From: Fidelibacterota bacterium
GTDB lineage: Bacteria > Fidelibacterota > Marinisomatia > Marinisomatales > TCS55
Assembly (NCBI GenBank): GCA_029936965.1
Contig: JAPYRG010000006.1
Location: 29,558-93,557, forward strand
DNA: 64,000 nt
Reading direction: 5' to 3'
Shown here: piece after piece, positions 1 to 64,000 of the stretch
How the letters are laid out: each line of letters begins with the position of its first letter
Numbering within the stretch: position 1 is the stretch's first letter
Notes under the pieces: model-generated
Databases searched by the model: none
Told to the model about the DNA's origin: nothing
What the model saw: only the letters and a program-made list of their open reading frames with translations
Position numbers and translations under genes: made by a program

Positions 1-2677
1 CACTTTTAATTTCAATACCACCAATAAATGTAGAATCATCATTACTGCTTATTATGGAAGGTTGTTTATTTAAAATTGAACCGTTGACTGTAGCATCTCG
101 AAGCTTTTCATCTGACTCGAGTTTAACAAAAACACTATCGCCCAATTTCGCATAACTATTATTATTATTATTAGAATAAATAGTAACAAATAAACTTGGA
201 ATCACATCATCATATATTACAGTTGAACTGTTTGTAACATTAATAAGTGTGTCAGGATTGCCAAATGTATCATGATATGGTATGGAAAAGACTACTGGAC
301 CATTTGTTTCACCACCAGCAAATGTATAGGACGCAGTATACTCATTTCCACTTATATTTGTAACAGTAGCACTATTCGTTTGGATAGTTGCCGTTGGAGT
401 AAGCACAGTTTCTGCTGTCGTGAAAGATACAGTAACTGCATTACCAATTTTTGCATATGTTGGATCGGAATAATTGGATGAAATCGATATTGGAGTTGCA
501 TTATTTAATACCTGTTTGACTAGCAAGGTATCAACAGAACGAGTACCTATGGTTTCATTTCCTGCGTTGTCCGTTAATTTTGTTGTTATTTTTAAACGGG
601 CGCCCTCTACAAATCCAGGAACATTTTCTAAAAAATCTGCACTAGTTATTATACTCATTGAATCCACTAAATCATTGGTAGTAATAGTATGATTCTCACC
701 AAAATCAGTATATGCGCCATCATTAATACTAATCCTCATTTTTACATTCGCTCCTAATAAAGCATTGGGGTCATAAATTGGATCTAGTAGTACCGGGTTA
801 ATTAATGTTGCAGGGGCATTATTAACCCATCCTGTGGCATCGCATGTACCGTTACTGTTTCCAGTTGCATCATTTAAGACAGTTCCCGTCCCCTCTCCCA
901 TTTTCCAGTAGCTGACTAAACCAGTCTCATTACCATTCAGTGTCCAAGAACGAAATCCTGCAATTTCTGATTGACTTCGTGCATAGTTCCATAATCTGAC
1001 ATCACAAACCTGACCATTAAAATAATTAACATTTGCATCATTTTCGAAACCACCAATATAAAACTCAGAACCTGAAACATGATCATAATCTACATTTCCT
1101 GTCCGATTAGCTGTATTAACTAACACCCCATCTTTATAGATCTTGATTTCTGAACCATCATACGTACCAGCTAAATGAGTCCATACGCCAGTCTGAATAC
1201 TTGTTGCAGGATTTGACTCCCACTGATCTTGAGGAGAACTAACCGTTACAAGAAAAAACCTCCACATTCCATTAAAATATACAAAACCATATCCAGATTC
1301 GTCGCCAGCAACCGCTTGCCCATACGATATCATTCCATCATATGTATCTGCAGATTGCACTTTAGCCCATACCTCAAGTGTTAACGTATTTAATTGCATA
1401 CCATTTGTTCCATGACTTGTTACGCTGGTTGAATTATCATTATAAAATCGGCTCCATCCATTTAAAACACTAAAATTCGAAATTGCAGTATCTGGAGGTA
1501 GTGTTGAATAGACTTCTAGATTCGTATTGATACTATTCCACACCTGATCTCTTGTCCAAGGCTCTCCCCCTCTAGGAAATATATGGCCAGTATTATATGC
1601 TCTTGGACCAATACGATCGACAATAACTTTTGAACTATTCGTTGTTTGCGTTACGGTTTGACCTGGGATATTATCTAAGCTAATAAAGTCAATTGAATAT
1701 AATACAGGGCCCTCGGCATCATTTGCAGAAATTGTTTTGGTTGCAGAGTAATCTGTTCCACTTCCTGTACTTGTAACAACTTCTCCATTCATTATCACTG
1801 TAGGTAGCGCAATTAAGTCGGTATTTGATGTCATAGATAAGGTTACATCATCATTGTTTACTGCACCAGTTGGATTATCGACAGGACCGGTAATATTTAC
1901 AGTATTAAATACTGGAGCACCATAAATGTTAACATTATCAAGATACCAGTAGTTAATATTATAAGAAAAAGTCCCATGTGTTCGGAAACGAATCTGCAAT
2001 GTATCTAAATCCCTTAAGCCAGTTAAGAAAAAACTATTCGTTCCCCACGGAATATCTACTGCCCCCAAAGACGCATCAGCAAGAAATGTTAAGGCATTTT
2101 CCCATCCTGAACCAGTACAATACTCAACTTCAAGGTATTCATTTGTTGATGTGCTCTCCCAAGCATCAAAATACATATCAAATGATATTTTCATATCAGA
2201 AAATTCAGAAATATTGATTAATGGGGAGTACATTGACGTTGAGTAATCTCTTGTGTGTGAATACTTAAATCTAGCCACAGGAGCGGAAGTCCAATTTGGT
2301 GCACTTGAATGTTTTTTCCAAACGTCTACATCGGAACAATAAGGGTATGTATTATCGGAAGGATTACATGTTAAAAAAAATGAATCTGGAGGAGTTAAAG
2401 ATGAATAATATTGGTCATCATTTCCACAACTAGACCCATCTACGCAATCATAATCATCACTAACACTTCCAAAACTTCCCCATTGCGCCGATACCCATTT
2501 ATCAAAACTTGTTCCTGATCCCGCAGAGAATGTTTCAATAAATGGAAGAGTTTCATAAGTAGTTGTTCCATTAACTATAACAAAATCTCCGGGATCAGTA
2601 TCGGTACTATATATAATGCTAAATGGAAAATATACTATAATTAAAAAGAAAATATTTTTTTCAATTGTAAATTTCAT
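1..2677 (-). CDS. Large secreted protein with LamG-like domain and Ig-like repeats (partial, C-terminus outside window)
   Basis: The frame is open from the ATG at 2675-2677 to the left edge, about 892 codons with no stop. It starts with a signal peptide (MKFTIEKNIFFLIIVYFPF...). A jelly-roll-like segment around residues 40-220 contains STDTDPGDF near its start and WYLDNVNIYGAP at its end. A LamG/concanavalin-like domain follows at about 390-600 (motifs LEVWAKVQ, WTHLAGTYDG, IKIYKDGVLV, YIGGFE, VCDVRLWNYARS, LVSYWKMGEG). Beyond it lie repeated Ig-like units with the signature YAK(I/L)G(N/D)xVxV. The start overlaps the upstream stop as ATGA. It is probably a surface or exported adhesin-like protein, and possibly a type IX secretion substrate, but the C-terminal sorting domain that would show this is outside the window. 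Specific binding partner unknown. Confidence 0.85.
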   Translation of the reverse strand, partial: MKFTIEKNIFFLIIVYFPFSIIYSTDTDPGDFVIVNGTTTYETLPFIETFSAGSGTSFDKWVSAQWGSFGSVSDDYDCVDGSSCGNDDQYYSSLTPPDSFFLTCNPSDNTYPYCSDVDVWKKHSSAPNWTSAPVARFKYSHTRDYSTSMYSPLINISEFSDMKISFDMYFDAWESTSTNEYLEVEYCTGSGWENALTFLADASLGAVDIPWGTNSFFLTGLRDLDTLQIRFRTHGTFSYNINYWYLDNVNIYGAPVFNTVNITGPVDNPTGAVNNDDVTLSMTSNTDLIALPTVIMNGEVVTSTGSGTDYSATKTISANDAEGPVLYSIDFISLDNIPGQTVTQTTNSSKVIVDRIGPRAYNTGHIFPRGGEPWTRDQVWNSINTNLEVYSTLPPDTAISNFSVLNGWSRFYNDNSTSVTSHGTNGMQLNTLTLEVWAKVQSADTYDGMISYGQAVAGDESGYGFVYFNGMWRFFLVTVSSPQDQWESNPATSIQTGVWTHLAGTYDGSEIKIYKDGVLVNTANRTGNVDYDHVSGSEFYIGGFENDANVNYFNGQVCDVRLWNYARSQSEIAGFRSWTLNGNETGLVSYWKMGEGTGTVLNDATGNSNGTCDATGWVNNAPATLINPVLLDPIYDPNALLGANVKMRISINDGAYTDFGENHTITTNDLVDSMSIITSADFLENVPGFVEGARLKITTKLTDNAGNETIGTRSVDTLLVKQVLNNATPISISSNYSDPTYAKIGNAVTVSFTTAETVLTPTATIQTNSATVTNISGNEYTASYTFAGGETNGPVVFSIPYHDTFGNPDTLINVTNSSTVIYDDVIPSLFVTIYSNNNNNSYAKLGDSVFVKLESDEKLRDATVNGSILNKQPSIISSNDDSTFIGGIEIKS

Positions 2678-3264
2678 TGGATAGTAACAGTAGCATTTCT
2701 GATCCCACGAATAGAAATTGTTTCATCTAAAGGAGTAACTAACTCGCACTGCGTTGTATCGTATTCTACAAGCGTTTCACCACTATTAAGTGCAGTAAAA
2801 TATAATTCAGCGATATGCCCTGTCTCTGTAACATATGACAACGCACCTTCTTCTCCCAAGTACCAAGCAAATATATCAATTTCTCCAAAAACAACTGAAT
2901 AAGTAAACAAAGGAATGCTAGCTCCACTATTAGTTAATAAGACACCTGGAACAATTGTGTCTAATTGTATTAACTCCGCATTATAGGTTATATGGGCATG
3001 TACTCCTGCTAAGGTAGTATCATGATCAATAATATATGTTCCAATTATAACCGAATCACCGTTTGAAACAATCTGTGTGAGCGGATGCATTGTTAAGGCT
3101 GGAGGAAAAACTCCAGCGATAGAATCGGCTATTACATCAATTGGATTATCTAGTTTTATTTCATATGTCTTGCAAGAAAAAAATATAATGCAGCTTAGAA
3201 AGCTAATAGCAATTGATTCAATTCTAATTATATTTTGATAAAGTAATGTAAAATAGTTTTTCAA
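2674..3264 (-). CDS. Lipoprotein with cohesin-like domain
   Basis: 196 aa. The N-terminus is hydrophobic and ends in a Cys at a lipobox-like FFSC (about residue 31), suggesting an outer-membrane lipoprotein, although the leader is long. The rest resembles the cohesin fold: a GDSVIIGTYI strand, then AGVHAHITYNAELIQLD, a hydrophobic FAWYLGEEGAL segment and an IAELYFTALNSGE strand. In known families this fold mediates protein-protein contacts or carbohydrate-complex assembly; here it may simply be an Ig-like scaffold. Its stop overlaps the start of the giant LamG protein by 4 bases (ATGA), so the two are translationally coupled and plausibly work together at the cell surface. Function beyond that is not known. 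Confidence 0.75.
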   Translation of the reverse strand: MKNYFTLLYQNIIRIESIAISFLSCIIFFSCKTYEIKLDNPIDVIADSIAGVFPPALTMHPLTQIVSNGDSVIIGTYIIDHDTTLAGVHAHITYNAELIQLDTIVPGVLLTNSGASIPLFTYSVVFGEIDIFAWYLGEEGALSYVTETGHIAELYFTALNSGETLVEYDTTQCELVTPLDETISIRGIRNATVTIQ

Positions 3265-3316
3265 AATGCTGATAGTGATTATACCAACTGCTTGAAATCC
3301 ACTTTAACCACTTTAT

Positions 3317-4252
3317 CTATTTACGACGATATGGTTCAGGCCCATGAATAAACTTTTGAGGTCTTGGTCCAGCAATATAGGCATGGATAGCATTGATCGC
3401 CCATACTGTCCCAATCATAATACCATTGTTAATCATTGCCTTATTATAACTCTTATGTGCATTCCAATATCCTATTGTTTCTTTGCGTAATTGTAATACC
3501 TCATCAGGATCTGTTTCTTTATCATATAACTTCGAAGATTTCTCCAAATTTTTTACTGCGGAAGAATATTGAGAAAAATTAAAGAATAGTACTCCAAAAA
3601 GTACTGCTTCTAAAGATGGAAAAGCAAAACCCGGTAATCTCTTATTTGAATAAAATTGTCCCCAACCAGGTGCAACCGTTGATCTCCAAAGTGCACCAAA
3701 TGGAGTTTTATCCTCTTTAATATCTTTAGGATGTTTAGGAAATAGATCTCTCCGGGGCTGCATTAATTCATATGGAGGATCTTCACCTATTAATGCCCAA
3801 GAAGCAATATTAGATTCTGCTTCTAATGCATTAATTACATCTAAAATATTTATTTTTATTATACTAATAGTTCCTCCAGATCGAGTTGAAATAATTTCTC
3901 CAGTTAATATCGATCCATATGGCTCAACTTTTGTCCCTGCATACATCACATAATCGGCAGACAACTCTTGTCCAATACTTATAATTATTTCTCTGTCAGG
4001 TATCTCTCTTTCAGGATCATCAAGATCAGAATATTGTCCCACAACAGATAATACTATTTCTGGATCAATAACCCTCATTTGTGGTGTCGCTTGCAGTTGA
4101 GATGACATCGATGAGAATAGCTCTCCATATTGGACTATAGAAGCACTATCCATTGTAAGATCAATGAATGCAATACTACCAGTATAATCAGCACTTTTAA
4201 TTATGCCAAAAAAAATTATAGAAATAATAAATACTTTATATTTAAGGATCAA
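3317..4252 (-). CDS. DUF5683 domain protein with N-terminal TolB/CsgG-like region
   Basis: 311 aa with a signal peptide (cleavage near residue 20). Residues about 25-165 look like the alpha/beta domain found in CsgG/TolB-N type envelope proteins (IAFIDLTMDSASI, a conserved ADYVMYAGTKV segment). The C-terminal half carries the DUF5683 hallmark ALWRSTVAPGWGQFYSNKR, followed by two hydrophobic helices and a basic tail. DUF5683 proteins are widespread membrane proteins of the FCB group with no established biochemical role. The start overlaps the stop of the PEGA gene by 4 bases, so it belongs to the same coupled envelope operon. Domain call confident; function not known. Confidence 0.8.
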   Translation of the reverse strand: MILKYKVFIISIIFFGIIKSADYTGSIAFIDLTMDSASIVQYGELFSSMSSQLQATPQMRVIDPEIVLSVVGQYSDLDDPEREIPDREIIISIGQELSADYVMYAGTKVEPYGSILTGEIISTRSGGTISIIKINILDVINALEAESNIASWALIGEDPPYELMQPRRDLFPKHPKDIKEDKTPFGALWRSTVAPGWGQFYSNKRLPGFAFPSLEAVLFGVLFFNFSQYSSAVKNLEKSSKLYDKETDPDEVLQLRKETIGYWNAHKSYNKAMINNGIMIGTVWAINAIHAYIAGPRPQKFIHGPEPYRRK

Positions 4253-4725
4253 TTAGGGCCTGATTCAGGTTGATAACGGGTATAAATAAACTCAGCATTA
4301 CGATCAGCAATAATAACTTGGTCATCAAATAGTTCATCTAAATAATATACGCGTAAGCGATGCGGGCCAGCTTCAAGATTTAATTTTATCTTCTCACCAC
4401 GCCAGGTATGTTCTCCATTTAATTCGAAAGTAAGACCTTTTTCTTTGGCTCGAAATTTTATTTTATACATAGGATTAAGAATAAAATCAGAAACTAGTCG
4501 CTTGGCGTCTTGCACAGATATTTCATGAGTCGCAGGCGCATACCCACCTGCTTCCAGTCGAACTTCATGTAGCCCAGGTTTTACTGAATAACCTTTTATA
4601 GGAGCAGTACCAATTTCTTTTCCATCTAAAATTACAGTTGCTCCTTTTGGTAAAACTTTAATATCTAAGGTTACTTGACCAGTCAAATGCGATATTAAAA
4701 TAAAACTAATCAACAAGTATTTCAT
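4249..4725 (-). CDS. PEGA domain protein, exported
   Basis: 158 aa from the internal ATG at 4723-4725. I prefer this start to the longer frame reaching 4803 because it begins exactly at a signal peptide (MKYLLISFILISHLTG) and makes an ATGA overlap with the upstream stop. Residues about 20-85 form a PEGA domain (IKVLPKGATVILDGKEIGTAP, then KPGLHEVRLEAGGY), a small beta domain common in surface-layer and envelope proteins. A second, weaker PEGA-like unit follows (FELNGEHTWRGE, LEAGPHRLRVYY). It lies between an SH3-like lipoprotein and a DUF5683 protein, with overlapping genes on both sides. A structural or peptidoglycan-proximal role is inference. Confidence 0.8.
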   Translation of the reverse strand: MKYLLISFILISHLTGQVTLDIKVLPKGATVILDGKEIGTAPIKGYSVKPGLHEVRLEAGGYAPATHEISVQDAKRLVSDFILNPMYKIKFRAKEKGLTFELNGEHTWRGEKIKLNLEAGPHRLRVYYLDELFDDQVIIADRNAEFIYTRYQPESGPN

Positions 4726-5702
4726 TGCTTTGCTAACTCTAGATCGTCTTGTGGACTCATAAAATAGTTTCCAGCATAAATTACATCCTGCTCTCGGACC
4801 CATCCTGGAATCATTTCAGACTTATCATCAGACCAGAAAATTTCCACTAAACCATATAGCCTATTACCAGAAACCTGAGTAACAGCTATAATATCATTTT
4901 TAGATAGTAAAAAATGTGTAATAGAGCCATTTGCAGATGATTCACGAAAATGCGTTAGATTATTTTTTGCAATGTATAAATTTCCTCTATCAACAAAATC
5001 TTTACTGGGGCCCAATGCAAAATCAATATCTAAATCAAATTTACCATTAAAAACTGCATCCTTATTTACCATGGGAAACAAAGAACCTGCACCTGCAGAT
5101 ACAATAATATCGCTACGATATCCATATTCATTTGGTAGTTCAAATCGATAATCTCCATCAATGCGTGATTTTGTATAAAATGATCTACCTGTAGAATCTG
5201 TTGCAACCAATTGAATACCGCCTAACATCCTTTCATCATATCTTCGAAACACTACTCCTGCAATAACAGCTGGAGTTTTAATTATTTTACTTACCGGAAG
5301 AGATATTATACCATAACGCACACCTGTAAACTCATGTTTAATCTCAGGCATATCTGGTCCCTGAGGATAAATGACAAGTAAATTGCCGTTCTTATCAGAA
5401 GAAAGTGTATTCTGAGGAAGGAATACTTGAATTTTCTCTTCAGGCATATATGTTGCAGCAAAAATAGGATCGACTTCATTTTCTCTATCATATATATAAA
5501 CCTGGAATGCTTCTGGTAATGTATTAACTAATTGAACAGGCGCATTTATTTGGATATCTTGATATTCATATCTCAATGAAATTAATGGAGCACGTTGAGT
5601 ATATACTGGATCAGGATATTTAGGGGCAAACATATACCCACAGCCTGAAAAGATAAAAACTGCACAAAATACTAAGAGACTGGTATGTGGAGTAGTCTTC
5701 AT
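4722..5702 (-). CDS. Lipoprotein with C-terminal SH3-like segment
   Basis: 326 aa. A lipoprotein signal peptide ends at FSGC (Cys about residue 21). No catalytic family is recognised. The middle (about 150-230) resembles a carboxypeptidase-regulatory or CNA-B-like beta sandwich (AGVVFRRYDERMLGGIQL, DGDYRFELP). The end (about 265-315) reads as an SH3-like domain (SKNDIIAVTQVSG, LVEIFWSDDK, MIPGWVREQDV), which in other families binds peptidoglycan or protein tails. It is the first gene of the overlapping chain that continues with PEGA and DUF5683 proteins and is therefore probably the promoter-proximal member. Role in envelope assembly is inferred from context only. Confidence 0.75.
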   Translation of the reverse strand: MKTTPHTSLLVFCAVFIFSGCGYMFAPKYPDPVYTQRAPLISLRYEYQDIQINAPVQLVNTLPEAFQVYIYDRENEVDPIFAATYMPEEKIQVFLPQNTLSSDKNGNLLVIYPQGPDMPEIKHEFTGVRYGIISLPVSKIIKTPAVIAGVVFRRYDERMLGGIQLVATDSTGRSFYTKSRIDGDYRFELPNEYGYRSDIIVSAGAGSLFPMVNKDAVFNGKFDLDIDFALGPSKDFVDRGNLYIAKNNLTHFRESSANGSITHFLLSKNDIIAVTQVSGNRLYGLVEIFWSDDKSEMIPGWVREQDVIYAGNYFMSPQDDLELAKQ

Positions 5703-5752
5703 TCTTTATACACCTGCTTTTAAGCAAGTATCAGTTCGAATTTATTACAATA

Positions 5753-5781
5753 AGAATATACTATTCAAGACATAGTATTCT
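5753..5781 (-). terminator. Stem-loop after the thioesterase gene
   Basis: On the minus strand AGAATACTAT (5772-5781) can pair with ATAGT-AT-ATTCT (5753-5764), giving a 10-bp stem with a 2-nt bulge and a 7-nt loop. It overlaps the TAG stop of the thioesterase and is followed by an AT-rich stretch without a strong U-run. A factor-independent terminator is plausible but weak. Confidence 0.4.
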
Positions 5782-6172
5782 ATAAAGAACGTCCGTGTGG
5801 AAATTTGACATATTCATCATTAGAATCCTTCTTTACTGCCACCATTGTAATAATTGCAGTACATGCCAATCTCTTTTTAACTTTAAGACCTTCGGCATAA
5901 GCATCTATAACAACCTCAAATGATGAATTTCCTGCTTTAGATACAAAACCTTCGAAATTAACCCATTCTCCAGGATAAACCGGTTCTCGGAATTCAACTT
6001 TTTCTATGGCGCGCGTCAAAGCACCATCAACCCCAGCTCCCCGTAAAAAACGATACGCAACCTTCGCTGCTGCAAGATCCATCCAAGATATCATTTGACC
6101 ACCAAATAAAGTACCAACATTATTGGCATCATCTGGCATCACCAACTGACTGTATTTAGCAGAATATTTCAA
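5780..6172 (-). CDS. Acyl-CoA thioesterase, hotdog fold
   Basis: 130 aa, the usual length for a single-hotdog YciA/ACOT-type thioesterase. The N-terminal motif MPDDANNVGTLFGGQMISWMD holds the family's conserved Asp/Asn-Gly-Gly-Asp pattern around the active site, and the segment VEFREPVYPGEWVNFEGFV is the typical hotdog beta sheet. It hydrolyses acyl-CoA to free acid and CoA in the cytoplasm; chain-length preference cannot be read from sequence. It stands alone, 170 bases downstream of an MFS gene with a strong dyad element in between, and is followed by a possible terminator. Confidence 0.88.
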   Translation of the reverse strand: MKYSAKYSQLVMPDDANNVGTLFGGQMISWMDLAAAKVAYRFLRGAGVDGALTRAIEKVEFREPVYPGEWVNFEGFVSKAGNSSFEVVIDAYAEGLKVKKRLACTAIITMVAVKKDSNDEYVKFPHGRSL

Positions 6173-6215
6173 GTATTACTTTATATATAATCGTTTATGC
6201 TCATTTATATAATAA

Positions 6216-6286
6216 TATAGCCTCGCTAATAAACCCTCGAGAAAAACAATTTTCTCTGAAGAGCACGCCACACCAGCGAGGCTATA
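6216..6286. other. 71-bp nested dyad element, candidate structured RNA or terminator
   Basis: A perfect 12-bp inverted repeat, TATAGCCTCGCT (6216-6227) and AGCGAGGCTATA (6275-6286), encloses a second hairpin, GAGAAAA (6239-6245) and TTTTCTC (6250-6256). AT-rich flanks outside the 12-bp arms can extend the pairing imperfectly. It lies in the 172-bp gap between the MFS stop and the thioesterase start. The GC-rich arms stand out from the AT-rich surroundings. It could be the MFS terminator, a leader of the thioesterase mRNA, a small RNA, or a mobile-element relic. No matching known RNA family was recognised. Confidence 0.7.
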
Positions 6287-6344
6287 CCAAATATTATATA
6301 TAATTCTTATTTTTAGTCAACATATTTTTTACGCAAATGAAATC

Positions 6345-7619
6345 TTATTGAAATCCTTCTTTGACAATTCGCTTCCCTTCTTCAATATCTACTTTACTTA
6401 AGAAATATGCACCTAGAATAAATAATAATAAAATCGACAATATTCCCACCCTTACATTTCCATAAATAACAGTAACTGTCCCCACTAGGGCTGGACCAAT
6501 AATTGCAGCAAATTTACCAAACATGTTATAAAATCCAAAAAATTCAGCTGATTTAGATGGTGGAATAATTCTCGTATATAGACTACGACTAAGAGCTTGA
6601 ATGCCGCCTTGAAAAAGGCCAATTAATATTGCCAAGATATAAAAATGCGCTACTTTTGTCATTAAATAGCCAAAAAATGTAATAATTGAGTACCCTATAA
6701 TACCTATCATTATTCCTGTTTTGGCTCCAACCTTTTGTGCCATCCATCCATATATTAAAGCAGCTGGAAAAGCAATAAACTGCACAATTAATAGAGCAAT
6801 AATTAAACTCTCATTTGGAAACCTTAAAGACTTTCCATAGTCTACAGCCATTTTTATTATTGTATCCACTCCATCAATATAGAAAAAATATGCCAATAGG
6901 AATAAAGCAACAACTCTCATATTACGGATTTCTTTGAATGTTTGTATTAATTGCTTCCAACCCATATTAATTGATTTGATTAAATCAACAGACTTATCAT
7001 CATTTGGCTCAGATACAAACAATATTAAAGGGACAGTAAAAACCAACCACCAAATTGCGACACTTACAAAGGAAAATCTAATTGCTGTTGCGCCATCTGG
7101 AATACCGAATAAATCAGGTTTCAAATACATAATTACATTTAATAAAAACAACAAACCTCCACCAAGGTAACCAAGTCCATATCCTAGAGATGACACCGCA
7201 TCTACCTTTTCTTCAGTAGCTAAATCAGGAAGAAGAGAATCATAAAAAATATTTGAACTAGCATAGCCAATCGATGCTATCATATAAAGTAAGACTGCCA
7301 TCTGCCAGTGTCCCTGATTGACTATCCATAATCCCCCCGTCATGATTGATCCTAAAAAAGCAAAAAAAATAAGAAACTTTTTCTTTTTGGAACCTTGATC
7401 TGCAATTGCTCCTAGAAAAGGAGCTAAAGCTGCCACCACAATTGCATACAATGAATTAGCCATACCAAGATAGAATGTGCTTTGACTCGGAATATTAGGA
7501 TCAGCCCAATATTCTTTAAAGAAAATGGGGAAAAACCCGGCCATAACTGTAGTAGCATAGGCGCTATTTGCCCAATCATATAATGCCCAGCTCCAAATAG
7601 AACGTTTATTTGCTTTCAT
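6345..7619 (-). CDS. MFS transporter of the UMF1/Atg22-like family
   Basis: 424 aa from the ATG at 7617-7619. The frame is open to 7685, but the first 22 residues of the longer version are not family-like, and MKANKRSIWSWALYDWANSAY is the classical N-terminus. Family marks are YDWANSAYATTVMAGFFPIFF, the loop-2/3 signature LAPFLGAIADQGSKKKK, and FQGGIQALSRSLYTRIIPPSKSAEFFGFYNMFGKFA. About twelve hydrophobic helices are visible. UMF1 proteins are inner-membrane carriers of largely unknown substrate. It is the last gene of the DUF1343 operon, about 30 bases after the barrel-like gene, so export or import of a muropeptide product is a reasonable inference, not a demonstrated role. Confidence 0.85.
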   Translation of the reverse strand: MKANKRSIWSWALYDWANSAYATTVMAGFFPIFFKEYWADPNIPSQSTFYLGMANSLYAIVVAALAPFLGAIADQGSKKKKFLIFFAFLGSIMTGGLWIVNQGHWQMAVLLYMIASIGYASSNIFYDSLLPDLATEEKVDAVSSLGYGLGYLGGGLLFLLNVIMYLKPDLFGIPDGATAIRFSFVSVAIWWLVFTVPLILFVSEPNDDKSVDLIKSINMGWKQLIQTFKEIRNMRVVALFLLAYFFYIDGVDTIIKMAVDYGKSLRFPNESLIIALLIVQFIAFPAALIYGWMAQKVGAKTGIMIGIIGYSIITFFGYLMTKVAHFYILAILIGLFQGGIQALSRSLYTRIIPPSKSAEFFGFYNMFGKFAAIIGPALVGTVTVIYGNVRVGILSILLLFILGAYFLSKVDIEEGKRIVKEGFQ

Positions 7620-7648
7620 AAGATCTATAAAAGATAAGAAAAATTTAC

Positions 7649-8812
7649 CTACCAAGCTTGAAAATAAGCCTGGACACCTATCCAAGTATTGGCGAAAGTA
7701 TATGTATGTCGAGTAAAATATGGAAATGAAGCCCCTACTTCAATATCAAATAATACTGGCCCAAAACTTTTTATAGGATGAACATTATGAAAAGTAGCTA
7801 AAATATACTGCCTAACTTGTGTCTTTTTTGTATCATGAACTATTTCTCCATTCCTTGTTCTGCTGATCATCCAATTATCCCAATTTAAATTTTCCGATAA
7901 AACAAAATCTCTTTCTGTTCTAACGCTATTAATACCTGTAGTAATAGATAATCTATCCGGAAATAATTCTAATTTCCCCATAGCAGATAATAATAATTCA
8001 TCACCAAGTTGGTGTAGAAAAGAATTTCCTATTTTAGATATAATTGAATCAGGATTCGTTTCTGATCCCCATAAAAATGACACCGGGGTATTCACAACCT
8101 CTCTGGAATATTTCCCATGTTCAATGCGCCAAGTAATATTCACTAATCTTTTTTTAAAGTACTTAAAAAACTCTCCAAACAAAGAATATGAATATCGTGT
8201 CATACCATTGCCAACAGGTAAATCAAAAAATTGAGAAGGAATACCGTTTTCATTTCTTGATTTTGATTTATACGGACTTAATCTTTTAGCAGTAGGAAAT
8301 CGCAAGCTAACACCACCATAAATAGACATTGGCTCTTTTCCGGTCCATGAAGGATAACCATATAATAATATTTTCATTCCTAAACTTGCATCACCAAGGC
8401 CCGAGGTTGATCTTTTATCAGGATAATAAAAGTTTAATAAAGAATCCAAAGGATATGATAAAGAATCGAGAATTATTTCCTTTGACCAATCTATTTTATT
8501 ACTTAACGATTTATAAGAAGGTAATAATAAGCTAAATGTCATTCGATCTGATAGACCATATTCAATATGTATATCCCTTTTATTATAATTCATTTTATTC
8601 ATTTGATGGACAAAAGCAGCTTCCGTTGAATCATTCGCCATATAACTTATATCTCTTATACCTTTATTTAATAGTCCGCCGGATCCTATCCAATTACCTG
8701 AACCAATACTATTAATAATTGATATACGCCATACACTCCTTGGTATTGTGAAAAAAGTTTGGGTATGTACAATTGAAAAAAGAAATATAAAAAGATAAAT
8801 AAATCTATTCAT
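7649..8812 (-). CDS. Putative outer-membrane beta-barrel protein
   Basis: 387 aa from MNRFIYLFIFLF at 8812, the ATG that begins a clear signal peptide; the frame is open further upstream but that part lies inside the previous gene. The mature protein is rich in alternating hydrophobic strands with aromatic ends (for example IHIEYGLSDRMTFSLLLPSY, SIYGGVSLRFP, YSYSLFGEFFKYF, FDIEVGASFPYF) and ends FANTWIGVQAYFQAW, as expected of an outer-membrane barrel. No specific family recognised. It overlaps the upstream DUF1343 gene by 8 bases, so it probably serves the same substrate, perhaps as a pore for peptidoglycan-derived sugars. Confidence 0.65.
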   Translation of the reverse strand: MNRFIYLFIFLFSIVHTQTFFTIPRSVWRISIINSIGSGNWIGSGGLLNKGIRDISYMANDSTEAAFVHQMNKMNYNKRDIHIEYGLSDRMTFSLLLPSYKSLSNKIDWSKEIILDSLSYPLDSLLNFYYPDKRSTSGLGDASLGMKILLYGYPSWTGKEPMSIYGGVSLRFPTAKRLSPYKSKSRNENGIPSQFFDLPVGNGMTRYSYSLFGEFFKYFKKRLVNITWRIEHGKYSREVVNTPVSFLWGSETNPDSIISKIGNSFLHQLGDELLLSAMGKLELFPDRLSITTGINSVRTERDFVLSENLNWDNWMISRTRNGEIVHDTKKTQVRQYILATFHNVHPIKSFGPVLFDIEVGASFPYFTRHTYTFANTWIGVQAYFQAW

Positions 8813-10103
8813 AAAGTAAAAAACGATTACGGAATTCACTAAATCGAAGAATGTCATGTAACCATAATGGGGGTAAATAGTTCACAGGCTTTCCTTGAGC
8901 CGCAAAAATTCTTAATAGATTATAACCAAATAGTTTATCAACATATCCACCTGCCAACCATTCAAAATTCTTCTCATATAATTGATATGTTAGAATCATC
9001 AAGGCTGTAGAAGTTGCAAGTGGATCAAACGTATTGCGGTTTGTAATTTCCATTAATAAACCACTACAGTTCTGACCGGCATAATAAGGTCCTCTTTCTT
9101 CACCATAAATAGATTCTGGCACATAACGTATTTGATGGAAATACACACCAGGAAGATTAAGTTTATTTATTTTTTTCCATAATAATCGTCCGGATATCCA
9201 AGGTGCTCCTATACGAAAAAAAGGACTCTCAGTACCATGCCCTACATTCAAATTAGTCCCTTTGAACAAATTCATACCCATATAGGCCAGAAGGGATTCA
9301 ACATTATCCACCCCTGGTAAAATTGAAATAAATGGAATCCCGGTATCGTCCATCCACATGGTCCTCTGCCAATTCGACATTGGTATAATCATCAAATTCA
9401 CACGTGCTAAATCTTTTAACCAACCCATTTCATTTACTATAAGTGCATATTCTCCAATTGTTAGTCCATGTCTAATTGGAACTAAATGATAACCTTCAAG
9501 TGATTGGTAAGCAGTCCTCACAACTGGACCATCCATAACATCCCCTCTTAATGGATTAGGGCGATCGAGTAATAAAATAGGTATATCATATTCTGATGCT
9601 TTCTCCATTACTTTTGAAACTGTTGTCATATAGGTACTGTATCTAACACCTGTATCCTGAAGATCAATTAAAATAAGATCTGCATCACGAATACTCCACT
9701 CTGGTGGATACATAACTCTTTTGAATAAATCAACAACTCTGGCCCCAAATATAGGATCTACAGATTTGTCTCCCATCATTTTCAATTTGGGGTCCTCACT
9801 GGCAAACAAACCATATTGAGGCAAAAATATTGCAAGGACGTGTACATCTTCGACCTCTCTTAGCAATGTAAGCAAGTGCTGCCCATTTCGATTAACAGAA
9901 GCCTGATTACAAAGTATGGATATTGTTTTTCCTTTAAGATGAGAAAAATCCATTTGCTCTAATACATCAAGACCGGTATACACTTTCTTTACAAACGATA
10001 AATCAGGTATTAATTCTATTTCCGTATACTTATAGTTCTCACCTATTAAAGAACTTATTAAGAGTAGAAAAAAAATCGAGTTATTATTATATATTAATTT
10101 CAT
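8805..10103 (-). CDS. DUF1343 (NamZ-like exo-beta-N-acetylmuramidase family) protein
   Basis: 432 aa with a signal peptide. DUF1343 landmarks are ILCNQASVNRNGQHLL, LILIDLQDTGVRYSTYM, LLLDRPNPLRGDVMDGP, PIRHGLTIGEYA, GTNLNVGHGTESPFFRIGAPW and LPGVYFHQIRYVPES. Characterised members (NamZ) release MurNAc from the non-reducing ends of peptidoglycan fragments. The usual PEHG motif after the second strand, whose acid is thought important for catalysis, is replaced by PQYG at residues 95-98, so hydrolase activity is doubtful. It overlaps by 17 bases the upstream gene, whose N-terminal half is the same domain. Periplasmic or exported. Family certain, activity not. Confidence 0.85.
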   Translation of the reverse strand: MKLIYNNNSIFFLLLISSLIGENYKYTEIELIPDLSFVKKVYTGLDVLEQMDFSHLKGKTISILCNQASVNRNGQHLLTLLREVEDVHVLAIFLPQYGLFASEDPKLKMMGDKSVDPIFGARVVDLFKRVMYPPEWSIRDADLILIDLQDTGVRYSTYMTTVSKVMEKASEYDIPILLLDRPNPLRGDVMDGPVVRTAYQSLEGYHLVPIRHGLTIGEYALIVNEMGWLKDLARVNLMIIPMSNWQRTMWMDDTGIPFISILPGVDNVESLLAYMGMNLFKGTNLNVGHGTESPFFRIGAPWISGRLLWKKINKLNLPGVYFHQIRYVPESIYGEERGPYYAGQNCSGLLMEITNRNTFDPLATSTALMILTYQLYEKNFEWLAGGYVDKLFGYNLLRIFAAQGKPVNYLPPLWLHDILRFSEFRNRFLLYE

Positions 10104-12747
10104 GATTAAATCTATTTTGTAAATACGGGAGAAAGATACTAATGAAGAGCATAATTAAAGTTCCAGTAAAAACATACCAAGTCCACGCCAATGGAGAGAA
10201 CTTCCAAAAGGATATCATTGAGATTACTGATATAATGAATCCCAAAAGAACTGAAAGCCTCGTTACTTTGATATCAAAGAGTCTTAGTATGAAAAAACCT
10301 AGTATTGCACCATAGATTACCGAAGCTATACTTAATCCAACTTCTACTAGTGGACTATTTGAAGAAGTAAATAACATTGCACCTCCAATAAGTATAATAG
10401 CCCAAAATATAGAAACTAGCCTAGCTATATTTATATTAGTATTTTTCTTTATAGGCTCTATCCAATCAATAACTGTAGCCGATGCCAAAGAATTTATTGA
10501 AGAACTTAAAGTAGACATTGCAGCTGCAAAAATTCCAGCAACAAGAAAACCTGTAAAACCCTTAGGCAAATGAGTCAATATAAACCATGGAAACAGCAAG
10601 TTTGGTTTTAAAGGAATCCCATCATATAAAACCCACATCATCGCTCCTAAAAAAAGAAATATTGCAAACTGAAAAAACACTAATATACCGCTCAATATTA
10701 ATGCTTTCTGACTATCTCTAGCAGATTCAGCAGATAATAGCCTTTGCACCATTAAATGATCTGTGCCATGCGATGCTAAAGATAATAGGAATCCACCAGA
10801 AATGGCTGCTATAAAATTATATGGCATGACAAATAATTCAACTATGGAATTTGGGAAACCCTGAAAAATTGAGAGTTTATCAGCATCTAATAAAGCAGAT
10901 ATTACATGACTAAAACCACCGGGCTCTAAATTATTAATAATATTAAAAGTTACAAATGCACCAAAAACGTATAAGATAAATTGAAATGTATCTGTGTAAA
11001 TAACGGAGCGAATACCACCTATAAGTGTATATATCAATGTAACAAACCCAATAACTAGAATTGAAAAATTAAATGACCAACCAGTAATAAGTGTTAAAGG
11101 TATTGCAGTCATGAATAACCTTACGCCATCAGCAAGAACCCTCATAATAAGAAATGCTGTAGAAACAAATCTTTGAAATCCCACTCCCCATTTATTACCA
11201 ATGAATTGATAAGTAGACTGAATTCCTTCTTCATAATATTTTGGAAGAAAGAACCATGCTACAACTACCCTGCCAATTATATATCCAATTGCAACTTGCA
11301 AAAAACCAAAATTGGTTAAATAAGCTATGCCAGGTATGCTTAGAAAAGTAAGCACAGAAGTTTCCGTAGCTACCACACTAAAAGAAATCATTACCCAAGA
11401 TATTTTTCCATCTCCAAGGAAATATGATTTTGTGTCTTTTTGTTTCCTTCCTGCTAATACTCCAATTAACAAAATTATAGCAATATAAATAAACAATACC
11501 TTTGTATCTAAAGGGCTGAAATTACTTTTGCGAGGATAAATCAAATATTGTTGTCTGATTTCATGAATAAATTTTAGTAATTCTTCATTTTGGATTGATT
11601 TATATAAAGACAACCTAGTCCAATCTTCCTTTTCAATAAAAATAGATATATCTGCAGTACCAACCTTACTATCAAAATTAATAAGATTATTTTCTTTGGG
11701 TTCAAATACTATATCTGGATACATACTTTTAATTACTTTTGCACTTTCAATTGCAATAGTCCAAGGATCATATGCTTCAGAATCAGTTATGTTAATTGAA
11801 AAACCATTACATATTTTGCCCTTAAAAAATCCATCGTTAGGTACAAACACCGCGGGGAAAAATTCTACACCAGGAAGTTTTAACGTTTTCAATTTAAAGA
11901 CTAGATCTGATGCATTATCAATATTAGGATGTACTAAAATTTGATGTTCGCGATCAGTTCCTTTTCCATTTTCAATTATATTATCCGATGCTAATAGATC
12001 ACTTATGGTAAAATATTTTAATTTATTATATGATGTAATATTTGGTGAAATATATTTCCATTGGAGGTTAGTATTTACCCATTCTTCACTGCTCCAATTA
12101 TCCATAGGGATAATTTTTAATTTAGCATTATGATGATATTCTTCATTTAATAATCGAGCTAATTCTCCAATAGTCATACCATGTCTGTAAGGGATAGATA
12201 TCATGTCAAACGGGTTTGCTATACTTTTTTGTGGAATATTACCTGATATGACTGAGCCACCTAATGGATTTGGGCGGTCAAGAATTATTATAGGAGTTTT
12301 TGATAACCCGCAAGTATATAGTATTTGACTTAAAGAAAGGGTATAAACAGTAGATCGTAATCCTAAATCTTGAAAATCAATAAAAACAAAATCTATATCC
12401 TTAATTTTATCTACTATTTCCTTATTTGATAAATTTAAAGTATATATTTCTTCAAAATCATAATCCGTATCCAATTTTTGAACTTTATTAGCATCTATAT
12501 GATCTTTCTTATCTAAATGAATGACTAATTGAAGGTCAAATTCATTATGATGCAAAACTTCAACGCTTGTTAATCCATCCTTATTAATTGCGCCACTATT
12601 TGTAATTAAACAAATACTTTTTCCATTATATTCATATGGATTATTTAATAATTCATCAATACCAAAAGATAAATTGGGTGTAATCTGACCATTACAAAAG
12701 TTTGTTATGGATAATATTATTGAAACACTAGTTAAAATATTTTTCAT
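10087..12747 (-). CDS. Fusion: DUF1343 (NamZ-like) domain plus sodium/solute symporter
   Basis: 886 aa. After a signal peptide (MKNILTSVSIILSITNFCNG), residues about 25-395 form a diverged DUF1343 domain (FVFIDFQDLGLRSTVYTLS, IIILDRPNPLGGSVISG, IPYRHGMTIGELARLL, ENGKGTDREHQIL, LPGVEFFPAVFVPNDGFFKG). From about residue 410 to the end is a complete SSS symporter of 12-13 helices with DTKSYFLGDGKISWVMIS, IPGIAYLTNFGFLQVAIGY and LVAGIFAAAMSTLSSSINSLAS. The join is in frame with no stop or repeat at the boundary. The first domain would sit in the periplasm, tethered to the carrier, handing released sugar to it. At the PEHG site it reads KDHI (81-84), keeping an acid and His. First gene of the operon. 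Confidence 0.88.
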   Translation of the reverse strand: MKNILTSVSIILSITNFCNGQITPNLSFGIDELLNNPYEYNGKSICLITNSGAINKDGLTSVEVLHHNEFDLQLVIHLDKKDHIDANKVQKLDTDYDFEEIYTLNLSNKEIVDKIKDIDFVFIDFQDLGLRSTVYTLSLSQILYTCGLSKTPIIILDRPNPLGGSVISGNIPQKSIANPFDMISIPYRHGMTIGELARLLNEEYHHNAKLKIIPMDNWSSEEWVNTNLQWKYISPNITSYNKLKYFTISDLLASDNIIENGKGTDREHQILVHPNIDNASDLVFKLKTLKLPGVEFFPAVFVPNDGFFKGKICNGFSINITDSEAYDPWTIAIESAKVIKSMYPDIVFEPKENNLINFDSKVGTADISIFIEKEDWTRLSLYKSIQNEELLKFIHEIRQQYLIYPRKSNFSPLDTKVLFIYIAIILLIGVLAGRKQKDTKSYFLGDGKISWVMISFSVVATETSVLTFLSIPGIAYLTNFGFLQVAIGYIIGRVVVAWFFLPKYYEEGIQSTYQFIGNKWGVGFQRFVSTAFLIMRVLADGVRLFMTAIPLTLITGWSFNFSILVIGFVTLIYTLIGGIRSVIYTDTFQFILYVFGAFVTFNIINNLEPGGFSHVISALLDADKLSIFQGFPNSIVELFVMPYNFIAAISGGFLLSLASHGTDHLMVQRLLSAESARDSQKALILSGILVFFQFAIFLFLGAMMWVLYDGIPLKPNLLFPWFILTHLPKGFTGFLVAGIFAAAMSTLSSSINSLASATVIDWIEPIKKNTNINIARLVSIFWAIILIGGAMLFTSSNSPLVEVGLSIASVIYGAILGFFILRLFDIKVTRLSVLLGFIISVISMISFWKFSPLAWTWYVFTGTLIMLFISIFLPYLQNRFNHEINI

Positions 12748-12868
12748 ATTTACATTTAATTATAATCAGCTTAGTGAAATACAACCTGAATATAAAGCTT
12801 GTTGTTATTATATATAATTTGATTTTTTCTTGCCTTTTTTAGTAGACTGAGTCATTTTCCAGGTAATT

Positions 12869-14404
12869 ATGGCACATAAAGAAGACGAACAATCGAATAG
12901 CGGCGGTTTCGCTAAGACAACAGATTTCAAGTGGCTTGGAATTGGATTGGGGCTTTTTGTACTTCTTGCCTTTATTATGCCAATGCCCGAATCAATGATG
13001 TCGAAAGCCGAAGAATTATTCCAGGGTCAAGCTGGCGTAGATATTTTAACTAAAGCAACTCATATTAAGATCATTATAGCTCTTTTATCAACTTGTGTAA
13101 TATTTTTTGCTACTGAAGCTGTTCCAATGCCCGCAGTTGCATTATTAATTGGTTTAGTTCAATTATTTTTTGGAATCACTGAGCCTAAATACATAGTAAG
13201 CACCTATGCACATGATGCTGTATGGTTTATCGCTGGATCCTTGGCGCTTGGAGCAACATTAGTAAAATATGGTTTAGATAAACGTGTTGGTATGCTTGTA
13301 ATAAACCTTGCAGGGACAAAAACCCGTATGATCGTTATTGGCATCTTATTAGGCACAGCAATTCCAACTGCCTTTGTGGGTGAACACGCTGTAGCTGCAA
13401 TGTATGTTCCAATTGCTATGGCTTTATATACTCTTACTAATAAATCTACTCCTTCTCCTAATTTAGGTACTCTTTTAATGGTTACGATTGCAGTAGGGTG
13501 TATGATTGGTGGACCAATGAGTCCTACTGGAGGAGCTCGTAATGCTTTAATGATTGGATTTCTTTCTAATATCGGGATCGAAGTCTCTTTTATGCAATGG
13601 GTGTCTATGGGCGTCTTTTATACAGTTGTAATGTCTGTTGTAATGGCGTTTTTACTGCCATTATTATTTAAACCAGAAGTATCTGACTTATCTGAAGCAG
13701 TTGATTTATTAAAAAAAGATCTTGAAAAACATGGGGCCATGACAGCTAAACAAAAGCTGGTGGCTTTAGTCATGTTAGCAGTAGTTGTTTTATGGATTGT
13801 TGATAAATCTCTTACAAGAGAGGTATTAGGTTTTTCACTTGGATTAGGAGGTGTTGCCATATCTGGCGCTGTATTGTATATGCTGCTAGGATTAACTTCC
13901 TGGAAAGATTACGAAGATAAAGTTAGCTGGGGTGTTATTGTGCTTTATGCTGGGTGTATAAGCTTAGGTAGTGTATTTAAAAGCACTGGAGCTTCAAGTT
14001 GGTTTGCTGATCAGATCATGGAACTAGTTGCTCCTCTTGGCCTTAACTCTGGTGTTGGATTAGTCATTTTAGTTGGTGTTATAGGTGCAGTATTGACGAA
14101 TTTGATGAGTGCTGGCGCTACTGTAGCTGTTATCGGACCAGTAGTACTTGATATGGCTCAAAGTTCTGGAACAAATCCAGTACTTGTGGGTGTTGGACTA
14201 GCTATTGCAACATCTATGGCATACTGGTTAGTGATTGGTACACCAGCAAGTTCTATTGTTTATGCAAGTGGAGAGCTTGAATCTAAAGATTTTATTCGTA
14301 TGGCAACTGCAGCATGGCCAGCTGCATTGATTGTTTTAGGTGTTATGGTAGCCTTTTATTGGGTTGGTGTTTTAGGTATTGATCCATTAGGGATAGGGTT
14401 CTAA
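12869..14404 (+). CDS. SLC13/DASS family sodium-coupled dicarboxylate or anion transporter
   Basis: 511 aa polytopic inner-membrane protein. Recognisable elements of the divalent-anion:Na+ symporter family are IFFATEAVPMPAVALLIG, HDAVWFIAGSLALGATLVKYGLDKR, the EHAVAAMYVPIAMAL segment, GGPMSPTGGARNALMIGF (first SNT-like substrate loop) and VLTNLMSAGATVAVIGPVVL (second). Substrate could be C4-dicarboxylate, citrate or sulfate; sequence alone does not settle it. An AGG upstream of the ATG makes a fair ribosome site. It is divergent from the DUF1343 operon across 121 bases and is followed 10 bases later by a small membrane protein. Confidence 0.87.
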   Translation: MAHKEDEQSNSGGFAKTTDFKWLGIGLGLFVLLAFIMPMPESMMSKAEELFQGQAGVDILTKATHIKIIIALLSTCVIFFATEAVPMPAVALLIGLVQLFFGITEPKYIVSTYAHDAVWFIAGSLALGATLVKYGLDKRVGMLVINLAGTKTRMIVIGILLGTAIPTAFVGEHAVAAMYVPIAMALYTLTNKSTPSPNLGTLLMVTIAVGCMIGGPMSPTGGARNALMIGFLSNIGIEVSFMQWVSMGVFYTVVMSVVMAFLLPLLFKPEVSDLSEAVDLLKKDLEKHGAMTAKQKLVALVMLAVVVLWIVDKSLTREVLGFSLGLGGVAISGAVLYMLLGLTSWKDYEDKVSWGVIVLYAGCISLGSVFKSTGASSWFADQIMELVAPLGLNSGVGLVILVGVIGAVLTNLMSAGATVAVIGPVVLDMAQSSGTNPVLVGVGLAIATSMAYWLVIGTPASSIVYASGELESKDFIRMATAAWPAALIVLGVMVAFYWVGVLGIDPLGIGF

Positions 14405-14414
14405 GGATATAATT

Positions 14415-14744
14415 ATGGAAATTTTATTTTTATTGATAGTTCTAGTCGTTTTGATTCTAGCAGTTTTTTCTAGTAGAAAAGAACAAGCATCTGCTGCAGA
14501 TAATCGCAAAGATTCTGTTCAAAAAGAAAAGCAAGGATTTGCTGAAGAAGATATCATGACTTATGGACAAGTTCAGCAACGTAGAGAAGAGCTTCTTGAT
14601 GTTCTTGATGATAATCTATCGGAAAAGCCTGAACAACTTGATCAAATAAAAAAAATTGTAAATGAATGGGCAGATTTAAAAATCAAGGCTTTTCAAGACC
14701 GAAGATCATGGGTCAGAAATCCTGATAAAGAAAAATCTAATTAA
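14415..14744 (+). CDS. Small single-pass membrane protein behind the SLC13 gene
   Basis: 109 aa. One N-terminal hydrophobic helix (residues 3-19) precedes a polar, probably helical cytoplasmic part with conserved-looking segments DIMTYGQVQQRREELLDVLDD and WADLKIKAFQDRRSWVR. No family recognised. It follows the SLC13 gene by 10 bases, so it is probably co-transcribed and could be an accessory subunit of the transporter. Its stop overlaps the stop of the convergent alr gene by a few bases. Confidence 0.65.
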   Translation: MEILFLLIVLVVLILAVFSSRKEQASAADNRKDSVQKEKQGFAEEDIMTYGQVQQRREELLDVLDDNLSEKPEQLDQIKKIVNEWADLKIKAFQDRRSWVRNPDKEKSN

Positions 14745-14760
14745 TTTATATATTTTCTTT
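14727..14760. terminator. Weak bidirectional AT-rich dyad at converging stops
   Basis: AAAGAAAA (14727-14734) and TTTTCTTT (14753-14760) flank the overlapping stop codons of the small membrane protein and alr. The stem is entirely AT apart from one G-C pair, so it would be weak, but it gives A- and T-tracts on both strands. Low confidence. Confidence 0.3.
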
Positions 14761-15832
14761 CTGTTCTCCCTCTAATACCTGTTAATATTACATAACTTGT
14801 TGACCCAATATCTTTAGCAATATCATCAACTAGGATTTTATCCACTTCATTCTGTCCAAATATTAATACTTCATCACCTACCTCAACTTCCGCATCGCCA
14901 AAATCTACCATAAATTGATCCATGCAAACTCGTCCTGCTATAGGATGTTTATTGCCTCTTAATGATATAAAACCATTCATATACCATCCTCTTGGAAATC
15001 CATCAGCAAATCCAGTTTGAACAACCCCTATAACTGTATCTTCATTTGCTTCCCAAACGCCTCCATAACTTACCTTTGTCCCAGCCTTTACTTTTCTTAA
15101 TGAAACAACTGGTCCTTTAAATTCCATCACAGGCTTTATGGAAAGGTCTCTTGGAACCTCATCAGATGGAAATGAACCATATAACAACATACCAACACGG
15201 ACTAAATTATATGAACTATGTGGCATATTAATCACTGTACCACTGTTTGAAAAATGTATAAATTTAACTGTTAGATTTATTTTTTCAAGAAACTCTAATA
15301 GTTCATTGAATTGATCAAGTTGATATTCTGCATAACTTAAATCCCCTTCGTCTGCTGTCGCATAATGGCTATAAATTCCATGACAATTGAGTTTTTCATT
15401 TTTAATTGTTTCAATAATTTTATACACTTCATTAAACGATATTCCTAACCTGGTCATACCAGTATCTACCTTTAAATGAAATTTTGGACTATGGTTAGCT
15501 TCGCAAAATAATCTTACATCATCTGGGTCGCATAGATTTAAAGTAATATCTTTTTCAAAAGCAATGTCTAGCATTTGTTTTGTTGGTCTACAGAAAACAA
15601 GTATATCTTCTGTGATCCCAGCATCTCTTAACTCTAATGCTTCATTAAAAGTAAAAACTGCAAAAAATTTTACCCCTTCATTACGCAATACCTTTGAAAT
15701 TTCTATTACTCCATGTCCATATGCATTTGCTTTTACTACAGCCATAATAGGAATATTATTTAACTGATCTTTTATTAAGCGATAGTTATGCGCTAGATTA
15801 TCTAAGTTAATTATAGCTTTAGGGTAAAACAT
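14741..15832 (-). CDS. alr: Alanine racemase
   Basis: 363 aa, normal length. The PLP-binding Lys lies in MAVVKANAYGHG (Lys about residue 34), the second catalytic residue is the Tyr of KVSYGGVWEAN, and GRVCMDQFMVDFGD is the characteristic dimer and substrate-site motif of the C-terminal beta domain. It interconverts L- and D-alanine for peptidoglycan. It ends a minus-strand run (polA, ABC ATPase, permease, deoxyribosyltransferase-like, alr) with 5 bases between it and its upstream neighbour. Confidence 0.95.
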   Translation of the reverse strand: MFYPKAIINLDNLAHNYRLIKDQLNNIPIMAVVKANAYGHGVIEISKVLRNEGVKFFAVFTFNEALELRDAGITEDILVFCRPTKQMLDIAFEKDITLNLCDPDDVRLFCEANHSPKFHLKVDTGMTRLGISFNEVYKIIETIKNEKLNCHGIYSHYATADEGDLSYAEYQLDQFNELLEFLEKINLTVKFIHFSNSGTVINMPHSSYNLVRVGMLLYGSFPSDEVPRDLSIKPVMEFKGPVVSLRKVKAGTKVSYGGVWEANEDTVIGVVQTGFADGFPRGWYMNGFISLRGNKHPIAGRVCMDQFMVDFGDAEVEVGDEVLIFGQNEVDKILVDDIAKDIGSTSYVILTGIRGRTERKYIN

Positions 15833-15837
15833 TTGAC

Positions 15838-16299
15838 TTAACCGAATTTACTTAATAAAAATAATTTTAATTCTTCAAAATTCTCAAAAATATCAGTACT
15901 ACACCCTATTATCCATCCACTTAGATCTGTTAGTGGAACTTGATTTACTAAGTATACAGGAATACTGTGTTCAAATGCCAACGTTACTTCGCCATGAGTA
16001 CCAGCACCTTTAAACACATCTTCATTCCAAAAACAAATAATGTAATTTGCTTCTTTAGTTACTGCGTCAATATCTCGAATAACAAACTGATTAACAAAAT
16101 TTTTATATCGTGCTAAGTCAGTCTCTTTCCAATTGCGATAATCATGTGAATTTGTGTTAGCAATAATGAAACGAGATTCTTCTACAGGATTGATAACGGA
16201 ATGACCAAGATTTGTAGAAAGCCATTCTGTTATATTTTTTCGCCAACCTTCTCCTTCATCATTCGCATACTCCATTGCTCCGGAAAGATATGCGATCAT
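15838..16299 (-). CDS. Nucleoside 2-deoxyribosyltransferase-like protein
   Basis: 153 aa. The Rossmann-like nucleotide-sugar fold is suggested by MIAYLSGAMEYA at the start, DIDAVTKEANYIICFW in the middle, and GAGTHGEVTLAFEHSIPVYLV, where the Glu after GTHG matches the catalytic Glu of N-deoxyribosyltransferases. Known members transfer deoxyribose between bases or hydrolyse modified nucleotides; the precise substrate is not predictable. The start overlaps the stop of the ABC permease by 4 bases. Confidence 0.72.
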   Translation of the reverse strand: MIAYLSGAMEYANDEGEGWRKNITEWLSTNLGHSVINPVEESRFIIANTNSHDYRNWKETDLARYKNFVNQFVIRDIDAVTKEANYIICFWNEDVFKGAGTHGEVTLAFEHSIPVYLVNQVPLTDLSGWIIGCSTDIFENFEELKLFLLSKFG

Positions 16300-17042
16300 T
16301 GTTTAAGAACTCGTTTCATTAATATACTATTGAGAAAAGTCCATAGCATTCCAATAGTCAAAGGTATAAAAAATAAATTAACATTGAACTCACCTTGAAA
16401 TACCATCGATCTATACCAATTTAATATCATGCTAGTTGGTAAAAGCTTGAAAATATCAATTACACTTTTTGGATAAAATTCAAACTCAATTAATAATTGA
16501 GAACTATATATAATAAATAATGTAATAATCGAAGCTCCTAAGAAAATATGATTAATTCTATGAGTTGATAATGAAAGTGTAGTAAAAGTATTAGCAATTA
16601 TTAGACTAAATAGAGAAACTGCTATAATGATATAAATAAGACTTAATATTCCTATGGAAATTTCCATCAGATATAATAAAATAAATATAGAGATCATAGA
16701 AAGAATCACCCCTTCAACAATCGCAGAAAATATTAAATAAATCACAATTTGATATTTTGATAATGGTGAAAGCGATAAGGTAACTAACGTTTGCGATTCT
16801 AACCGTAAAAAATAAAAATCTCGGAAAATAATTGGCGTAATTATAATTGTATTAACTAACATTATTAACCCAGGATATACCCACTCTTCATAGGATATAT
16901 TACCCATTGTTTCCATGATTATATTTTTCATTCCAATTGATATTGTTAAAAATACTATAATTGGCAATACCAATACCAAAGAAGCAGTAGGAATAAGTCT
17001 TTGACGTAAAAGCCAAAAACGTCTTATTAGGAATGCCTGCAT
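16296..17042 (-). CDS. ABC transporter permease, ABC-2 type
   Basis: 248 aa with about six hydrophobic helices and an N-terminal amphipathic basic segment (QAFLIRRFWLLRQR), the layout of ABC-2 exporters. The motif after helix 2 (IIFRDFYFLRLESQTLVTLSLSPLSK) resembles the coupling-helix region of this class. The gene abuts the ATPase gene (shared base at 17042) and must form the membrane half of that transporter. Substrate unknown; polysaccharide, lipid or drug export are typical for the class. Confidence 0.78.
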   Translation of the reverse strand: MQAFLIRRFWLLRQRLIPTASLVLVLPIIVFLTISIGMKNIIMETMGNISYEEWVYPGLIMLVNTIIITPIIFRDFYFLRLESQTLVTLSLSPLSKYQIVIYLIFSAIVEGVILSMISIFILLYLMEISIGILSLIYIIIAVSLFSLIIANTFTTLSLSTHRINHIFLGASIITLFIIYSSQLLIEFEFYPKSVIDIFKLLPTSMILNWYRSMVFQGEFNVNLFFIPLTIGMLWTFLNSILMKRVLKQ

Positions 17043-17968
17043 TAGTCTAGCCCTCTGCCAGCGAATTTGGAATCCATCAGATCACGTAAACTTAATTTTT
17101 TTACTGTCAAATCTTTCATTAGCTGTCCAGTAGCCTCATTTAATATTTGGAAAAAGACAGATCTTTCACGTCCATAGAAATGTAGGGTATTCCCTATTTT
17201 AGAAGGGTTTACTATAGTAGAAATTGCAGTTAATTTATTATAAAGTTCTTCAGTGAGCTTAACAAACTCAATTTCAAACTGATGGTACTGTAACGTACTC
17301 TCTAATAATTTATCTAAAGTCCCATCTAACGCGATCTTACCATTTTGCATAACTAAAATTCTATCATTTGCCTGTTCTACCTCAGGCAAATATTGGCTAA
17401 CATAAATAATTGTTTTCTCACCTGCTAAACCCCGAAGAAGATCCCATGTTTTTCTAGTGGAAGAAGCGTCCATAAAGGATGTTGGTTCATCTATAATTAG
17501 TATAGATGGATCATGAATAAGTTCACGTATAATCATGGCTTTTTTCTTATTCCCAGGAGAAACTAATCCTGCGGGTTTATGCAATAAATCTAATATTTCT
17601 AGATCTTTTGCATATTTATGAATTCTTTTAATTATTTTTTCTCCATCTATTCCATAAACATATCCAATAAATCGAATATTCTCTTCAATAGAAAGTTCAG
17701 GATCTAAATCCGAACTATGAGGAACATACCCAGTATATCTTTGGGAATCCTTTCTTCTTTTTACTGAATCAATACCATGAATAAAAACATTTCCATAGTC
17801 AGGATTTTCAATTCCAGCCAATAATTGTAATAATGTTGACTTTCCAGCATCATTTTCTCCGATAATTGCAACCAACGATCCTCTTTCTACCCCAAAAGTT
17901 AATCCTGCAAGGATTGTCTTATCTCCAACAAGCTTACCTACTTTTTTTAATGTTATACTTGCTTCCAT
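17042..17968 (-). CDS. ABC transporter ATP-binding protein
   Basis: 308 aa. Walker A GENDAGKST (about residues 37-45), Q-loop YTGYVPHSSDLDPELS, Walker B ILIIDEPTSFMD, and a switch region ending IIYVSQYLPEVEQ. The usual LSGGQ signature reads VSPGNKKKA, keeping only Ser and Gly, and the H-loop His appears as Gln (YVSQY), both unusual. A C-terminal extension of about 90 residues follows the nucleotide-binding domain. It pairs with the adjoining permease. Substrate unknown. Confidence 0.85.
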   Translation of the reverse strand: MEASITLKKVGKLVGDKTILAGLTFGVERGSLVAIIGENDAGKSTLLQLLAGIENPDYGNVFIHGIDSVKRRKDSQRYTGYVPHSSDLDPELSIEENIRFIGYVYGIDGEKIIKRIHKYAKDLEILDLLHKPAGLVSPGNKKKAMIIRELIHDPSILIIDEPTSFMDASSTRKTWDLLRGLAGEKTIIYVSQYLPEVEQANDRILVMQNGKIALDGTLDKLLESTLQYHQFEIEFVKLTEELYNKLTAISTIVNPSKIGNTLHFYGRERSVFFQILNEATGQLMKDLTVKKLSLRDLMDSKFAGRGLD

Positions 17969-17993
17969 CTAATTATAAAAATTATTAATCCAA

Positions 17994-20714
17994 TTAATGG
18001 GCATCAAACCAACTAATCCCCTTCCCGCAATCTACTATTAAAGGAACTATAAGAGGCATGGCATTGACCATTTTATCTATAACCATTTCTTCAAGTTTAT
18101 CTATTTCATTCTTAGGTGATTCAAACAATAACTCATCATGAATTTGTAATATCATACGTGATTGATAATTTTCATTTTGCAAAGTTCTATTAATATCCAA
18201 CATTGCAAGCTTTATCATTTCGGCAGCAGTTCCTTGAATAGGCATATTAATAGCCATTCTCTTTGCGGCTTCTCTTTGCATACGATTTTCACTATCAATA
18301 TTCCAGATGTTTCTTCTGCGTCCTAGAATAGTCTCAACAAATTTTTGTTTTTCCGCATTTTGAATAGTTTTATCCATATAATTTCTAATTCCAATATATC
18401 TATCGAAATAAGTATCAATAATTACTTGAGCTTCACTTCTTGGTATGCCTAATTCTTGGCTTAATCTGAAAGGGCCAGCCCCATACATTATGCCAAAATT
18501 AACAACTTTTGCAGTTCGCCGCATATCAGGAAGAACATCATCGATTTTGACCCCATATACGTCACTTGCGGTTCTTGTATGGATATCTTCATTATTATTG
18601 AATGACTCTATGAGCGATGAATCTTTACTTAAATGAGCCATAATACGTAATTCTATTTGAGAATAATCAGCAGAAAATATGAGCCAATTCTTCTTTTGCG
18701 CTTTAAATGCCTTGCGAATTTCACGACCTTCTTCAGTTCGAATTGGTATATTTTGAAAATTAGGATTACTACTTGATAAACGCCCAGTGGATGCAATAGT
18801 TTGACCAAAAGTTGTATGTATTCTTCCAGTATTTTTATTAATTAGAGGAGGCAAGCTGTCTACATAAGTATTCTTTAATTTTGCTAATTTTCTATACTCC
18901 AATATTAAATTTGGTAAAGGGTGTTCATTTCGAAGTGCTTCTAATACAGGTTCAGCTGTAGATCTTAGCTTAACTTTCGTTAGTTTTAATACATCGAATA
19001 AAATATTTGCTAATTGTTGAGTAGAATTAATATTAAATTCTGTTCCAGTCTGTTTAATTATCTCTGTAGATAAGTTTTTAACTTTTTTACTTAAATCTAC
19101 AGACATTTCTTCCAGCATTTTTTTATCCACAAATGCACCTTCATATTCCATATTCAACAGGACGTAGATAAGGGGCAATTCAATTTTATTATAAAAGTGA
19201 TCCAAATCTGCATCCTTAAGTTTCCTCAAGAAAATATTAGTAAGCTGTAGCGCAATATCCGCATCTTCACAAGCATAATACCCTGCTTGATCTAACTCAA
19301 CTTCTGCCATAGTTATCTGATTCTTCCCTTTACCGATAAGATCTTCAATAGGAATCATTCTATAATTAAGATATTCAATACTGAGATTATCTAACTTGTA
19401 AGAACGTGCCTCAGGTTTTAACAAATGTGCTGCTAACATACTATCACATATCAATCCTTTAACATTTATACTATATCGTTTGTAAATCAACATATCAAAC
19501 TTAACATTTTGGCCAGTTTTCAAAATATTTTCATCTTCCATCATTGGACGAATAATATCAATTACAGTCGAGATATCATCGCCTCCAAATAGATTTTTTG
19601 ATTTATTTTTAAATTCTATAGGAATATATACTCCGGTATTCTCTTTAGAAGAAAAGCTTATACCAATGATATGATTCTGCATAGGATTTAACCCATCTGT
19701 TTCAATATCAAAGGATAGCAGATTATTTCGATTCACTGATTTAACAAATTTATTCAACTCATCTAAAGATTGAATGATCTTATAATCTTTTTTTAATTTT
19801 TTAATAGATGCATCTGGGGATTTAGGAAATCCAGGCAATTGATTTATAAGAGCGTGAAACTCATATTCTGTTAATAAGGACTCTAATGAACTAATATTTA
19901 AATCCTTATTCTTAAAATCTTCAATTTTATAATCTAAAGTGACATCAGTAACTATCGTAGCAAGATCTTTACTTATTATGGCACTTTCCTTCCCTTCTAA
20001 TAAACCATTACGGACTCTTTTATTTGTTACAACATCTGCATTATTAAGAGTCTCTTCTAAGGTCCCAAACTCATTAATGAGCTTCATTGCTGATTTTGGC
20101 CCAACTCCTAATACACCAGGGATATTATCAGATGAGTCACCCATTAAACCAAACAGATCTATAATTTTTTCAGGAGGAACGCCCCAACGATCTTTGACTC
20201 CATCTTTATCATAAATTTTGTCAGGTTTATTTTTTGTTCCTGGTGCATATAGAAAGACATTCTCATTAATAAGCTGCATAAAATCTTTATCTCCACTAAC
20301 AATAAATACTTCTAAATCATTTTTTGTACCATCAACGGCCAATGTTCCAATAATGTCATCGGCTTCATAACCTTTTTTAGATAAGTTTGCGATTTCCAAA
20401 GCATCAATTAATTTCCATAAATGTGGCAATTGTATTTGCAGCTCTTCTGGCATTGGGTCTCTATTAGCTTTATAATCAGGATATTTTTTATGCCGGAATG
20501 TTTTTTCTTTTCTATCAAAAATTGTTGCTATGTAATCTGGGTTTTCTTTATTCAAGATTCTGAACAACTGATTTAAAAATCCGAAAAGTGCGCTTGTTGG
20601 TAATCCATACGATGTAATTAATGGATTTCGTATCATTGCATAATGAGCTCTATATAACATCGCATAACCATCAATAAGGAACATACGTTTTCGATTGCTT
20701 TTCTTTGTGTTCAT
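17994..20714 (-). CDS. polA: DNA polymerase I
   Basis: 906 aa, full three-domain enzyme. The 5'-3' exonuclease (1-290) shows GYEADDIIGTLA, VSGDKDFMQLI and LMGDSSDNIPGVLGVGPKSA. The 3'-5' exonuclease (about 325-510) keeps its acidic residues: FDIETDGLNP, GQNVKFDM, YACEDADIAL, so proofreading is probably intact. The polymerase domain has motif A SADYSQIELRIMAHLS, motif B RRTAKVVNFGIMYGAG and motif C QIHDELLFE. It acts in repair and in Okazaki fragment processing. First gene of a minus-strand run into the ABC transporter, 25 bases downstream. Confidence 0.97.
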   Translation of the reverse strand: MNTKKSNRKRMFLIDGYAMLYRAHYAMIRNPLITSYGLPTSALFGFLNQLFRILNKENPDYIATIFDRKEKTFRHKKYPDYKANRDPMPEELQIQLPHLWKLIDALEIANLSKKGYEADDIIGTLAVDGTKNDLEVFIVSGDKDFMQLINENVFLYAPGTKNKPDKIYDKDGVKDRWGVPPEKIIDLFGLMGDSSDNIPGVLGVGPKSAMKLINEFGTLEETLNNADVVTNKRVRNGLLEGKESAIISKDLATIVTDVTLDYKIEDFKNKDLNISSLESLLTEYEFHALINQLPGFPKSPDASIKKLKKDYKIIQSLDELNKFVKSVNRNNLLSFDIETDGLNPMQNHIIGISFSSKENTGVYIPIEFKNKSKNLFGGDDISTVIDIIRPMMEDENILKTGQNVKFDMLIYKRYSINVKGLICDSMLAAHLLKPEARSYKLDNLSIEYLNYRMIPIEDLIGKGKNQITMAEVELDQAGYYACEDADIALQLTNIFLRKLKDADLDHFYNKIELPLIYVLLNMEYEGAFVDKKMLEEMSVDLSKKVKNLSTEIIKQTGTEFNINSTQQLANILFDVLKLTKVKLRSTAEPVLEALRNEHPLPNLILEYRKLAKLKNTYVDSLPPLINKNTGRIHTTFGQTIASTGRLSSSNPNFQNIPIRTEEGREIRKAFKAQKKNWLIFSADYSQIELRIMAHLSKDSSLIESFNNNEDIHTRTASDVYGVKIDDVLPDMRRTAKVVNFGIMYGAGPFRLSQELGIPRSEAQVIIDTYFDRYIGIRNYMDKTIQNAEKQKFVETILGRRRNIWNIDSENRMQREAAKRMAINMPIQGTAAEMIKLAMLDINRTLQNENYQSRMILQIHDELLFESPKNEIDKLEEMVIDKMVNAMPLIVPLIVDCGKGISWFDAH

Positions 20715-20833
20715 CGGTCAATGAAGTTACCATTATGTCTAAGCAAGCTCAACTAGCAAATTACACTATGAGTGTGTTTGATATTCTTCTATCTAAATAG
20801 TAATATTCTATCGCTATTAATGACTAAACCTGC

Positions 20834-21259
20834 ATGATAAAGATTTCAAATAATATATATGTGAACAAAAAAGACATAAAGGAGACCTTTATTAGATCTT
20901 CAGGTCCAGGGGGACAGCATGTTAATAAAGTTTCCACTGCTGTACAACTTCGTTTTAATGTTATCAAATCTTTAGAAATTTCAAATAATATGCTTAGCAG
21001 ATTGAAAAATCTAGCTGGATCAAAATTAAAAGAAAATGGAGATTTAATTATTGAATCTAGTAAGCACAAATCTCAAATTCTTAACCGTAAATATGCCTTA
21101 GATAAATTAGTGTATTTACTAAAAGAAGCATCAAAAAAACCAAAAGATAGAAAATCGACTTCCCCTAGCAAAAGCAGTATTGAAAAAAGATTAAAAGATA
21201 AACGTATTCAAAGCTTAAAGAAAAAGGACCGTCGAAAAATTGATCCTTCTAATGATTAA
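20834..21259 (+). CDS. arfB: Alternative ribosome-rescue factor ArfB (release-factor-like)
   Basis: 141 aa, the size of ArfB/YaeJ. Near the start is the GGQ hydrolysis loop RSSGPGGQHVNKVSTAVQLRF. The C-terminus is the basic unfolded tail (many Lys/Arg from about residue 100) that enters the empty mRNA channel of stalled ribosomes. It lacks the codon-recognition domains of RF1/RF2. It releases nascent chains from ribosomes without a stop codon. Convergent with the TonB receptor gene, 12 bases apart. Confidence 0.93.
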   Translation: MIKISNNIYVNKKDIKETFIRSSGPGGQHVNKVSTAVQLRFNVIKSLEISNNMLSRLKNLAGSKLKENGDLIIESSKHKSQILNRKYALDKLVYLLKEASKKPKDRKSTSPSKSSIEKRLKDKRIQSLKKKDRRKIDPSND

Positions 21260-21271
21260 TTCATTTATATA

Positions 21272-23596
21272 CTAGAAATTATAATCTATAGTCAGGCCTA
21301 ATTGCCTAGGGTCTCCATAGCTCAACCAAAGTTCATTATTGTATTCAGGCGGAATTAAACCAAAGTAAAAACCTCGAACTGCATAACGTGTATCAAAAAT
21401 ATTGCGAACCCAAAACTTTACATCAAATCGCTTGAATGATATTCCAATAGTTATGTTAGTTATTGAGTATGGTTCTGATTTATTATTATGGCTATCAGAA
21501 AAATAGTATTCGCTTTTATAAGCAGTATTTGTAATAATATAGAAATCTAATATTGAATAATGAAACCCGAATGAGCCCATTAATCTAGGAGCCATAGAGG
21601 CTTCTCTATCCCCACCATATTCTTCACCATTTACAGTTATATAGGCAAATTTATCTACCCAAGTATTTAATGCTCCAATACTGACATCATATGATAAAGA
21701 CTTCAATATGTCTTGTGAATGCTCAAACTCAATACCACTGTTTTTTCCTGAACCTGAATTTCCAATATAAAATAAAAAACTATTTGGGTTTCCTTCATCT
21801 TGTTGACTTGATACTGAAACTTGTTGATTTATTCTATTACTAAAGAAAAATGTAAAGTTTGTTTTATTAGCATATGTCTTTCGCTTTAATCCAAACTCAA
21901 AACTTTGAATAAATTCAGGGTCATAAGGACGACTTGAATCAGATAAATAAGGTTGTTGGTTTATGCCCCCAGATTTATATCCTTGGGAAAATGAACTATA
22001 ATATCTAGTTGACACATTTTTATAATAGGTAAATGCACCTCGAAATCCAACCATCCTGTCATTATTATCAAATTGAACTGTATCTAAAAATACTTTTTCC
22101 CAATTCTCATTATAGCCTTGTGAAGTTCCGCTATAATCATATTGACTGTGCTCTATTCGAATATTTGCCTTGAAATTCAAAGAAGATGAAAAATTAAATC
22201 TAATTTGTGAGTATCCAGCTATCGTTTTAAACCGAAAATCACTTGTTGCATCAGTTGCGGATCCATCAAACAACCAGCCCATTGCCTTATCTTTTTCATT
22301 TAAATCTTTAAAATAAAACCCAAATAAAATAGGACCAAATGAAGACCGTAATTCATGAGTAATATTTGAACGTCTTTTATGATTTTGATCAAAATATTTG
22401 TACAGATAATAGATATCTGGAAAGGACTCTGGATTCCAATCATGATTGGTGGCCCAATAAAGACTATCCCCCCAATCACTATCGTAGGAATGCACTAAAT
22501 CAGTTTTAGTAAATGAAGTTATAAGGGTGAAATTGTAATAACCATCAAAATTTGTGCGGAGAGAATAACCGTAAGATGATTGACTGTCTTTACCATTATC
22601 ATCACTATAGGTCTTGAAATCTGTATTATTATTTGGCGCCCAGGTATCGTATCCATTATCTAATTCCGAATAAATTAAAGTTGCCAAAAGATTTATTTTT
22701 TGACCTGGCTTAAAATTCAATTTCATTCTAGAGAACATTTCTTCTCGCTTATTAGTATTAGAAATATTTTGAGATATGTTTTCTCTAAATCCATCAATGT
22801 AATTATAACTTCCAGAAACCCTGATATTTAAACCATCTATAGCTTTCAAATTAAAAAAATTATTTATACCAAAATGGTTATCTGAACCTGTGCTTACCGA
22901 CACACCCATTTCGGGCTTTTCTATAGGATCTTTAGATTTAAGCGAAATTAATCCTGCTAAAGCATTGGCCCCATAAACAGATGATTGTGGTCCTCTAAAA
23001 ATTTCTATCTGATCCAAATCATATAAATTCCCAATCATCCCTAGTCCACTAAAATCCATATCATCTATAACGAATCCCACAGAAAAGTTGGGAGGTCCTT
23101 CACCAAAATAATGACTTCGTTCTCCAATTCCTCTAATTTGAAAATATCTTGGTCGACTCGTGCCTCCTGCCCAATTTAAATTAGGAATTTGCTCTGTTAA
23201 TATTTGAAAATTATCAGCTCCAGATTCGCGAATTTGATCATCAGTAAATACATGAATGCTTGTTACTGCATTTTGGACGGATTCATCTGAAAGCCCTGCC
23301 CTCACAATTATTTGATCTGATTCAATGACTGCTGGAATTAGTTTTACTAACATACCTTCCTGCGCCGATTGAAAGATTGATTGATAAGCTATATGCAAAA
23401 ATTCTAATTCTGTACCTATAGAGACATCAATAAAGAATGCACCCATTGAATTAGTGATAGCTCCTAAATCTCCATCTGTTATATTAACATTTTCTATAGA
23501 TTTACCACTAATTGAGTCTGTTACTATACCAGAAATCTGAGCAAATAGAATTGTTGTAAAAAAAATTAAATTAAAAGTGAATGTTTTGCAGTTCAT
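21272..23596 (-). CDS. TonB-dependent receptor, probable thiamine or thiamine-precursor uptake
   Basis: 774 aa. Signal peptide, then a carboxypeptidase-regulatory-like beta domain (QISGIVTDSISGKSIENVNI), then the plug (about 100-220: TSIHVFTDDQIRESGADNFQILTEQIPNL, RYFQIRGIGERSH, GFVIDDMDFSG, EIFRGPQSSVYGANALAGLISLKSKDP), then a 22-strand-type barrel ending in an aromatic residue (LGLTIDYNF). The substrate is inferred not from the protein but from the TPP riboswitch that ends only 4-5 bases before the ATG. Such riboswitch-linked receptors in the FCB group import thiamine or related compounds. Confidence 0.88.
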   Translation of the reverse strand: MNCKTFTFNLIFFTTILFAQISGIVTDSISGKSIENVNITDGDLGAITNSMGAFFIDVSIGTELEFLHIAYQSIFQSAQEGMLVKLIPAVIESDQIIVRAGLSDESVQNAVTSIHVFTDDQIRESGADNFQILTEQIPNLNWAGGTSRPRYFQIRGIGERSHYFGEGPPNFSVGFVIDDMDFSGLGMIGNLYDLDQIEIFRGPQSSVYGANALAGLISLKSKDPIEKPEMGVSVSTGSDNHFGINNFFNLKAIDGLNIRVSGSYNYIDGFRENISQNISNTNKREEMFSRMKLNFKPGQKINLLATLIYSELDNGYDTWAPNNNTDFKTYSDDNGKDSQSSYGYSLRTNFDGYYNFTLITSFTKTDLVHSYDSDWGDSLYWATNHDWNPESFPDIYYLYKYFDQNHKRRSNITHELRSSFGPILFGFYFKDLNEKDKAMGWLFDGSATDATSDFRFKTIAGYSQIRFNFSSSLNFKANIRIEHSQYDYSGTSQGYNENWEKVFLDTVQFDNNDRMVGFRGAFTYYKNVSTRYYSSFSQGYKSGGINQQPYLSDSSRPYDPEFIQSFEFGLKRKTYANKTNFTFFFSNRINQQVSVSSQQDEGNPNSFLFYIGNSGSGKNSGIEFEHSQDILKSLSYDVSIGALNTWVDKFAYITVNGEEYGGDREASMAPRLMGSFGFHYSILDFYIITNTAYKSEYYFSDSHNNKSEPYSITNITIGISFKRFDVKFWVRNIFDTRYAVRGFYFGLIPPEYNNELWLSYGDPRQLGLTIDYNF

Positions 23597-23600
23597 AGTA

Positions 23601-23682
23601 TCTCCCTACGTTGGCATTATCCATATCAGGTTCAAAGGGTTTGCTCTCAGCCATTCAATATTAATTAAACAGCACCCCTTGT
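23601..23682 (-). promoter_or_regulatory. TPP riboswitch (THI element)
   Basis: Read on the minus strand the leader contains the conserved blocks in order: GGGGTGCT, then GGCTGAGAGC, then ACCCTTTGAACCTGAT, then GGATAATGCCAACGTAGGGA. These are the hallmark sequences of the thiamine pyrophosphate aptamer (pyrimidine- and pyrophosphate-binding arms). The 3' block TAGGGAGA lies 5 bases before the ATG of the TonB receptor and contains the only good ribosome-binding sequence, so TPP binding probably hides the ribosome site. No separate terminator hairpin fits in the remaining bases. Confidence 0.95.
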
Positions 23683-23793
23683 TATTATAAATTTACATTG
23701 AAAGATATTTTGGCCAAATAGGAAAGAAATTATCAATCTTGCCAAGATTATAATATGTAGCTAGTTTCAGGTAATTTACTTTGAAATAGTAAT

Positions 23794-25641
23794 ATGAAAA
23801 ATGAAATCACTTTCAAAGCAGTAGTCCTTGGAATAATACTATCTATGTTATTATCTGGGGCCATGGCATATCTTGGTTTATTTGCAGGAATGACTGTATC
23901 AGCATCAATTCCAGCAGCTGTAATATCAATGGGCATACTTTCTTTATTTAAAAAATCAAATATTTTGGAAAATAATTTAGTGCAAACAGCTGCTTCTGCC
24001 GGTGAATCTCTTGCTGCTGGTGTAATATTCACTATTCCAGCATTATTATTAATGGGGTATTGGCAGGATTTTAATTATCTCGAGGTAGCAAAAATTTCAG
24101 CTATTGGTGGTATTATTGGAGTAATGTTCACAGTACCTTTAAGAAGAGCTTTTATTTTAGTTGCCAAACTTCAATATCCTGAAGGTATTGCAACAGCGGA
24201 AGTACTGAAAGCAGGTGAAAAAGCTAGAACAAATTCAGATATTGATTCTAGCAATGGATTGAAGATGATCCTTATGTCCAGTTTAGCCGGTGGATTAATG
24301 AAATTATCAGAACTTGGTTTTTCTATGTGGAATGTTGTCGTAGAAAAAGCAATAAATTTTGGGAACGTAATATTTGGATTAGGTACAAATTTATCACCTG
24401 CTTTACTTTCTGTAGGATTTATCGTAGGACGTAACATTGGAATACTTGTTGTTATTGGTGGTCTTATTTCTTGGGGCATTGCTATACCTATATATTCTGC
24501 TATAAATGGATTTGAAGGCGAACCATTGAATGCAGCATATTCTATATGGAACTCGAAAATCAGATATTTGGGTGTTGGAGCTATGGTCGTGGGTGGAATA
24601 TGGTCATTAATTAAACTTTTTAATCCTCTAATTATTGGAATTCAAGATAGTTTAAAAGCTATAAAAGGAGTAAAGACAACTACTCCAAATGAAGAACAAG
24701 ATATTCCAATTAATTATGTTGGGATAGTTTTACTTATTATGCTAATACCAGTTTTTCTTCTTTATTTAGATATAATACAATCTATAAGCATTGCAATAAT
24801 ATTAACATTCATATTGATGATTTTTGGTTTTTTATTTTCTGCCGTAGCAGCATATATGGCTGGTGTTGTAGGCTCATCAAATAATCCTATTTCAGGTGTT
24901 ACTATAGCAACCATTTTATTTTCATCTCTTTTATTACTATTCCTTTTAGGACCGGATAATAGTTCTGGCTCCGCTGGGGCAATAATGATAGGAGCAGTTG
25001 TATGTTGTGCTGCAGCAATTGGAGGAGACAATTTACAAGATTTGAAAACTGGACATATATTAGGGGCGACACCTTGGAAACAGCAAATTATGCAAGTCAT
25101 TGGAGTCTTAAGTGCGTCTATTGTGCTTGGGCTTGTTTTGGATATTTTACATACAGCATATACCATAGGATCACCATCATTATCGGCACCGCAAGCTACG
25201 CTTATGAAATCTGTTGCTGATGGTGTATTTAAAGGTAATCTTCCTTGGAATTTTGTTTACATAGGCGCCGCTATAGCTATTATTATCATTTTATTAGATA
25301 TTAGACAGGAAAAACGTGGTTCTGAATTTCGCATACCTGTATTAGCAGTTGCAGTTGGGATATATTTGCCAATCGAATTAACTGTGCCAATTTTTATTGG
25401 AGGAATGATTAATCATCTAGCCAAAAAAACTGGAACTTCTGCAGCTTCTGAAGAAAATGGACTACTTCTGGCTTCAGGATTAATTACTGGAGAAACTTTA
25501 ATGGCAATTTTTATTGCCATACCTATCTTTGTAACAGGAAGCAAAGATTGGTGGCCAACATTCCCTGGATATGATATCTTGGGAATATTTTCTTTTCTTG
25601 CTATTATTTATTGGATTTATAATACAGCGATAAAGAAATGA
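23794..25641 (+). CDS. OPT family oligopeptide transporter
   Basis: 615 aa with roughly 14-16 hydrophobic helices. Family marks include FKAVVLGIILSMLLSGAMAYLGLFAGMTVSASIPAAVISMG at the N-terminus (residues 6-46 region), FTVPLRRAFI, KLQYPEGIATAEVLKAG (the OPT NPG-like loop) and GGDNLQDLKTGHILGATPWKQQ. Bacterial OPT members import oligopeptides or metal chelates; the substrate cannot be read here. It is divergent from the TPP-controlled receptor across about 110 bases and overlaps the adenosine deaminase start by 4 bases. Confidence 0.88.
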   Translation: MKNEITFKAVVLGIILSMLLSGAMAYLGLFAGMTVSASIPAAVISMGILSLFKKSNILENNLVQTAASAGESLAAGVIFTIPALLLMGYWQDFNYLEVAKISAIGGIIGVMFTVPLRRAFILVAKLQYPEGIATAEVLKAGEKARTNSDIDSSNGLKMILMSSLAGGLMKLSELGFSMWNVVVEKAINFGNVIFGLGTNLSPALLSVGFIVGRNIGILVVIGGLISWGIAIPIYSAINGFEGEPLNAAYSIWNSKIRYLGVGAMVVGGIWSLIKLFNPLIIGIQDSLKAIKGVKTTTPNEEQDIPINYVGIVLLIMLIPVFLLYLDIIQSISIAIILTFILMIFGFLFSAVAAYMAGVVGSSNNPISGVTIATILFSSLLLLFLLGPDNSSGSAGAIMIGAVVCCAAAIGGDNLQDLKTGHILGATPWKQQIMQVIGVLSASIVLGLVLDILHTAYTIGSPSLSAPQATLMKSVADGVFKGNLPWNFVYIGAAIAIIIILLDIRQEKRGSEFRIPVLAVAVGIYLPIELTVPIFIGGMINHLAKKTGTSAASEENGLLLASGLITGETLMAIFIAIPIFVTGSKDWWPTFPGYDILGIFSFLAIIYWIYNTAIKK

Positions 25642-26702
25642 AAATAAATACATCGCTACTTCAAAAACTTCCTAAAGTTGAACTTCATTGTCATCTTGAT
25701 GGTTCGTTAAGAATCCCCACAATTATTGACTTAGCAGATCAAGATAAAATTAATATACCTACATCTAATCCTTATCAATTATCCAAACTATTAACTATTG
25801 GTGAGAAGAGAGGATCATTAGAAGATTACATTAAAAGGTTTGATATTACATTAAGTGTAATGCAGACACCACAAGCACTTGAAAGAACTTCTTATGAGTT
25901 AATTGAAGATGTTTCGAAAGAAAATGTTCGGTATATAGAAGTAAGATATTCACCAATACTCCATACAGAAAAAGATATGACAATTAGTGACTCTGTAGAG
26001 GCTGTAAGAGCAGGCTTAAAACGTGGAGAAAAAGATTTTGGTGTCAAATCAGGTATCATAGTATGTGGCATAAGGAACATATCTTCAGAAGCATCTTTAA
26101 AACTTGCAGACTTAACTGTTCGCTATAAAAATAAGGGCGTTGTTGGATTCGACTTAGCAGGAGCTGAAGAAAATTTTCCTGCAAAAGACCATAGAGAAGC
26201 TTTTTACATGATTTTAAATAATAATATAAATGCAACTATTCATGCTGGAGAGGCATTTGGTCCGAGCTCTATTCATCAAGCAATTCATCACTGCGGAGCT
26301 CACCGAATTGGTCATGGAACAAGACTTAAGGAAGATAAAGATTTAATGAATTATATAAATGACCATCGAATAGCATTAGAAGTATGTTTGACATCTAATT
26401 GGCAAACACGTTCTATTAGATCATTGAAATTTCATCCATTAAAATTTTATTATGATCAAGGCATCAGAGTTACACTAAATACAGATAATAGATTAATATC
26501 AGGAACAAACCTTACTAATGAATACCTATTAGCTCATAACTTATTTGGATTTAAACTGCATGACTTTAGGGAAATGATTATTATGGCTATAAAAAGTGCA
26601 TTTATCCCTTATAATGAGCGAAAAAAGATAATAAGAAAAATTGCAAATGAATTGGAACAAGATTTCGGTCTAATGCCTAAGTTTATACATAGGAAAACGT
26701 AA
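25638..26702 (+). CDS. add: Adenosine deaminase
   Basis: 354 aa. Metal and catalytic residues of the amidohydrolase fold are present: HCHLDGSLR (HxH), HAGEAFG (third His and catalytic Glu region), HRIGHGTRL and LNTDNRLISGTNLTNEY (metal Asp). The GFDLAGAEENFP segment is diagnostic for the ADA group. It converts adenosine or deoxyadenosine to inosine forms in the cytoplasm for purine salvage. It is coupled to the OPT transporter by a 4-base overlap, which hints that the transporter may bring in nucleoside- or peptide-type nutrients. The stop codon sits inside a perfect bidirectional terminator dyad. Confidence 0.93.
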   Translation: MKINTSLLQKLPKVELHCHLDGSLRIPTIIDLADQDKINIPTSNPYQLSKLLTIGEKRGSLEDYIKRFDITLSVMQTPQALERTSYELIEDVSKENVRYIEVRYSPILHTEKDMTISDSVEAVRAGLKRGEKDFGVKSGIIVCGIRNISSEASLKLADLTVRYKNKGVVGFDLAGAEENFPAKDHREAFYMILNNNINATIHAGEAFGPSSIHQAIHHCGAHRIGHGTRLKEDKDLMNYINDHRIALEVCLTSNWQTRSIRSLKFHPLKFYYDQGIRVTLNTDNRLISGTNLTNEYLLAHNLFGFKLHDFREMIIMAIKSAFIPYNERKKIIRKIANELEQDFGLMPKFIHRKT

Positions 26703-26722
26703 TAAGTAACTTATTTAGTTTT
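26694..26722. terminator. Bidirectional terminator overlapping two stop codons
   Basis: AAAAC (26694-26698), AATAAGT (26701-26707), one-base centre, ACTTATT (26709-26715), GTTTT (26718-26722): an interrupted perfect palindrome. It contains both the TAA of the adenosine deaminase gene (26700-26702) and the TAA of the convergent PorZ-like gene (26715-26717). A- and T-tracts on either side suit termination in both directions, though a one-base centre means the top pairs open into the loop. Confidence 0.6.
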
Positions 26723-29069
26723 CTATTACAGCAATCTTTTCAAAACTATATTTCCCTTTAAGTTCTGTAAAACTAATTAAATATATACCAGTATTAACCC
26801 ATCTTCCCTGATCATCCTTTCCATCCCAAAAAGCCTGATATCCATTTACCCCTTTATTAGAAATCGGAAGTGTTCTTAATACTTTCCCCGTAATAGTTAG
26901 TACTTTACAAATAGTCCCATCCATCAAACCGTCAATAACAAGAGGCGAGTTGTTTGGTAAGGCATATGGACTAGGGAAAATTTTTATATTATTATAGTTT
27001 TCCTTTGGTTTGGCAAATGGAATACGTAATGCACTAATTCCATTATTTGTTGATATATAGGCAAGGCCATTATTATTATCAAAAGCGATATCTGATACTT
27101 TATTTGATAATAGTAAACTGTTATTTTCATTAATACCTTCAATATCTGGCCAATAAGTTGAAGCCTCAGTAAGAATATGCACTCCATCCGTTGGAGAAGA
27201 GGCCCAAATATTATTTCTAGAATCAATATGTAATTTAGAACCTTTACCAAATGAAATATTTGGGAAATATGTATATCCATATCTTTTAATAGGATTTGAA
27301 TTAGAATATTGTAGAGTTATTTGCTTTAATCCAATAGGTGTTAATAGATATAGAATATCTTCATTATTTATCACTAAAGACCAGACTGTATTATTATTAT
27401 ATCCTGGGTTTATATCAATCTGTCCCCAATCAATAGATGATGGTTCTAAGATGCTGCCCTCATAATCCATAAACGCTAGACCACCATTTTTCGCCGGAGG
27501 ACTATTTAAATCATCTTCAAATGAGCCAATCCAAACACGATTAAAGGAATCAAACCCAATTGTATTAGGAGTATAACTTAAAATATTGTTTGAGCTAGCT
27601 AAACTAATCGAGCTCCATTCATTACTTATATCTCTTACAGCAATTGGTTCCCTTCTAGTAGTTGCATAAGCATTCGCTGCCCACATCACACCATATTGAT
27701 CAAACTCAATATCCTTTACTATCATATATTCATCAGCAAAATAATCTAAATATGCTGTATCAATAAGAGTAAAATTTTCAAGATCATCAACATCAATAAT
27801 TACGATACCACCACCATGCCGTCGTGGCTCAGGATATGTGCCACGTATTGCACAATATAGTAAACCATCAGGGCCTTGTTCGAGATCTGAAATGAATCCA
27901 CCAAAATTTATTGGCAAATAATTAATAACATATCTTGACGGGTCAAAAGAATCAGAAATATTTATTTCATCTGCTTCAGAAATATTTCTCCAACCCCATG
28001 ATTCTTTAATAGAGATACCATATTTTGAACCTGCAACTAATCTTCCATCATCGAGTACAGTTAAAGCAGATATCTGATTTGTTAAAGGTGCATTCGGAAT
28101 TTCATAGTTAATTATCTTAGTATCTTTATCTAAAACTAGAATTCCTTGTTGCGATCCAATATATAATTGGTCTTTTGAAAATCCTGCAAGAGAGGTAAAA
28201 GAATAATTATACTCCGTATCTAAATACCATTCTATTCCTGAATTATTTAATTTTATTATCTTTGTATCAAGAATTCCCCAAAAAATTCCTTCAGAGTCTT
28301 TAATGATTTCAATTAATTGTTCTGATGGATCTAAATAATCCCAAATTATTTCTAATGAAATCTGCTCTTCGAGATTTAAAACATATATACTATTATTATA
28401 TACTAATAATATTTTATTTGCATTTGATTCTAAAAGATGAACCTCTCCAAATAATTCTATTTCAAATTGTTGCCAATTATTAGGATCCTTTAAATTAGAC
28501 TCTTTCCAATTCCCAATTAAGAGACCTTGATCTGTTCCAACTAAAACCTTATCATCTGAAATTTCTATAGAGTTTATTAAATCAAAATTCATAGGCCAGT
28601 TTCTATATATATCTCTATATATCCATTCATTTTCATCAATAATAAATTCCATAACACCCCAATCTTGATTATCCAGAAATGCAACAAAACAAATGGAGTC
28701 TGAAATAGAGATATCAATAATTTTAGTTAATCCAAAATCAAACTGTGCAATACTTTGATGATTATTTATATCATAAATTTGAACAAAACCATGCGGACTG
28801 ACCCCTCCTAACCATATGAGACTATCATTTCCTACTTCAACAACATTAACTGCGGTGCCTTCTAATTGATCAACAACAGTTAAGGTCGAAAAACTATTTT
28901 GATTTTTATTATAGAGTAGTAAACCGCCATCAGTTGCGCAAATAATTAGATTATTATATTCGGTCAAATTATTTATGTGTAATGGAGATGTATATGCATT
29001 CCAATCTCCTATTCTAGACTGCGATAATAATAATCCAATTAGTAAGAAATTTATATAAAAATGTTTCAT
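26715..29069 (-). CDS. porZ: PorZ-like type IX secretion propeller protein
   Basis: 784 aa, close to PorZ of Porphyromonas. Signal peptide, then IGDWNAYTSPLHINNLTEYNN, the typical PorZ entry. Two beta-propellers follow, with two-component-regulator-type blades (ATDGGLLLYNKNQNSF, VGTDQGLLIGNWK, IGSQQGILVLDKDT, GSKYGISIKESWGW). The end is a FlgD/type-A sorting-like C-terminal domain (FPSPYALPNNSPLVIDGL, AFWDGKDDQGRWVNTGIYLISF). In Bacteroidota PorZ is part of the surface attachment complex with PorU, PorV and PorQ and presents A-LPS to the sortase. A PorU homologue lies elsewhere in the window. Propeller proteins with other roles share this architecture, so PorZ is probable rather than certain. 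Confidence 0.75.
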   Translation of the reverse strand: MKHFYINFLLIGLLLSQSRIGDWNAYTSPLHINNLTEYNNLIICATDGGLLLYNKNQNSFSTLTVVDQLEGTAVNVVEVGNDSLIWLGGVSPHGFVQIYDINNHQSIAQFDFGLTKIIDISISDSICFVAFLDNQDWGVMEFIIDENEWIYRDIYRNWPMNFDLINSIEISDDKVLVGTDQGLLIGNWKESNLKDPNNWQQFEIELFGEVHLLESNANKILLVYNNSIYVLNLEEQISLEIIWDYLDPSEQLIEIIKDSEGIFWGILDTKIIKLNNSGIEWYLDTEYNYSFTSLAGFSKDQLYIGSQQGILVLDKDTKIINYEIPNAPLTNQISALTVLDDGRLVAGSKYGISIKESWGWRNISEADEINISDSFDPSRYVINYLPINFGGFISDLEQGPDGLLYCAIRGTYPEPRRHGGGIVIIDVDDLENFTLIDTAYLDYFADEYMIVKDIEFDQYGVMWAANAYATTRREPIAVRDISNEWSSISLASSNNILSYTPNTIGFDSFNRVWIGSFEDDLNSPPAKNGGLAFMDYEGSILEPSSIDWGQIDINPGYNNNTVWSLVINNEDILYLLTPIGLKQITLQYSNSNPIKRYGYTYFPNISFGKGSKLHIDSRNNIWASSPTDGVHILTEASTYWPDIEGINENNSLLLSNKVSDIAFDNNNGLAYISTNNGISALRIPFAKPKENYNNIKIFPSPYALPNNSPLVIDGLMDGTICKVLTITGKVLRTLPISNKGVNGYQAFWDGKDDQGRWVNTGIYLISFTELKGKYSFEKIAVIEN

Positions 29070-29070
29070 C

Positions 29071-29919
29071 CTATATTTGAAATGGAGTTGGAATAAAACA
29101 TAATATGAAAATAAGTAAACACAGATAACCTATAAATTTGTTTTTCTTAGATAGTGGAGTAAGAATATCATGAATAGGCGGATGTTTTGCAGAACGCATT
29201 AATACAAGGATCAATAAACCCCAAATCAACCAATTCAGAGACAAAAAGCTAAGAGGAAACAAAGTTAAAAGTGTAATCCAGCCAACAAGCCCTTGTTTTT
29301 TACCAAGCATTGCATAAGCTATATGACCTCCATCTAATTGACCAATTGGCAATAAATTTAGCATTGTAACTAATAAACCAATCCATCCAGCAAATGCAAC
29401 GGGATGTAGTAAAATATCATGCCCATCAATAAGATCTGGAAAAATAATAGATGTAAAAATTTTCATTAATAAAGAATCACCTAGAATAATGCCCTTGTAT
29501 TGATCATTAATTGCTATTACATCTGACAACAATAAACCTATAATCAATGCTGGTACAGCAATAATAAAGCCTGCTATAGGCCCTGCTGCACCGATTTGTA
29601 AAAGGGCATCTTTTTTATATATAGGGGACTTTATTTTTATAAACGCACCAAATGTGCCAATAATGAATAAGTATGGAGGTGCAGGCAAAAAATATGGCAA
29701 AGTTGCATCTACATTATGTTTAAGCGCGTAGTAATAGTGCCCAAACTCATGACAGCCCAATATTAACATTAATGTTATAGAAAATGGTATCCCTAAAATA
29801 ATATCAGCAGGGATCCCTAAAGGATTTCCTCCTTGCATAATCGAACCTGCTATGAGCGTTGATATAATTGTCAAAAAAAATAAAATCAAATGGGTCTTAG
29901 AAATCTCTGGAAATTTCAT
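29071..29919 (-). CDS. Site-2 protease family (M50) membrane metalloprotease
   Basis: 282 aa, about seven hydrophobic helices. The zinc motif HEFGH is at residues 57-61 (GCHEFGHYYYALKH) and the third ligand region is LPIGQLDGGHIAY, both complete. The PYFLPAPPYLFIIGTFGAFIKIKSP loop is typical of the M50 group that includes plant EGY-like and bacterial intramembrane proteases. It cleaves membrane-embedded segments, for instance anti-sigma factors; the substrate here is unknown. One base separates it from the PorZ-like gene downstream, so the two are likely co-transcribed. Confidence 0.88.
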   Translation of the reverse strand: MKFPEISKTHLILFFLTIISTLIAGSIMQGGNPLGIPADIILGIPFSITLMLILGCHEFGHYYYALKHNVDATLPYFLPAPPYLFIIGTFGAFIKIKSPIYKKDALLQIGAAGPIAGFIIAVPALIIGLLLSDVIAINDQYKGIILGDSLLMKIFTSIIFPDLIDGHDILLHPVAFAGWIGLLVTMLNLLPIGQLDGGHIAYAMLGKKQGLVGWITLLTLFPLSFLSLNWLIWGLLILVLMRSAKHPPIHDILTPLSKKNKFIGYLCLLIFILCFIPTPFQI

Positions 29920-30088
29920 AATACTTTTTCTATCAATATATATGTTAAAACAAATTTCATCATTTAAATTACTTAATTATTAAAAATAAATATTAAATCA
30001 TTTATACTGTTATCTTTTAATAATGATCCAGAAATAATCCAATAATACTTTTCCTTTTGATTTTATATTTAGATTGCGAATTTAGCGT

Positions 30089-30490
30089 ATGAATATAATG
30101 TTATTCTTAGGATTCCTTGCTTTCCTTTATGGAAGCGATAGCAATCAAGATCTTCTTCAAATCAATCTTAGAGAAAGGCTTGTTAATGATAATCAGATTC
30201 GTATCGTAGTCCAAATTGATAATAATTCTAAAAGAGAGATAAGCAAGTTAGATGGGTTCCTATTGCAAATAAACAATAAAGGAAGTGTAATATCTGAAAA
30301 ACGTATAACTTTCTTAGAACTTGCAGATGGAGTGCTAAAGCCAAAACAATCAGTCTCCAAATTTATAGTATTTCCATTAAATCAAACACGTCCTGATCGT
30401 TATGAATTCTATGTTGGAAAAGTGCGATTTCGAAATGATTATCGAGTTTACACCTACCATCCCGCTATAGGATTTTATCGGGTAGACTAA
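30089..30490 (+). CDS. Small exported protein of unknown function
   Basis: 133 aa. A short hydrophobic N-terminus (MNIMLFLGFLAFLYG) may be a signal peptide. The rest is beta-rich and resembles a single Ig-like (FxLYD-type) domain: DLLQINLRERLVNDNQIRIVVQIDNN, then KPKQSVSKFIVFPLNQ. No family recognised with confidence. It is divergent from the M50 protease across 169 bases. Its own terminator hairpin lies within the end of the convergent next gene, and the two stop codons overlap. Confidence 0.6.
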   Translation: MNIMLFLGFLAFLYGSDSNQDLLQINLRERLVNDNQIRIVVQIDNNSKREISKLDGFLLQINNKGSVISEKRITFLELADGVLKPKQSVSKFIVFPLNQTRPDRYEFYVGKVRFRNDYRVYTYHPAIGFYRVD

Positions 30491-31530
30491 AAGTTAAATT
30501 TCATAGAAAATAAAACCCAATTAGAAGGCAATTGGGCTTTATTTGAAGTTCCAGAAGAATAAAACCTCGTTATTAAATCTAATTTATTCTTTCTTACAGA
30601 AAAATTGAATCCACTACTAAAAGATCTAGTACCAATAACCGATCCAACTCCAATATCAAACTTAATACGATTTATTATTGGGATACTTGAATCTCTAAGT
30701 CCAACTTGAACAAATAAAGAATTTTGTTGTCCATTAAGATTCGAAGAAAAATTAATTACCCCTGTTTCAAATCGAATTATCGATTCAAGATTGTCGGTTC
30801 TAAAATGTAAAGGTGTTTTAATGATAAAATTGTAGCTTGATCCAGATGAATTAAGACTATCCATACTATTCCACTGATTTATTCCTCCTGATATTCCAAC
30901 GCCCCATCCTTTTGTGAATTTTTGATACCAAGAAGATTTATCTTCTTCATCTTTTCTTAAAGGTGAACTAGGCTTTATTAGAACTTCTTTTCGCTTATAG
31001 TCGGGTCCTCGACCATATCTTTCACTAATATCAAATGGCTTTGATAGATGTTTATCTAATTTTGCTGCAAGAATTTCAACTGAAATAGAATCTGCACTTG
31101 CTCGTATACTACTTACCCAGAATCGTATTTCTTCAATATATCTATAGATTGCTATTTCTGATATTCCGCCAATTCTCATATTTTCAATAATCACTGCTGA
31201 AACGACAGGTATAGAGTTATGTTTAAGATCAGAATAAAAGTTATCTAATGCACTGATTAACTCTTTATGTCTTAAAAGGTCTAATGGATCGTTATATGTG
31301 CCTTCCGCTAATAGCGGTTCTACCTCCCATGCTTTTAAATAATAATATAGTCTTCCATCTAATAATCCATTTAAATGTGAAGCTTTAATTTGATAAACTG
31401 ATTCATTCCCTTTTCCTAACTTTGCGGATATACGATTCCAATTGCTTCCATCCCAAAATATTCGATTTTCTCTTTGAGCTAAAAGGATAGCAAAAATATA
31501 TCCCACTAAAATTATTTTGCGGGAAAGCAT
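30487..31530 (-). CDS. Exported protein, paralogue of the upstream gene, with barrel-like C-terminus
   Basis: 347 aa with a signal peptide. Residues about 20-150 match the whole of the neighbouring 147-aa protein: IFWDGSNWNRI, LNGLLDGRLYYYLKAW, ELISALDNFYSD, SAVIIENM. After a Lys/Glu-rich linker (about 175-200) residues 205-347 look like eight or so antiparallel strands ending in MKFNF, as in small outer-membrane barrels. Family not recognised. Probably the shared N-terminal domain acts in the periplasm and the barrel anchors it. The last 20 codons also contain the terminator of the convergent gene. Confidence 0.65.
   Translation of the reverse strand: MLSRKIILVGYIFAILLAQRENRIFWDGSNWNRISAKLGKGNESVYQIKASHLNGLLDGRLYYYLKAWEVEPLLAEGTYNDPLDLLRHKELISALDNFYSDLKHNSIPVVSAVIIENMRIGGISEIAIYRYIEEIRFWVSSIRASADSISVEILAAKLDKHLSKPFDISERYGRGPDYKRKEVLIKPSSPLRKDEEDKSSWYQKFTKGWGVGISGGINQWNSMDSLNSSGSSYNFIIKTPLHFRTDNLESIIRFETGVINFSSNLNGQQNSLFVQVGLRDSSIPIINRIKFDIGVGSVIGTRSFSSGFNFSVRKNKLDLITRFYSSGTSNKAQLPSNWVLFSMKFNF
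30508..30544 (+). terminator. Terminator hairpin inside the end of the convergent gene
   Basis: AAATAAA-a-CCCAATT (30508-30522) pairs with AATTGGG-c-TTTATTT (30530-30544) around a 7-nt loop, one mismatch in 15 pairs. The GC-containing upper stem and T-rich 3' side make a good factor-independent terminator for the plus-strand gene ending at 30490. It lies fully within the minus-strand coding sequence. Confidence 0.75.
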
Positions 31531-31537
31531 ACTATTC

Positions 31538-31981
31538 CTACTGATTATTCTCTAATATCATTCGGTTAATCCATTCCTTTGAATGACGTATATATTTGTC
31601 AATATTATCCATAGGAATACGTTCACCAAACATATTACATATTATTATTGCTGAAGGTAATGGGATATAACCATTTATTGGATCTGCATAAAAATTATCT
31701 AAGACTTTTACTAACTCTCTTGGTGATAAATAATCAACAGTCTCAGCATATAAACTATCTGCAAAAGCTTGTTCCATTGTCCAAGCTTTCAAATAATAAA
31801 ATAATCTAGCATCTAATACACCATTAATATATCCAACCTTCATCATATATGTTAATTCTGGATCATAATTAGCAGTCTTCTCTATCCTTCTCCAATCACC
31901 GCCATTCCAAAATAAACGATCCATTTGTTGTGCTGGGGTATAAATAATTAAGATTATAATTATTATTAAAAGACGCTTCAT
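31538..31981 (-). CDS. Small exported protein, tandem paralogue of the next gene
   Basis: 147 aa with a signal peptide (MKRLLIIIIILIIYTPA). Shared blocks with the downstream protein are RLFWNGGDWRRI, INGVLDARLFYYLKAW, ELVKVLDNFYAD and SAIIICNM. It consists of the common domain only, without the barrel extension. No known family recognised. Six bases separate the pair, and its start overlaps the stop of the aldehyde dehydrogenase gene by 4 bases, so all three may be one transcript. Confidence 0.65.
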   Translation of the reverse strand: MKRLLIIIIILIIYTPAQQMDRLFWNGGDWRRIEKTANYDPELTYMMKVGYINGVLDARLFYYLKAWTMEQAFADSLYAETVDYLSPRELVKVLDNFYADPINGYIPLPSAIIICNMFGERIPMDNIDKYIRHSKEWINRMILENNQ

Positions 31982-33345
31982 TGTATTACTACTGATTTTA
32001 TATTTATAAATTCTAATATCCCAAACTCAGATAATTCACGACCATACCCAGATTCTTTTATGCCCCCGAATGGGAGTCTTGGATCAGACTTTACAAAGTC
32101 ATTTACAAAACAGGATCCAGCTTCTAATTCGTTAATTGCAATCTTCTCTCCTTTATCTAGATCTGCAGTAAATATAGCCGCTCCAAGACCATAGTTAGTT
32201 TTATTTGCAAGCTCAATAGCATGCGCCTGGTCTTTAGCGGATATTATTACTGCAACAGGGCCAAATAACTCATCATCAAAGGCAGACATACCTGGTTCAA
32301 CATTTGTTAATAGGGTTGGAGGATAAAATGAGCCATCTGATTCAGGAATCTTACCTCCTGAGATTAATTTTGCACCTTTTTCAATACTCATCAATACTTG
32401 TTGGTGTAATTCATCCCTAGCATCAGTATTGACCATTGGACCAATATCAATATTTGAATCAAATGGATCTCCCATTTTCATATTATTAATTTTTTGTTCA
32501 ACTTTATCAATAAACTCGTCTAAACGGGATTTAACAACGATAAAACGTTTTGCTGCAATACAACTTTGACCTGCGTTAAGCATTCTCCCCGCAATACAAG
32601 ATTCGACTGCATTATTAAGATCAGCATCCTCTAGAATAATGTAAGGATCATTTCCTCCTAACTCCAGAACAGTCTTTTTTAATAGTGAACCCGCAATAGA
32701 TGCGACGGACTTTCCAGCAGGGGTGCTACCTGTTAAGGTTACAGCTCTAATTAAAGGATTATTAATTATATTACTGACTTTATTTGATCCAATAACTAGA
32801 TTGCTAAAAGCATATTCTGGAAAACCAGCTTCCAAAAATAATTTTTCAATTTGCTTAGCGCACCCTTGGACATTAGAAGCGTGTTTTAAGATTCCCACAT
32901 TTCCAGCCATTAGAGTTGGCGAAGCAAAACGAAACACTTGCCAAAATGGAAAATTCCATGGCATAATTGCTAATACTAATCCAATTGGTTGAAATGATAT
33001 AAAACTCTTTTTGGAATCAGTAGCTATTTCTTTTTTAGATAAAAATCGTTCCGCATTATCCGCATAATATTCACAAACCCATGCACATTTCTCAGCTTCA
33101 GCTATACTTTGTTTAATTGGCTTGCCCATTTCCTGAGTCATTAAAGCGCCTAGTTTTTCTTTTTTTTGTTTTAATAACTCAGCAAGGTCTCTCATCCTCT
33201 TTGATCGATACGCAATACTTTTATTCCGCCATTCTAAATAAGTATTATACGATGAATTAATAATTTGATTAATATTCTCTGTAGAAATCTCTTTATGTGA
33301 TTCTAATATTTTATTATTAGCTGGATTTATTGATAAAAGATTCAT
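31978..33345 (-). CDS. NAD(P)-dependent aldehyde dehydrogenase, succinate-semialdehyde dehydrogenase-like
   Basis: 455 aa. The catalytic Glu lies in TVLELGGNDPYIILEDADL and the catalytic Cys in NAGQSCIAAKRFIV; the cofactor loop is LTGSTPAGKSVAS with MPWNFPFWQVFRFASPTLMAGN upstream. The short length and the QSCIAAKR motif fit the GabD/Sad subgroup, which oxidises succinate semialdehyde or related short aldehydes in the cytoplasm. Exact substrate not certain. Overlaps the small paralogue gene by 4 bases and follows the oligopeptidase gene by 11 bases. Confidence 0.88.
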   Translation of the reverse strand: MNLLSINPANNKILESHKEISTENINQIINSSYNTYLEWRNKSIAYRSKRMRDLAELLKQKKEKLGALMTQEMGKPIKQSIAEAEKCAWVCEYYADNAERFLSKKEIATDSKKSFISFQPIGLVLAIMPWNFPFWQVFRFASPTLMAGNVGILKHASNVQGCAKQIEKLFLEAGFPEYAFSNLVIGSNKVSNIINNPLIRAVTLTGSTPAGKSVASIAGSLLKKTVLELGGNDPYIILEDADLNNAVESCIAGRMLNAGQSCIAAKRFIVVKSRLDEFIDKVEQKINNMKMGDPFDSNIDIGPMVNTDARDELHQQVLMSIEKGAKLISGGKIPESDGSFYPPTLLTNVEPGMSAFDDELFGPVAVIISAKDQAHAIELANKTNYGLGAAIFTADLDKGEKIAINELEAGSCFVNDFVKSDPRLPFGGIKESGYGRELSEFGILEFINIKSVVIQ

Positions 33346-33356
33346 AAGAAATAATT

Positions 33357-35528
33357 CTAATATTTTATCCCAGCTAAATCAATCAAAAATGCATAATTAA
33401 GAGCAAGTTCTTTATAACGACGGAATCTCCCTGATTTTCCTCCATGGCCTGCATCCATATTCGTATATAGATAAAGTTCATTATTTCCACTTTTATATTC
33501 TCTCAGTTTGGCAACCCATTTTACAGGTTCCCAATACTGGACCTGAGAGTCAAAATATCCTGCAGTAACTAACATATTTGGATATTCAACTTTATAAACA
33601 TTATCATATGGAGAATATTTCATGATATAATCGTATTCATCTTTATTCCTAGGATCTCCCCATTCATCCCATTCATTTGAAGTAAGAGGAATAGATGGAT
33701 CCATCATAGTATTGATTACATCTACAAAAGGGACTGCTGCAACAACTCCATGATATAGATCAGGAGCCATATTTACTACTGCACCCATTAGTAATCCGCC
33801 AGCACTACCTCCCATAGCAAATAAATGATTAGGATCCGTATATTTATTTTGAATCAAAAATTTGCTACAATCAATAAAATCATTAAATGTGTTTATCTTA
33901 TTAAACATTTTACCCTCTTCATACCATCCTCTTCCATAAGTCTGACTTCCTCTAATATGAGCAATGGCGTAAGCAAATCCTCTATCTAAAAGGCTCAGAC
34001 GATTTGAATTAAATGAGGGGTCCATTGTACTACCATATGAGCCATAAGCATATAATAATAAATTATTCTTCCCATTTCGCTTCATACCTTTCTTATATAC
34101 AATTGAAATAGGTACTCTTTTTCCATCTCTAACAGTTACATATATTCTTTCAGATTGGTATTTATCGGGGTCATAACCGCCAACTACCTCTGATTGTTTT
34201 AATAGTTTGGATTTTCTAGAATCCATATTGTAATCATAAGTAGATGGAGGAGTAATTAAAGAAGAAAATTGATATCGAAGAAGCTTCGTATCAAAAGAAA
34301 GATTTATAGATGTATAAGCAGAATAAACCTCTTCACCAAAATCAAGGTAATGCTCTTTTCCATTATTTTGATCGATTATTCGGATTTGGGGTAAACCATC
34401 CTTCCTCTCGCTAATTACAAGATAGTTTGAGAATACATCTATATCATTCAAAAATACGTCTTTCCTATCAGATATAACTTCCTTCCAGTGTTGTTTTTCT
34501 GTTGATTTTTCAGATGTTTCCATTAATCGGAAATTCATCGCATTCCAATTAGTTACGATATAAAATTTATCTTTGAAATGCTCTATAGAATATTCATGCT
34601 CTTTTTCTCTTGGGGTAAATTGTTGAAACTTTCCTCTAGGGCTATCTGCATTCAATATGTGATAATCACTAACTAGCGTACTACTATTATAAATAATAAT
34701 ATATTTATCTGATTTGGAGCGATAAACTCCAATATAGAATGAATCATCATTCTCATTAAAGACTATAACATCTGTTGATTGAGGTGTCCCTAATTTATGC
34801 CTAGCAATATTTTCTGATAGCAGGGTGGTTTTATTCTTTAATGTATAAAAGAATGTTAAATTATCATTTGCCCATGCAACAGGGCCTTCTGTTCCATTAA
34901 TTTTATCTCCTAATAATTCACCTGTTTCTAAGTTTTTTACTTTAATTGTATATATTCTACGGCTAAGAGTATCAACACTAAACGCCAATAATTTATTATT
35001 AGGACTTACAGATAGACTTCTTAGTGAAAAATAATCTTGCCCTTCTGCCCATTGATTTACATCAATTAATAACTCTTCCATATTTTCCAATGACTCTTTT
35101 TTACGACAATAGATTGGGTATTCCTGCCCTTTTTCATATCTCGTATAATACCAATATCCATTATCAAAATAAGGTACCGATGAATCGTCTTTTTTAATTC
35201 GCCCGACTATTTCGTTATATAATTTTTTTTGAAGTTTTTCCGTATGCTTTAACTTATTGCTAGTATAATCATTTTCTTTATTAATATAATTGACTACCTG
35301 CATTGTTTGATTATCTGGCCACCCCTCACTATTTTTCGCAGATTTTTGCTCATCACTTAAGCGTATCCAATGATAGTTATCTACTCTTTCTTGACCGTGT
35401 ATAAAAGTTTTATGAGGATGCTTATTTGCAATCGGGGGTTTCATATCTGATTGCTCAATTTGGCTTCTAAAATAATAAAGTATCATAATAATTATGATTA
35501 TTGAATACCATGTAAAATTTCGATTCAT
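33357..35528 (-). CDS. ptrB: Oligopeptidase B-like S9A serine peptidase
   Basis: 723 aa. An N-terminal hydrophobic helix (residues 6-20) suggests a membrane anchor or signal peptide. A seven-bladed propeller (about 80-420) precedes the alpha/beta-hydrolase domain. The nucleophile Ser575 is in MGGSAGGLLMG; the Asp region is VTAGYFDSQVQYWEP and the His is in DAGHGGKSGRF, all intact. RGSQTYGRGWYEEGKM is diagnostic for the oligopeptidase B group. It cuts short peptides, usually after basic residues. The anchor would put it in the periplasm, unlike the E. coli enzyme. Confidence 0.88.
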   Translation of the reverse strand: MNRNFTWYSIIIIIMILYYFRSQIEQSDMKPPIANKHPHKTFIHGQERVDNYHWIRLSDEQKSAKNSEGWPDNQTMQVVNYINKENDYTSNKLKHTEKLQKKLYNEIVGRIKKDDSSVPYFDNGYWYYTRYEKGQEYPIYCRKKESLENMEELLIDVNQWAEGQDYFSLRSLSVSPNNKLLAFSVDTLSRRIYTIKVKNLETGELLGDKINGTEGPVAWANDNLTFFYTLKNKTTLLSENIARHKLGTPQSTDVIVFNENDDSFYIGVYRSKSDKYIIIYNSSTLVSDYHILNADSPRGKFQQFTPREKEHEYSIEHFKDKFYIVTNWNAMNFRLMETSEKSTEKQHWKEVISDRKDVFLNDIDVFSNYLVISERKDGLPQIRIIDQNNGKEHYLDFGEEVYSAYTSINLSFDTKLLRYQFSSLITPPSTYDYNMDSRKSKLLKQSEVVGGYDPDKYQSERIYVTVRDGKRVPISIVYKKGMKRNGKNNLLLYAYGSYGSTMDPSFNSNRLSLLDRGFAYAIAHIRGSQTYGRGWYEEGKMFNKINTFNDFIDCSKFLIQNKYTDPNHLFAMGGSAGGLLMGAVVNMAPDLYHGVVAAVPFVDVINTMMDPSIPLTSNEWDEWGDPRNKDEYDYIMKYSPYDNVYKVEYPNMLVTAGYFDSQVQYWEPVKWVAKLREYKSGNNELYLYTNMDAGHGGKSGRFRRYKELALNYAFLIDLAGIKY

Positions 35529-36271
35529 TGTGCTCTCTCCCCCTTTTTAATGAAAATAAATGGAATATAAGCTAATAAAAAATGTGCTAATGCAACAAAC
35601 TCAGCTGCAAGAATATACCAAGGCCAAGGACCTAAATAGTCTAATAAAGATGGGACATGTTCTCCTAATTCATTGATTGGCTTACCACAAATCCAGAAAT
35701 AATTAGCATCGAGCAATATATTTGCAATAATCGAGAGCAATAAAAAAATATTTAATGCTAACATCGCCTTCCATACACTTTTCAAACTTGGTCGCATTCC
35801 ATAAACTACAGTTGCGTAGATTAAAGCTATAATCATACCATGATGTGCAAACCAAAATCTAAAAAACTGAAAATGAGGAAAACCTGCAGCGATATCAGGA
35901 GTAATAACAGCTTGTAGCATTCCTGAAAGTCCCCAAAAAAAAAGAATTTCATAGAAAAGATAACTTCTTGCAACCATAACAAAAGGAAGAAGCAAGTTAG
36001 CCATTCGGCAAAGATGTATAGGTAAATGTAATTTTAGATCAAATGTCCCTGCTACAATTTCTAAGACTGTCCAAATGATGTAACTACTCATTACAAGATA
36101 TCCAATCACACCTCCCACAATATGTTGATAACGCTCAGATAATTTTTTCTTAGCAAATATAGGAATGAAAATCGAAAGAAATATTGCTAATGCGATTGAA
36201 ATGATATGACTTGTATCAAATAAAATAAATGGATCATAAGTATCTAAATATTTTCCTACTATTTCTCTCAT
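35525..36271 (-). CDS. TIGR02206 (YwaF-like) integral membrane protein
   Basis: 248 aa with seven or so hydrophobic helices. Family marks are LKLHLPIHLCRMANLLLPFVMV, FFWGLSGMLQAVITPDI and FRFWFAHHGMIIALIYA. The family is widespread in Firmicutes and other bacteria without a known function. Overlaps the oligopeptidase gene start by 4 bases, so it is probably co-expressed with it. Confidence 0.82.
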   Translation of the reverse strand: MREIVGKYLDTYDPFILFDTSHIISIALAIFLSIFIPIFAKKKLSERYQHIVGGVIGYLVMSSYIIWTVLEIVAGTFDLKLHLPIHLCRMANLLLPFVMVARSYLFYEILFFWGLSGMLQAVITPDIAAGFPHFQFFRFWFAHHGMIIALIYATVVYGMRPSLKSVWKAMLALNIFLLLSIIANILLDANYFWICGKPINELGEHVPSLLDYLGPWPWYILAAEFVALAHFLLAYIPFIFIKKGERAQ

Positions 36272-36326
36272 ATAATCAATTTATAAATTTCATTTATCTT
36301 TTGTAATTGAATTAGTTTTATTTGGG

Positions 36327-37229
36327 CTATTTATTATAATTACCAGTCCACCATTTTAATTCTTCTTCTACCCATGGCCCATACTCTTCTTCTTGATAAA
36401 TCATCATTCCGTCTTCAGAAAAGGAACGCCAAATTCCTTTAGGAAATCCATTTGAGTATTCACCTTCTATTGCTGGATTACCATTATTAAAATACCAAAT
36501 CCATGCACCATTTTGCTTCCCATCTAAGAATGAGCCTTCTAACCTATTATTACCATTTTCAAACCATTCATAAATATTCCCTACCAAAATTCCTTTATCA
36601 TAAATATAATGAAATTCTTTCTGTCCATTATTAAACCATGAAATCTGCTCACCATCTTGATCTCCAAGAAACCAAAATAATTTTAATCGATGACTACCAT
36701 CTTCATGCCATCCAAGTTCCCATTGATGTTTTTTGCCCTTTGTATAAAATACTTCGCTGTATTTTCTCCCGTTTTCATGCCAATGTGTAAATCTTCCCTG
36801 TAATTCATTGTACTTATAGTTAGTCTCTGATAACTTTTTTTGAGATTCATAATAGTTAGTCCATAAGCCTTCCTTATTACCTTTAAGGAATGTTCCTGAC
36901 TCTTGCAGACCCCCAGATTGAAAATATAATCTGAATGGGCCATGTTGGAGATTATTAACAAAAGTCACTTCAGACTTTTTTTCACTAGTTATATACCGCC
37001 AAGTCCAAACACCTTCTTGTAAACCTGATACAAGATTGCCTTCAAATTCTATTTCACCAGTAGAATATTGTTTATAAACACTCCCTTCAAAAGGATTCTT
37101 AGTATTTGGTAAATACCTTTTTCCTTTATCATCAAGATCTTCTCTTATTATTAAACTATCTATGTCTACTCCACTAGCGTTTATAGCAGTTGGTAGTAAA
37201 CAAATAATTAAAATTAAAACATTCGCCAT
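36327..37229 (-). CDS. Exported MORN-variant repeat protein
   Basis: 300 aa with a signal peptide (MANVLILIICLLPTAINA). From about residue 55 the protein is built of about nine repeats of 22-24 residues of the MORN_2 type, with motif GxxxxxWxxYxxxGxxxxExxY (examples: LQEGVWTWRY, NKEGLWTNYYES, KQNGAWIWYFNNGNPAIEGEY, FPKGIWRSFSEDG). Such proteins are often listed as toxin-antitoxin repeat proteins; here it looks like an envelope structural protein. Partner unknown. Confidence 0.8.
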   Translation of the reverse strand: MANVLILIICLLPTAINASGVDIDSLIIREDLDDKGKRYLPNTKNPFEGSVYKQYSTGEIEFEGNLVSGLQEGVWTWRYITSEKKSEVTFVNNLQHGPFRLYFQSGGLQESGTFLKGNKEGLWTNYYESQKKLSETNYKYNELQGRFTHWHENGRKYSEVFYTKGKKHQWELGWHEDGSHRLKLFWFLGDQDGEQISWFNNGQKEFHYIYDKGILVGNIYEWFENGNNRLEGSFLDGKQNGAWIWYFNNGNPAIEGEYSNGFPKGIWRSFSEDGMMIYQEEEYGPWVEEELKWWTGNYNK

Positions 37230-37313
37230 TATATTGATCAGAAGCTAATTAAAAATGAAATTGTGGCAATAATGAGTGTTATAAATCAAAAACAGATAAA
37301 ATCTTATACAAAA

Positions 37314-38375
37314 TTACTGAAGTTGTATTCCTTTATTATTGAAAACTGAATATAGTTCCCCATCCCAAAATTTAAATTCTCGTTCATCAATTAGTAATTC
37401 TTGTTGATTGCTTATGATACTAAATCGAACCCGTTGCAAATGGAATGTGCCCCTTATATAGGGATCATACCATTTAATATATTTTATCGAATTATAGTTA
37501 ATAATATTTTCTTTCATCCAAGGATCAATCACGTTAAACAGAGGTAAAGATTCAAGTGATAAGCTAATTGATGGTATTAATTCTTCTTTAGCAACTTCAG
37601 CTGATCTAAAATTATCTACCCATGAATTCGTATTCATTTTTTCATTAATTTGAATTGAGACAGATTGAGCTACATCTATTGATCGATACTTGCCTGAACG
37701 AACTCTATACCATAATAAACCGCTCTTATCAACATAACCTTTTTGTATATAAGCATCAATTCCTTTTGATTCTGCAACACGCACTAAAGATTCTGCAGCA
37801 TTAAGATCTTTCCCTGATGTAATTTGAACAGTATAAAATTTCTGAGAGTTTTTATCTGTTTGAGCTACAGTTCGCTGTTCTAACCTAATCTCATCGGACT
37901 GCTTTACTAAATTATTATTGGCTTCATCGTTATCAATAATAGCAGAATCATCATAAACACTAGCTTCATTCATGTTGTTTGTTTCTTCATCCTCTTCATA
38001 ATAATCATTGCTATCATTAAAGGTGTCATCTGGGTTAGTTGCATCAACAATCTTTTTCATATCTTCAATTGTAGCATTTGTATCTATTGTTACAAAAAAC
38101 ATATTTATCCAACCAATTGTATCATCATAAGCAACTTGAAACCAGGTCGTATTAAAAAGACCTTTTTTTACATCTTTTATCTTTATTACATCTAATTCAG
38201 TTCCTATAGGAACAAAGGTTATAGGAGATTTTGTTTTTGGACTATCAATGAGTCTTGCAGAATTATCTTTTACTATTACCTTTTTAATTCTTAGAGAATC
38301 ATCAGAACAGCTCGTTATTATGAGCATTACGACAAGGAAAAATTTTAACCTATCCCTCACGATATAAATTACCAC
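37314..38375 (-). CDS. SPOR-domain lipoprotein with SH3-like N-terminal domain
   Basis: 353 aa. A lipoprotein signal ends at IITSC (Cys about 23). Residues 35-100 form a bacterial SH3-like domain (DNSARLIDSP, GTELDVIKIKDV, TWFQVAYDDTIGWINMFFV). A long acidic, Asn-rich linker (about 105-165) is followed by a SPOR domain (about 172-255: QKFYTVQITSGKDLNAAE, LLWYRVRSGKYRSIDVAQ). SPOR domains bind glycan strands stripped of stem peptides at division sites, so this is a septum- or peptidoglycan-targeted lipoprotein. It overlaps the upstream YD-like gene by 7 bases. Confidence 0.83.
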   Translation of the reverse strand: MVIYIVRDRLKFFLVVMLIITSCSDDSLRIKKVIVKDNSARLIDSPKTKSPITFVPIGTELDVIKIKDVKKGLFNTTWFQVAYDDTIGWINMFFVTIDTNATIEDMKKIVDATNPDDTFNDSNDYYEEDEETNNMNEASVYDDSAIIDNDEANNNLVKQSDEIRLEQRTVAQTDKNSQKFYTVQITSGKDLNAAESLVRVAESKGIDAYIQKGYVDKSGLLWYRVRSGKYRSIDVAQSVSIQINEKMNTNSWVDNFRSAEVAKEELIPSISLSLESLPLFNVIDPWMKENIINYNSIKYIKWYDPYIRGTFHLQRVRFSIISNQQELLIDEREFKFWDGELYSVFNNKGIQLQ

Positions 38376-39316
38376 CTCTCATAATAAAATGAACTCTTTT
38401 CTATTGGGATTTCATGAATCTTCCCAAACATAAATTTTACAAAGAATTTTACAGATTCAATTAATCTACCATCTTTCCCATATTTATACAGAATTTTTCG
38501 CACAACTGTTCCATTTTCATTAAACATCTCAATGTCAGTAATATTTCCTTCTCTATTATACTGATATATTTTCTTTGCAAAACCTTCATAGTTATTTATA
38601 AGATTTCCATTATTATCAACAAGATTCCATTCTTTAAGATTATCATTTTGATCATATCTATATTTATCTTTTAAAGTTAAATTTTTGTTATAATCATAAA
38701 ATTTTTCTTCAATTAATTTTCCATCTGAATTATAGGTGTAAATAAAATCACTACTTCTTTTCCCATCTGGATAATAGGAAGTTTCTTTGGCTAATTGTTT
38801 TTCTGAATTATAACGGAATGTATGGCTGATAAATTCCTCTCCTTCTCCATCAAGATAGGAAGACTTTTCTATAAGATGATTCTCATTGTTATACTTATAC
38901 TTGTCCTGCCAATTTAATGATCCATCAAAATCATAAGATGCTTCATTAATTATTTGCTTATGTTTACCATATTTGTAAATATTTTTCCAAACTAATAAAC
39001 CATCTGATCCATACCTTGAAAGTTCAGCAAGCAATCCATCATTATTATAAAAGAAAATATTCTTACTTAATAATTGGTTCTTACCCTCATACTTTACTAC
39101 AGAGGACATGTTGCCACTTTTATCATAATTAGTTTTTATTTGGTTCTCTAGTATTTCAAGATATTCACCAAATTGATTATGAAATTCATATTTAGATTCA
39201 GTAATAAGTTTAACTATTTTAATTTCTGATGTATCATCTGCATTTACATATCTAATTAAAATAAAAGAAATGAATAATAATCTAAATATTAAATTTGTAT
39301 TCCTTCTTCTTTTCAT
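38369..39316 (-). CDS. Exported YD/RHS-like repeat protein
   Basis: 315 aa with a signal peptide (MKRRRNTNLIFRLLFISFILI). Residues about 50-300 are repeats of roughly 24-28 residues with the motif (Y/F)xYxxDGxLxExxxYxxxGxLxxxxxYxY, as in KNIFFYNNDGLLAELSRYG, IYKYGKHKQIINEASYDFDG, YTYNSDGKLIEEKFYD and YKYGKDGRLIESVKF. This is the simple YD-type repeat found in RHS-like surface proteins but without an RHS core or toxin domain. Role unknown; adjacent to SPOR and MORN proteins. Confidence 0.72.
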   Translation of the reverse strand: MKRRRNTNLIFRLLFISFILIRYVNADDTSEIKIVKLITESKYEFHNQFGEYLEILENQIKTNYDKSGNMSSVVKYEGKNQLLSKNIFFYNNDGLLAELSRYGSDGLLVWKNIYKYGKHKQIINEASYDFDGSLNWQDKYKYNNENHLIEKSSYLDGEGEEFISHTFRYNSEKQLAKETSYYPDGKRSSDFIYTYNSDGKLIEEKFYDYNKNLTLKDKYRYDQNDNLKEWNLVDNNGNLINNYEGFAKKIYQYNREGNITDIEMFNENGTVVRKILYKYGKDGRLIESVKFFVKFMFGKIHEIPIEKSSFYYERW

Positions 39317-39354
39317 AAAAAGTTATAATCTATAAAGATTCTCACTAAAAATTG

Positions 39355-40923
39355 CTACCCTTTACTTGGTATCTGATCAAGAATATATTCAGACATAGCT
39401 GTAATGGTTAGGCTTGGGTTTACACCAAGGTTTGCTGGCACAATAGAACCATCAGCTATATAAAGATTGTCATAACCAAAGACCCGTCCTTTATCGTCTA
39501 TAACGCCATTCTCAGGAGTATCTGCCATAACACAGCCCCCCAAAATATGTGCTGTAGTAGATGTATTTAAAAAAATCTCTGTTATACTTGCAGCAGGATC
39601 GCCACCTATTTTATGTGCCAGTCTTCTTGTATACTCATTTGCTATAGGAATATATGCTGGCACCTTTTGATCTGTATCGCAATTAGAATTCATTGACTTG
39701 CCTCCCAATCTCCACCATCTACGCTTATAATCAAACCTCATATAATTGCTAATAGTCTGCATCACAAGCACGTAGGTTGATTTCTCTGATATACCAATTG
39801 GATTGATGCTTCGTAAGAATACAAATGGGTTACAAATAATTTTCCATACCCATAAAATTGGTCTGGGAATATAATCATGTCTATCAACTAATAATGTTGC
39901 TAATAAAGACATAGCGCCCTGCCCCTTACCATAACGACAAGTTTCAATATGAGTGTTTTTATCAGGGAAAATACCCGAGGTAATAGCAAGACCTTTAGAA
40001 AAATCTACATCTTTCCTTCTTGAAACTACGCCCTGAATAGCTTCACTATTTGTTCGGACAAAATTACCTAATTGATGAGAAATTTTTGGTAAAGATCCAT
40101 TCAATTTACATTGATGTAATAATTTTACTGTACCCATAACTCCTCCAGAAAAAAAAACTCCTGAAGTATAGTATTGCTTTTTCCTATTCAAAATACCTGT
40201 TATTTTTTTTACAGAAACTTTGTATTTATTTGAGCCAACAGACTTTACATCAATCACTTTCGTTTCAGGGATAATATCTACTCCAAGTTTCTCTGCAAGA
40301 TAAAGATAATTCAAATCTAATGTATTTTTTGCTCCATGTCTACACCCTACCATACAACCTCCACACAAAATGCATCCTGTTCGGTCTGGCCCGTTTCCAT
40401 TAAAATATGGATCAGATACTTTCTTTCCAGGTTCTCCAAAATAGACTCCAACATCATTTATATGAAATGTATCGCCTACCCCAGCATCTTCAGCACATTC
40501 TTTAAGTAATTCATCTGCGTGTGTAACAACCTCACTCTTTGTAACACCCAACATTACTTTTGCTTTCTCATAATATGGTGTAAGTCTATCTTTCCATCCA
40601 GGACCACCCCATAATGGATTATCGAAAGCTTCATCTGGAGGAACCAAGAGATTATTGGCATATACTAAACTTCCCCCACCAACTCCAGCTCCATGAAGTA
40701 TAAATACATCTTTTAGTAGTGTAAGTGCCTGAATTCCATAAAATCCTATTTTTGGCATCCAGAAATATTTTTGAAAATTCCAATTAGTTTTAGGGAAATC
40801 AGTTGATTGATAACGTTTTCCTTGTTCAATTACTGCAACTTTATATCCTTTTTCAGCTAAACGTAAAGCCGCAACTGATCCCCCAAACCCTGAACCAATT
40901 ATGATATAATCATAGTCTGGCAT
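39355..40923 (-). CDS. GMC family FAD-dependent oxidoreductase, cholesterol-oxidase-like
   Basis: 522 aa. FAD-binding dinucleotide motif YDYIIIGSGFGGSVAALRLAEKG at the N-terminus, GAGVGGGSLVYAN, and the C-terminal GMC blocks AHILGGCVMADTPENGV and LYIADGSIVPANLGVNPSLTITAMSEYI with the catalytic region. Cysteines 184, 187, 190 and 194 form CxxCxxCxxxC, as in ferredoxin-type clusters and in this bacterial GMC branch. Oxidises an alcohol group, possibly of a sterol or sugar derivative. It neighbours an esterase and a Gfo/Idh dehydrogenase, so a sugar-related substrate is equally likely. Confidence 0.85.
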   Translation of the reverse strand: MPDYDYIIIGSGFGGSVAALRLAEKGYKVAVIEQGKRYQSTDFPKTNWNFQKYFWMPKIGFYGIQALTLLKDVFILHGAGVGGGSLVYANNLLVPPDEAFDNPLWGGPGWKDRLTPYYEKAKVMLGVTKSEVVTHADELLKECAEDAGVGDTFHINDVGVYFGEPGKKVSDPYFNGNGPDRTGCILCGGCMVGCRHGAKNTLDLNYLYLAEKLGVDIIPETKVIDVKSVGSNKYKVSVKKITGILNRKKQYYTSGVFFSGGVMGTVKLLHQCKLNGSLPKISHQLGNFVRTNSEAIQGVVSRRKDVDFSKGLAITSGIFPDKNTHIETCRYGKGQGAMSLLATLLVDRHDYIPRPILWVWKIICNPFVFLRSINPIGISEKSTYVLVMQTISNYMRFDYKRRWWRLGGKSMNSNCDTDQKVPAYIPIANEYTRRLAHKIGGDPAASITEIFLNTSTTAHILGGCVMADTPENGVIDDKGRVFGYDNLYIADGSIVPANLGVNPSLTITAMSEYILDQIPSKG

Positions 40924-40926
40924 TAA

Positions 40927-41649
40927 CTAATTATTATTATTATTTTTACTTAGAAACCATTTATATAATTCAGGATTATCATATGTAATAGTCCAAGAAT
41001 CATGGTGTAGTTCAGGATATAGTGTATAACGAACTTCTCCACCTTTATTTTTCAAAGCCTTAATCATAATCTCAGACTCTTCAGGATAATGCACTGTATC
41101 AAGAGCACCTTGAAAGACCCAAAAAGGTAATTTAGTTAAGCGAGAAGCTGTTTCTGAATCACCTCCTCCACAAATAGGCGCAGCAGCTGCAAAAAGATCT
41201 GGTCGATAAGCAGCTATAGCCCATGTTCCTCTACCACCCATGCTTAATCCAGTTGCATAAACTCGTGATTTATCTATACGAAAATTTTTAACTAATTTTA
41301 GTAATAAAGATTCTAATGCTATTAACATTTCTTTATCCCGCCAAACGAACTCAATTGGGCATTGAGGTGATACAGCAATAAATGAGAAATCTTTCTTTGA
41401 ATTAACTATCTTGGGTATTCCATGTATTTTTACTAATTCAAGATCATCACCGCGTTCTCCCATACCATGAAGAAATAATATCATTGGCCATTTTTTTTCT
41501 TTATCATCTTTATAATCTTCTGGTAAATAAAATAAATAATTTAAACTGATATCATTTTTGTCCATGATATCTAATTTTATCTTACGCTGTTGAGAATTTC
41601 CTAAAGTGTTGAGGACTAAAACTGCAATTATGAATCGTAAAATGATCAT
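40927..41649 (-). CDS. Secreted alpha/beta-hydrolase, probable esterase
   Basis: 240 aa with a short signal peptide. Nucleophile motif ATGLSMGGRGTWAIA, Asp region WVFQGALDTVHYPEES and a His in ELHHDSW, so the triad is complete. LFLHGMGERGDDLELVK is the oxyanion-hole region. It resembles PHB depolymerase/feruloyl-esterase-type (CE1-like) enzymes attached to polysaccharide utilisation. The run of Asn codons at the C-terminus (NNNNN) is unusual. 4 bases from the GMC gene and 8 bases from the Gfo/Idh gene: part of the carbohydrate cluster. Confidence 0.78.
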   Translation of the reverse strand: MIILRFIIAVLVLNTLGNSQQRKIKLDIMDKNDISLNYLFYLPEDYKDDKEKKWPMILFLHGMGERGDDLELVKIHGIPKIVNSKKDFSFIAVSPQCPIEFVWRDKEMLIALESLLLKLVKNFRIDKSRVYATGLSMGGRGTWAIAAYRPDLFAAAAPICGGGDSETASRLTKLPFWVFQGALDTVHYPEESEIMIKALKNKGGEVRYTLYPELHHDSWTITYDNPELYKWFLSKNNNNN

Positions 41650-41656
41650 CTTTACA

Positions 41657-42730
41657 TCACCTTGCCCAATCCATTAATGGCGGTTGTGTAAAATCTGAAT
41701 GGACATCAATAGACTCATTAGTTTTTACTGATTTATCAATGGCTTCCATAACTTCGATAACATGTGCAGCGTGTTCTGCAGAAGCACGATGTGGCTTATT
41801 GTTTAGAATCGCATCTGCAATTTCTTCTAATCCTCTAGCATACTCTGTACCATCATACCCATTTCGTATTGGTGGTAGAATTGAAGGCTCTCCTCCAATT
41901 TCAATAAATTCTAAAGGAGAAGAAAAATCATGCCCACTCCCTAAATATAGCATGCCATTATCTCCATGAATCTCAATACCATGATCTTGTTTTGAATCAT
42001 TTGCATAAAAATTACATGTTAATCTTAATAATGCTCCATTATTCATCTCAAGTATTGCAAGAATGAAATCTGGAGTGTTCACTTTAAATGATTCTCCGTC
42101 TAATGTTCTACGTTTAGGCATAATTACTTTTCCATATCCACTAACTCTATTGATCGATCCCATAAGGGCAGTACATATTGTTAAAGCATATATCCCTACA
42201 TCCCATAAGACTCCAACATCAAAAAATGGCTTGGGATTTGGATGCCAATTTTCAATTCTATCATGGTTTATCTCAGCATAAACTAGTCTTATCTTGCCCA
42301 GAAGACCATCAGTTAAATTTTTATACGCTGTTTGTTGCATTTCGCCCATGTACGTTATGGGTGCACTACTTAGTCTAAGATTTTTCTTTTCAGATAATTC
42401 AATTATTCTTTTTGCATCCTTATAATTCATTGCTAATGGTTTTTCAGTATAAACATGTTTTCCTGAAGATAGAATCTGCTCTATGACTTCTGCATGAGCA
42501 TGATGGATTGTAAGGTTAACTACTAAATCAATATTTACATCTGATAACATTTTATCCAAACTTTCATAAACTTGACAGTTATATAAACTAGAAAAACTTT
42601 TGGCTCTTTCAATATCTATATCCGTAAGTCCAATTAATTGTATATTATTATAATTATTAATTTGTTCTAAATATTTTTCAGCAATATTTCCACACCCAAC
42701 TATACCAATATTTATTTTTTTATTTTTCAT
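41657..42730 (-). CDS. Gfo/Idh/MocA family oxidoreductase
   Basis: 357 aa. Rossmann motif NIGIVGCGNIAEKYLEQI, then the family signature GKHVYTEKPLAMNYKDAKRI with the catalytic Lys of EKP, and the C-terminal beta domain with GVLWDVGIYALTICTALMG and GNDG-like sugar-binding loops. NAD(P)-dependent oxidation or reduction of a sugar or inositol derivative in the cytoplasm. No export signal. In the middle of the cluster GMC, esterase, Gfo/Idh, SSS, which suggests intracellular processing of the imported sugar. Confidence 0.88.
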   Translation of the reverse strand: MKNKKINIGIVGCGNIAEKYLEQINNYNNIQLIGLTDIDIERAKSFSSLYNCQVYESLDKMLSDVNIDLVVNLTIHHAHAEVIEQILSSGKHVYTEKPLAMNYKDAKRIIELSEKKNLRLSSAPITYMGEMQQTAYKNLTDGLLGKIRLVYAEINHDRIENWHPNPKPFFDVGVLWDVGIYALTICTALMGSINRVSGYGKVIMPKRRTLDGESFKVNTPDFILAILEMNNGALLRLTCNFYANDSKQDHGIEIHGDNGMLYLGSGHDFSSPLEFIEIGGEPSILPPIRNGYDGTEYARGLEEIADAILNNKPHRASAEHAAHVIEVMEAIDKSVKTNESIDVHSDFTQPPLMDWAR

Positions 42731-42757
42731 ATAGAATTTTTTAGATATTATTTAATA

Positions 42758-44551
42758 TCAGAATTCAGAATCAAGTTTTTCATACCAGTTTTTTTTCAGA
42801 AATAATGTTGTTATGATAGCAATAATTAATGAAAAAAAGAAAGCAGAATATTTATAAACCAGCAAATTAATAGGAATCAAAACCAAACTAATTTGCCAAA
42901 TCATTCCTACAACAATATTTAATAAATCATTTAAAAAGTTAGTATTCTGTTTAATAGTGTTATCAGTTGAATTAATTTTCTTCAATATAGGACTCCAAAG
43001 ACCCCAGGGCCGAATATTTTTGTAAAATTCCATTAAAGTTTTCTCATTATCTGGCTTAGTAAATAAGCTTCCTAAAATTCCAGCAAAACCAGAAAATAAT
43101 AGAATAAAAGGAAAAGCATTTAATGGTGATAGTTCTGGAAGTATAATAGGTATTATTAGAGCTGCAGCAACTCCAGCAACCATACCCGAAAAATATCCAA
43201 ATCCATTAAATCTCCACCAATGCCATTTTAAAATATTTGGAGCTGTATACCCTCCAAATAAGCCTGAAACTATCCATTGCGTTACACTGTTAACTGATTC
43301 TGACATAAAACCAAAAATTATTCCTATACCAACAATCAAAAATGAGCTTATATAACTTGCTTTAATATAAATCTGTGAACTAGCATTAGGGTTAATATAT
43401 CGTTTATATAAATCATTTACTAAATATGCAGCACCAGCATTTACAGTAGAATCAAATGTTGACATAAATGCTGCCAACATACCTGCAAGAACAAACCCTA
43501 CTAATCCAACAGGTAAAAACTCATTGATTACCCAAGGTAATACTAATTCAAAATCAACTTTATCACCCATTGCGATTAAATCATTACTAAAAAATACCAG
43601 AGCCAAAGTTGTTACCCCAACTATCATAAACCATCTTGGTATCTGACATATTGAAACTATACCACTCATTAGACCTGCTTCTTTGGGAGTTTTTGATGCT
43701 AAAATTCTTTGCATATCATATCCTGGAGTTGGTCCTGCAACACTAATTAACATTCCTTTAAAGATCATCATCATAAAAAATATAGTAAACAAATTCCATC
43801 CATCTGAAGCTATCTGGCTATTCGCAGCAGGAATTAATTCGCTCCAGTCGAGATCTAATTTCCATCCAAAAGAAAGATCAAACCACCCATCTGGTACAGA
43901 TTGATAAAGAGCCTCAGGAGACACTCTATTAAAAGCTATAATTCCAATTACAATTGATACGATAGTTAATAATGTAAATTGAATTAAATCTGTAAATACC
44001 ACACTATACATACCGCCTAAAACGACATAAACTGTAGTAATTCCCATAAAAATTATCGCATAAACTTCAGGAGCTACATTATATGGAAAAAAAACACTAG
44101 CAAACTTTCCAATTCCTTGAAATGCATAAGCTAAAAAACCAATCACACTAATCATCGCAAATAATAATACACTAATTCTTGAAAGTTCTGCTCCTTTTCC
44201 TTCTCCAAAACGAGTTGTTATCCATTCAGATCCTGTAAGCACATTAGAACGTCGAATCCATATGGAAAGATAAATCATAAGGAAAATTTGATTAAATGTT
44301 GGCCAAATCCAAGGGATCCAAGCTCCTTTAACACCATATACTAAAAACATAAGCACTAGCCACATAGTGCCAGTAATGTCAAACATTGATGACGAATTTG
44401 AAATTCCTAATATATACCAAGGAACTGATCTACCTGCCAAAAAATATGTATCTAGATTCTGAGAGGCGCGTTTACTTATATAAATTCCGATAACAACTAC
44501 TGTTATTAGGTATAAAACTACGATTGATATATCTATTGGATGTATTGACAT
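42758..44551 (-). CDS. Sodium/solute symporter (SSS family)
   Basis: 597 aa with about 13 helices. Typical blocks: LDTYFLAGRSVPWYILGIS (helix 1-2), VVLGGMYSVVFTDLIQF (sodium-site helix region), GLVGFVLAGMLAAFMSTFDSTVNAGAAYLVND (SSS signature). The C-terminal extra helices and linker (residues about 490-597) are common in sugar-type members. Sugar or sugar-acid import driven by Na+. First gene of the minus-strand carbohydrate operon; a perfect 9-bp inverted repeat 55 bases upstream could be its operator. Confidence 0.88.
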   Translation of the reverse strand: MSIHPIDISIVVLYLITVVVIGIYISKRASQNLDTYFLAGRSVPWYILGISNSSSMFDITGTMWLVLMFLVYGVKGAWIPWIWPTFNQIFLMIYLSIWIRRSNVLTGSEWITTRFGEGKGAELSRISVLLFAMISVIGFLAYAFQGIGKFASVFFPYNVAPEVYAIIFMGITTVYVVLGGMYSVVFTDLIQFTLLTIVSIVIGIIAFNRVSPEALYQSVPDGWFDLSFGWKLDLDWSELIPAANSQIASDGWNLFTIFFMMMIFKGMLISVAGPTPGYDMQRILASKTPKEAGLMSGIVSICQIPRWFMIVGVTTLALVFFSNDLIAMGDKVDFELVLPWVINEFLPVGLVGFVLAGMLAAFMSTFDSTVNAGAAYLVNDLYKRYINPNASSQIYIKASYISSFLIVGIGIIFGFMSESVNSVTQWIVSGLFGGYTAPNILKWHWWRFNGFGYFSGMVAGVAAALIIPIILPELSPLNAFPFILLFSGFAGILGSLFTKPDNEKTLMEFYKNIRPWGLWSPILKKINSTDNTIKQNTNFLNDLLNIVVGMIWQISLVLIPINLLVYKYSAFFFSLIIAIITTLFLKKNWYEKLDSEF

Positions 44552-44605
44552 AATTAACGATAATTAAAGAGTTTTATTGGTAAAAAATTATATTAGCAGT
44601 ATCCT

Positions 44606-44626
44606 TAAATTGTATGATACAATTTA
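44606..44626. promoter_or_regulatory. Perfect palindrome, probable operator shared by SSS and GH5 genes
   Basis: TAAATTGTA (44606-44614), TGA centre, TACAATTTA (44618-44626). The dyad with TTGTAT/ATACAA half sites resembles operators of GntR/FadR- or LacI-type sugar regulators. It lies between the SSS start (44551) and the GH5 signal peptide (44707). No regulator gene is nearby in the window, so it must be encoded elsewhere. A terminator is unlikely as neither gene ends here. Confidence 0.6.
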
Positions 44627-44706
44627 GAACCATTTAACCAAAATTTTTATTTAATATAATTACAGATTACAGTCATATTTTTGATTAGAAACAATAATAA
44701 TTATTT

Positions 44707-44781
44707 ATGAAAAAGATACTATTATTTTTAATTCTACTTTTGATTGGAGGTTTCTTAGTGATTAAAAAAATTATAAAGTAA
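44707..44781 (+). CDS. Signal-peptide fragment of the GH5 gene, separated by a frameshift
   Basis: ATG at 44707 encodes 24 residues (MKKILLFLILLLIGGFLVIKKIIK) and then TAA: a lipid-free, classical export signal and nothing else. The 7-A run at 44764-44770 comes just before the stop. A -1 shift there gives KVNRNFVLVDGKRFFLNG, joining the leader with the GH5 frame. The conserved-looking NFVLVDGK lies upstream of the only in-frame start, TTG at 44796. Explanations are transcriptional slippage, ribosomal frameshift, true mutation or a sequencing error. Confidence 0.6.
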   Translation: MKKILLFLILLLIGGFLVIKKIIK

Positions 44782-44795
44782 ATAGGAATTTTGTT

Positions 44796-46007
44796 TTGGT
44801 AGATGGAAAAAGATTCTTTCTTAACGGTAAGCCTTATTATTTCTTAGGTGCTAATTTATGGTATGGAATGAATCTTGGTTCAAAAGGAGAAAGTGGTGAT
44901 AGACAACGATTAGTAAATGAGCTAGACTTACTAAGTAATATTGGAGTAAAGAATTTACGAGTAATGGCAGGTAGCGAAGGCCTTGACTCTGAAAAATGGA
45001 GGATTGTCCCCTCTCTTCAATCTGCTCCAGGAAAATATAATGCTGATTTATTAGATGGATTAGATTTTCTTCTATATGAAATGGGAAAACGGGATATGAA
45101 AGCAATCATGTGCATGAATAATTTCTGGCATTGGTCGGGTGGAATGGCACAGTATGTCTCGTGGGAGAATAAAACGACAATTCCTTACCCTCCTATTGAA
45201 GGTGAAGGTGACTGGCAGAAATATCAGGAATATGCTTCTTCTTTCTATTCTAATAAAGCGGCCAAGAAGCATTATTATAATCATATACGTTTTATTGTGT
45301 TGAGAGAGAATACATATACTGGAAAATTATATCGTGATGATCCTACGATTATGTCATGGCAACTAGGAAATGAACCTAGAGGAATTAATAATCGTGAAGA
45401 TTTTTTAGATTGGATCAAATCTTCTGCTAGATTGATAAAAGAAATTGACCCAAATCATTTAGTTACAGTTGGCAGCGAAGGATCGACCGCCCATCCGTCA
45501 TCTGGAAATAATTTTATTAAAGATCATGAAAGTAAATATATTGATTACACAACTATACATATATGGATACAAAACTGGGGGTGGTTTAACCCTAGCAATG
45601 ATCAATCTTTATCTACTTCAATAGATAAAGTAAAGACTTATATTTATGAACATGAGAAATTAGCTATAAAATTAAACAAACCTGTGGTATTAGAGGAGTT
45701 TGGAATTTCTAGAGATTATAATGATTATTCTTCAAATTCTCCTATAACACTTCGAGATAGTTACTTTAATGAGGTATTTGATATAATCTTTTTGAAAGCA
45801 AAAAATGGTTCTCCTTTAGTAGGATCAAATTTTTGGGCATGGGGAGGTTTTGGACGACCAAGAAAACCCAAATCAATATGGAAAAAGAATGATGAATTTA
45901 TTGGTGATCCACCCCATGAATTTCAAGGGTGGTATTCTATCTACAATTCAGATTTATCAACAATAAATATTATTAAAAACTTTACTTTAAAATTTAATAA
46001 TATGTAA
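44796..46007 (+). CDS. GH5 family glycoside hydrolase, mannanase-like
   Basis: 403 residues from TTG; AGGA at 44784-44787 could be a ribosome site, but a frameshifted leader upstream is the better start. GH5 marks are LNGKPYYFLGANLWYG, the acid/base Glu193 in WQLGNEPRG and the nucleophile Glu301 in VLEEFGIS. The pattern of HWSGGMAQYVSW and DYTTIHIWIQNWGWF is typical of endo-1,4-beta-mannosidases. It would cleave beta-mannan or related polysaccharide outside the cell. Divergent from the SSS/Gfo/esterase/GMC operon with a palindromic operator between. Without the leader the protein would remain in the cytoplasm, which is atypical. Confidence 0.85.
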   Translation: MVDGKRFFLNGKPYYFLGANLWYGMNLGSKGESGDRQRLVNELDLLSNIGVKNLRVMAGSEGLDSEKWRIVPSLQSAPGKYNADLLDGLDFLLYEMGKRDMKAIMCMNNFWHWSGGMAQYVSWENKTTIPYPPIEGEGDWQKYQEYASSFYSNKAAKKHYYNHIRFIVLRENTYTGKLYRDDPTIMSWQLGNEPRGINNREDFLDWIKSSARLIKEIDPNHLVTVGSEGSTAHPSSGNNFIKDHESKYIDYTTIHIWIQNWGWFNPSNDQSLSTSIDKVKTYIYEHEKLAIKLNKPVVLEEFGISRDYNDYSSNSPITLRDSYFNEVFDIIFLKAKNGSPLVGSNFWAWGGFGRPRKPKSIWKKNDEFIGDPPHEFQGWYSIYNSDLSTINIIKNFTLKFNNM

Positions 46008-46020
46008 AAACAGCTGAAAA

Positions 46021-46299
46021 TTATTTAATCTTTTTCACTTCATCATAGCTATATTTTTTAACACCTGATTCATTTCCAATATCAATAGGCAGTAAATTGA
46101 TATTATAACCATCTACTTCATTTACTTCCATAATTCCATCTATATGCATTTTCTTATCTCTATATTCCTTTATTGAACGAGCTTTTAATTTTGCGCTCTT
46201 TACATTATCCGCAACTACAAAATAATTTGTGTGTGACTCATAGAAACCAGAAGAAACGTTGTCATCATAAAAACCAGCATGAACTAGATATAGCTTCAT
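46021..46299 (-). CDS. DUF1543-like protein
   Basis: 92 aa. MKLYLVHAGFYD at the start, FVVADNVKSAKLKARSI, and MHIDGIMEVNEVDGYNINLL near the end match the pattern of DUF1543 (a small soluble alpha/beta protein where a HID...VDGY motif recurs). No function is known for the family. It follows the HMG-CoA-lyase-like gene by 28 bases and converges with the GH5 gene. Confidence 0.7.
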   Translation of the reverse strand: MKLYLVHAGFYDDNVSSGFYESHTNYFVVADNVKSAKLKARSIKEYRDKKMHIDGIMEVNEVDGYNINLLPIDIGNESGVKKYSYDEVKKIK

Positions 46300-46327
46300 A
46301 TATTCCCCTTTTTTTCATTTATTTAAA

Positions 46328-47200
46328 CTAAACAATTGTAGAAGGTATCTTATTTATAATTCTATTCAATTTCAATGCTGTTTTTTCAATTCCAGATTGA
46401 TCAATACCACTATGATATCCTTTTTCATCAATTAATTTTACTAATTCTTCTGTTGGTATATTTCCTTTAGATCTATGTAAAAAAGGGCTACCGCCCTCTC
46501 CGCCTATTGAACTATCAAACTCTCTTATCCCCATTTCGATTGCAGCATAAACATTCTCTTTCCAACCATGTTGTGTCTGATGAAAATGCATAACCAAAGG
46601 TTTATCTTTAATCAGTGGAATTATTTTTCCCAAATATTTTTTTATTGTATCTGATTTTGCATAACCAGCAGTATCCGCCAAACATATTTTGTAGGGATCC
46701 ATTGCTAAAATTTTATCTATTTTATTAGTTATTATTTGAATATTCATTTTGTTATTTTTTCGTCCCCAAGCACATTGCAATCCAATCCTAAGTTTAATTT
46801 CATACTTATGTGCTAAGTCTGAAATCTTGTTTAATTCATTTAAAGCTCTTTTATCATCCATCCCCGTATTAGTTAATCCATATTCATCATCTAGTGAAAT
46901 AGATGTTTCTAATTTTTTAAAACCACAATTGACTGCTCTTTTTAAGCCTTTTACATTTAAAATAAAAGCACTGTAAGTTATATTTTCTAACTTGGGTGCA
47001 GAAAAATATAATTTTTCAGCATCTGCCATCTGTGGGATAATCTTTGGGCTTACAAATGAACAAAGCTGGATATGTTTTAATCCTGATAATATCAATCCAT
47101 CAAGTAATTCTAATTTATTTTCAACACTATATACTTTTTTTTGTTTCTGAAAACACTCTCTTAAGCCTACTTCATTAATAATGATTCTTTCTTGCATCAT
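46328..47200 (-). CDS. HMG-CoA-lyase-family protein with altered catalytic residues
   Basis: 290 aa TIM-barrel protein aligned along the whole length of hydroxymethylglutaryl-CoA lyases: NEVGLRECFQKQ at the start, SFVSPKIIPQMADAEK, AGYAKSDTI, MHFHQTQHG and GGEGGSPFLHRSKGN. The metal His pair (205, 207) and the metal Asn region (KGN) are kept. But the metal Asp of GLRDG is Glu15, and the catalytic Cys of GGCPY is Ser238, so true HMG-CoA cleavage is doubtful. It may be a lyase or aldolase on another acyl-CoA or acid. Cytoplasmic. Downstream of tRNA-Sec but with a terminator in between. Confidence 0.75.
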   Translation of the reverse strand: MMQERIIINEVGLRECFQKQKKVYSVENKLELLDGLILSGLKHIQLCSFVSPKIIPQMADAEKLYFSAPKLENITYSAFILNVKGLKRAVNCGFKKLETSISLDDEYGLTNTGMDDKRALNELNKISDLAHKYEIKLRIGLQCAWGRKNNKMNIQIITNKIDKILAMDPYKICLADTAGYAKSDTIKKYLGKIIPLIKDKPLVMHFHQTQHGWKENVYAAIEMGIREFDSSIGGEGGSPFLHRSKGNIPTEELVKLIDEKGYHSGIDQSGIEKTALKLNRIINKIPSTIV

Positions 47201-47260
47201 ATCTAGAGTTTATAAAAAAGGAATCTTATCAAAAACTATATTTATGTTAATTCTAATAGG

Positions 47261-47292
47261 AAGCCCTGTTTATTAATATATAAACAGGGCTT
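47261..47292 (-). terminator. Hairpin after tRNA-Sec
   Basis: AAGCCCTGTTTA (47261-47272) and TAAACAGGGCTT (47281-47292): a perfect 12-bp stem with an 8-nt loop, 5 bases beyond the 3' end of tRNA-Sec. The minus-strand 3' side continues CCTATTAG, only moderately U-rich; on the plus strand TTTT follows. It probably ends the tRNA-bearing transcript and separates it from the lyase-like gene. Confidence 0.75.
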
Positions 47293-47297
47293 TTAAA

Positions 47298-47394
47298 TGG
47301 CGGGAACGCCTGGGAATCGAACCCAGCTCCCGATTAATATATCGGGACAACGGTTTTGAAGACCGTAGCGGGCACCAGCCACGCAATCATTCCC
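47298..47394 (-). tRNA. selC: tRNA-Sec (anticodon TCA)
   Basis: 97 nt including encoded CCA. Anticodon stem ACGGT/ACCGT with loop CTTCAAA, anticodon TCA (positions 47357-47359), which reads UGA. A long variable arm TCCCGAT/ATCGGGA (7 bp) and a long D stem (GCG-T-GGC/GCC-CGC) are diagnostic of selenocysteine tRNA. T-stem CTGGG/CCCAG; acceptor GGGAATG/CGTTCCC. It begins 7 bases after the stop codon of the SPOR gene. It implies that the organism makes selenoproteins, although no selA, selB, selD or selenoprotein gene is visible in the window. Confidence 0.95.
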
Positions 47395-47401
47395 AATAGG
47401 T

Positions 47402-48274
47402 TTATTTAGGTCGGTTTAATACTCTATATTCAAGGCCAAATTTCATTTTAACTTGTTCTCCTTCTTTTTCAGCCTCCTCAAAACTATAAAACCTAACAAT
47501 ACGTACGGCGTGTAGCCGTCTTCCAGCTGAGGGGACTTCAACAATTTCTGCATTAAATCCTCCCTGAACCAGCAAGTTTTTTATTCTCTGTGCATTTTGA
47601 TATTTACTAAAGGCACCTACTTGAGCAACAAAGTCTTTACTTTTACTTGGACCAGTTTTTGGAATTTTTGGATTAGCTTTAGGTCCATTCCATACTGGCT
47701 TTCTATTATTTAATTTGGCAGAAACTTTTGCATCATCTAGTTTTACTAATTTAGCCTCCCTAGGGGGGTCTATTAATGAAGCTAAACCATATTTATCAAA
47801 TTCTAAACTAGGATGCAATAACCTTATCTGACGAATATAAAATGCAGCACTATCTCTATGCCCAATGGCTAAATAACTATTGACCATAAGATCTGTTGCT
47901 CTTTGCGCATGATCAGTTGTAGAATAAACTAAAGGCACTAAACGAAACTGTTTACTTGCTTGTGTATATAAACCTCTTGAAAAAAGATATTCTCCAATCC
48001 TCATTGCTACATCATCCGCAAATTTGTGATGTGGATAATTTTTAAGTATATCTCTATAAATAATTAAGGCTTTTTCTGCATCTTCAGTAACTAATGCCCT
48101 CAAATAATAAACAGATGGGTCATTTTTGTATAGTGCTTCTAATTCAGGTAATGCAGATATAACATCATTAATTCTTCCTTCATTTATAAGTCCTAAATAT
48201 CTATCTATATCCTGAGAAAAGAGAAGAATAGTATTAACAAAAAAATAAAATATTATATTTCTGAATTTTTTCAC
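47402..48274 (-). CDS. TPR-like protein with C-terminal SPOR domain
   Basis: 290 aa with a signal peptide. Residues 25-165 form TPR-like helices (YLRALVTEDAEKALIIYRDIL, MRIGEYLFSRGLYTQASKQFR). A Pro/Lys-rich linker (about 185-210) leads to a SPOR domain (213-288: FVAQVGAFSKYQNAQRIKNLL, RLHAVRIVRFYSFEEAE). A periplasmic protein that binds peptidoglycan at the division site and organises others through TPRs. Its start overlaps the upstream TPR gene stop by 4 bases and it is followed immediately by tRNA-Sec. Confidence 0.82.
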   Translation of the reverse strand: MKKFRNIIFYFFVNTILLFSQDIDRYLGLINEGRINDVISALPELEALYKNDPSVYYLRALVTEDAEKALIIYRDILKNYPHHKFADDVAMRIGEYLFSRGLYTQASKQFRLVPLVYSTTDHAQRATDLMVNSYLAIGHRDSAAFYIRQIRLLHPSLEFDKYGLASLIDPPREAKLVKLDDAKVSAKLNNRKPVWNGPKANPKIPKTGPSKSKDFVAQVGAFSKYQNAQRIKNLLVQGGFNAEIVEVPSAGRRLHAVRIVRFYSFEEAEKEGEQVKMKFGLEYRVLNRPK

Positions 48275-49317
48275 TCTTTATGTGATGTCATAATTTCTAT
48301 CATTCTATCAATTTGCTGCGCAAGTTGCGGAGGAGATGCATGTTGAATAGATAGCTTTAATTTCATAAGTCTTAACTTGATTGAATCATTATATTGATTT
48401 AGAGCATCTTCAACTAATTCCAGAGCTTTTTGCCGCTCCCCTTTTTCCTCTAGTACATTTGCAATTTTGGCCAGCGCGTTTAGGTTTTCAGGATTATTTT
48501 TTAAAGCACGCTGATAAAATTTTTCAACTTCACTAAACCTTCCTAAATCAAATAAAGCCGCTTCAATCTTTGAGTATACAGAAGAACCATTTTCAGTATC
48601 TAACAGTGCATATTTCTCCCAATGCTCTAAAGCTTTAACAAGATTTCTATTTTCAGAAAATAAATTTCCAAGATGTAGATGAGACAATCCAAAATTGGGT
48701 GCTAATGATATAGCTTTATTAAAACATTGTTCTGCGCCATTGCGATCTTCATTCTCAAATTTCTCCATTCCTTCATATACTTTAAATCTAGCAAAACGAG
48801 TTATATCACTCTTATTATTTTTTTCTATAGTTTTTAATAATTGAGCAGCTTGACCCCAATTATGTGCTTTTTCAGCTAAATCAAGTAAAAATTCAGTAGC
48901 CCACGAATCTTTTCTATCAATATTTAAGATCATTTCTGCTTCTTTCTTTGCTAAAGCGATCTCATTAATACTTAAATAATCTTGAGCAAGAGATTGATGT
49001 ATTTGGATCTGAAGCTTCTCATCAAGACCAGGACGTACAGTAAGAGATTGATGTATTTTTATAGCATTTTGCGAGCTACCCTGTTCACGAAGGATATCTC
49101 CCAGCTGTAAATAAGCATCTAAATGATTTGTATCTTGCTTAACCACATCTCGTAATAATCGAATAGCATTATCGGAATCACCCCTTACAAGCATATTTAA
49201 TGCTTCCGTATAAAGTGTATTAGAATTACTCTTTTGTATTGGTTTTTTTTTATAATAAAAGAAAATACTGGTACTAAAGGTTATCACCAGTATTGATAAA
49301 AGAATCAATAATTCCAA
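48271..49317 (-). CDS. Membrane-anchored TPR protein (LapB-like)
   Basis: 348 aa. One N-terminal transmembrane helix (about 2-22) and a chain of TPRs through to the end (for example ALNMLVRGDSDNAIRLLRDVV, HLDAYLQLGDILREQG, GAEQCFNKAISLAPNFGLSHLHLGNLFSE, NALAKIANVLEEKGERQKALEL). It follows a LapA-type gene by 2 bases; LapA-LapB pairs control LPS synthesis in Enterobacteria through LpxC turnover. The C-terminal rubredoxin-like zinc domain of E. coli LapB is not visible, so only a LapB-like name is justified. Confidence 0.78.
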   Translation of the reverse strand: MELLILLSILVITFSTSIFFYYKKKPIQKSNSNTLYTEALNMLVRGDSDNAIRLLRDVVKQDTNHLDAYLQLGDILREQGSSQNAIKIHQSLTVRPGLDEKLQIQIHQSLAQDYLSINEIALAKKEAEMILNIDRKDSWATEFLLDLAEKAHNWGQAAQLLKTIEKNNKSDITRFARFKVYEGMEKFENEDRNGAEQCFNKAISLAPNFGLSHLHLGNLFSENRNLVKALEHWEKYALLDTENGSSVYSKIEAALFDLGRFSEVEKFYQRALKNNPENLNALAKIANVLEEKGERQKALELVEDALNQYNDSIKLRLMKLKLSIQHASPPQLAQQIDRMIEIMTSHKE

Positions 49318-49319
49318 AG

Positions 49320-49637
49320 TTAATCTTCTCCATCATCATTATCATAGATACCCTCATCAATAGCAACATTTCTGAGATCATTGAGTTCATCGGATAATCG
49401 CCTATTTTTTAACTTCAGAGAACGAGATTCTGATTTGCTTGAAATTATTGAGGTTACTGCTACTCCATAGCCAATTAAAATACCTATAGCAAGAGCGCCT
49501 ATCATAACAAAAGCAATATTAACTTGTTCATATTGAATAAAAATTAAATCAATAGCCACTTCTTCAGTATTTTTTAATAAAAATACTAATATAAGCACTA
49601 ATAATAAGAGTGCACTAAAGATCTTAAATAGTTTCAT
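49320..49637 (-). CDS. lapA: LapA domain protein
   Basis: 105 aa. Two hydrophobic helices (4-22 and 39-60) flank a periplasmic loop, then a cytoplasmic coiled coil (SKSESRSLKLKNRRLSDELND) and an acidic tail. The sequence FLLKNTEEVAIDLIFIQYEQVNIAFVM matches the LapA/DUF1049 pattern. It acts with the TPR neighbour in lipopolysaccharide assembly control. Start and miaB stop share one base (TAATG). Confidence 0.8.
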   Translation of the reverse strand: MKLFKIFSALLLLVLILVFLLKNTEEVAIDLIFIQYEQVNIAFVMIGALAIGILIGYGVAVTSIISSKSESRSLKLKNRRLSDELNDLRNVAIDEGIYDNDDGED

Positions 49638-50956
49638 TATGCGGCTTCTTTCTTTTTAACTAAATGCCCATGCAAACTAATTCCTTTTGCATCAGTAATC
49701 AACACATCTACAATATCCTTAATATTTGCATTTTCTTTATCAAAAATAACCCATTTATTTGAGTCAGTTCTACCAGCCCATTGATTAATAGATCTTTTAC
49801 TATTTTTTTCAACTAGAACTCTTTCAATATTACCTATCATTTCTTTATTCCTAATAAAAGTATGTTCCTTTTGAAGTTTAATTACTTTGTCTAATCTTTC
49901 ATGCTTGTCCATTTCAGATATTTGGTCAGAATATTCATGAGCTTTTGTTCCTGACCTTGGTGAATATTTAAATGTAAATGCTGAATCAAATTTTATTTTA
50001 TTCATAACATCCAAAGTCTCTTCAAATTCAGAATTCGTTTCTCCAGGAAAACCAACTATTATATCTGTAGTTAAACCACAACTTGGCAATATTTCTCTAA
50101 TACGATGGGCTCTTTTAATAAAATGGTTTTTAGTATATGTTCTATTCATTCGATTGAGTATCCTACTAGATCCTGCCTGCAATGGAAAATGAACAGCATT
50201 ACAAATATTATCATAATGAGCCATAATATATAGAACATCGTCTGTCATATCTTCAGGATGAGGGGAAGTATATCTTAATCTTTCAACTCCAGATATTTCT
50301 GCTATTTCTTTTAATAAATAATCAAAGGTATGGTTTTCATATTTATAAGAATTAACATTCTGACCTAATAATGTTATTTCAATAAATCCTTCATTAACTG
50401 CTTTTTTAACTTCATTAACTATACTATTTACACTTCTACTTCTTTCTCTTCCTCTAGTAAATGGGACAATACAAAAAGTGCAAAATTTATCGCAACCACG
50501 CATAATTGATATCCATGCATTAATACCTTCTTTTCTAGAAGGAAAAAAATTATCATAAACTTCATATCTGGATAATTTAGTATCTACTATATTTTTTTTA
50601 TCTTCCATTTTACGTTCAAGTAATGCTGGTAGTTTTCTATAAGAATCTGGACCAAGAATGATATCCACATATGGTTTGGAATCAAGAATATCATCTTTCA
50701 AATGCTGAGCCATACAACCTAATACACCAATAATCACTTCAGGGTTATTACGTTTGATTCTCGAAAAAACACCAAGACGAGAATGTACCTTTTCTTCAGC
50801 ATGTTCTCTGATTGCGCAAGTATTTACAAAAATAATATCAGCCTTATCAATAGAATCGATGGAAAAATAATTTTTTGATTGAAGTATCCCTTCAATCATT
50901 TCTGAATCCGCCACGTTCATTTGGCATCCAAAAGTTTCTAGGTAGTATTTACCCAT
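49637..50956 (-). CDS. miaB: tRNA (2-methylthio-N6-isopentenyladenosine) methylthiotransferase
   Basis: 439 aa, complete. N-terminal UPF0004 cysteines in TFGCQMNVADSE, NTCAIREHAEEK and VLGCMAQH bind an auxiliary 4Fe-4S cluster; the radical-SAM triad is in RGCDKFCTFCIVPFTRGRERS; a C-terminal TRAM domain follows. It adds the methylthio group to i6A37 of tRNAs that read UNN codons. Head of the miaB-lapA-TPR-SPOR-selC run. Confidence 0.95.
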   Translation of the reverse strand: MGKYYLETFGCQMNVADSEMIEGILQSKNYFSIDSIDKADIIFVNTCAIREHAEEKVHSRLGVFSRIKRNNPEVIIGVLGCMAQHLKDDILDSKPYVDIILGPDSYRKLPALLERKMEDKKNIVDTKLSRYEVYDNFFPSRKEGINAWISIMRGCDKFCTFCIVPFTRGRERSRSVNSIVNEVKKAVNEGFIEITLLGQNVNSYKYENHTFDYLLKEIAEISGVERLRYTSPHPEDMTDDVLYIMAHYDNICNAVHFPLQAGSSRILNRMNRTYTKNHFIKRAHRIREILPSCGLTTDIIVGFPGETNSEFEETLDVMNKIKFDSAFTFKYSPRSGTKAHEYSDQISEMDKHERLDKVIKLQKEHTFIRNKEMIGNIERVLVEKNSKRSINQWAGRTDSNKWVIFDKENANIKDIVDVLITDAKGISLHGHLVKKKEAA

Positions 50957-51010
50957 AATATAAATATTTAGTTAAGAAACCCCGAGTTTAGGTGAATTAT
51001 AAACTCTAAT

Positions 51011-51967
51011 TTATTTGATATACCCACTGAAAAAATAATCCAATGGGTTTTGTGGAACTCCATTACGATGAACTTCATAATGTAAGTGAGGTCCTGCTGA
51101 ACGTCCTGTATTCCCTGATTTGCCAATAAGATCGCCACGTTTTACTTTCTGACCCCATTTAACATAAAATTTAGACAAATGCGCAAAAATTGTTCTATAT
51201 CCATATCCATGGTCTAATTTAATTACTTTTCCAAAACCTCCCTGTCTAGCTGCATATTTAACTACACCATCAGAAGGTGCATAAATATTTGTACCAGAAG
51301 AAACAGTAATATCCTGGCCATAATGAAAACGAGGTTTACTAGTAAATGGGTCATTTCGATAACCAAATCCTGAATTAATATATCCTCCATTTACCGGCCG
51401 AATAGATGGAATTGATTGTAAACGATCTGATTCTTTTATTACTTTATTATAAATATTTGAATAACTGGCAAGTTCTAATTTCACTTTCCTTGTTAAATTA
51501 TCTACATTCATCTCCATATCAATTAATTTACTTGCAGGGTCTGATAATTGATTTTCTACTTTAAGAGGCTTAACAACCTCCATACCTCCAATACCTAATT
51601 TTCTAACATCTTTATCTATTTGAGGCATATTTGCATAAGTCCTCAATGCTCGATCTTTTTCTTCTATATTTACTACATGCGTAGATAATAAATCCATCTG
51701 TTGATGAAGTTTAGATAGCGTAAGAGATAATTGACTATAATCTCTTTTTAGATTCTTTAATTTTGTCTGATATAAAATTTTTGTAAGATAATCAGTAGCA
51801 AAAAATAAACCAGTTCCTACAATTGATACACAGAGAAAAACAACTATCAATAATTGTCTTTTAGAGAAATCCCATTGAGTACCATTCTCATCATCATATG
51901 ATATAAATGCATAACGATGATCATCGATTCGAGATGAGATTTTTTTTCTTCTCTTAAGCATAACCAT
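51011..51967 (-). CDS. M23 family peptidoglycan metallopeptidase
   Basis: 318 aa. A basic cytoplasmic start, one transmembrane helix (about 36-56), a coiled coil (60-110), and a C-terminal LytM domain (about 205-312). Zinc ligands and catalytic His are intact: FHYGQDITV (His and Asp), IFAHLSKF, and GPHLHYEVHRNG (HxH). It either cleaves peptide crosslinks of peptidoglycan or, if regulated, activates amidases. Inner-membrane anchored with the domain in the periplasm. Between miaB and the sigma-factor gene. Confidence 0.92.
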   Translation of the reverse strand: MVMLKRRKKISSRIDDHRYAFISYDDENGTQWDFSKRQLLIVVFLCVSIVGTGLFFATDYLTKILYQTKLKNLKRDYSQLSLTLSKLHQQMDLLSTHVVNIEEKDRALRTYANMPQIDKDVRKLGIGGMEVVKPLKVENQLSDPASKLIDMEMNVDNLTRKVKLELASYSNIYNKVIKESDRLQSIPSIRPVNGGYINSGFGYRNDPFTSKPRFHYGQDITVSSGTNIYAPSDGVVKYAARQGGFGKVIKLDHGYGYRTIFAHLSKFYVKWGQKVKRGDLIGKSGNTGRSAGPHLHYEVHRNGVPQNPLDYFFSGYIK

Positions 51968-52050
51968 GGAAGTTAATAATTGTTTGCATAATTCCGAAAG
52001 ATTTTACTATTAAAACTATAATTATTACAAAATAATTTATTTCAAAAAAT

Positions 52051-52893
52051 TTAATGAATATATATTTTTAATAATTGAGAACGAGTCACATGTCTAAGTC
52101 TTTGTAAAGCCCTATCTTTGATTTGCCGTACCCGTTCACTTGTTATTTGCAATTCATCTCCTATTTCTTGAAGGTTCTTTTGTTTTTTTCCTTCAAAACC
52201 AAAATAATAAACAAGAACTAGTTTTTCTCTTTCATCTAATGTATCTAAAACAGATAAAATTTCTTTTTCAATACTTTGCTTCATTAAGGCCGCTTCAGGT
52301 CTAGGGTCATTTGAAGCTAACAAATGTAATATAGCAGTATCAGAATCTCCAAATGACTCCTCCAAAGAAACGGGCTCAGTAATAATTCGTTTTAGATCAT
52401 TTATCCAACTTGGTGATATTTTTGTTATTTCAGCAAGTTCATCTGCAGTTGGCTCTCTCTCTATATTCTGTTCTAATTCAATAGATTTTTTATATAATTT
52501 ACCTATAGATTCTCTTACATGTGCAGGTAACCTTATAACTCTACCAGTTTTTTGAATGGCTTGGCGTATTCCTTGAGTAATCCACCAAACTGCATAAGAA
52601 ATAAATTTAAAACCACGAGTTTCATCATATCTCTCTACTGCCTTGATTAAACCTAAATTCCCTTCATTGATTAGATCTTCAAAAGGAAGACCTTGACCTT
52701 GAAACTTTTTTGCCACAGCTACAACAAACCGTAGGTTGTGGGTGATTAGTTTATTTATTGCCTTTAAATCCCCTTTTTTAGCAAGGCCTGCTAATATAAT
52801 TTCTTCTTCGGTGTCCAGAGGTTGATATTTTTTTATATCGTCTAGATATAATTCAAGGGAGCGTTTATTATCTGTTTCAGATCTATTATTCAA
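52051..52893 (-). CDS. rpoD: RNA polymerase sigma factor RpoD/SigA type
   Basis: 280 aa, short like the primary sigma of Bacteroidota, with no region 1.1. Regions 1.2-2 (ELYLDDIKKYQPLDTEEE, LINEGNLGLIKAVERYDETRGFKFISYAVWWITQGIRQAIQ with KTGRVIRLPAHV), region 3 (IEREPTADELAEI) and region 4 with the HTH (LQEIGDELQITSERVRQIKDRALQRLR) are present. Directs RNA polymerase to housekeeping promoters. Could also be a secondary primary-like sigma; nothing in the window distinguishes this. Only 16 bases follow the stop of the coiled-coil gene. Confidence 0.92.
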   Translation of the reverse strand: MNNRSETDNKRSLELYLDDIKKYQPLDTEEEIILAGLAKKGDLKAINKLITHNLRFVVAVAKKFQGQGLPFEDLINEGNLGLIKAVERYDETRGFKFISYAVWWITQGIRQAIQKTGRVIRLPAHVRESIGKLYKKSIELEQNIEREPTADELAEITKISPSWINDLKRIITEPVSLEESFGDSDTAILHLLASNDPRPEAALMKQSIEKEILSVLDTLDEREKLVLVYYFGFEGKKQKNLQEIGDELQITSERVRQIKDRALQRLRHVTRSQLLKIYIH

Positions 52894-52909
52894 TCTAGAT
52901 CAGGTATAA

Positions 52910-53377
52910 TCAATCTTCTTTAGAAATTGATTCAGTTGAATTTTCATTTTTAGAATCATTTTCTTCAGCAATTTCTTCTACTTCATTTTGAGTATCTAGT
53001 CTTGGATTTTCTATTACATAGTCCACGTCTGAATCAGGTATATTGTACTCTTCCTTTATGCCTCTAATGTCAGCTATTTTCTTATCAATCTTTAACTGAA
53101 TTTTATCAATCTTTTCGACAAGGTGAAAAAATTCCTGATTCCCTGAAAAGTTTACCATATTTTCATCTTTTGCATATTTTGTAACCATGCGACCCATATC
53201 TTCATATAAAGCTGACAACTCACGCTGTAATTGATGTTCTTCAATTTTAATTTTACTTATTTTGGTTAATTCTTCAGTTTTTGCAACTGCAATTTTACTA
53301 ACCTCTTCTGCTTTTTCTACAGCAGCAGAACTCCAATCCTTCATATTTTTTTTTAAATCATTCCATAGTTTAGTCAT
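52910..53377 (-). CDS. Predicted coiled-coil protein of unknown function
   Basis: 155 aa with no signal or membrane segment. Amphipathic helical region from residue 15 to 110 (AAVEKAEEVSKIAVAKTEEL, EEHQLQRELSALYEDMGRMV) and an acidic C-terminal tail (EIAEENDSKNENSTE). The composition is typical of a cytoplasmic coiled-coil protein. Not recognised as any family. Sits between the sigma-factor gene and a small membrane protein gene. Confidence 0.6.
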   Translation of the reverse strand: MTKLWNDLKKNMKDWSSAAVEKAEEVSKIAVAKTEELTKISKIKIEEHQLQRELSALYEDMGRMVTKYAKDENMVNFSGNQEFFHLVEKIDKIQLKIDKKIADIRGIKEEYNIPDSDVDYVIENPRLDTQNEVEEIAEENDSKNENSTESISKED

Positions 53378-53403
53378 TATAATATCCTAAAGTTAAAAAA
53401 TCA

Positions 53404-53571
53404 TTAGTTTGATTTATCAAGAAAAAGATTTGCCATATAAAAAATTATTGCACCAATAACTAAAGATGATAACTCTATATCCATATTACGTAATCGTATT
53501 CCTATTACAAAGCCAGAAATTATAATTATCATCGCAAATAATTGAACTCCTCTAAGAAAAGCGTATCGCAT
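53404..53571 (-). CDS. Small two-helix membrane protein
   Basis: 55 aa from MRYAFLRGVQLF at the ATG 53569-53571. The frame runs further upstream to 53622 but that part lies inside the next gene. Two hydrophobic segments (6-24 and 32-50). It overlaps the end of the FAD oxidoreductase gene by 20 bases, so it is probably translated with it. Family not recognised; could be an accessory or unrelated short envelope protein. Confidence 0.5.
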   Translation of the reverse strand: MRYAFLRGVQLFAMIIIISGFVIGIRLRNMDIELSSLVIGAIIFYMANLFLDKSN

Positions 53572-54616
53572 ATTGATTAGTAAGTTTAATACTTTTAATA
53601 ATTTTTTTCCAATTCCAATCATATGCTGCTCTTAAAATATTTAAAGGTTCTTTACTTTTTTCAAATCTAGCTACCCAATATTGAGCATTATTAATTGATA
53701 AGTTTTCAAATAATAATCTGTTAGCGAATGAAATTCTTCTCTTAATATTTAATTCCCGATTAATAATCTTCGATTGGAAATTTTTACCAGACAATTTATA
53801 TGCAGCCGAAAGTCCAGAATACATTGCAATCCTCATACCAAAACCAAATAAATAATCTTGATAACCACCCGCTTCACCAATCTTAATAGGATTTTTTATA
53901 TCCCAGAGATTTGGAAGATTAAAACTACCACGGTTAGCATATGTACTTTTAACCTTGAAATCAAACCCAAGTGTTCTAAAATATTGAATACAAGGACTTA
54001 ATGGATCATTTCCTCTTGCGCTTTTCTTGAATGCTGTTGCCATAGTACCAAAACCATCATTAATAATTAAATATGCATAACCTCTTGGTGCAAATTCTTT
54101 TCCAAGTAATAGATGTACTTGGTTTGGTAAATCAGTTACAATTTGGGCTCCACGTATATATGCTGCAGCACGATATGCCCCTGTTGCATTTATATCTGCT
54201 GTTGAAATATCATGATTTTGATTAAATAAGAATTTAACATTTAAGCTATTACATATTTCTGCCAAGTAATTATCAAATGAATCACTAGAAGTGCCTCGCT
54301 TAACTATATAAAAAAAAGGTTCTTGGGATTTAATTTTAACCGGTTTTATACCATTTAAATGAACAAAAAATTCAAATATAGGGAATTTGGGAATACCATT
54401 AAAATCTATACCACATTCTGCAATTGATTCGGGTAAATTCTTTGATAATATCCAGTTTTCTATACCTTCTAAATCTCCATCTCTTGAAGCGCCAATACTA
54501 TCGTTTTTTTCATAAATAATTACAGATTTACCAAATTTAGATAAATTAATAGCAGCTGTCATTCCACCAATTCCAGCACCAACAATATGGGTTTTAGAAT
54601 TTTCTTTTATTATCAA
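53552..54616 (-). CDS. FAD-dependent oxidoreductase, geranylgeranyl-reductase-like
   Basis: 354 aa. FAD motif HIVGAGIGGMTAAINLSKFGKSVIIYEKN at the N-terminus, then GDLEGIENWILSKNLPES, and a GEAGGYQDYLFGFGMRIAMYSGLSAAY motif with the second FAD-binding Gly-Asp-like segment. This pattern recurs in flavoproteins that reduce polyprenyl chains or hydroxylate aromatic rings. The specific substrate cannot be decided. Located after serA and ahead of a small membrane protein. Confidence 0.8.
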   Translation of the reverse strand: MIIKENSKTHIVGAGIGGMTAAINLSKFGKSVIIYEKNDSIGASRDGDLEGIENWILSKNLPESIAECGIDFNGIPKFPIFEFFVHLNGIKPVKIKSQEPFFYIVKRGTSSDSFDNYLAEICNSLNVKFLFNQNHDISTADINATGAYRAAAYIRGAQIVTDLPNQVHLLLGKEFAPRGYAYLIINDGFGTMATAFKKSARGNDPLSPCIQYFRTLGFDFKVKSTYANRGSFNLPNLWDIKNPIKIGEAGGYQDYLFGFGMRIAMYSGLSAAYKLSGKNFQSKIINRELNIKRRISFANRLLFENLSINNAQYWVARFEKSKEPLNILRAAYDWNWKKIIKSIKLTNQYAIRFS

Positions 54617-54631
54617 AGATTAATTAAATAT

Positions 54632-56221
54632 TTAACAAATAATTTGTTGTACAGATAAAATTTCCGGTATTTCAATTAATAATTGAATAACGGAAGAAGG
54701 AACTTCTGCGTCTAATCTTATTACTGCAAAAGCTTCATCCATTTCAGTTGCATTACTTAAAAGATATGCGCCTATATTAATTTTATGTTCACCTAATAGC
54801 GTTCCAACTTTTCCAATTACACCTGGCACATCTTCATTTTTAACAAATAAAAGGTTCCCTATGGGATTTATATCCATATCATATCCTAGAATATTAACTA
54901 ATCGCAGTTGGTTGCCATCAAAAACGCTTCCATCAAGCATATTTTCCATATTATCAAATACTACACAAGAATTAATGAGGTTAGTATATGATCCATCTTC
55001 GTTATTTGCCCCATATTCAATAATTATACCTCTTTCTTTCGCAAGAAATTCAGCATTAATAAAATTTACTCTATCAGGAATCCGATCATTTAATAACCCT
55101 TTAATAAAAGCCAACATAAATGGTTTAAAATCATCGAATGGTCCCTGAACATGTACTTTCACTTTTTGAATAGCGCCTTGAGCTAATTGCCCTTGAATAG
55201 TACCCATTTTTTCTGCGAGTAATAAATGAGGCTGTATTTGTTTTAATATATTCATATCACTGATAGGAATATTTAATGCATTTGAAAGCTTATTATTAAT
55301 TATATAATCACGAACTAATTCACAAATCGTTACGGATACGCCTTCTTTAGCTTCTTTGGTGGAAGCGCCAAGATGAGGAGTCATAAGAATATTATTAATC
55401 TTAGTAAAAGGATGGTCTTTTTCAATAGGCTCCTGCACAAAAACGTCTATCGCAGCACCAGCAATTGTCCCTTCTTTAACTGCAACAGCCAAATCTTCTT
55501 CATTAATAATTCCTCCACGAGCAACATTTATTATCATAGCTGTTGATTTCATCATCTTGATTCGTTCTAAATCAAACATATTATTCGTAGAATCAAGTTT
55601 GGGTACATGTACTGTAATAAAGTCAGATTCTTTGGTCAAAGTATCTAAATCAGTAAATGTAATATCGCCTGAGCTAAAAACATTGTCAGTTATATATGGA
55701 TCATAACCTATTACTCGCATACCAAATGATAAACACCTAGTCATCACTTCTCTGCCAATTTTCCCTAGACCAACTATGCCTATCGTTTTATTTCTAAGCT
55801 CAGTTCCAACAAGATTATTACGATCCCACTTTCCAGCATTAAGCCTTTGATTACCAATAGAAATATTTCTAGCTAAGGATAGCATAATACCAATAGTATG
55901 CTCAGCCGCTGATACTGTATTTACATCTGGAGTATTCATTACAATAATTCCTTTTTGAGTGGCTGAAGGAATATCAATATTATCTACACCAACACCAGCA
56001 CGTCCAATGACCTGTAATTTTTTAGCTGCATGAATTAAATCTTCATCAATTACTGTTCCGCTACGAATAATCCATCCATCAATTTCTGAAACTATATTTA
56101 ACATATCTTTTTTATTAGCATCAGTATTATATACAACTTTTATATTTGCATCTTTTAACACCGAAATACCAGCATCTGATAGTGGATCAGTGACAAGAAT
56201 TTGTATCACTTTATCTTTCAT
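54632..56221 (-). CDS. serA: D-3-phosphoglycerate dehydrogenase
   Basis: 529 aa, the long type with an allosteric substrate-binding domain. NAD motif [16 protein letters not shown], catalytic Arg/Glu/His region [13 protein letters not shown] and [12 protein letters not shown] (His), then the intervening domain (about 320-450) and a C-terminal ACT domain ([26 protein letters not shown]). It converts 3-phosphoglycerate to 3-phosphohydroxypyruvate, the first step of serine synthesis; serine probably feeds back through ACT. Its start overlaps the aconitase stop by 11 bases. Confidence 0.95.
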
Positions 56222-58472
56222 TTTCTCGAATCAAATTAAGTGCAGATCCTGCTTGGAACCAAGCTATCTGTGTATCATTATACGTATGCTTACAATTAAT
56301 AATATCAATACTTGAATCCATATGATTAACTTCTAAAGCAATGTTTCTTCCAGGTGCTATCTGATCAAGATCAAGAAATGTAAAAGAATCATCTTCTAAA
56401 ATCTTATCATAATCAGAAGGGTCAATAAATGTAAGAGCCAACATTCCCTGTTTTTTAAGGTTAGTTTCATGAATTCTTGCAAATGATTTTACAAGAATTA
56501 CCAGTACACCTAAATGCCTGGGCTCCATAGCAGCATGCTCTCTGGAAGAACCTTCTCCATAATTCTCATCCCCCACTACAATAGAGATAATGTTGTTTTT
56601 TTTATAATATCTTTGTACTTGTGGAACTGGACCATAATCTCCAGTAAGTTGATTCTTCACTAGGTTAGACTTATTGTTAAAATAATTGATTGCTCCAGTT
56701 AACATATTGTCAGAAATATTATCTAAATGACCACGATATTTTAACCAGGGACCCGCCATAGATATATGATCAGTAGTACATTTTCCTTTTGCTTTAATTA
56801 ACAATCTCAAGTCACTTAGATTATTTCCTTCCCATTTTGAAAAAGGAGTAAGCAATTGTAATCGTTTTGATTCAGGGTTTACAATAACCTCATTCGAAAC
56901 ACCATTTTTGTCAGGACCCTGATAACCTAGGTCTTCAACTTCAAATCCATTAACAGGTAATTCTAAACCAATTGGTGGTTCTAGTATTACTTCTTCTAAA
57001 TTGTCATTTATTAAAGTGTCTTTCATTGGATTAAATGATAAATCTCCTGAAATAGCAAGTGCAGTTACAAGCTCTGGCGATCCAACAAAAGCATATGTAT
57101 TGGGATTACCATCATTTCGCTTAGCAAAGTTTCTATTAAATGATGTAACAATTGTATTTTTCTTATCTGGATCATCTGAATGCCTGTTCCATTGTCCAAT
57201 ACATGGGCCACAAGCATTTGCCAAAATAATACCTCCGATTTTTTTAAATATGCTAAGATACCCATCTCTATTTACTGTATGGCGGACTTGCTCGCTTCCA
57301 GGTGTTATTGTAAAATCGCTTTTAACGGTAAGGTTCTTATCTATTGCTTGCTTTGCTATGCTAGCAGAACGAGAAATGTCTTCATATGATGAATTTGTAC
57401 ATGATCCAATTAGACTAACTTCAATCTTGGTTGGCCAATTATTCTTTTTCGCGGCTTTGGCCATTTGAGATATCGGCGTTGCTCTATCTGGAGTAAATGG
57501 ACCATTTAAATGAGGCTCTAAATCAGATAAATTAATTTCTATCACTTGATCAAAATACGATTCCGGATCAGAGTAAACTTCCTTATCAGCTTGTAAATAT
57601 TCTTTATAATTATCTGCTAATTCTACAACTTCAGAACGTCCAGTAGCTTGAAGATATTTGGTCATATTTTCATCATAGCCAAAAATAGATGTTGTTGCGC
57701 CTATTTCTGCACCCATATTACATATTGTACCTTTTCCAGTGCATGAAAGATTCTTAGCGCCAGGACCAAAGTATTCTACTATTGCACCTGTACCTCCTTT
57801 TACAGATAATAAACCTGCAACTTTTAATATAACATCTTTAGAAGATGTCCACCCGTTTAATTCACCTATAAGTTTGATACCTATTAATTTTGGAAATAAT
57901 AATTCCCATGGCATACCTGCCATAACATCAACAGCATCTGCACCACCTACTCCAATAGCAATCATCCCCAATCCTCCCGCATTAACCGTATGGCTATCTG
58001 TTCCTATCATCATGCCTCCAGGAAAAGCATAATTTTCAAGAATGACTTGGTGAATTATTCCTGCACCAGGCTTCCAAAAACCAATCCCGTATTTGTTAGA
58101 TACTGATTCTAAAAAATCATATACCTCCCCATTTGTATCCAAAGCAACTGATAAATCTTTTTGTGCATTAACTTCTGCCTGAATAAGATGATCGCAATGA
58201 ACTGTTGTAGGCTTTGCTACTTTATTCTTACCTGTCATCACAAATTGCAACAATGCCATTTGAGCTGTTGCATCCTGCATGGCAACCCGATCTGGAGCAA
58301 ATTCAACATATGATTTAGTTCTAAGAAATTCAGCATCAAATTTTAATTCAAATAGGTGGCTATATAAAATCTTTTCAGTATAAGTCAAGGGACGTTTAAG
58401 TATATTCTTTACAAAATCTACTCGCTCTGATAGACCAGTATAAAAATCTTTGATTATTTCAAAATCAAACAT
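56211..58472 (-). CDS. acn: Aconitate hydratase
   Basis: 753 aa, the mitochondrial-type aconitase length. Cluster cysteines are in [16 protein letters not shown] and [11 protein letters not shown]; active-site blocks include [15 protein letters not shown] and [13 protein letters not shown]; the swivel domain contains [14 protein letters not shown] and [17 protein letters not shown]. It interconverts citrate and isocitrate in the TCA cycle. Overlaps serA downstream. Divergent from porU across 134 bases. Confidence 0.95.
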
Positions 58473-58606
58473 AGTAAAATTTTAACCTTTCTAACGAATT
58501 GGAACTGAAATACTAAATAATCGTAATTAATATAATATAAAAAATACATCATTAAATCGTCATAATTCAAACTCAATAGGCCCAAAATATCTAAATTCAG
58601 ATATCG

Positions 58607-61600
58607 ATGAAGTTAATTAAAAGAATTCTACCAATAATATTATTAGCGAATATATTTGCAGAAATTGATTACTCAGTTATACAATCAAATGAACATGAAC
58701 TAATTCTTGAAGTAAATCTTAATTTAATATCAGAGGAAGATCTTAAACCAATATCTGTACTAATAGGTTTGCCAGATCAGGAATATCCAGAATTATTAAT
58801 TGAATATGGAAAAATTTATAATATTTCTAACAGTTGGTATGTGCCAGAACATAATGGTATAAAATGGATTAATATTCAAAAGTTGCAAAATTTAAATGTT
58901 GCAACTTTGCAAATAGATCCTAAAGAGGATAGAAATCAATATTATAAACAGATCAGGATAACCTGTCTCTTTAAGAAAAATATATCTAATAATAAATCTC
59001 CAAATAATAATCAAAAAAAATTTCTAGAACATCGTGTAATTAATTGGCCTATAGCAAAACAATGGATAAAACCATTTTATAAGAAAAAAATGAATAAGGT
59101 ATTATCCGCAAATGGACAATGGGTTCGATTTAAAATTTCAGATGATGGAATGTATACAATTCCTGTAATTTCAATAATAAATAGTGGACTAGAACTATCC
59201 AATCGCGATCCAAGATGTTTTAAGTTATACACAAATTCTAGTCTAGGGAGAGATCGTAGTAATAATATAACCGAGATAATAAACTATAAACAGATTAGTG
59301 ACAATTTAATTGAGATAGGTATTTATTTCCTTGGAGAAGATGATGGAGAGCTTGATAGTGAAGATCAAATTATTTTCTATGGTAGAGGTGCAAGCGGTAT
59401 AAATAATCAGGGTTTAAATATAAATCATCAAAAAAATCTATACTTTGACAAAAATAATTATTGGCTTTTTATTCCTGATGAAAATACAACCTATGGTAAA
59501 AGGATAAATGAACTAGAATCTCCTACAAACACTGCATTATCAATAAACTATGGAGTGTCAACTTTTTATCATGAAAACGATTTAATTAACCCATTTGCAG
59601 GTGGTCTATCTTGGGCTGGTGCAACGATCCAAAATGGCAGTTCTAATACAATAGTTACATCGATGGATTCACCAAATTCATCAATAGATGTTACTACAAC
59701 TGTTGGATTTTTGGGAAACTCATCATCTATTGAGACACAAGGAAACCCTAATCATTTAATTGATATTTACCATCAATCAATGAACGAATTACAAGCATCA
59801 AAGTCTTGGGTCGGATTAGTTAAAACTAGTACAACTTTTAACTTTTCAGGAAATAGATTGAATAATGGAGCAAACTTATTTATTCTAAAAAACTCATCTA
59901 GTAATAATTATTCTCAGCCGCATTTTGACTATATTTTCGGGCAATATGGTAGAAATCTAGATGATATAAATATTCCTTATGAGTTTTTTTCACCTATTCA
60001 TAGTAATTCTATTAGATTTCAATTTAATACTCAATCTGAAATCATTGTTTGGGAAATAACTGATATTTCATCACCAAAACTAGTTATTCAAAATATAGAT
60101 AATTCTAGCATGTATTTTGACACTATATTGCCAGAAGATACTTTATCGCGCTATAGTGTTTTTTCATTATCTACATTAAATATTATTAATGAACTTGATT
60201 TAGTTGAAAATATATCTTTCAATAGCTACAGAACCAATAGGTCAGGCGTTAATCATCTAATTATTGGCCCAATAGAATTTGCTGATGCATCCGCATCATT
60301 GGTGTCACATCGAGTTAGTTCGGAATATATCTATCTAGAACAAATTTATAATGAATTCTCTGGAGGAAATGAAGATCCAGTCGCAATAAGAGATTTTATT
60401 CAATGGACACAAGAATACTGGCAAGAACCTAAGCCATATACTCTTTTATTAATGGGTGATGCAGATTATGATTATCGAAATATAACTCAGCAATCCAGTA
60501 TTAAAGTACCTACAATTGAAATAGGTTATAGTAATAACCATAGAGCTACTGATGATCGTTTAGCTGCATATAATGGATTAATACCAGATATTGCAATCGG
60601 TCGCTATCCTGCGAAATCATCAGAAGATGTTTCAGCATTTGTAGAAAAGATTATCCAATACGAAACAAATCCTATGTATGGGATGTGGAGACAGCGAGTT
60701 ACATTAGTAGCAGATGACGCTGCAAGACCTGAACCCACTCATGGATCTGTAGCAACTGGAAAAAGTCATACTCAAAACTCTGAAACTATTGCTAATCTTA
60801 TCAGCCCAGGTATTGAAATTAGAAAATTATACATGATGGAATATCCCGAAGTAAGTAATTCATCTCTTTATGGAGTAATAAAACCTGATGCTACTGAAGA
60901 ATTGTTAAATATGCTTTCTGAAGGCACATCTATAATAAACTATATAGGACATGGTTCAGCCCATCAATGGGCTCAAGAAAGATTATTGTATCAAGATGAC
61001 GATTTAAATAATATTAATACAAATGGAATGCTTCCAGTCTGGATAGCAGGAACCTGTTCTTGGGGTCATTTCGATGAAATAGATACTGAGGCTTTTTCAG
61101 AAGAAATCATGCGTATGCAAAATAATGGAGCAAGCGCAATTATTTCTACAACTAGATTAATATCTGTTACTAGTAATGCATATTTTATTAGAGAGATTTT
61201 TAAATCTATTTTTCAAGATGGAGCAATAACAAATGATCCTATTGGGATTATACTGCAATCAGTAAAAGATGGATCTTCAAGTGGCGAACTTTTTCAATTA
61301 TTCGGGGACCCCGCTATGAAGCTTGCATTACCGCAGCATAGCTTAAATATTGTTAATATTAGTCCCGATACTTTACGCACATTAGATACTGCAAGGATTA
61401 ATGGTATTCAAGAAATAAATATTAATGGTTCGGGATTTGGTTTCCTGTCTTTAAATGATGCAGATAGAACAGTTACTAGAGAATACTCAATTAATTCAAC
61501 TTTACAAGAATTAAGCTATACTTTACCAGGAAAAACATTATTTAAAGGTCAATTCTCCTTCAATGGCAGAGACTTTAGTGCAATGATGAGAGTCCCAAAG

Positions 61601-62359
61601 GATATATCCTATTCAGATGAGACAGGAGAAATTAATGTTTATATTATTTTAGAAGATAACCCATCTTTGGAAGCAATAGGTTCAGCGCAAAACATTATAT
61701 TTAAAGGAGGTAACTCAGTTCAGGATATCTCTGGCCCTATTATTTCATTTGAAAAAGAAAATGGTTTTCAATTAAGAAATGGTGACCATTTAGAAAATGA
61801 AGAACAATTATATTTACGACTATCAGATCCAATAGGTATTAACCTTACTGGAGAAATTGGACATGAAATATTGCTTACGGATTTAACCAATAAAAATGAA
61901 TCAGATATAACTCACTTATTTATTTATGATAAGAATAGCATTACAACTGGGAAAATACTTATTAACGAATTAAGTAATGATAATTTACATTTCCAAGTTA
62001 AAGCCTGGGATAATGCTAATAATCCTTCTCAAAAGGACATTAAACTATTTGTTACAGATAATAAAGGTTTAACATTATTTAATGTATTTAATTATCCAAA
62101 CCCATTTAAAAATAATACTCAGTTTAGCTTTGAAATAAATGAATCAGCAGAAATTGAAATTAATATTTATACTTTAGGTGGAAGAAAAGTTAGAAATATT
62201 GATAGAGAATTTTATGAAGCAGGTTATAACTTTATTAATTGGGATGGTAAAGATAAATATGGAGATAATATTGCTAATGGAGTATATCTATATTCACTTA
62301 AAGCAATTAAGGATGGTATTAAAGTATCAAGAATTGGTAAAATAGCTAAATATCAATAA
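58607..62359 (+). CDS. porU: Type IX secretion system sortase PorU-like (C25 peptidase)
   Basis: 1250 aa with a signal peptide. An N-terminal region (1-200) with the PorU-type GQWVRFKISDDGMYTIPV, then the C25 (gingipain-like) domain from about 575 to 900: LIIGPIEF, LLMGDADYDYR, IAIGRYPAKSSEDVSAFV, the catalytic His782 in IGHGSAHQW and Cys817 in AGTCSWGHFD. It ends with a FlgD/type-A-like sorting domain (YPNPFKNNTQFSFEI, WDGKDKYGDNIANGVYLYSL). PorU removes the C-terminal signal of secreted proteins and attaches them to the surface. The PorZ-like protein lies 30 kb away; porV and por ring genes are not in the window. Confidence 0.88.
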   Translation: MKLIKRILPIILLANIFAEIDYSVIQSNEHELILEVNLNLISEEDLKPISVLIGLPDQEYPELLIEYGKIYNISNSWYVPEHNGIKWINIQKLQNLNVATLQIDPKEDRNQYYKQIRITCLFKKNISNNKSPNNNQKKFLEHRVINWPIAKQWIKPFYKKKMNKVLSANGQWVRFKISDDGMYTIPVISIINSGLELSNRDPRCFKLYTNSSLGRDRSNNITEIINYKQISDNLIEIGIYFLGEDDGELDSEDQIIFYGRGASGINNQGLNINHQKNLYFDKNNYWLFIPDENTTYGKRINELESPTNTALSINYGVSTFYHENDLINPFAGGLSWAGATIQNGSSNTIVTSMDSPNSSIDVTTTVGFLGNSSSIETQGNPNHLIDIYHQSMNELQASKSWVGLVKTSTTFNFSGNRLNNGANLFILKNSSSNNYSQPHFDYIFGQYGRNLDDINIPYEFFSPIHSNSIRFQFNTQSEIIVWEITDISSPKLVIQNIDNSSMYFDTILPEDTLSRYSVFSLSTLNIINELDLVENISFNSYRTNRSGVNHLIIGPIEFADASASLVSHRVSSEYIYLEQIYNEFSGGNEDPVAIRDFIQWTQEYWQEPKPYTLLLMGDADYDYRNITQQSSIKVPTIEIGYSNNHRATDDRLAAYNGLIPDIAIGRYPAKSSEDVSAFVEKIIQYETNPMYGMWRQRVTLVADDAARPEPTHGSVATGKSHTQNSETIANLISPGIEIRKLYMMEYPEVSNSSLYGVIKPDATEELLNMLSEGTSIINYIGHGSAHQWAQERLLYQDDDLNNINTNGMLPVWIAGTCSWGHFDEIDTEAFSEEIMRMQNNGASAIISTTRLISVTSNAYFIREIFKSIFQDGAITNDPIGIILQSVKDGSSSGELFQLFGDPAMKLALPQHSLNIVNISPDTLRTLDTARINGIQEININGSGFGFLSLNDADRTVTREYSINSTLQELSYTLPGKTLFKGQFSFNGRDFSAMMRVPKDISYSDETGEINVYIILEDNPSLEAIGSAQNIIFKGGNSVQDISGPIISFEKENGFQLRNGDHLENEEQLYLRLSDPIGINLTGEIGHEILLTDLTNKNESDITHLFIYDKNSITTGKILINELSNDNLHFQVKAWDNANNPSQKDIKLFVTDNKGLTLFNVFNYPNPFKNNTQFSFEINESAEIEINIYTLGGRKVRNIDREFYEAGYNFINWDGKDKYGDNIANGVYLYSLKAIKDGIKVSRIGKIAKYQ

Positions 62360-62364
62360 ATCTT

Positions 62365-62934
62365 ATGTTTCATTTTAATAATATAATCTTGGCTTCCGGT
62401 TCACCACGAAGAAAACAATTGTTAAAACAAATTGGAATCGATTTTACTACAGAGATTAGCGGTATAGATGAATCAATAGAATTTGATCTTTCTCCAGAAC
62501 GTATTGCTAAATATTTTGCAATAGAAAAAGCTAGAAAAATTTCTATTAAATTTCCTAAAGAATTAGTTGTTGGAGCAGATACTATAGTAGTATGTAATAA
62601 AAAAATACTCGGGAAACCTAAAAATGATAAAGAAAGTTTTGATATGCTTTCTATGCTATCTGGAAAAACTCATAAAGTAATTACAGGTGTATCCCTTCAA
62701 TGTTTAGATAAAAGCATAAATAGAACTTTTCATGAAACCACAAAAGTTACATTTATAACTTTAAGTAATAGCTATATATCTTATTATATTAATACTTATA
62801 AACCATTTGATAAGGCTGGAAGCTACGGTATCCAAGATTGGTTTGCAGTATGCGTTAAAAAAATTGATGGCTGCTTCTATAATGTTATGGGGCTTCCTTT
62901 AGCTAAGTTTTGGAAAGAAATAAGTAAATTGTGA
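62365..62934 (+). CDS. maf: Maf family nucleoside-triphosphate pyrophosphatase
   Basis: 189 aa, normal length. NIILASGSPRRKQLLKQIGI is the conserved N-terminal substrate loop; VVGADTIVVCNKKILGKPKN and MLSGKTHKVITGV follow, and DKAGSYGIQDWF is the third family motif. It hydrolyses dTTP/UTP-type or modified nucleotides and is linked to septum formation. Starts 5 bases after the porU stop. Confidence 0.93.
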   Translation: MFHFNNIILASGSPRRKQLLKQIGIDFTTEISGIDESIEFDLSPERIAKYFAIEKARKISIKFPKELVVGADTIVVCNKKILGKPKNDKESFDMLSMLSGKTHKVITGVSLQCLDKSINRTFHETTKVTFITLSNSYISYYINTYKPFDKAGSYGIQDWFAVCVKKIDGCFYNVMGLPLAKFWKEISKL

Positions 62935-62992
62935 TAAATTAGTTTTTCATATTGCTAATGACGTTTAATTTCTACATGATATTATAATTATT

Positions 62993-63817
62993 ATGAGTGA
63001 CCTTCACAAAAAACTTAAGTCTTTAAGGCGCGAACGTAAAATTGATTTAGAAGCAATTGAAAAGCGAACAAAGATAAATATAAAATATTTAAAAGCCATT
63101 GAAAATGGAAAATTTGAAATTTTACCTAGTACTTACATTCGTTTATTTCTTAAAGCATATTGCGTTGAAATAGGAGCTGATCCTATTGATGCTCTTCACC
63201 AGCTAGATGAATTAAATAATAATGGAAAAGAACCCAATAATTCTGATGAGGAAATTTTACCAATAATAGATATAAATAACGATGTTGATGAATCTTCTAA
63301 AATTGAATCATCAAAAAATCTATATCAGAAAAAGTCTGAATGGCTTAAAGGTTTTTCCATGATATTATTACTTCTATTTAGTATATATATAATTAAAAAA
63401 ATTGTTAGTAGCGATGAAAATTTATCTATGGATAAAAATTTTGGTGAAGCATCTTACTTAAATCCAATAACAGATTTTGAATTAATTAATGATTTTATTA
63501 TAGATAAAACAAATAGCGGTTCAATAAACGTACACCCCCCATATATGGTAAAAGTTATATCAAGAAAAGATGATATCTGGATAAGAACAGAGACGGATTC
63601 GACTCTTCCCATTGAAAATATTTTAAATAGCTCTCAGCAGGACAATTTTTCTTTCGTAAAAAGATTTGAATTATTGGTTAATCCTGCAAAAAATATAGAT
63701 ATTTTTTGGAACGGACAGTTGATACCATATCTTGAATCAACAAAACATCCAGCAAAAATATATCTAAATGGAATTAATAGAACTATAACTATTCAACAAT
63801 TCGTACCCCAAAACTAA
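62993..63817 (+). CDS. RodZ-like helix-turn-helix membrane protein
   Basis: 274 aa. An N-terminal HTH_25-type domain (LKSLRRERKIDLEAIEKRTKINIKYLKAIENGKFEILP), one transmembrane helix (about 120-138, FSMILLLLFSIYIIKKIV) and an extracytoplasmic C-terminal region that ends with a beta-rich segment (KIYLNGINRTITIQQF) like the DUF4115 domain. RodZ joins MreB to the elongasome. This member is short but has the standard layout. Follows maf by 58 bases. Confidence 0.82.
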   Translation: MSDLHKKLKSLRRERKIDLEAIEKRTKINIKYLKAIENGKFEILPSTYIRLFLKAYCVEIGADPIDALHQLDELNNNGKEPNNSDEEILPIIDINNDVDESSKIESSKNLYQKKSEWLKGFSMILLLLFSIYIIKKIVSSDENLSMDKNFGEASYLNPITDFELINDFIIDKTNSGSINVHPPYMVKVISRKDDIWIRTETDSTLPIENILNSSQQDNFSFVKRFELLVNPAKNIDIFWNGQLIPYLESTKHPAKIYLNGINRTITIQQFVPQN

Positions 63818-63830
63818 TTTACTACACATT

Positions 63831-63860
63831 GCTACCCACTATTTATAATTAATAGGTAGC
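63831..63860 (+). terminator. Hairpin after the RodZ-like gene
   Basis: GCTAC (63831-63835) pairs with GTAGC (63856-63860), and CTATT with AATAG inside, giving a bulged 10-bp stem. Followed by CTCTCTATAAAT, with few U. Probable terminator of the porU-maf-rodZ run, moderate confidence. Confidence 0.5.
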
Positions 63861-63941
63861 CTCTCTATAAATCACATATTTTTCATATTTTTATCATTAT
63901 TAGCTAAAAATATATTGATATAATTATTCAAACTAAATATA

Positions 63942-63961
63942 TTGTGGGTAGTTGTGGGTAA
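63942..63961. repeat. Tandem TTGTGGGTA(G/A) decamer near the right edge
   Basis: TTGTGGGTAG then TTGTGGGTAA at 63942-63961, two perfect 9-base units. CTACCCAC in the inverse sense occurs at 63832-63839. They lie upstream of whatever gene begins beyond the window. A protein-binding site or promoter element is possible; nothing more can be said. Confidence 0.4.
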
Positions 63962-64000
63962 ATATCCCTTATATTTAAACAGTGATGACTACAAATTTAA

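Follow-up and report, generated by a model that had tools for sequence, protein, structure and literature searches.

The locus examined here raises the question of why a domain of the NamZ (DUF1343) family, whose known product is MurNAc, should be built into the same polypeptide as a sodium symporter. The sequence-only reading of the window, a 64,000-nucleotide stretch of a genome from the Fidelibacterota, proposed a one-protein device in which release of the sugar is coupled to its uptake. Our analysis of the frame, its relatives and the remainder of the host genome supports the partnership and suggests that a different protein does the releasing. The fusion points to an uncharacterised uptake route for cell-wall fragments in a marine bacterium of the Fidelibacterota (SAR406), a widespread and mostly uncultured phylum whose first described isolate needs the muropeptides of other bacteria (PMC11652737).

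A NamZ-fold domain and a symporter in one frame

The fused gene (10087..12747, minus strand) is a single uninterrupted frame of 886 coding codons that spans both parts, as the frame itself, Pfam and NCBIfam matches, and orthologues in the genus all indicate. It opens with a stretch that, judged from its sequence (MKNILTSVSIILSITNFCNG; residues about 1-20, 12688..12747 (-)), resembles a signal peptide, followed by NamZ_N (PF07075; residues 45-239, 12031..12615 (-), E 1.2e-39) and NamZ_C (PF20732; residues 258-404, 11536..11976 (-), 3e-20), which together occupy residues 45-404. A complete SSS symporter follows at about residues 410-876, with 13 predicted helices between residues 415 and 876 (10120..11505 (-)) and a match to SSF at residues 442-839 (6.8e-32). 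All three Pfam matches exceed the cut-off; the SSF profile (PF00474) is covered from 1 to 405 of its 406 positions, that is, over the full core, and the NCBIfam 'sss' model TIGR00813 scores 187 bits against a cut-off of 184. The two-family frame described in the sequence-only reading is thus borne out. No ATG lies between the NamZ and SSF parts, the first internal one there being codon 453, within helix 2. Codons 402, 418 and 426 are TTG.

Carriers of the SSS family with 13 helices have their N-terminus outside. Hydropathy of the fused protein gives 13 helices, the first starting at residue 415, and a positive-inside count with the N-terminus outside gives 17 Lys/Arg inside to 4 outside. Helix number, charge count and signal-peptide-like start together place the NamZ part outside the inner membrane, and the prediction of a periplasmic domain ending about ten residues before helix 1 is well supported, as had been anticipated. 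The protein matches the sequence of PDB entry 4k05 at 1.7e-31. AlphaFold, with only 6-7 sequences, gave a low-confidence model of both the whole protein and the NamZ domain; a fold search with this low-confidence model of the fused domain ranked 4k05 and 4jja first.

Conservation and origin of the fusion

Four further genomes of the genus encode the fusion at full length, at 96% (G004), 81% (G001) and 64% (G005 and G003) identity, the G003 copy losing its very end at a contig end; in G002, the first 136-140 codons are followed by the end of the contig. An assembly error had been named as a possible objection to the fusion, and it fails because five genomes, each assembled separately, share the join, the most divergent at 64% identity, so that an artefact of assembly or annotation is exceedingly improbable.

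Where dN/dS could be estimated, the fused NamZ part gives 0.15-0.24, the symporter 0.05-0.13 and NamZ2, a separate NamZ gene downstream, 0.04-0.08; the fused NamZ part is kept by selection, less tightly than the symporter. A decaying pseudogene was considered and is unlikely at a dN/dS of about 0.2. Between the host genome (G000) and G005, identity is 49% in the fused NamZ part, 77% in the symporter and 84% in NamZ2. The five fused NamZ domains fall into a single clade (100%) whose stem is very long. One well-supported grouping suggests that they derive from NamZ2; long-branch attraction is possible, and the placement is unsure. The fused symporter groups in the tree with those of families f3 and f8 and apart from the symporters that occupy this position in other members of its own family, a pattern suggestive of in-situ gene displacement of the symporter part (10087-11505).

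The fused domain lacks the signature motif of NamZ

We aligned 133 NamZ domains, drawn from the loci collected for this analysis. The Glu of the PEHG motif, which we take to be the likely catalytic residue of NamZ, is found in 110 of them. A further 16, every one of the NamZ2 type, have Gln instead, 2 are obscured by ambiguous bases, and the remaining 5 are the fused domains. None of these five contains PEHG. LDKK (in the window residues 78-81, 12505..12516 (-), located by alignment), LDNK or LDDW stands in its place, so that each of the five has Asp where the Glu would be; the loop after the motif is also partly missing. Most other near-invariant residues are kept (D146, Q148, R153, D179, R180, N182, P183 and E217 in reference numbering), and the D-Q-D-G-R, LDRPNP and GE motifs are retained in all or most of the five. 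Positions 149, 287, 291 and 296 are changed in some or all, and some conserved Gly and Pro residues have been lost.

The proposal that the fused domain itself releases MurNAc is therefore not sustained, with PEHG gone from five of five fused domains and its Glu present in 110 of the 133 domains. Like the NamZ/GH171 exo-beta-N-acetylmuramidases (DUF1343; 4k05, 4jja), the fused domain contains both Pfam domains above the cut-off; unlike them, it lacks PEHG, is joined to a carrier and evolves fast. It retains the NamZ fold and, probably, some of the sugar-facing surface, and we do not class it as an exo-muramidase. Loss of PEHG under continued purifying selection makes it look like a retained sugar-binding or gating module rather than a hydrolase. 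The Asp at the Glu position leaves a small chance of activity.

The carrier part

By alignment, the closest solved carrier is the SSS sialic-acid symporter SiaT (5nv9), with which the fused carrier shares the 13-helix core. Asp182, Ser342/Ser343 and Ser345/Ser346 of SiaT, its Na2 and Na3 ligand positions, correspond to Asp, Ser/Thr and Ser/Ser, and equivalents of Ser60/Thr63 also align; the Na+-ligand roles agree with PMC7918813. SiaT differs in its gene neighbourhood, in having no added N-terminal domain, and in Arg135, which we take to bind the sialate carboxylate and which is Ala in the symporter. A Na+-coupled SSS (TC 2.A.21) symporter is the best-supported reading of the carrier part.

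In the literature that we searched, the SSS family is not assigned a peptidoglycan amino sugar as substrate, and our search of open papers found no description of DUF1343/NamZ joined to SSF; the architecture lists of Pfam and InterPro may already record the combination. A functional parallel is MurT of Tannerella forsythia, which takes up MurNAc across the inner membrane for scavenging, together with a kinase and an etherase (PMC7670621, PMC10465942). Import of this kind is what we propose for the fused carrier; MurT, however, was reported as a novel transporter family of its own (PMC7670621), a description that sets it apart.

Neighbouring genes and peptidoglycan-sugar genes elsewhere in the host

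Downstream of the fused gene, on the same strand, lie NamZ2 (8805..10103 (-), identified by profile match and alignments), a conserved 402-aa protein (7649..8857 (-)) and an Atg22-type MFS transporter (6345..7685 (-), profile match). Each of the three junctions is an overlap, of 17, 53 and 37 bp in turn, in agreement with the earlier description of a second DUF1343 gene, a putatively barrel-like gene and an MFS gene, three of them overlapping or nearly so. That NamZ2 has Gln96 (9816-9818) in place of the motif Glu had been overlooked. This Gln is also found in 15 relatives; the Glu is kept in G009, G016 and G040. The NamZ2 group may be a second set of NamZ proteins that has lost catalysis and is under strong purifying selection. 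The 402-aa protein, which follows NamZ2 in most relatives, has no match among Pfam, NCBIfam or PDB profiles. The MFS transporter is a conserved member of the island, its homologues adjoining NamZ in relatives. Neighbourhood comparison adds an alanine racemase (14741..15832 (-)) as a conserved island neighbour, here separated from the fusion by two genes on the opposite strand.

The host also encodes a canonical, intact NamZ1 at another locus (G000:C14), where it is clustered with AnmK, a GH3/beta-lactamase-type fusion, a D-Ala-D-Ala carboxypeptidase and a GH18 enzyme. MurQ and MurA are both present in the host. MurNAc auxotrophy as in Tannerella was considered and dismissed in view of MurA, as was the identification of an APH-type kinase beside MurQ as AmgK, since NCBIfam indicates another identity. 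The BadF/BadG kinase is absent from the genus, though found in the island elsewhere. The step from MurNAc to MurNAc-6P is thus not accounted for, and, with AnmK present, anhydro-MurNAc becomes a serious alternative substrate.

Symporter and NamZ in related genomes

The symporter clade was reduced by clustering to 38 representatives, and in 25 of these the symporter is either joined to a NamZ or lies within 400 bp of a NamZ gene. In other genera, a related stand-alone symporter occupies the same genomic place, commonly with NamZ2 directly after it, an alanine racemase near the pair, and then genes for the 402-aa-type protein and the MFS transporter. The islands of several families add a GH3-beta-lactamase (NagZ/PBP4B-like) fusion and a BadF/BadG-type kinase beside Alr, and in one line the symporter adjoins an AmiA-like amidase. 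A two-gene arrangement in close relatives had been named as a possible argument against the fusion. Separate genes do occur, but commonly with SSF ahead of NamZ, and the window still has this downstream NamZ, as NamZ2.

Fusions in the reverse order, a symporter with a C-terminal NamZ in a frame of about 860-900 aa, are encoded in 14 genomes from five genera of family f16, in the same class. One example (L146:3721-6363, plus strand) has Alr, a GH3-PBP-type fusion and a BadF/BadG kinase in its island; further loci of the f16 type are L154, L156, L157, L159-L161, L163, L172-L175, L178, L204 and L207-L210. In two f16 genera, the symporter and NamZ genes are separate, abutting or overlapping. PEHG is intact in the f16 fusions wherever the bases are unambiguous, and hydropathy reveals an extra hydrophobic segment after the symporter core, an added helix that would place this NamZ outside as well. 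The f16 proteins thus resemble the window fusion in joining the same two families in one frame with NamZ predicted outside, and differ from it in order, intact motif, extra helix and origin. Judged from these sequences, the phylum has seen at least two NamZ-symporter fusions, of separate origin and opposite order. That the two families have been joined either way round argues strongly for their acting on one pathway outside the membrane. The supposition that the fusion is unusual holds for the NamZ-then-SSF order, the opposite order being common in the related family f16. The two forms, one with PEHG intact and one with it lost, would offer a natural comparison of an enzyme turning into a carrier receptor.

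Proposed function and alternatives

The connection of the carrier-NamZ system to peptidoglycan sugars has good support. We tentatively favour, at somewhat short of even confidence, a Na+ symporter whose substrate is MurNAc or something closely related, with the degenerate NamZ as an outer capture or gating module and NamZ1 doing the cutting. The intact NamZ1, encoded elsewhere, would cut; the tethered NamZ-fold ectodomain would bind the sugar in the periplasm, or gate its entry, and would hand it to the mouth of the carrier about ten residues away; and the Na+-coupled inner-membrane carrier would import MurNAc itself or, for instance, anhydro-MurNAc as a close derivative. A more specific version, an SSS importer of a peptidoglycan amino sugar with a catalytically dead glycosidase as its covalent periplasmic substrate-binding subunit, is one that we put forward with greater reserve, as a possibility. 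The exact substrate, sugar binding by the fused domain and hand-over to the carrier we infer only. The cultured Fidelibacter multiformis, of the same phylum, reportedly depends on exogenous muropeptides (PMC11652737), and the repeated pairing and fusion of one SSS subfamily with NamZ provide a specific, testable candidate for the inner-membrane importer of muropeptide fragments. Of the coupling of release to uptake as first proposed, the partnership of NamZ and symporter in scavenging peptidoglycan sugars stands, on the evidence of the neighbourhoods and the f16 fusion; release by the fused domain does not.

Two alternatives concern the fused domain. It may bind nothing and be no more than a degenerate passenger, or else serve only as a structural ectodomain by which the carrier is stabilised or localised. 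The loss of conserved Gly and Pro residues and the fast evolution count against a capture role, as would be expected of a domain with little remaining function; the lower identity between sub-lineages (49% versus 77% in the carrier), the long stem in the tree and the several lost positions agree with this. A dN/dS of about 0.2 and the retention of D-Q-D-G-R, LDRPNP and GE in all or most of the five copies speak for a role under constraint, and we consider a passenger unlikely, if worth serious attention. At the other extreme, the domain could be an active exo-muramidase, so that one protein would both release MurNAc and take it up. Most invariant residues besides PEHG are kept and an Asp is at hand in every copy, and the reverse fusions of f16, which keep PEHG, make such a one-protein device plausible in that family. 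In the window fusion, the whole PEHG and part of the next loop are missing, positions of the G287/G296 type are altered, and selection on the NamZ part is weaker than on the carrier; we therefore regard activity here as improbable.

The remaining alternative concerns the cargo, which could be non-muramic (for example GlcNAc, a D-amino acid or a peptidoglycan peptide), the link to NamZ then reflecting general cell-wall turnover. SSS carriers are broad in their substrates, the conserved partners include alanine racemase and carboxypeptidase-type proteins, and SiaT Arg135 is not conserved in the symporter. NamZ, however, recurs more often than any other partner and is alone in being fused in both orders, and partners such as the sugar-type kinase and GH3 suit an amino sugar better, which makes a non-muramic substrate a rather poor prospect beside the amino-sugar symporter that we favour.

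Other arrangements of SSS carriers

Candidate SSF+NamZ fusions in G183, G184, G206 and G207 proved on reading to be separate genes. In the phylum of locus L072, NamZ and SSF are likewise separate genes, with NamZ first, and no fusion was found there among the matches listed from 395 genomes. At L213-L223, the NamZ genes beside SSF seem to start without a signal peptide, and their products would be cytoplasmic. The symporter subfamily of the NamZ fusions carries a C-terminal beta-lactamase/PBP-type domain, beside an Amidase_3 protein, in G084 (L203:5273-7900, minus strand) and also in G093. A NanM-type kelch-SSF fusion (G010 and G022; L115:7117-9855 and L116:5326-8055, both plus strand) lies in a sialic-acid operon with DHDPS, GlcNAc 2-epimerase and SASA; like the NamZ-symporter fusion, it sets a sugar-handling domain before an SSS carrier in one protein of the same phylum, with a different domain and a different sugar.
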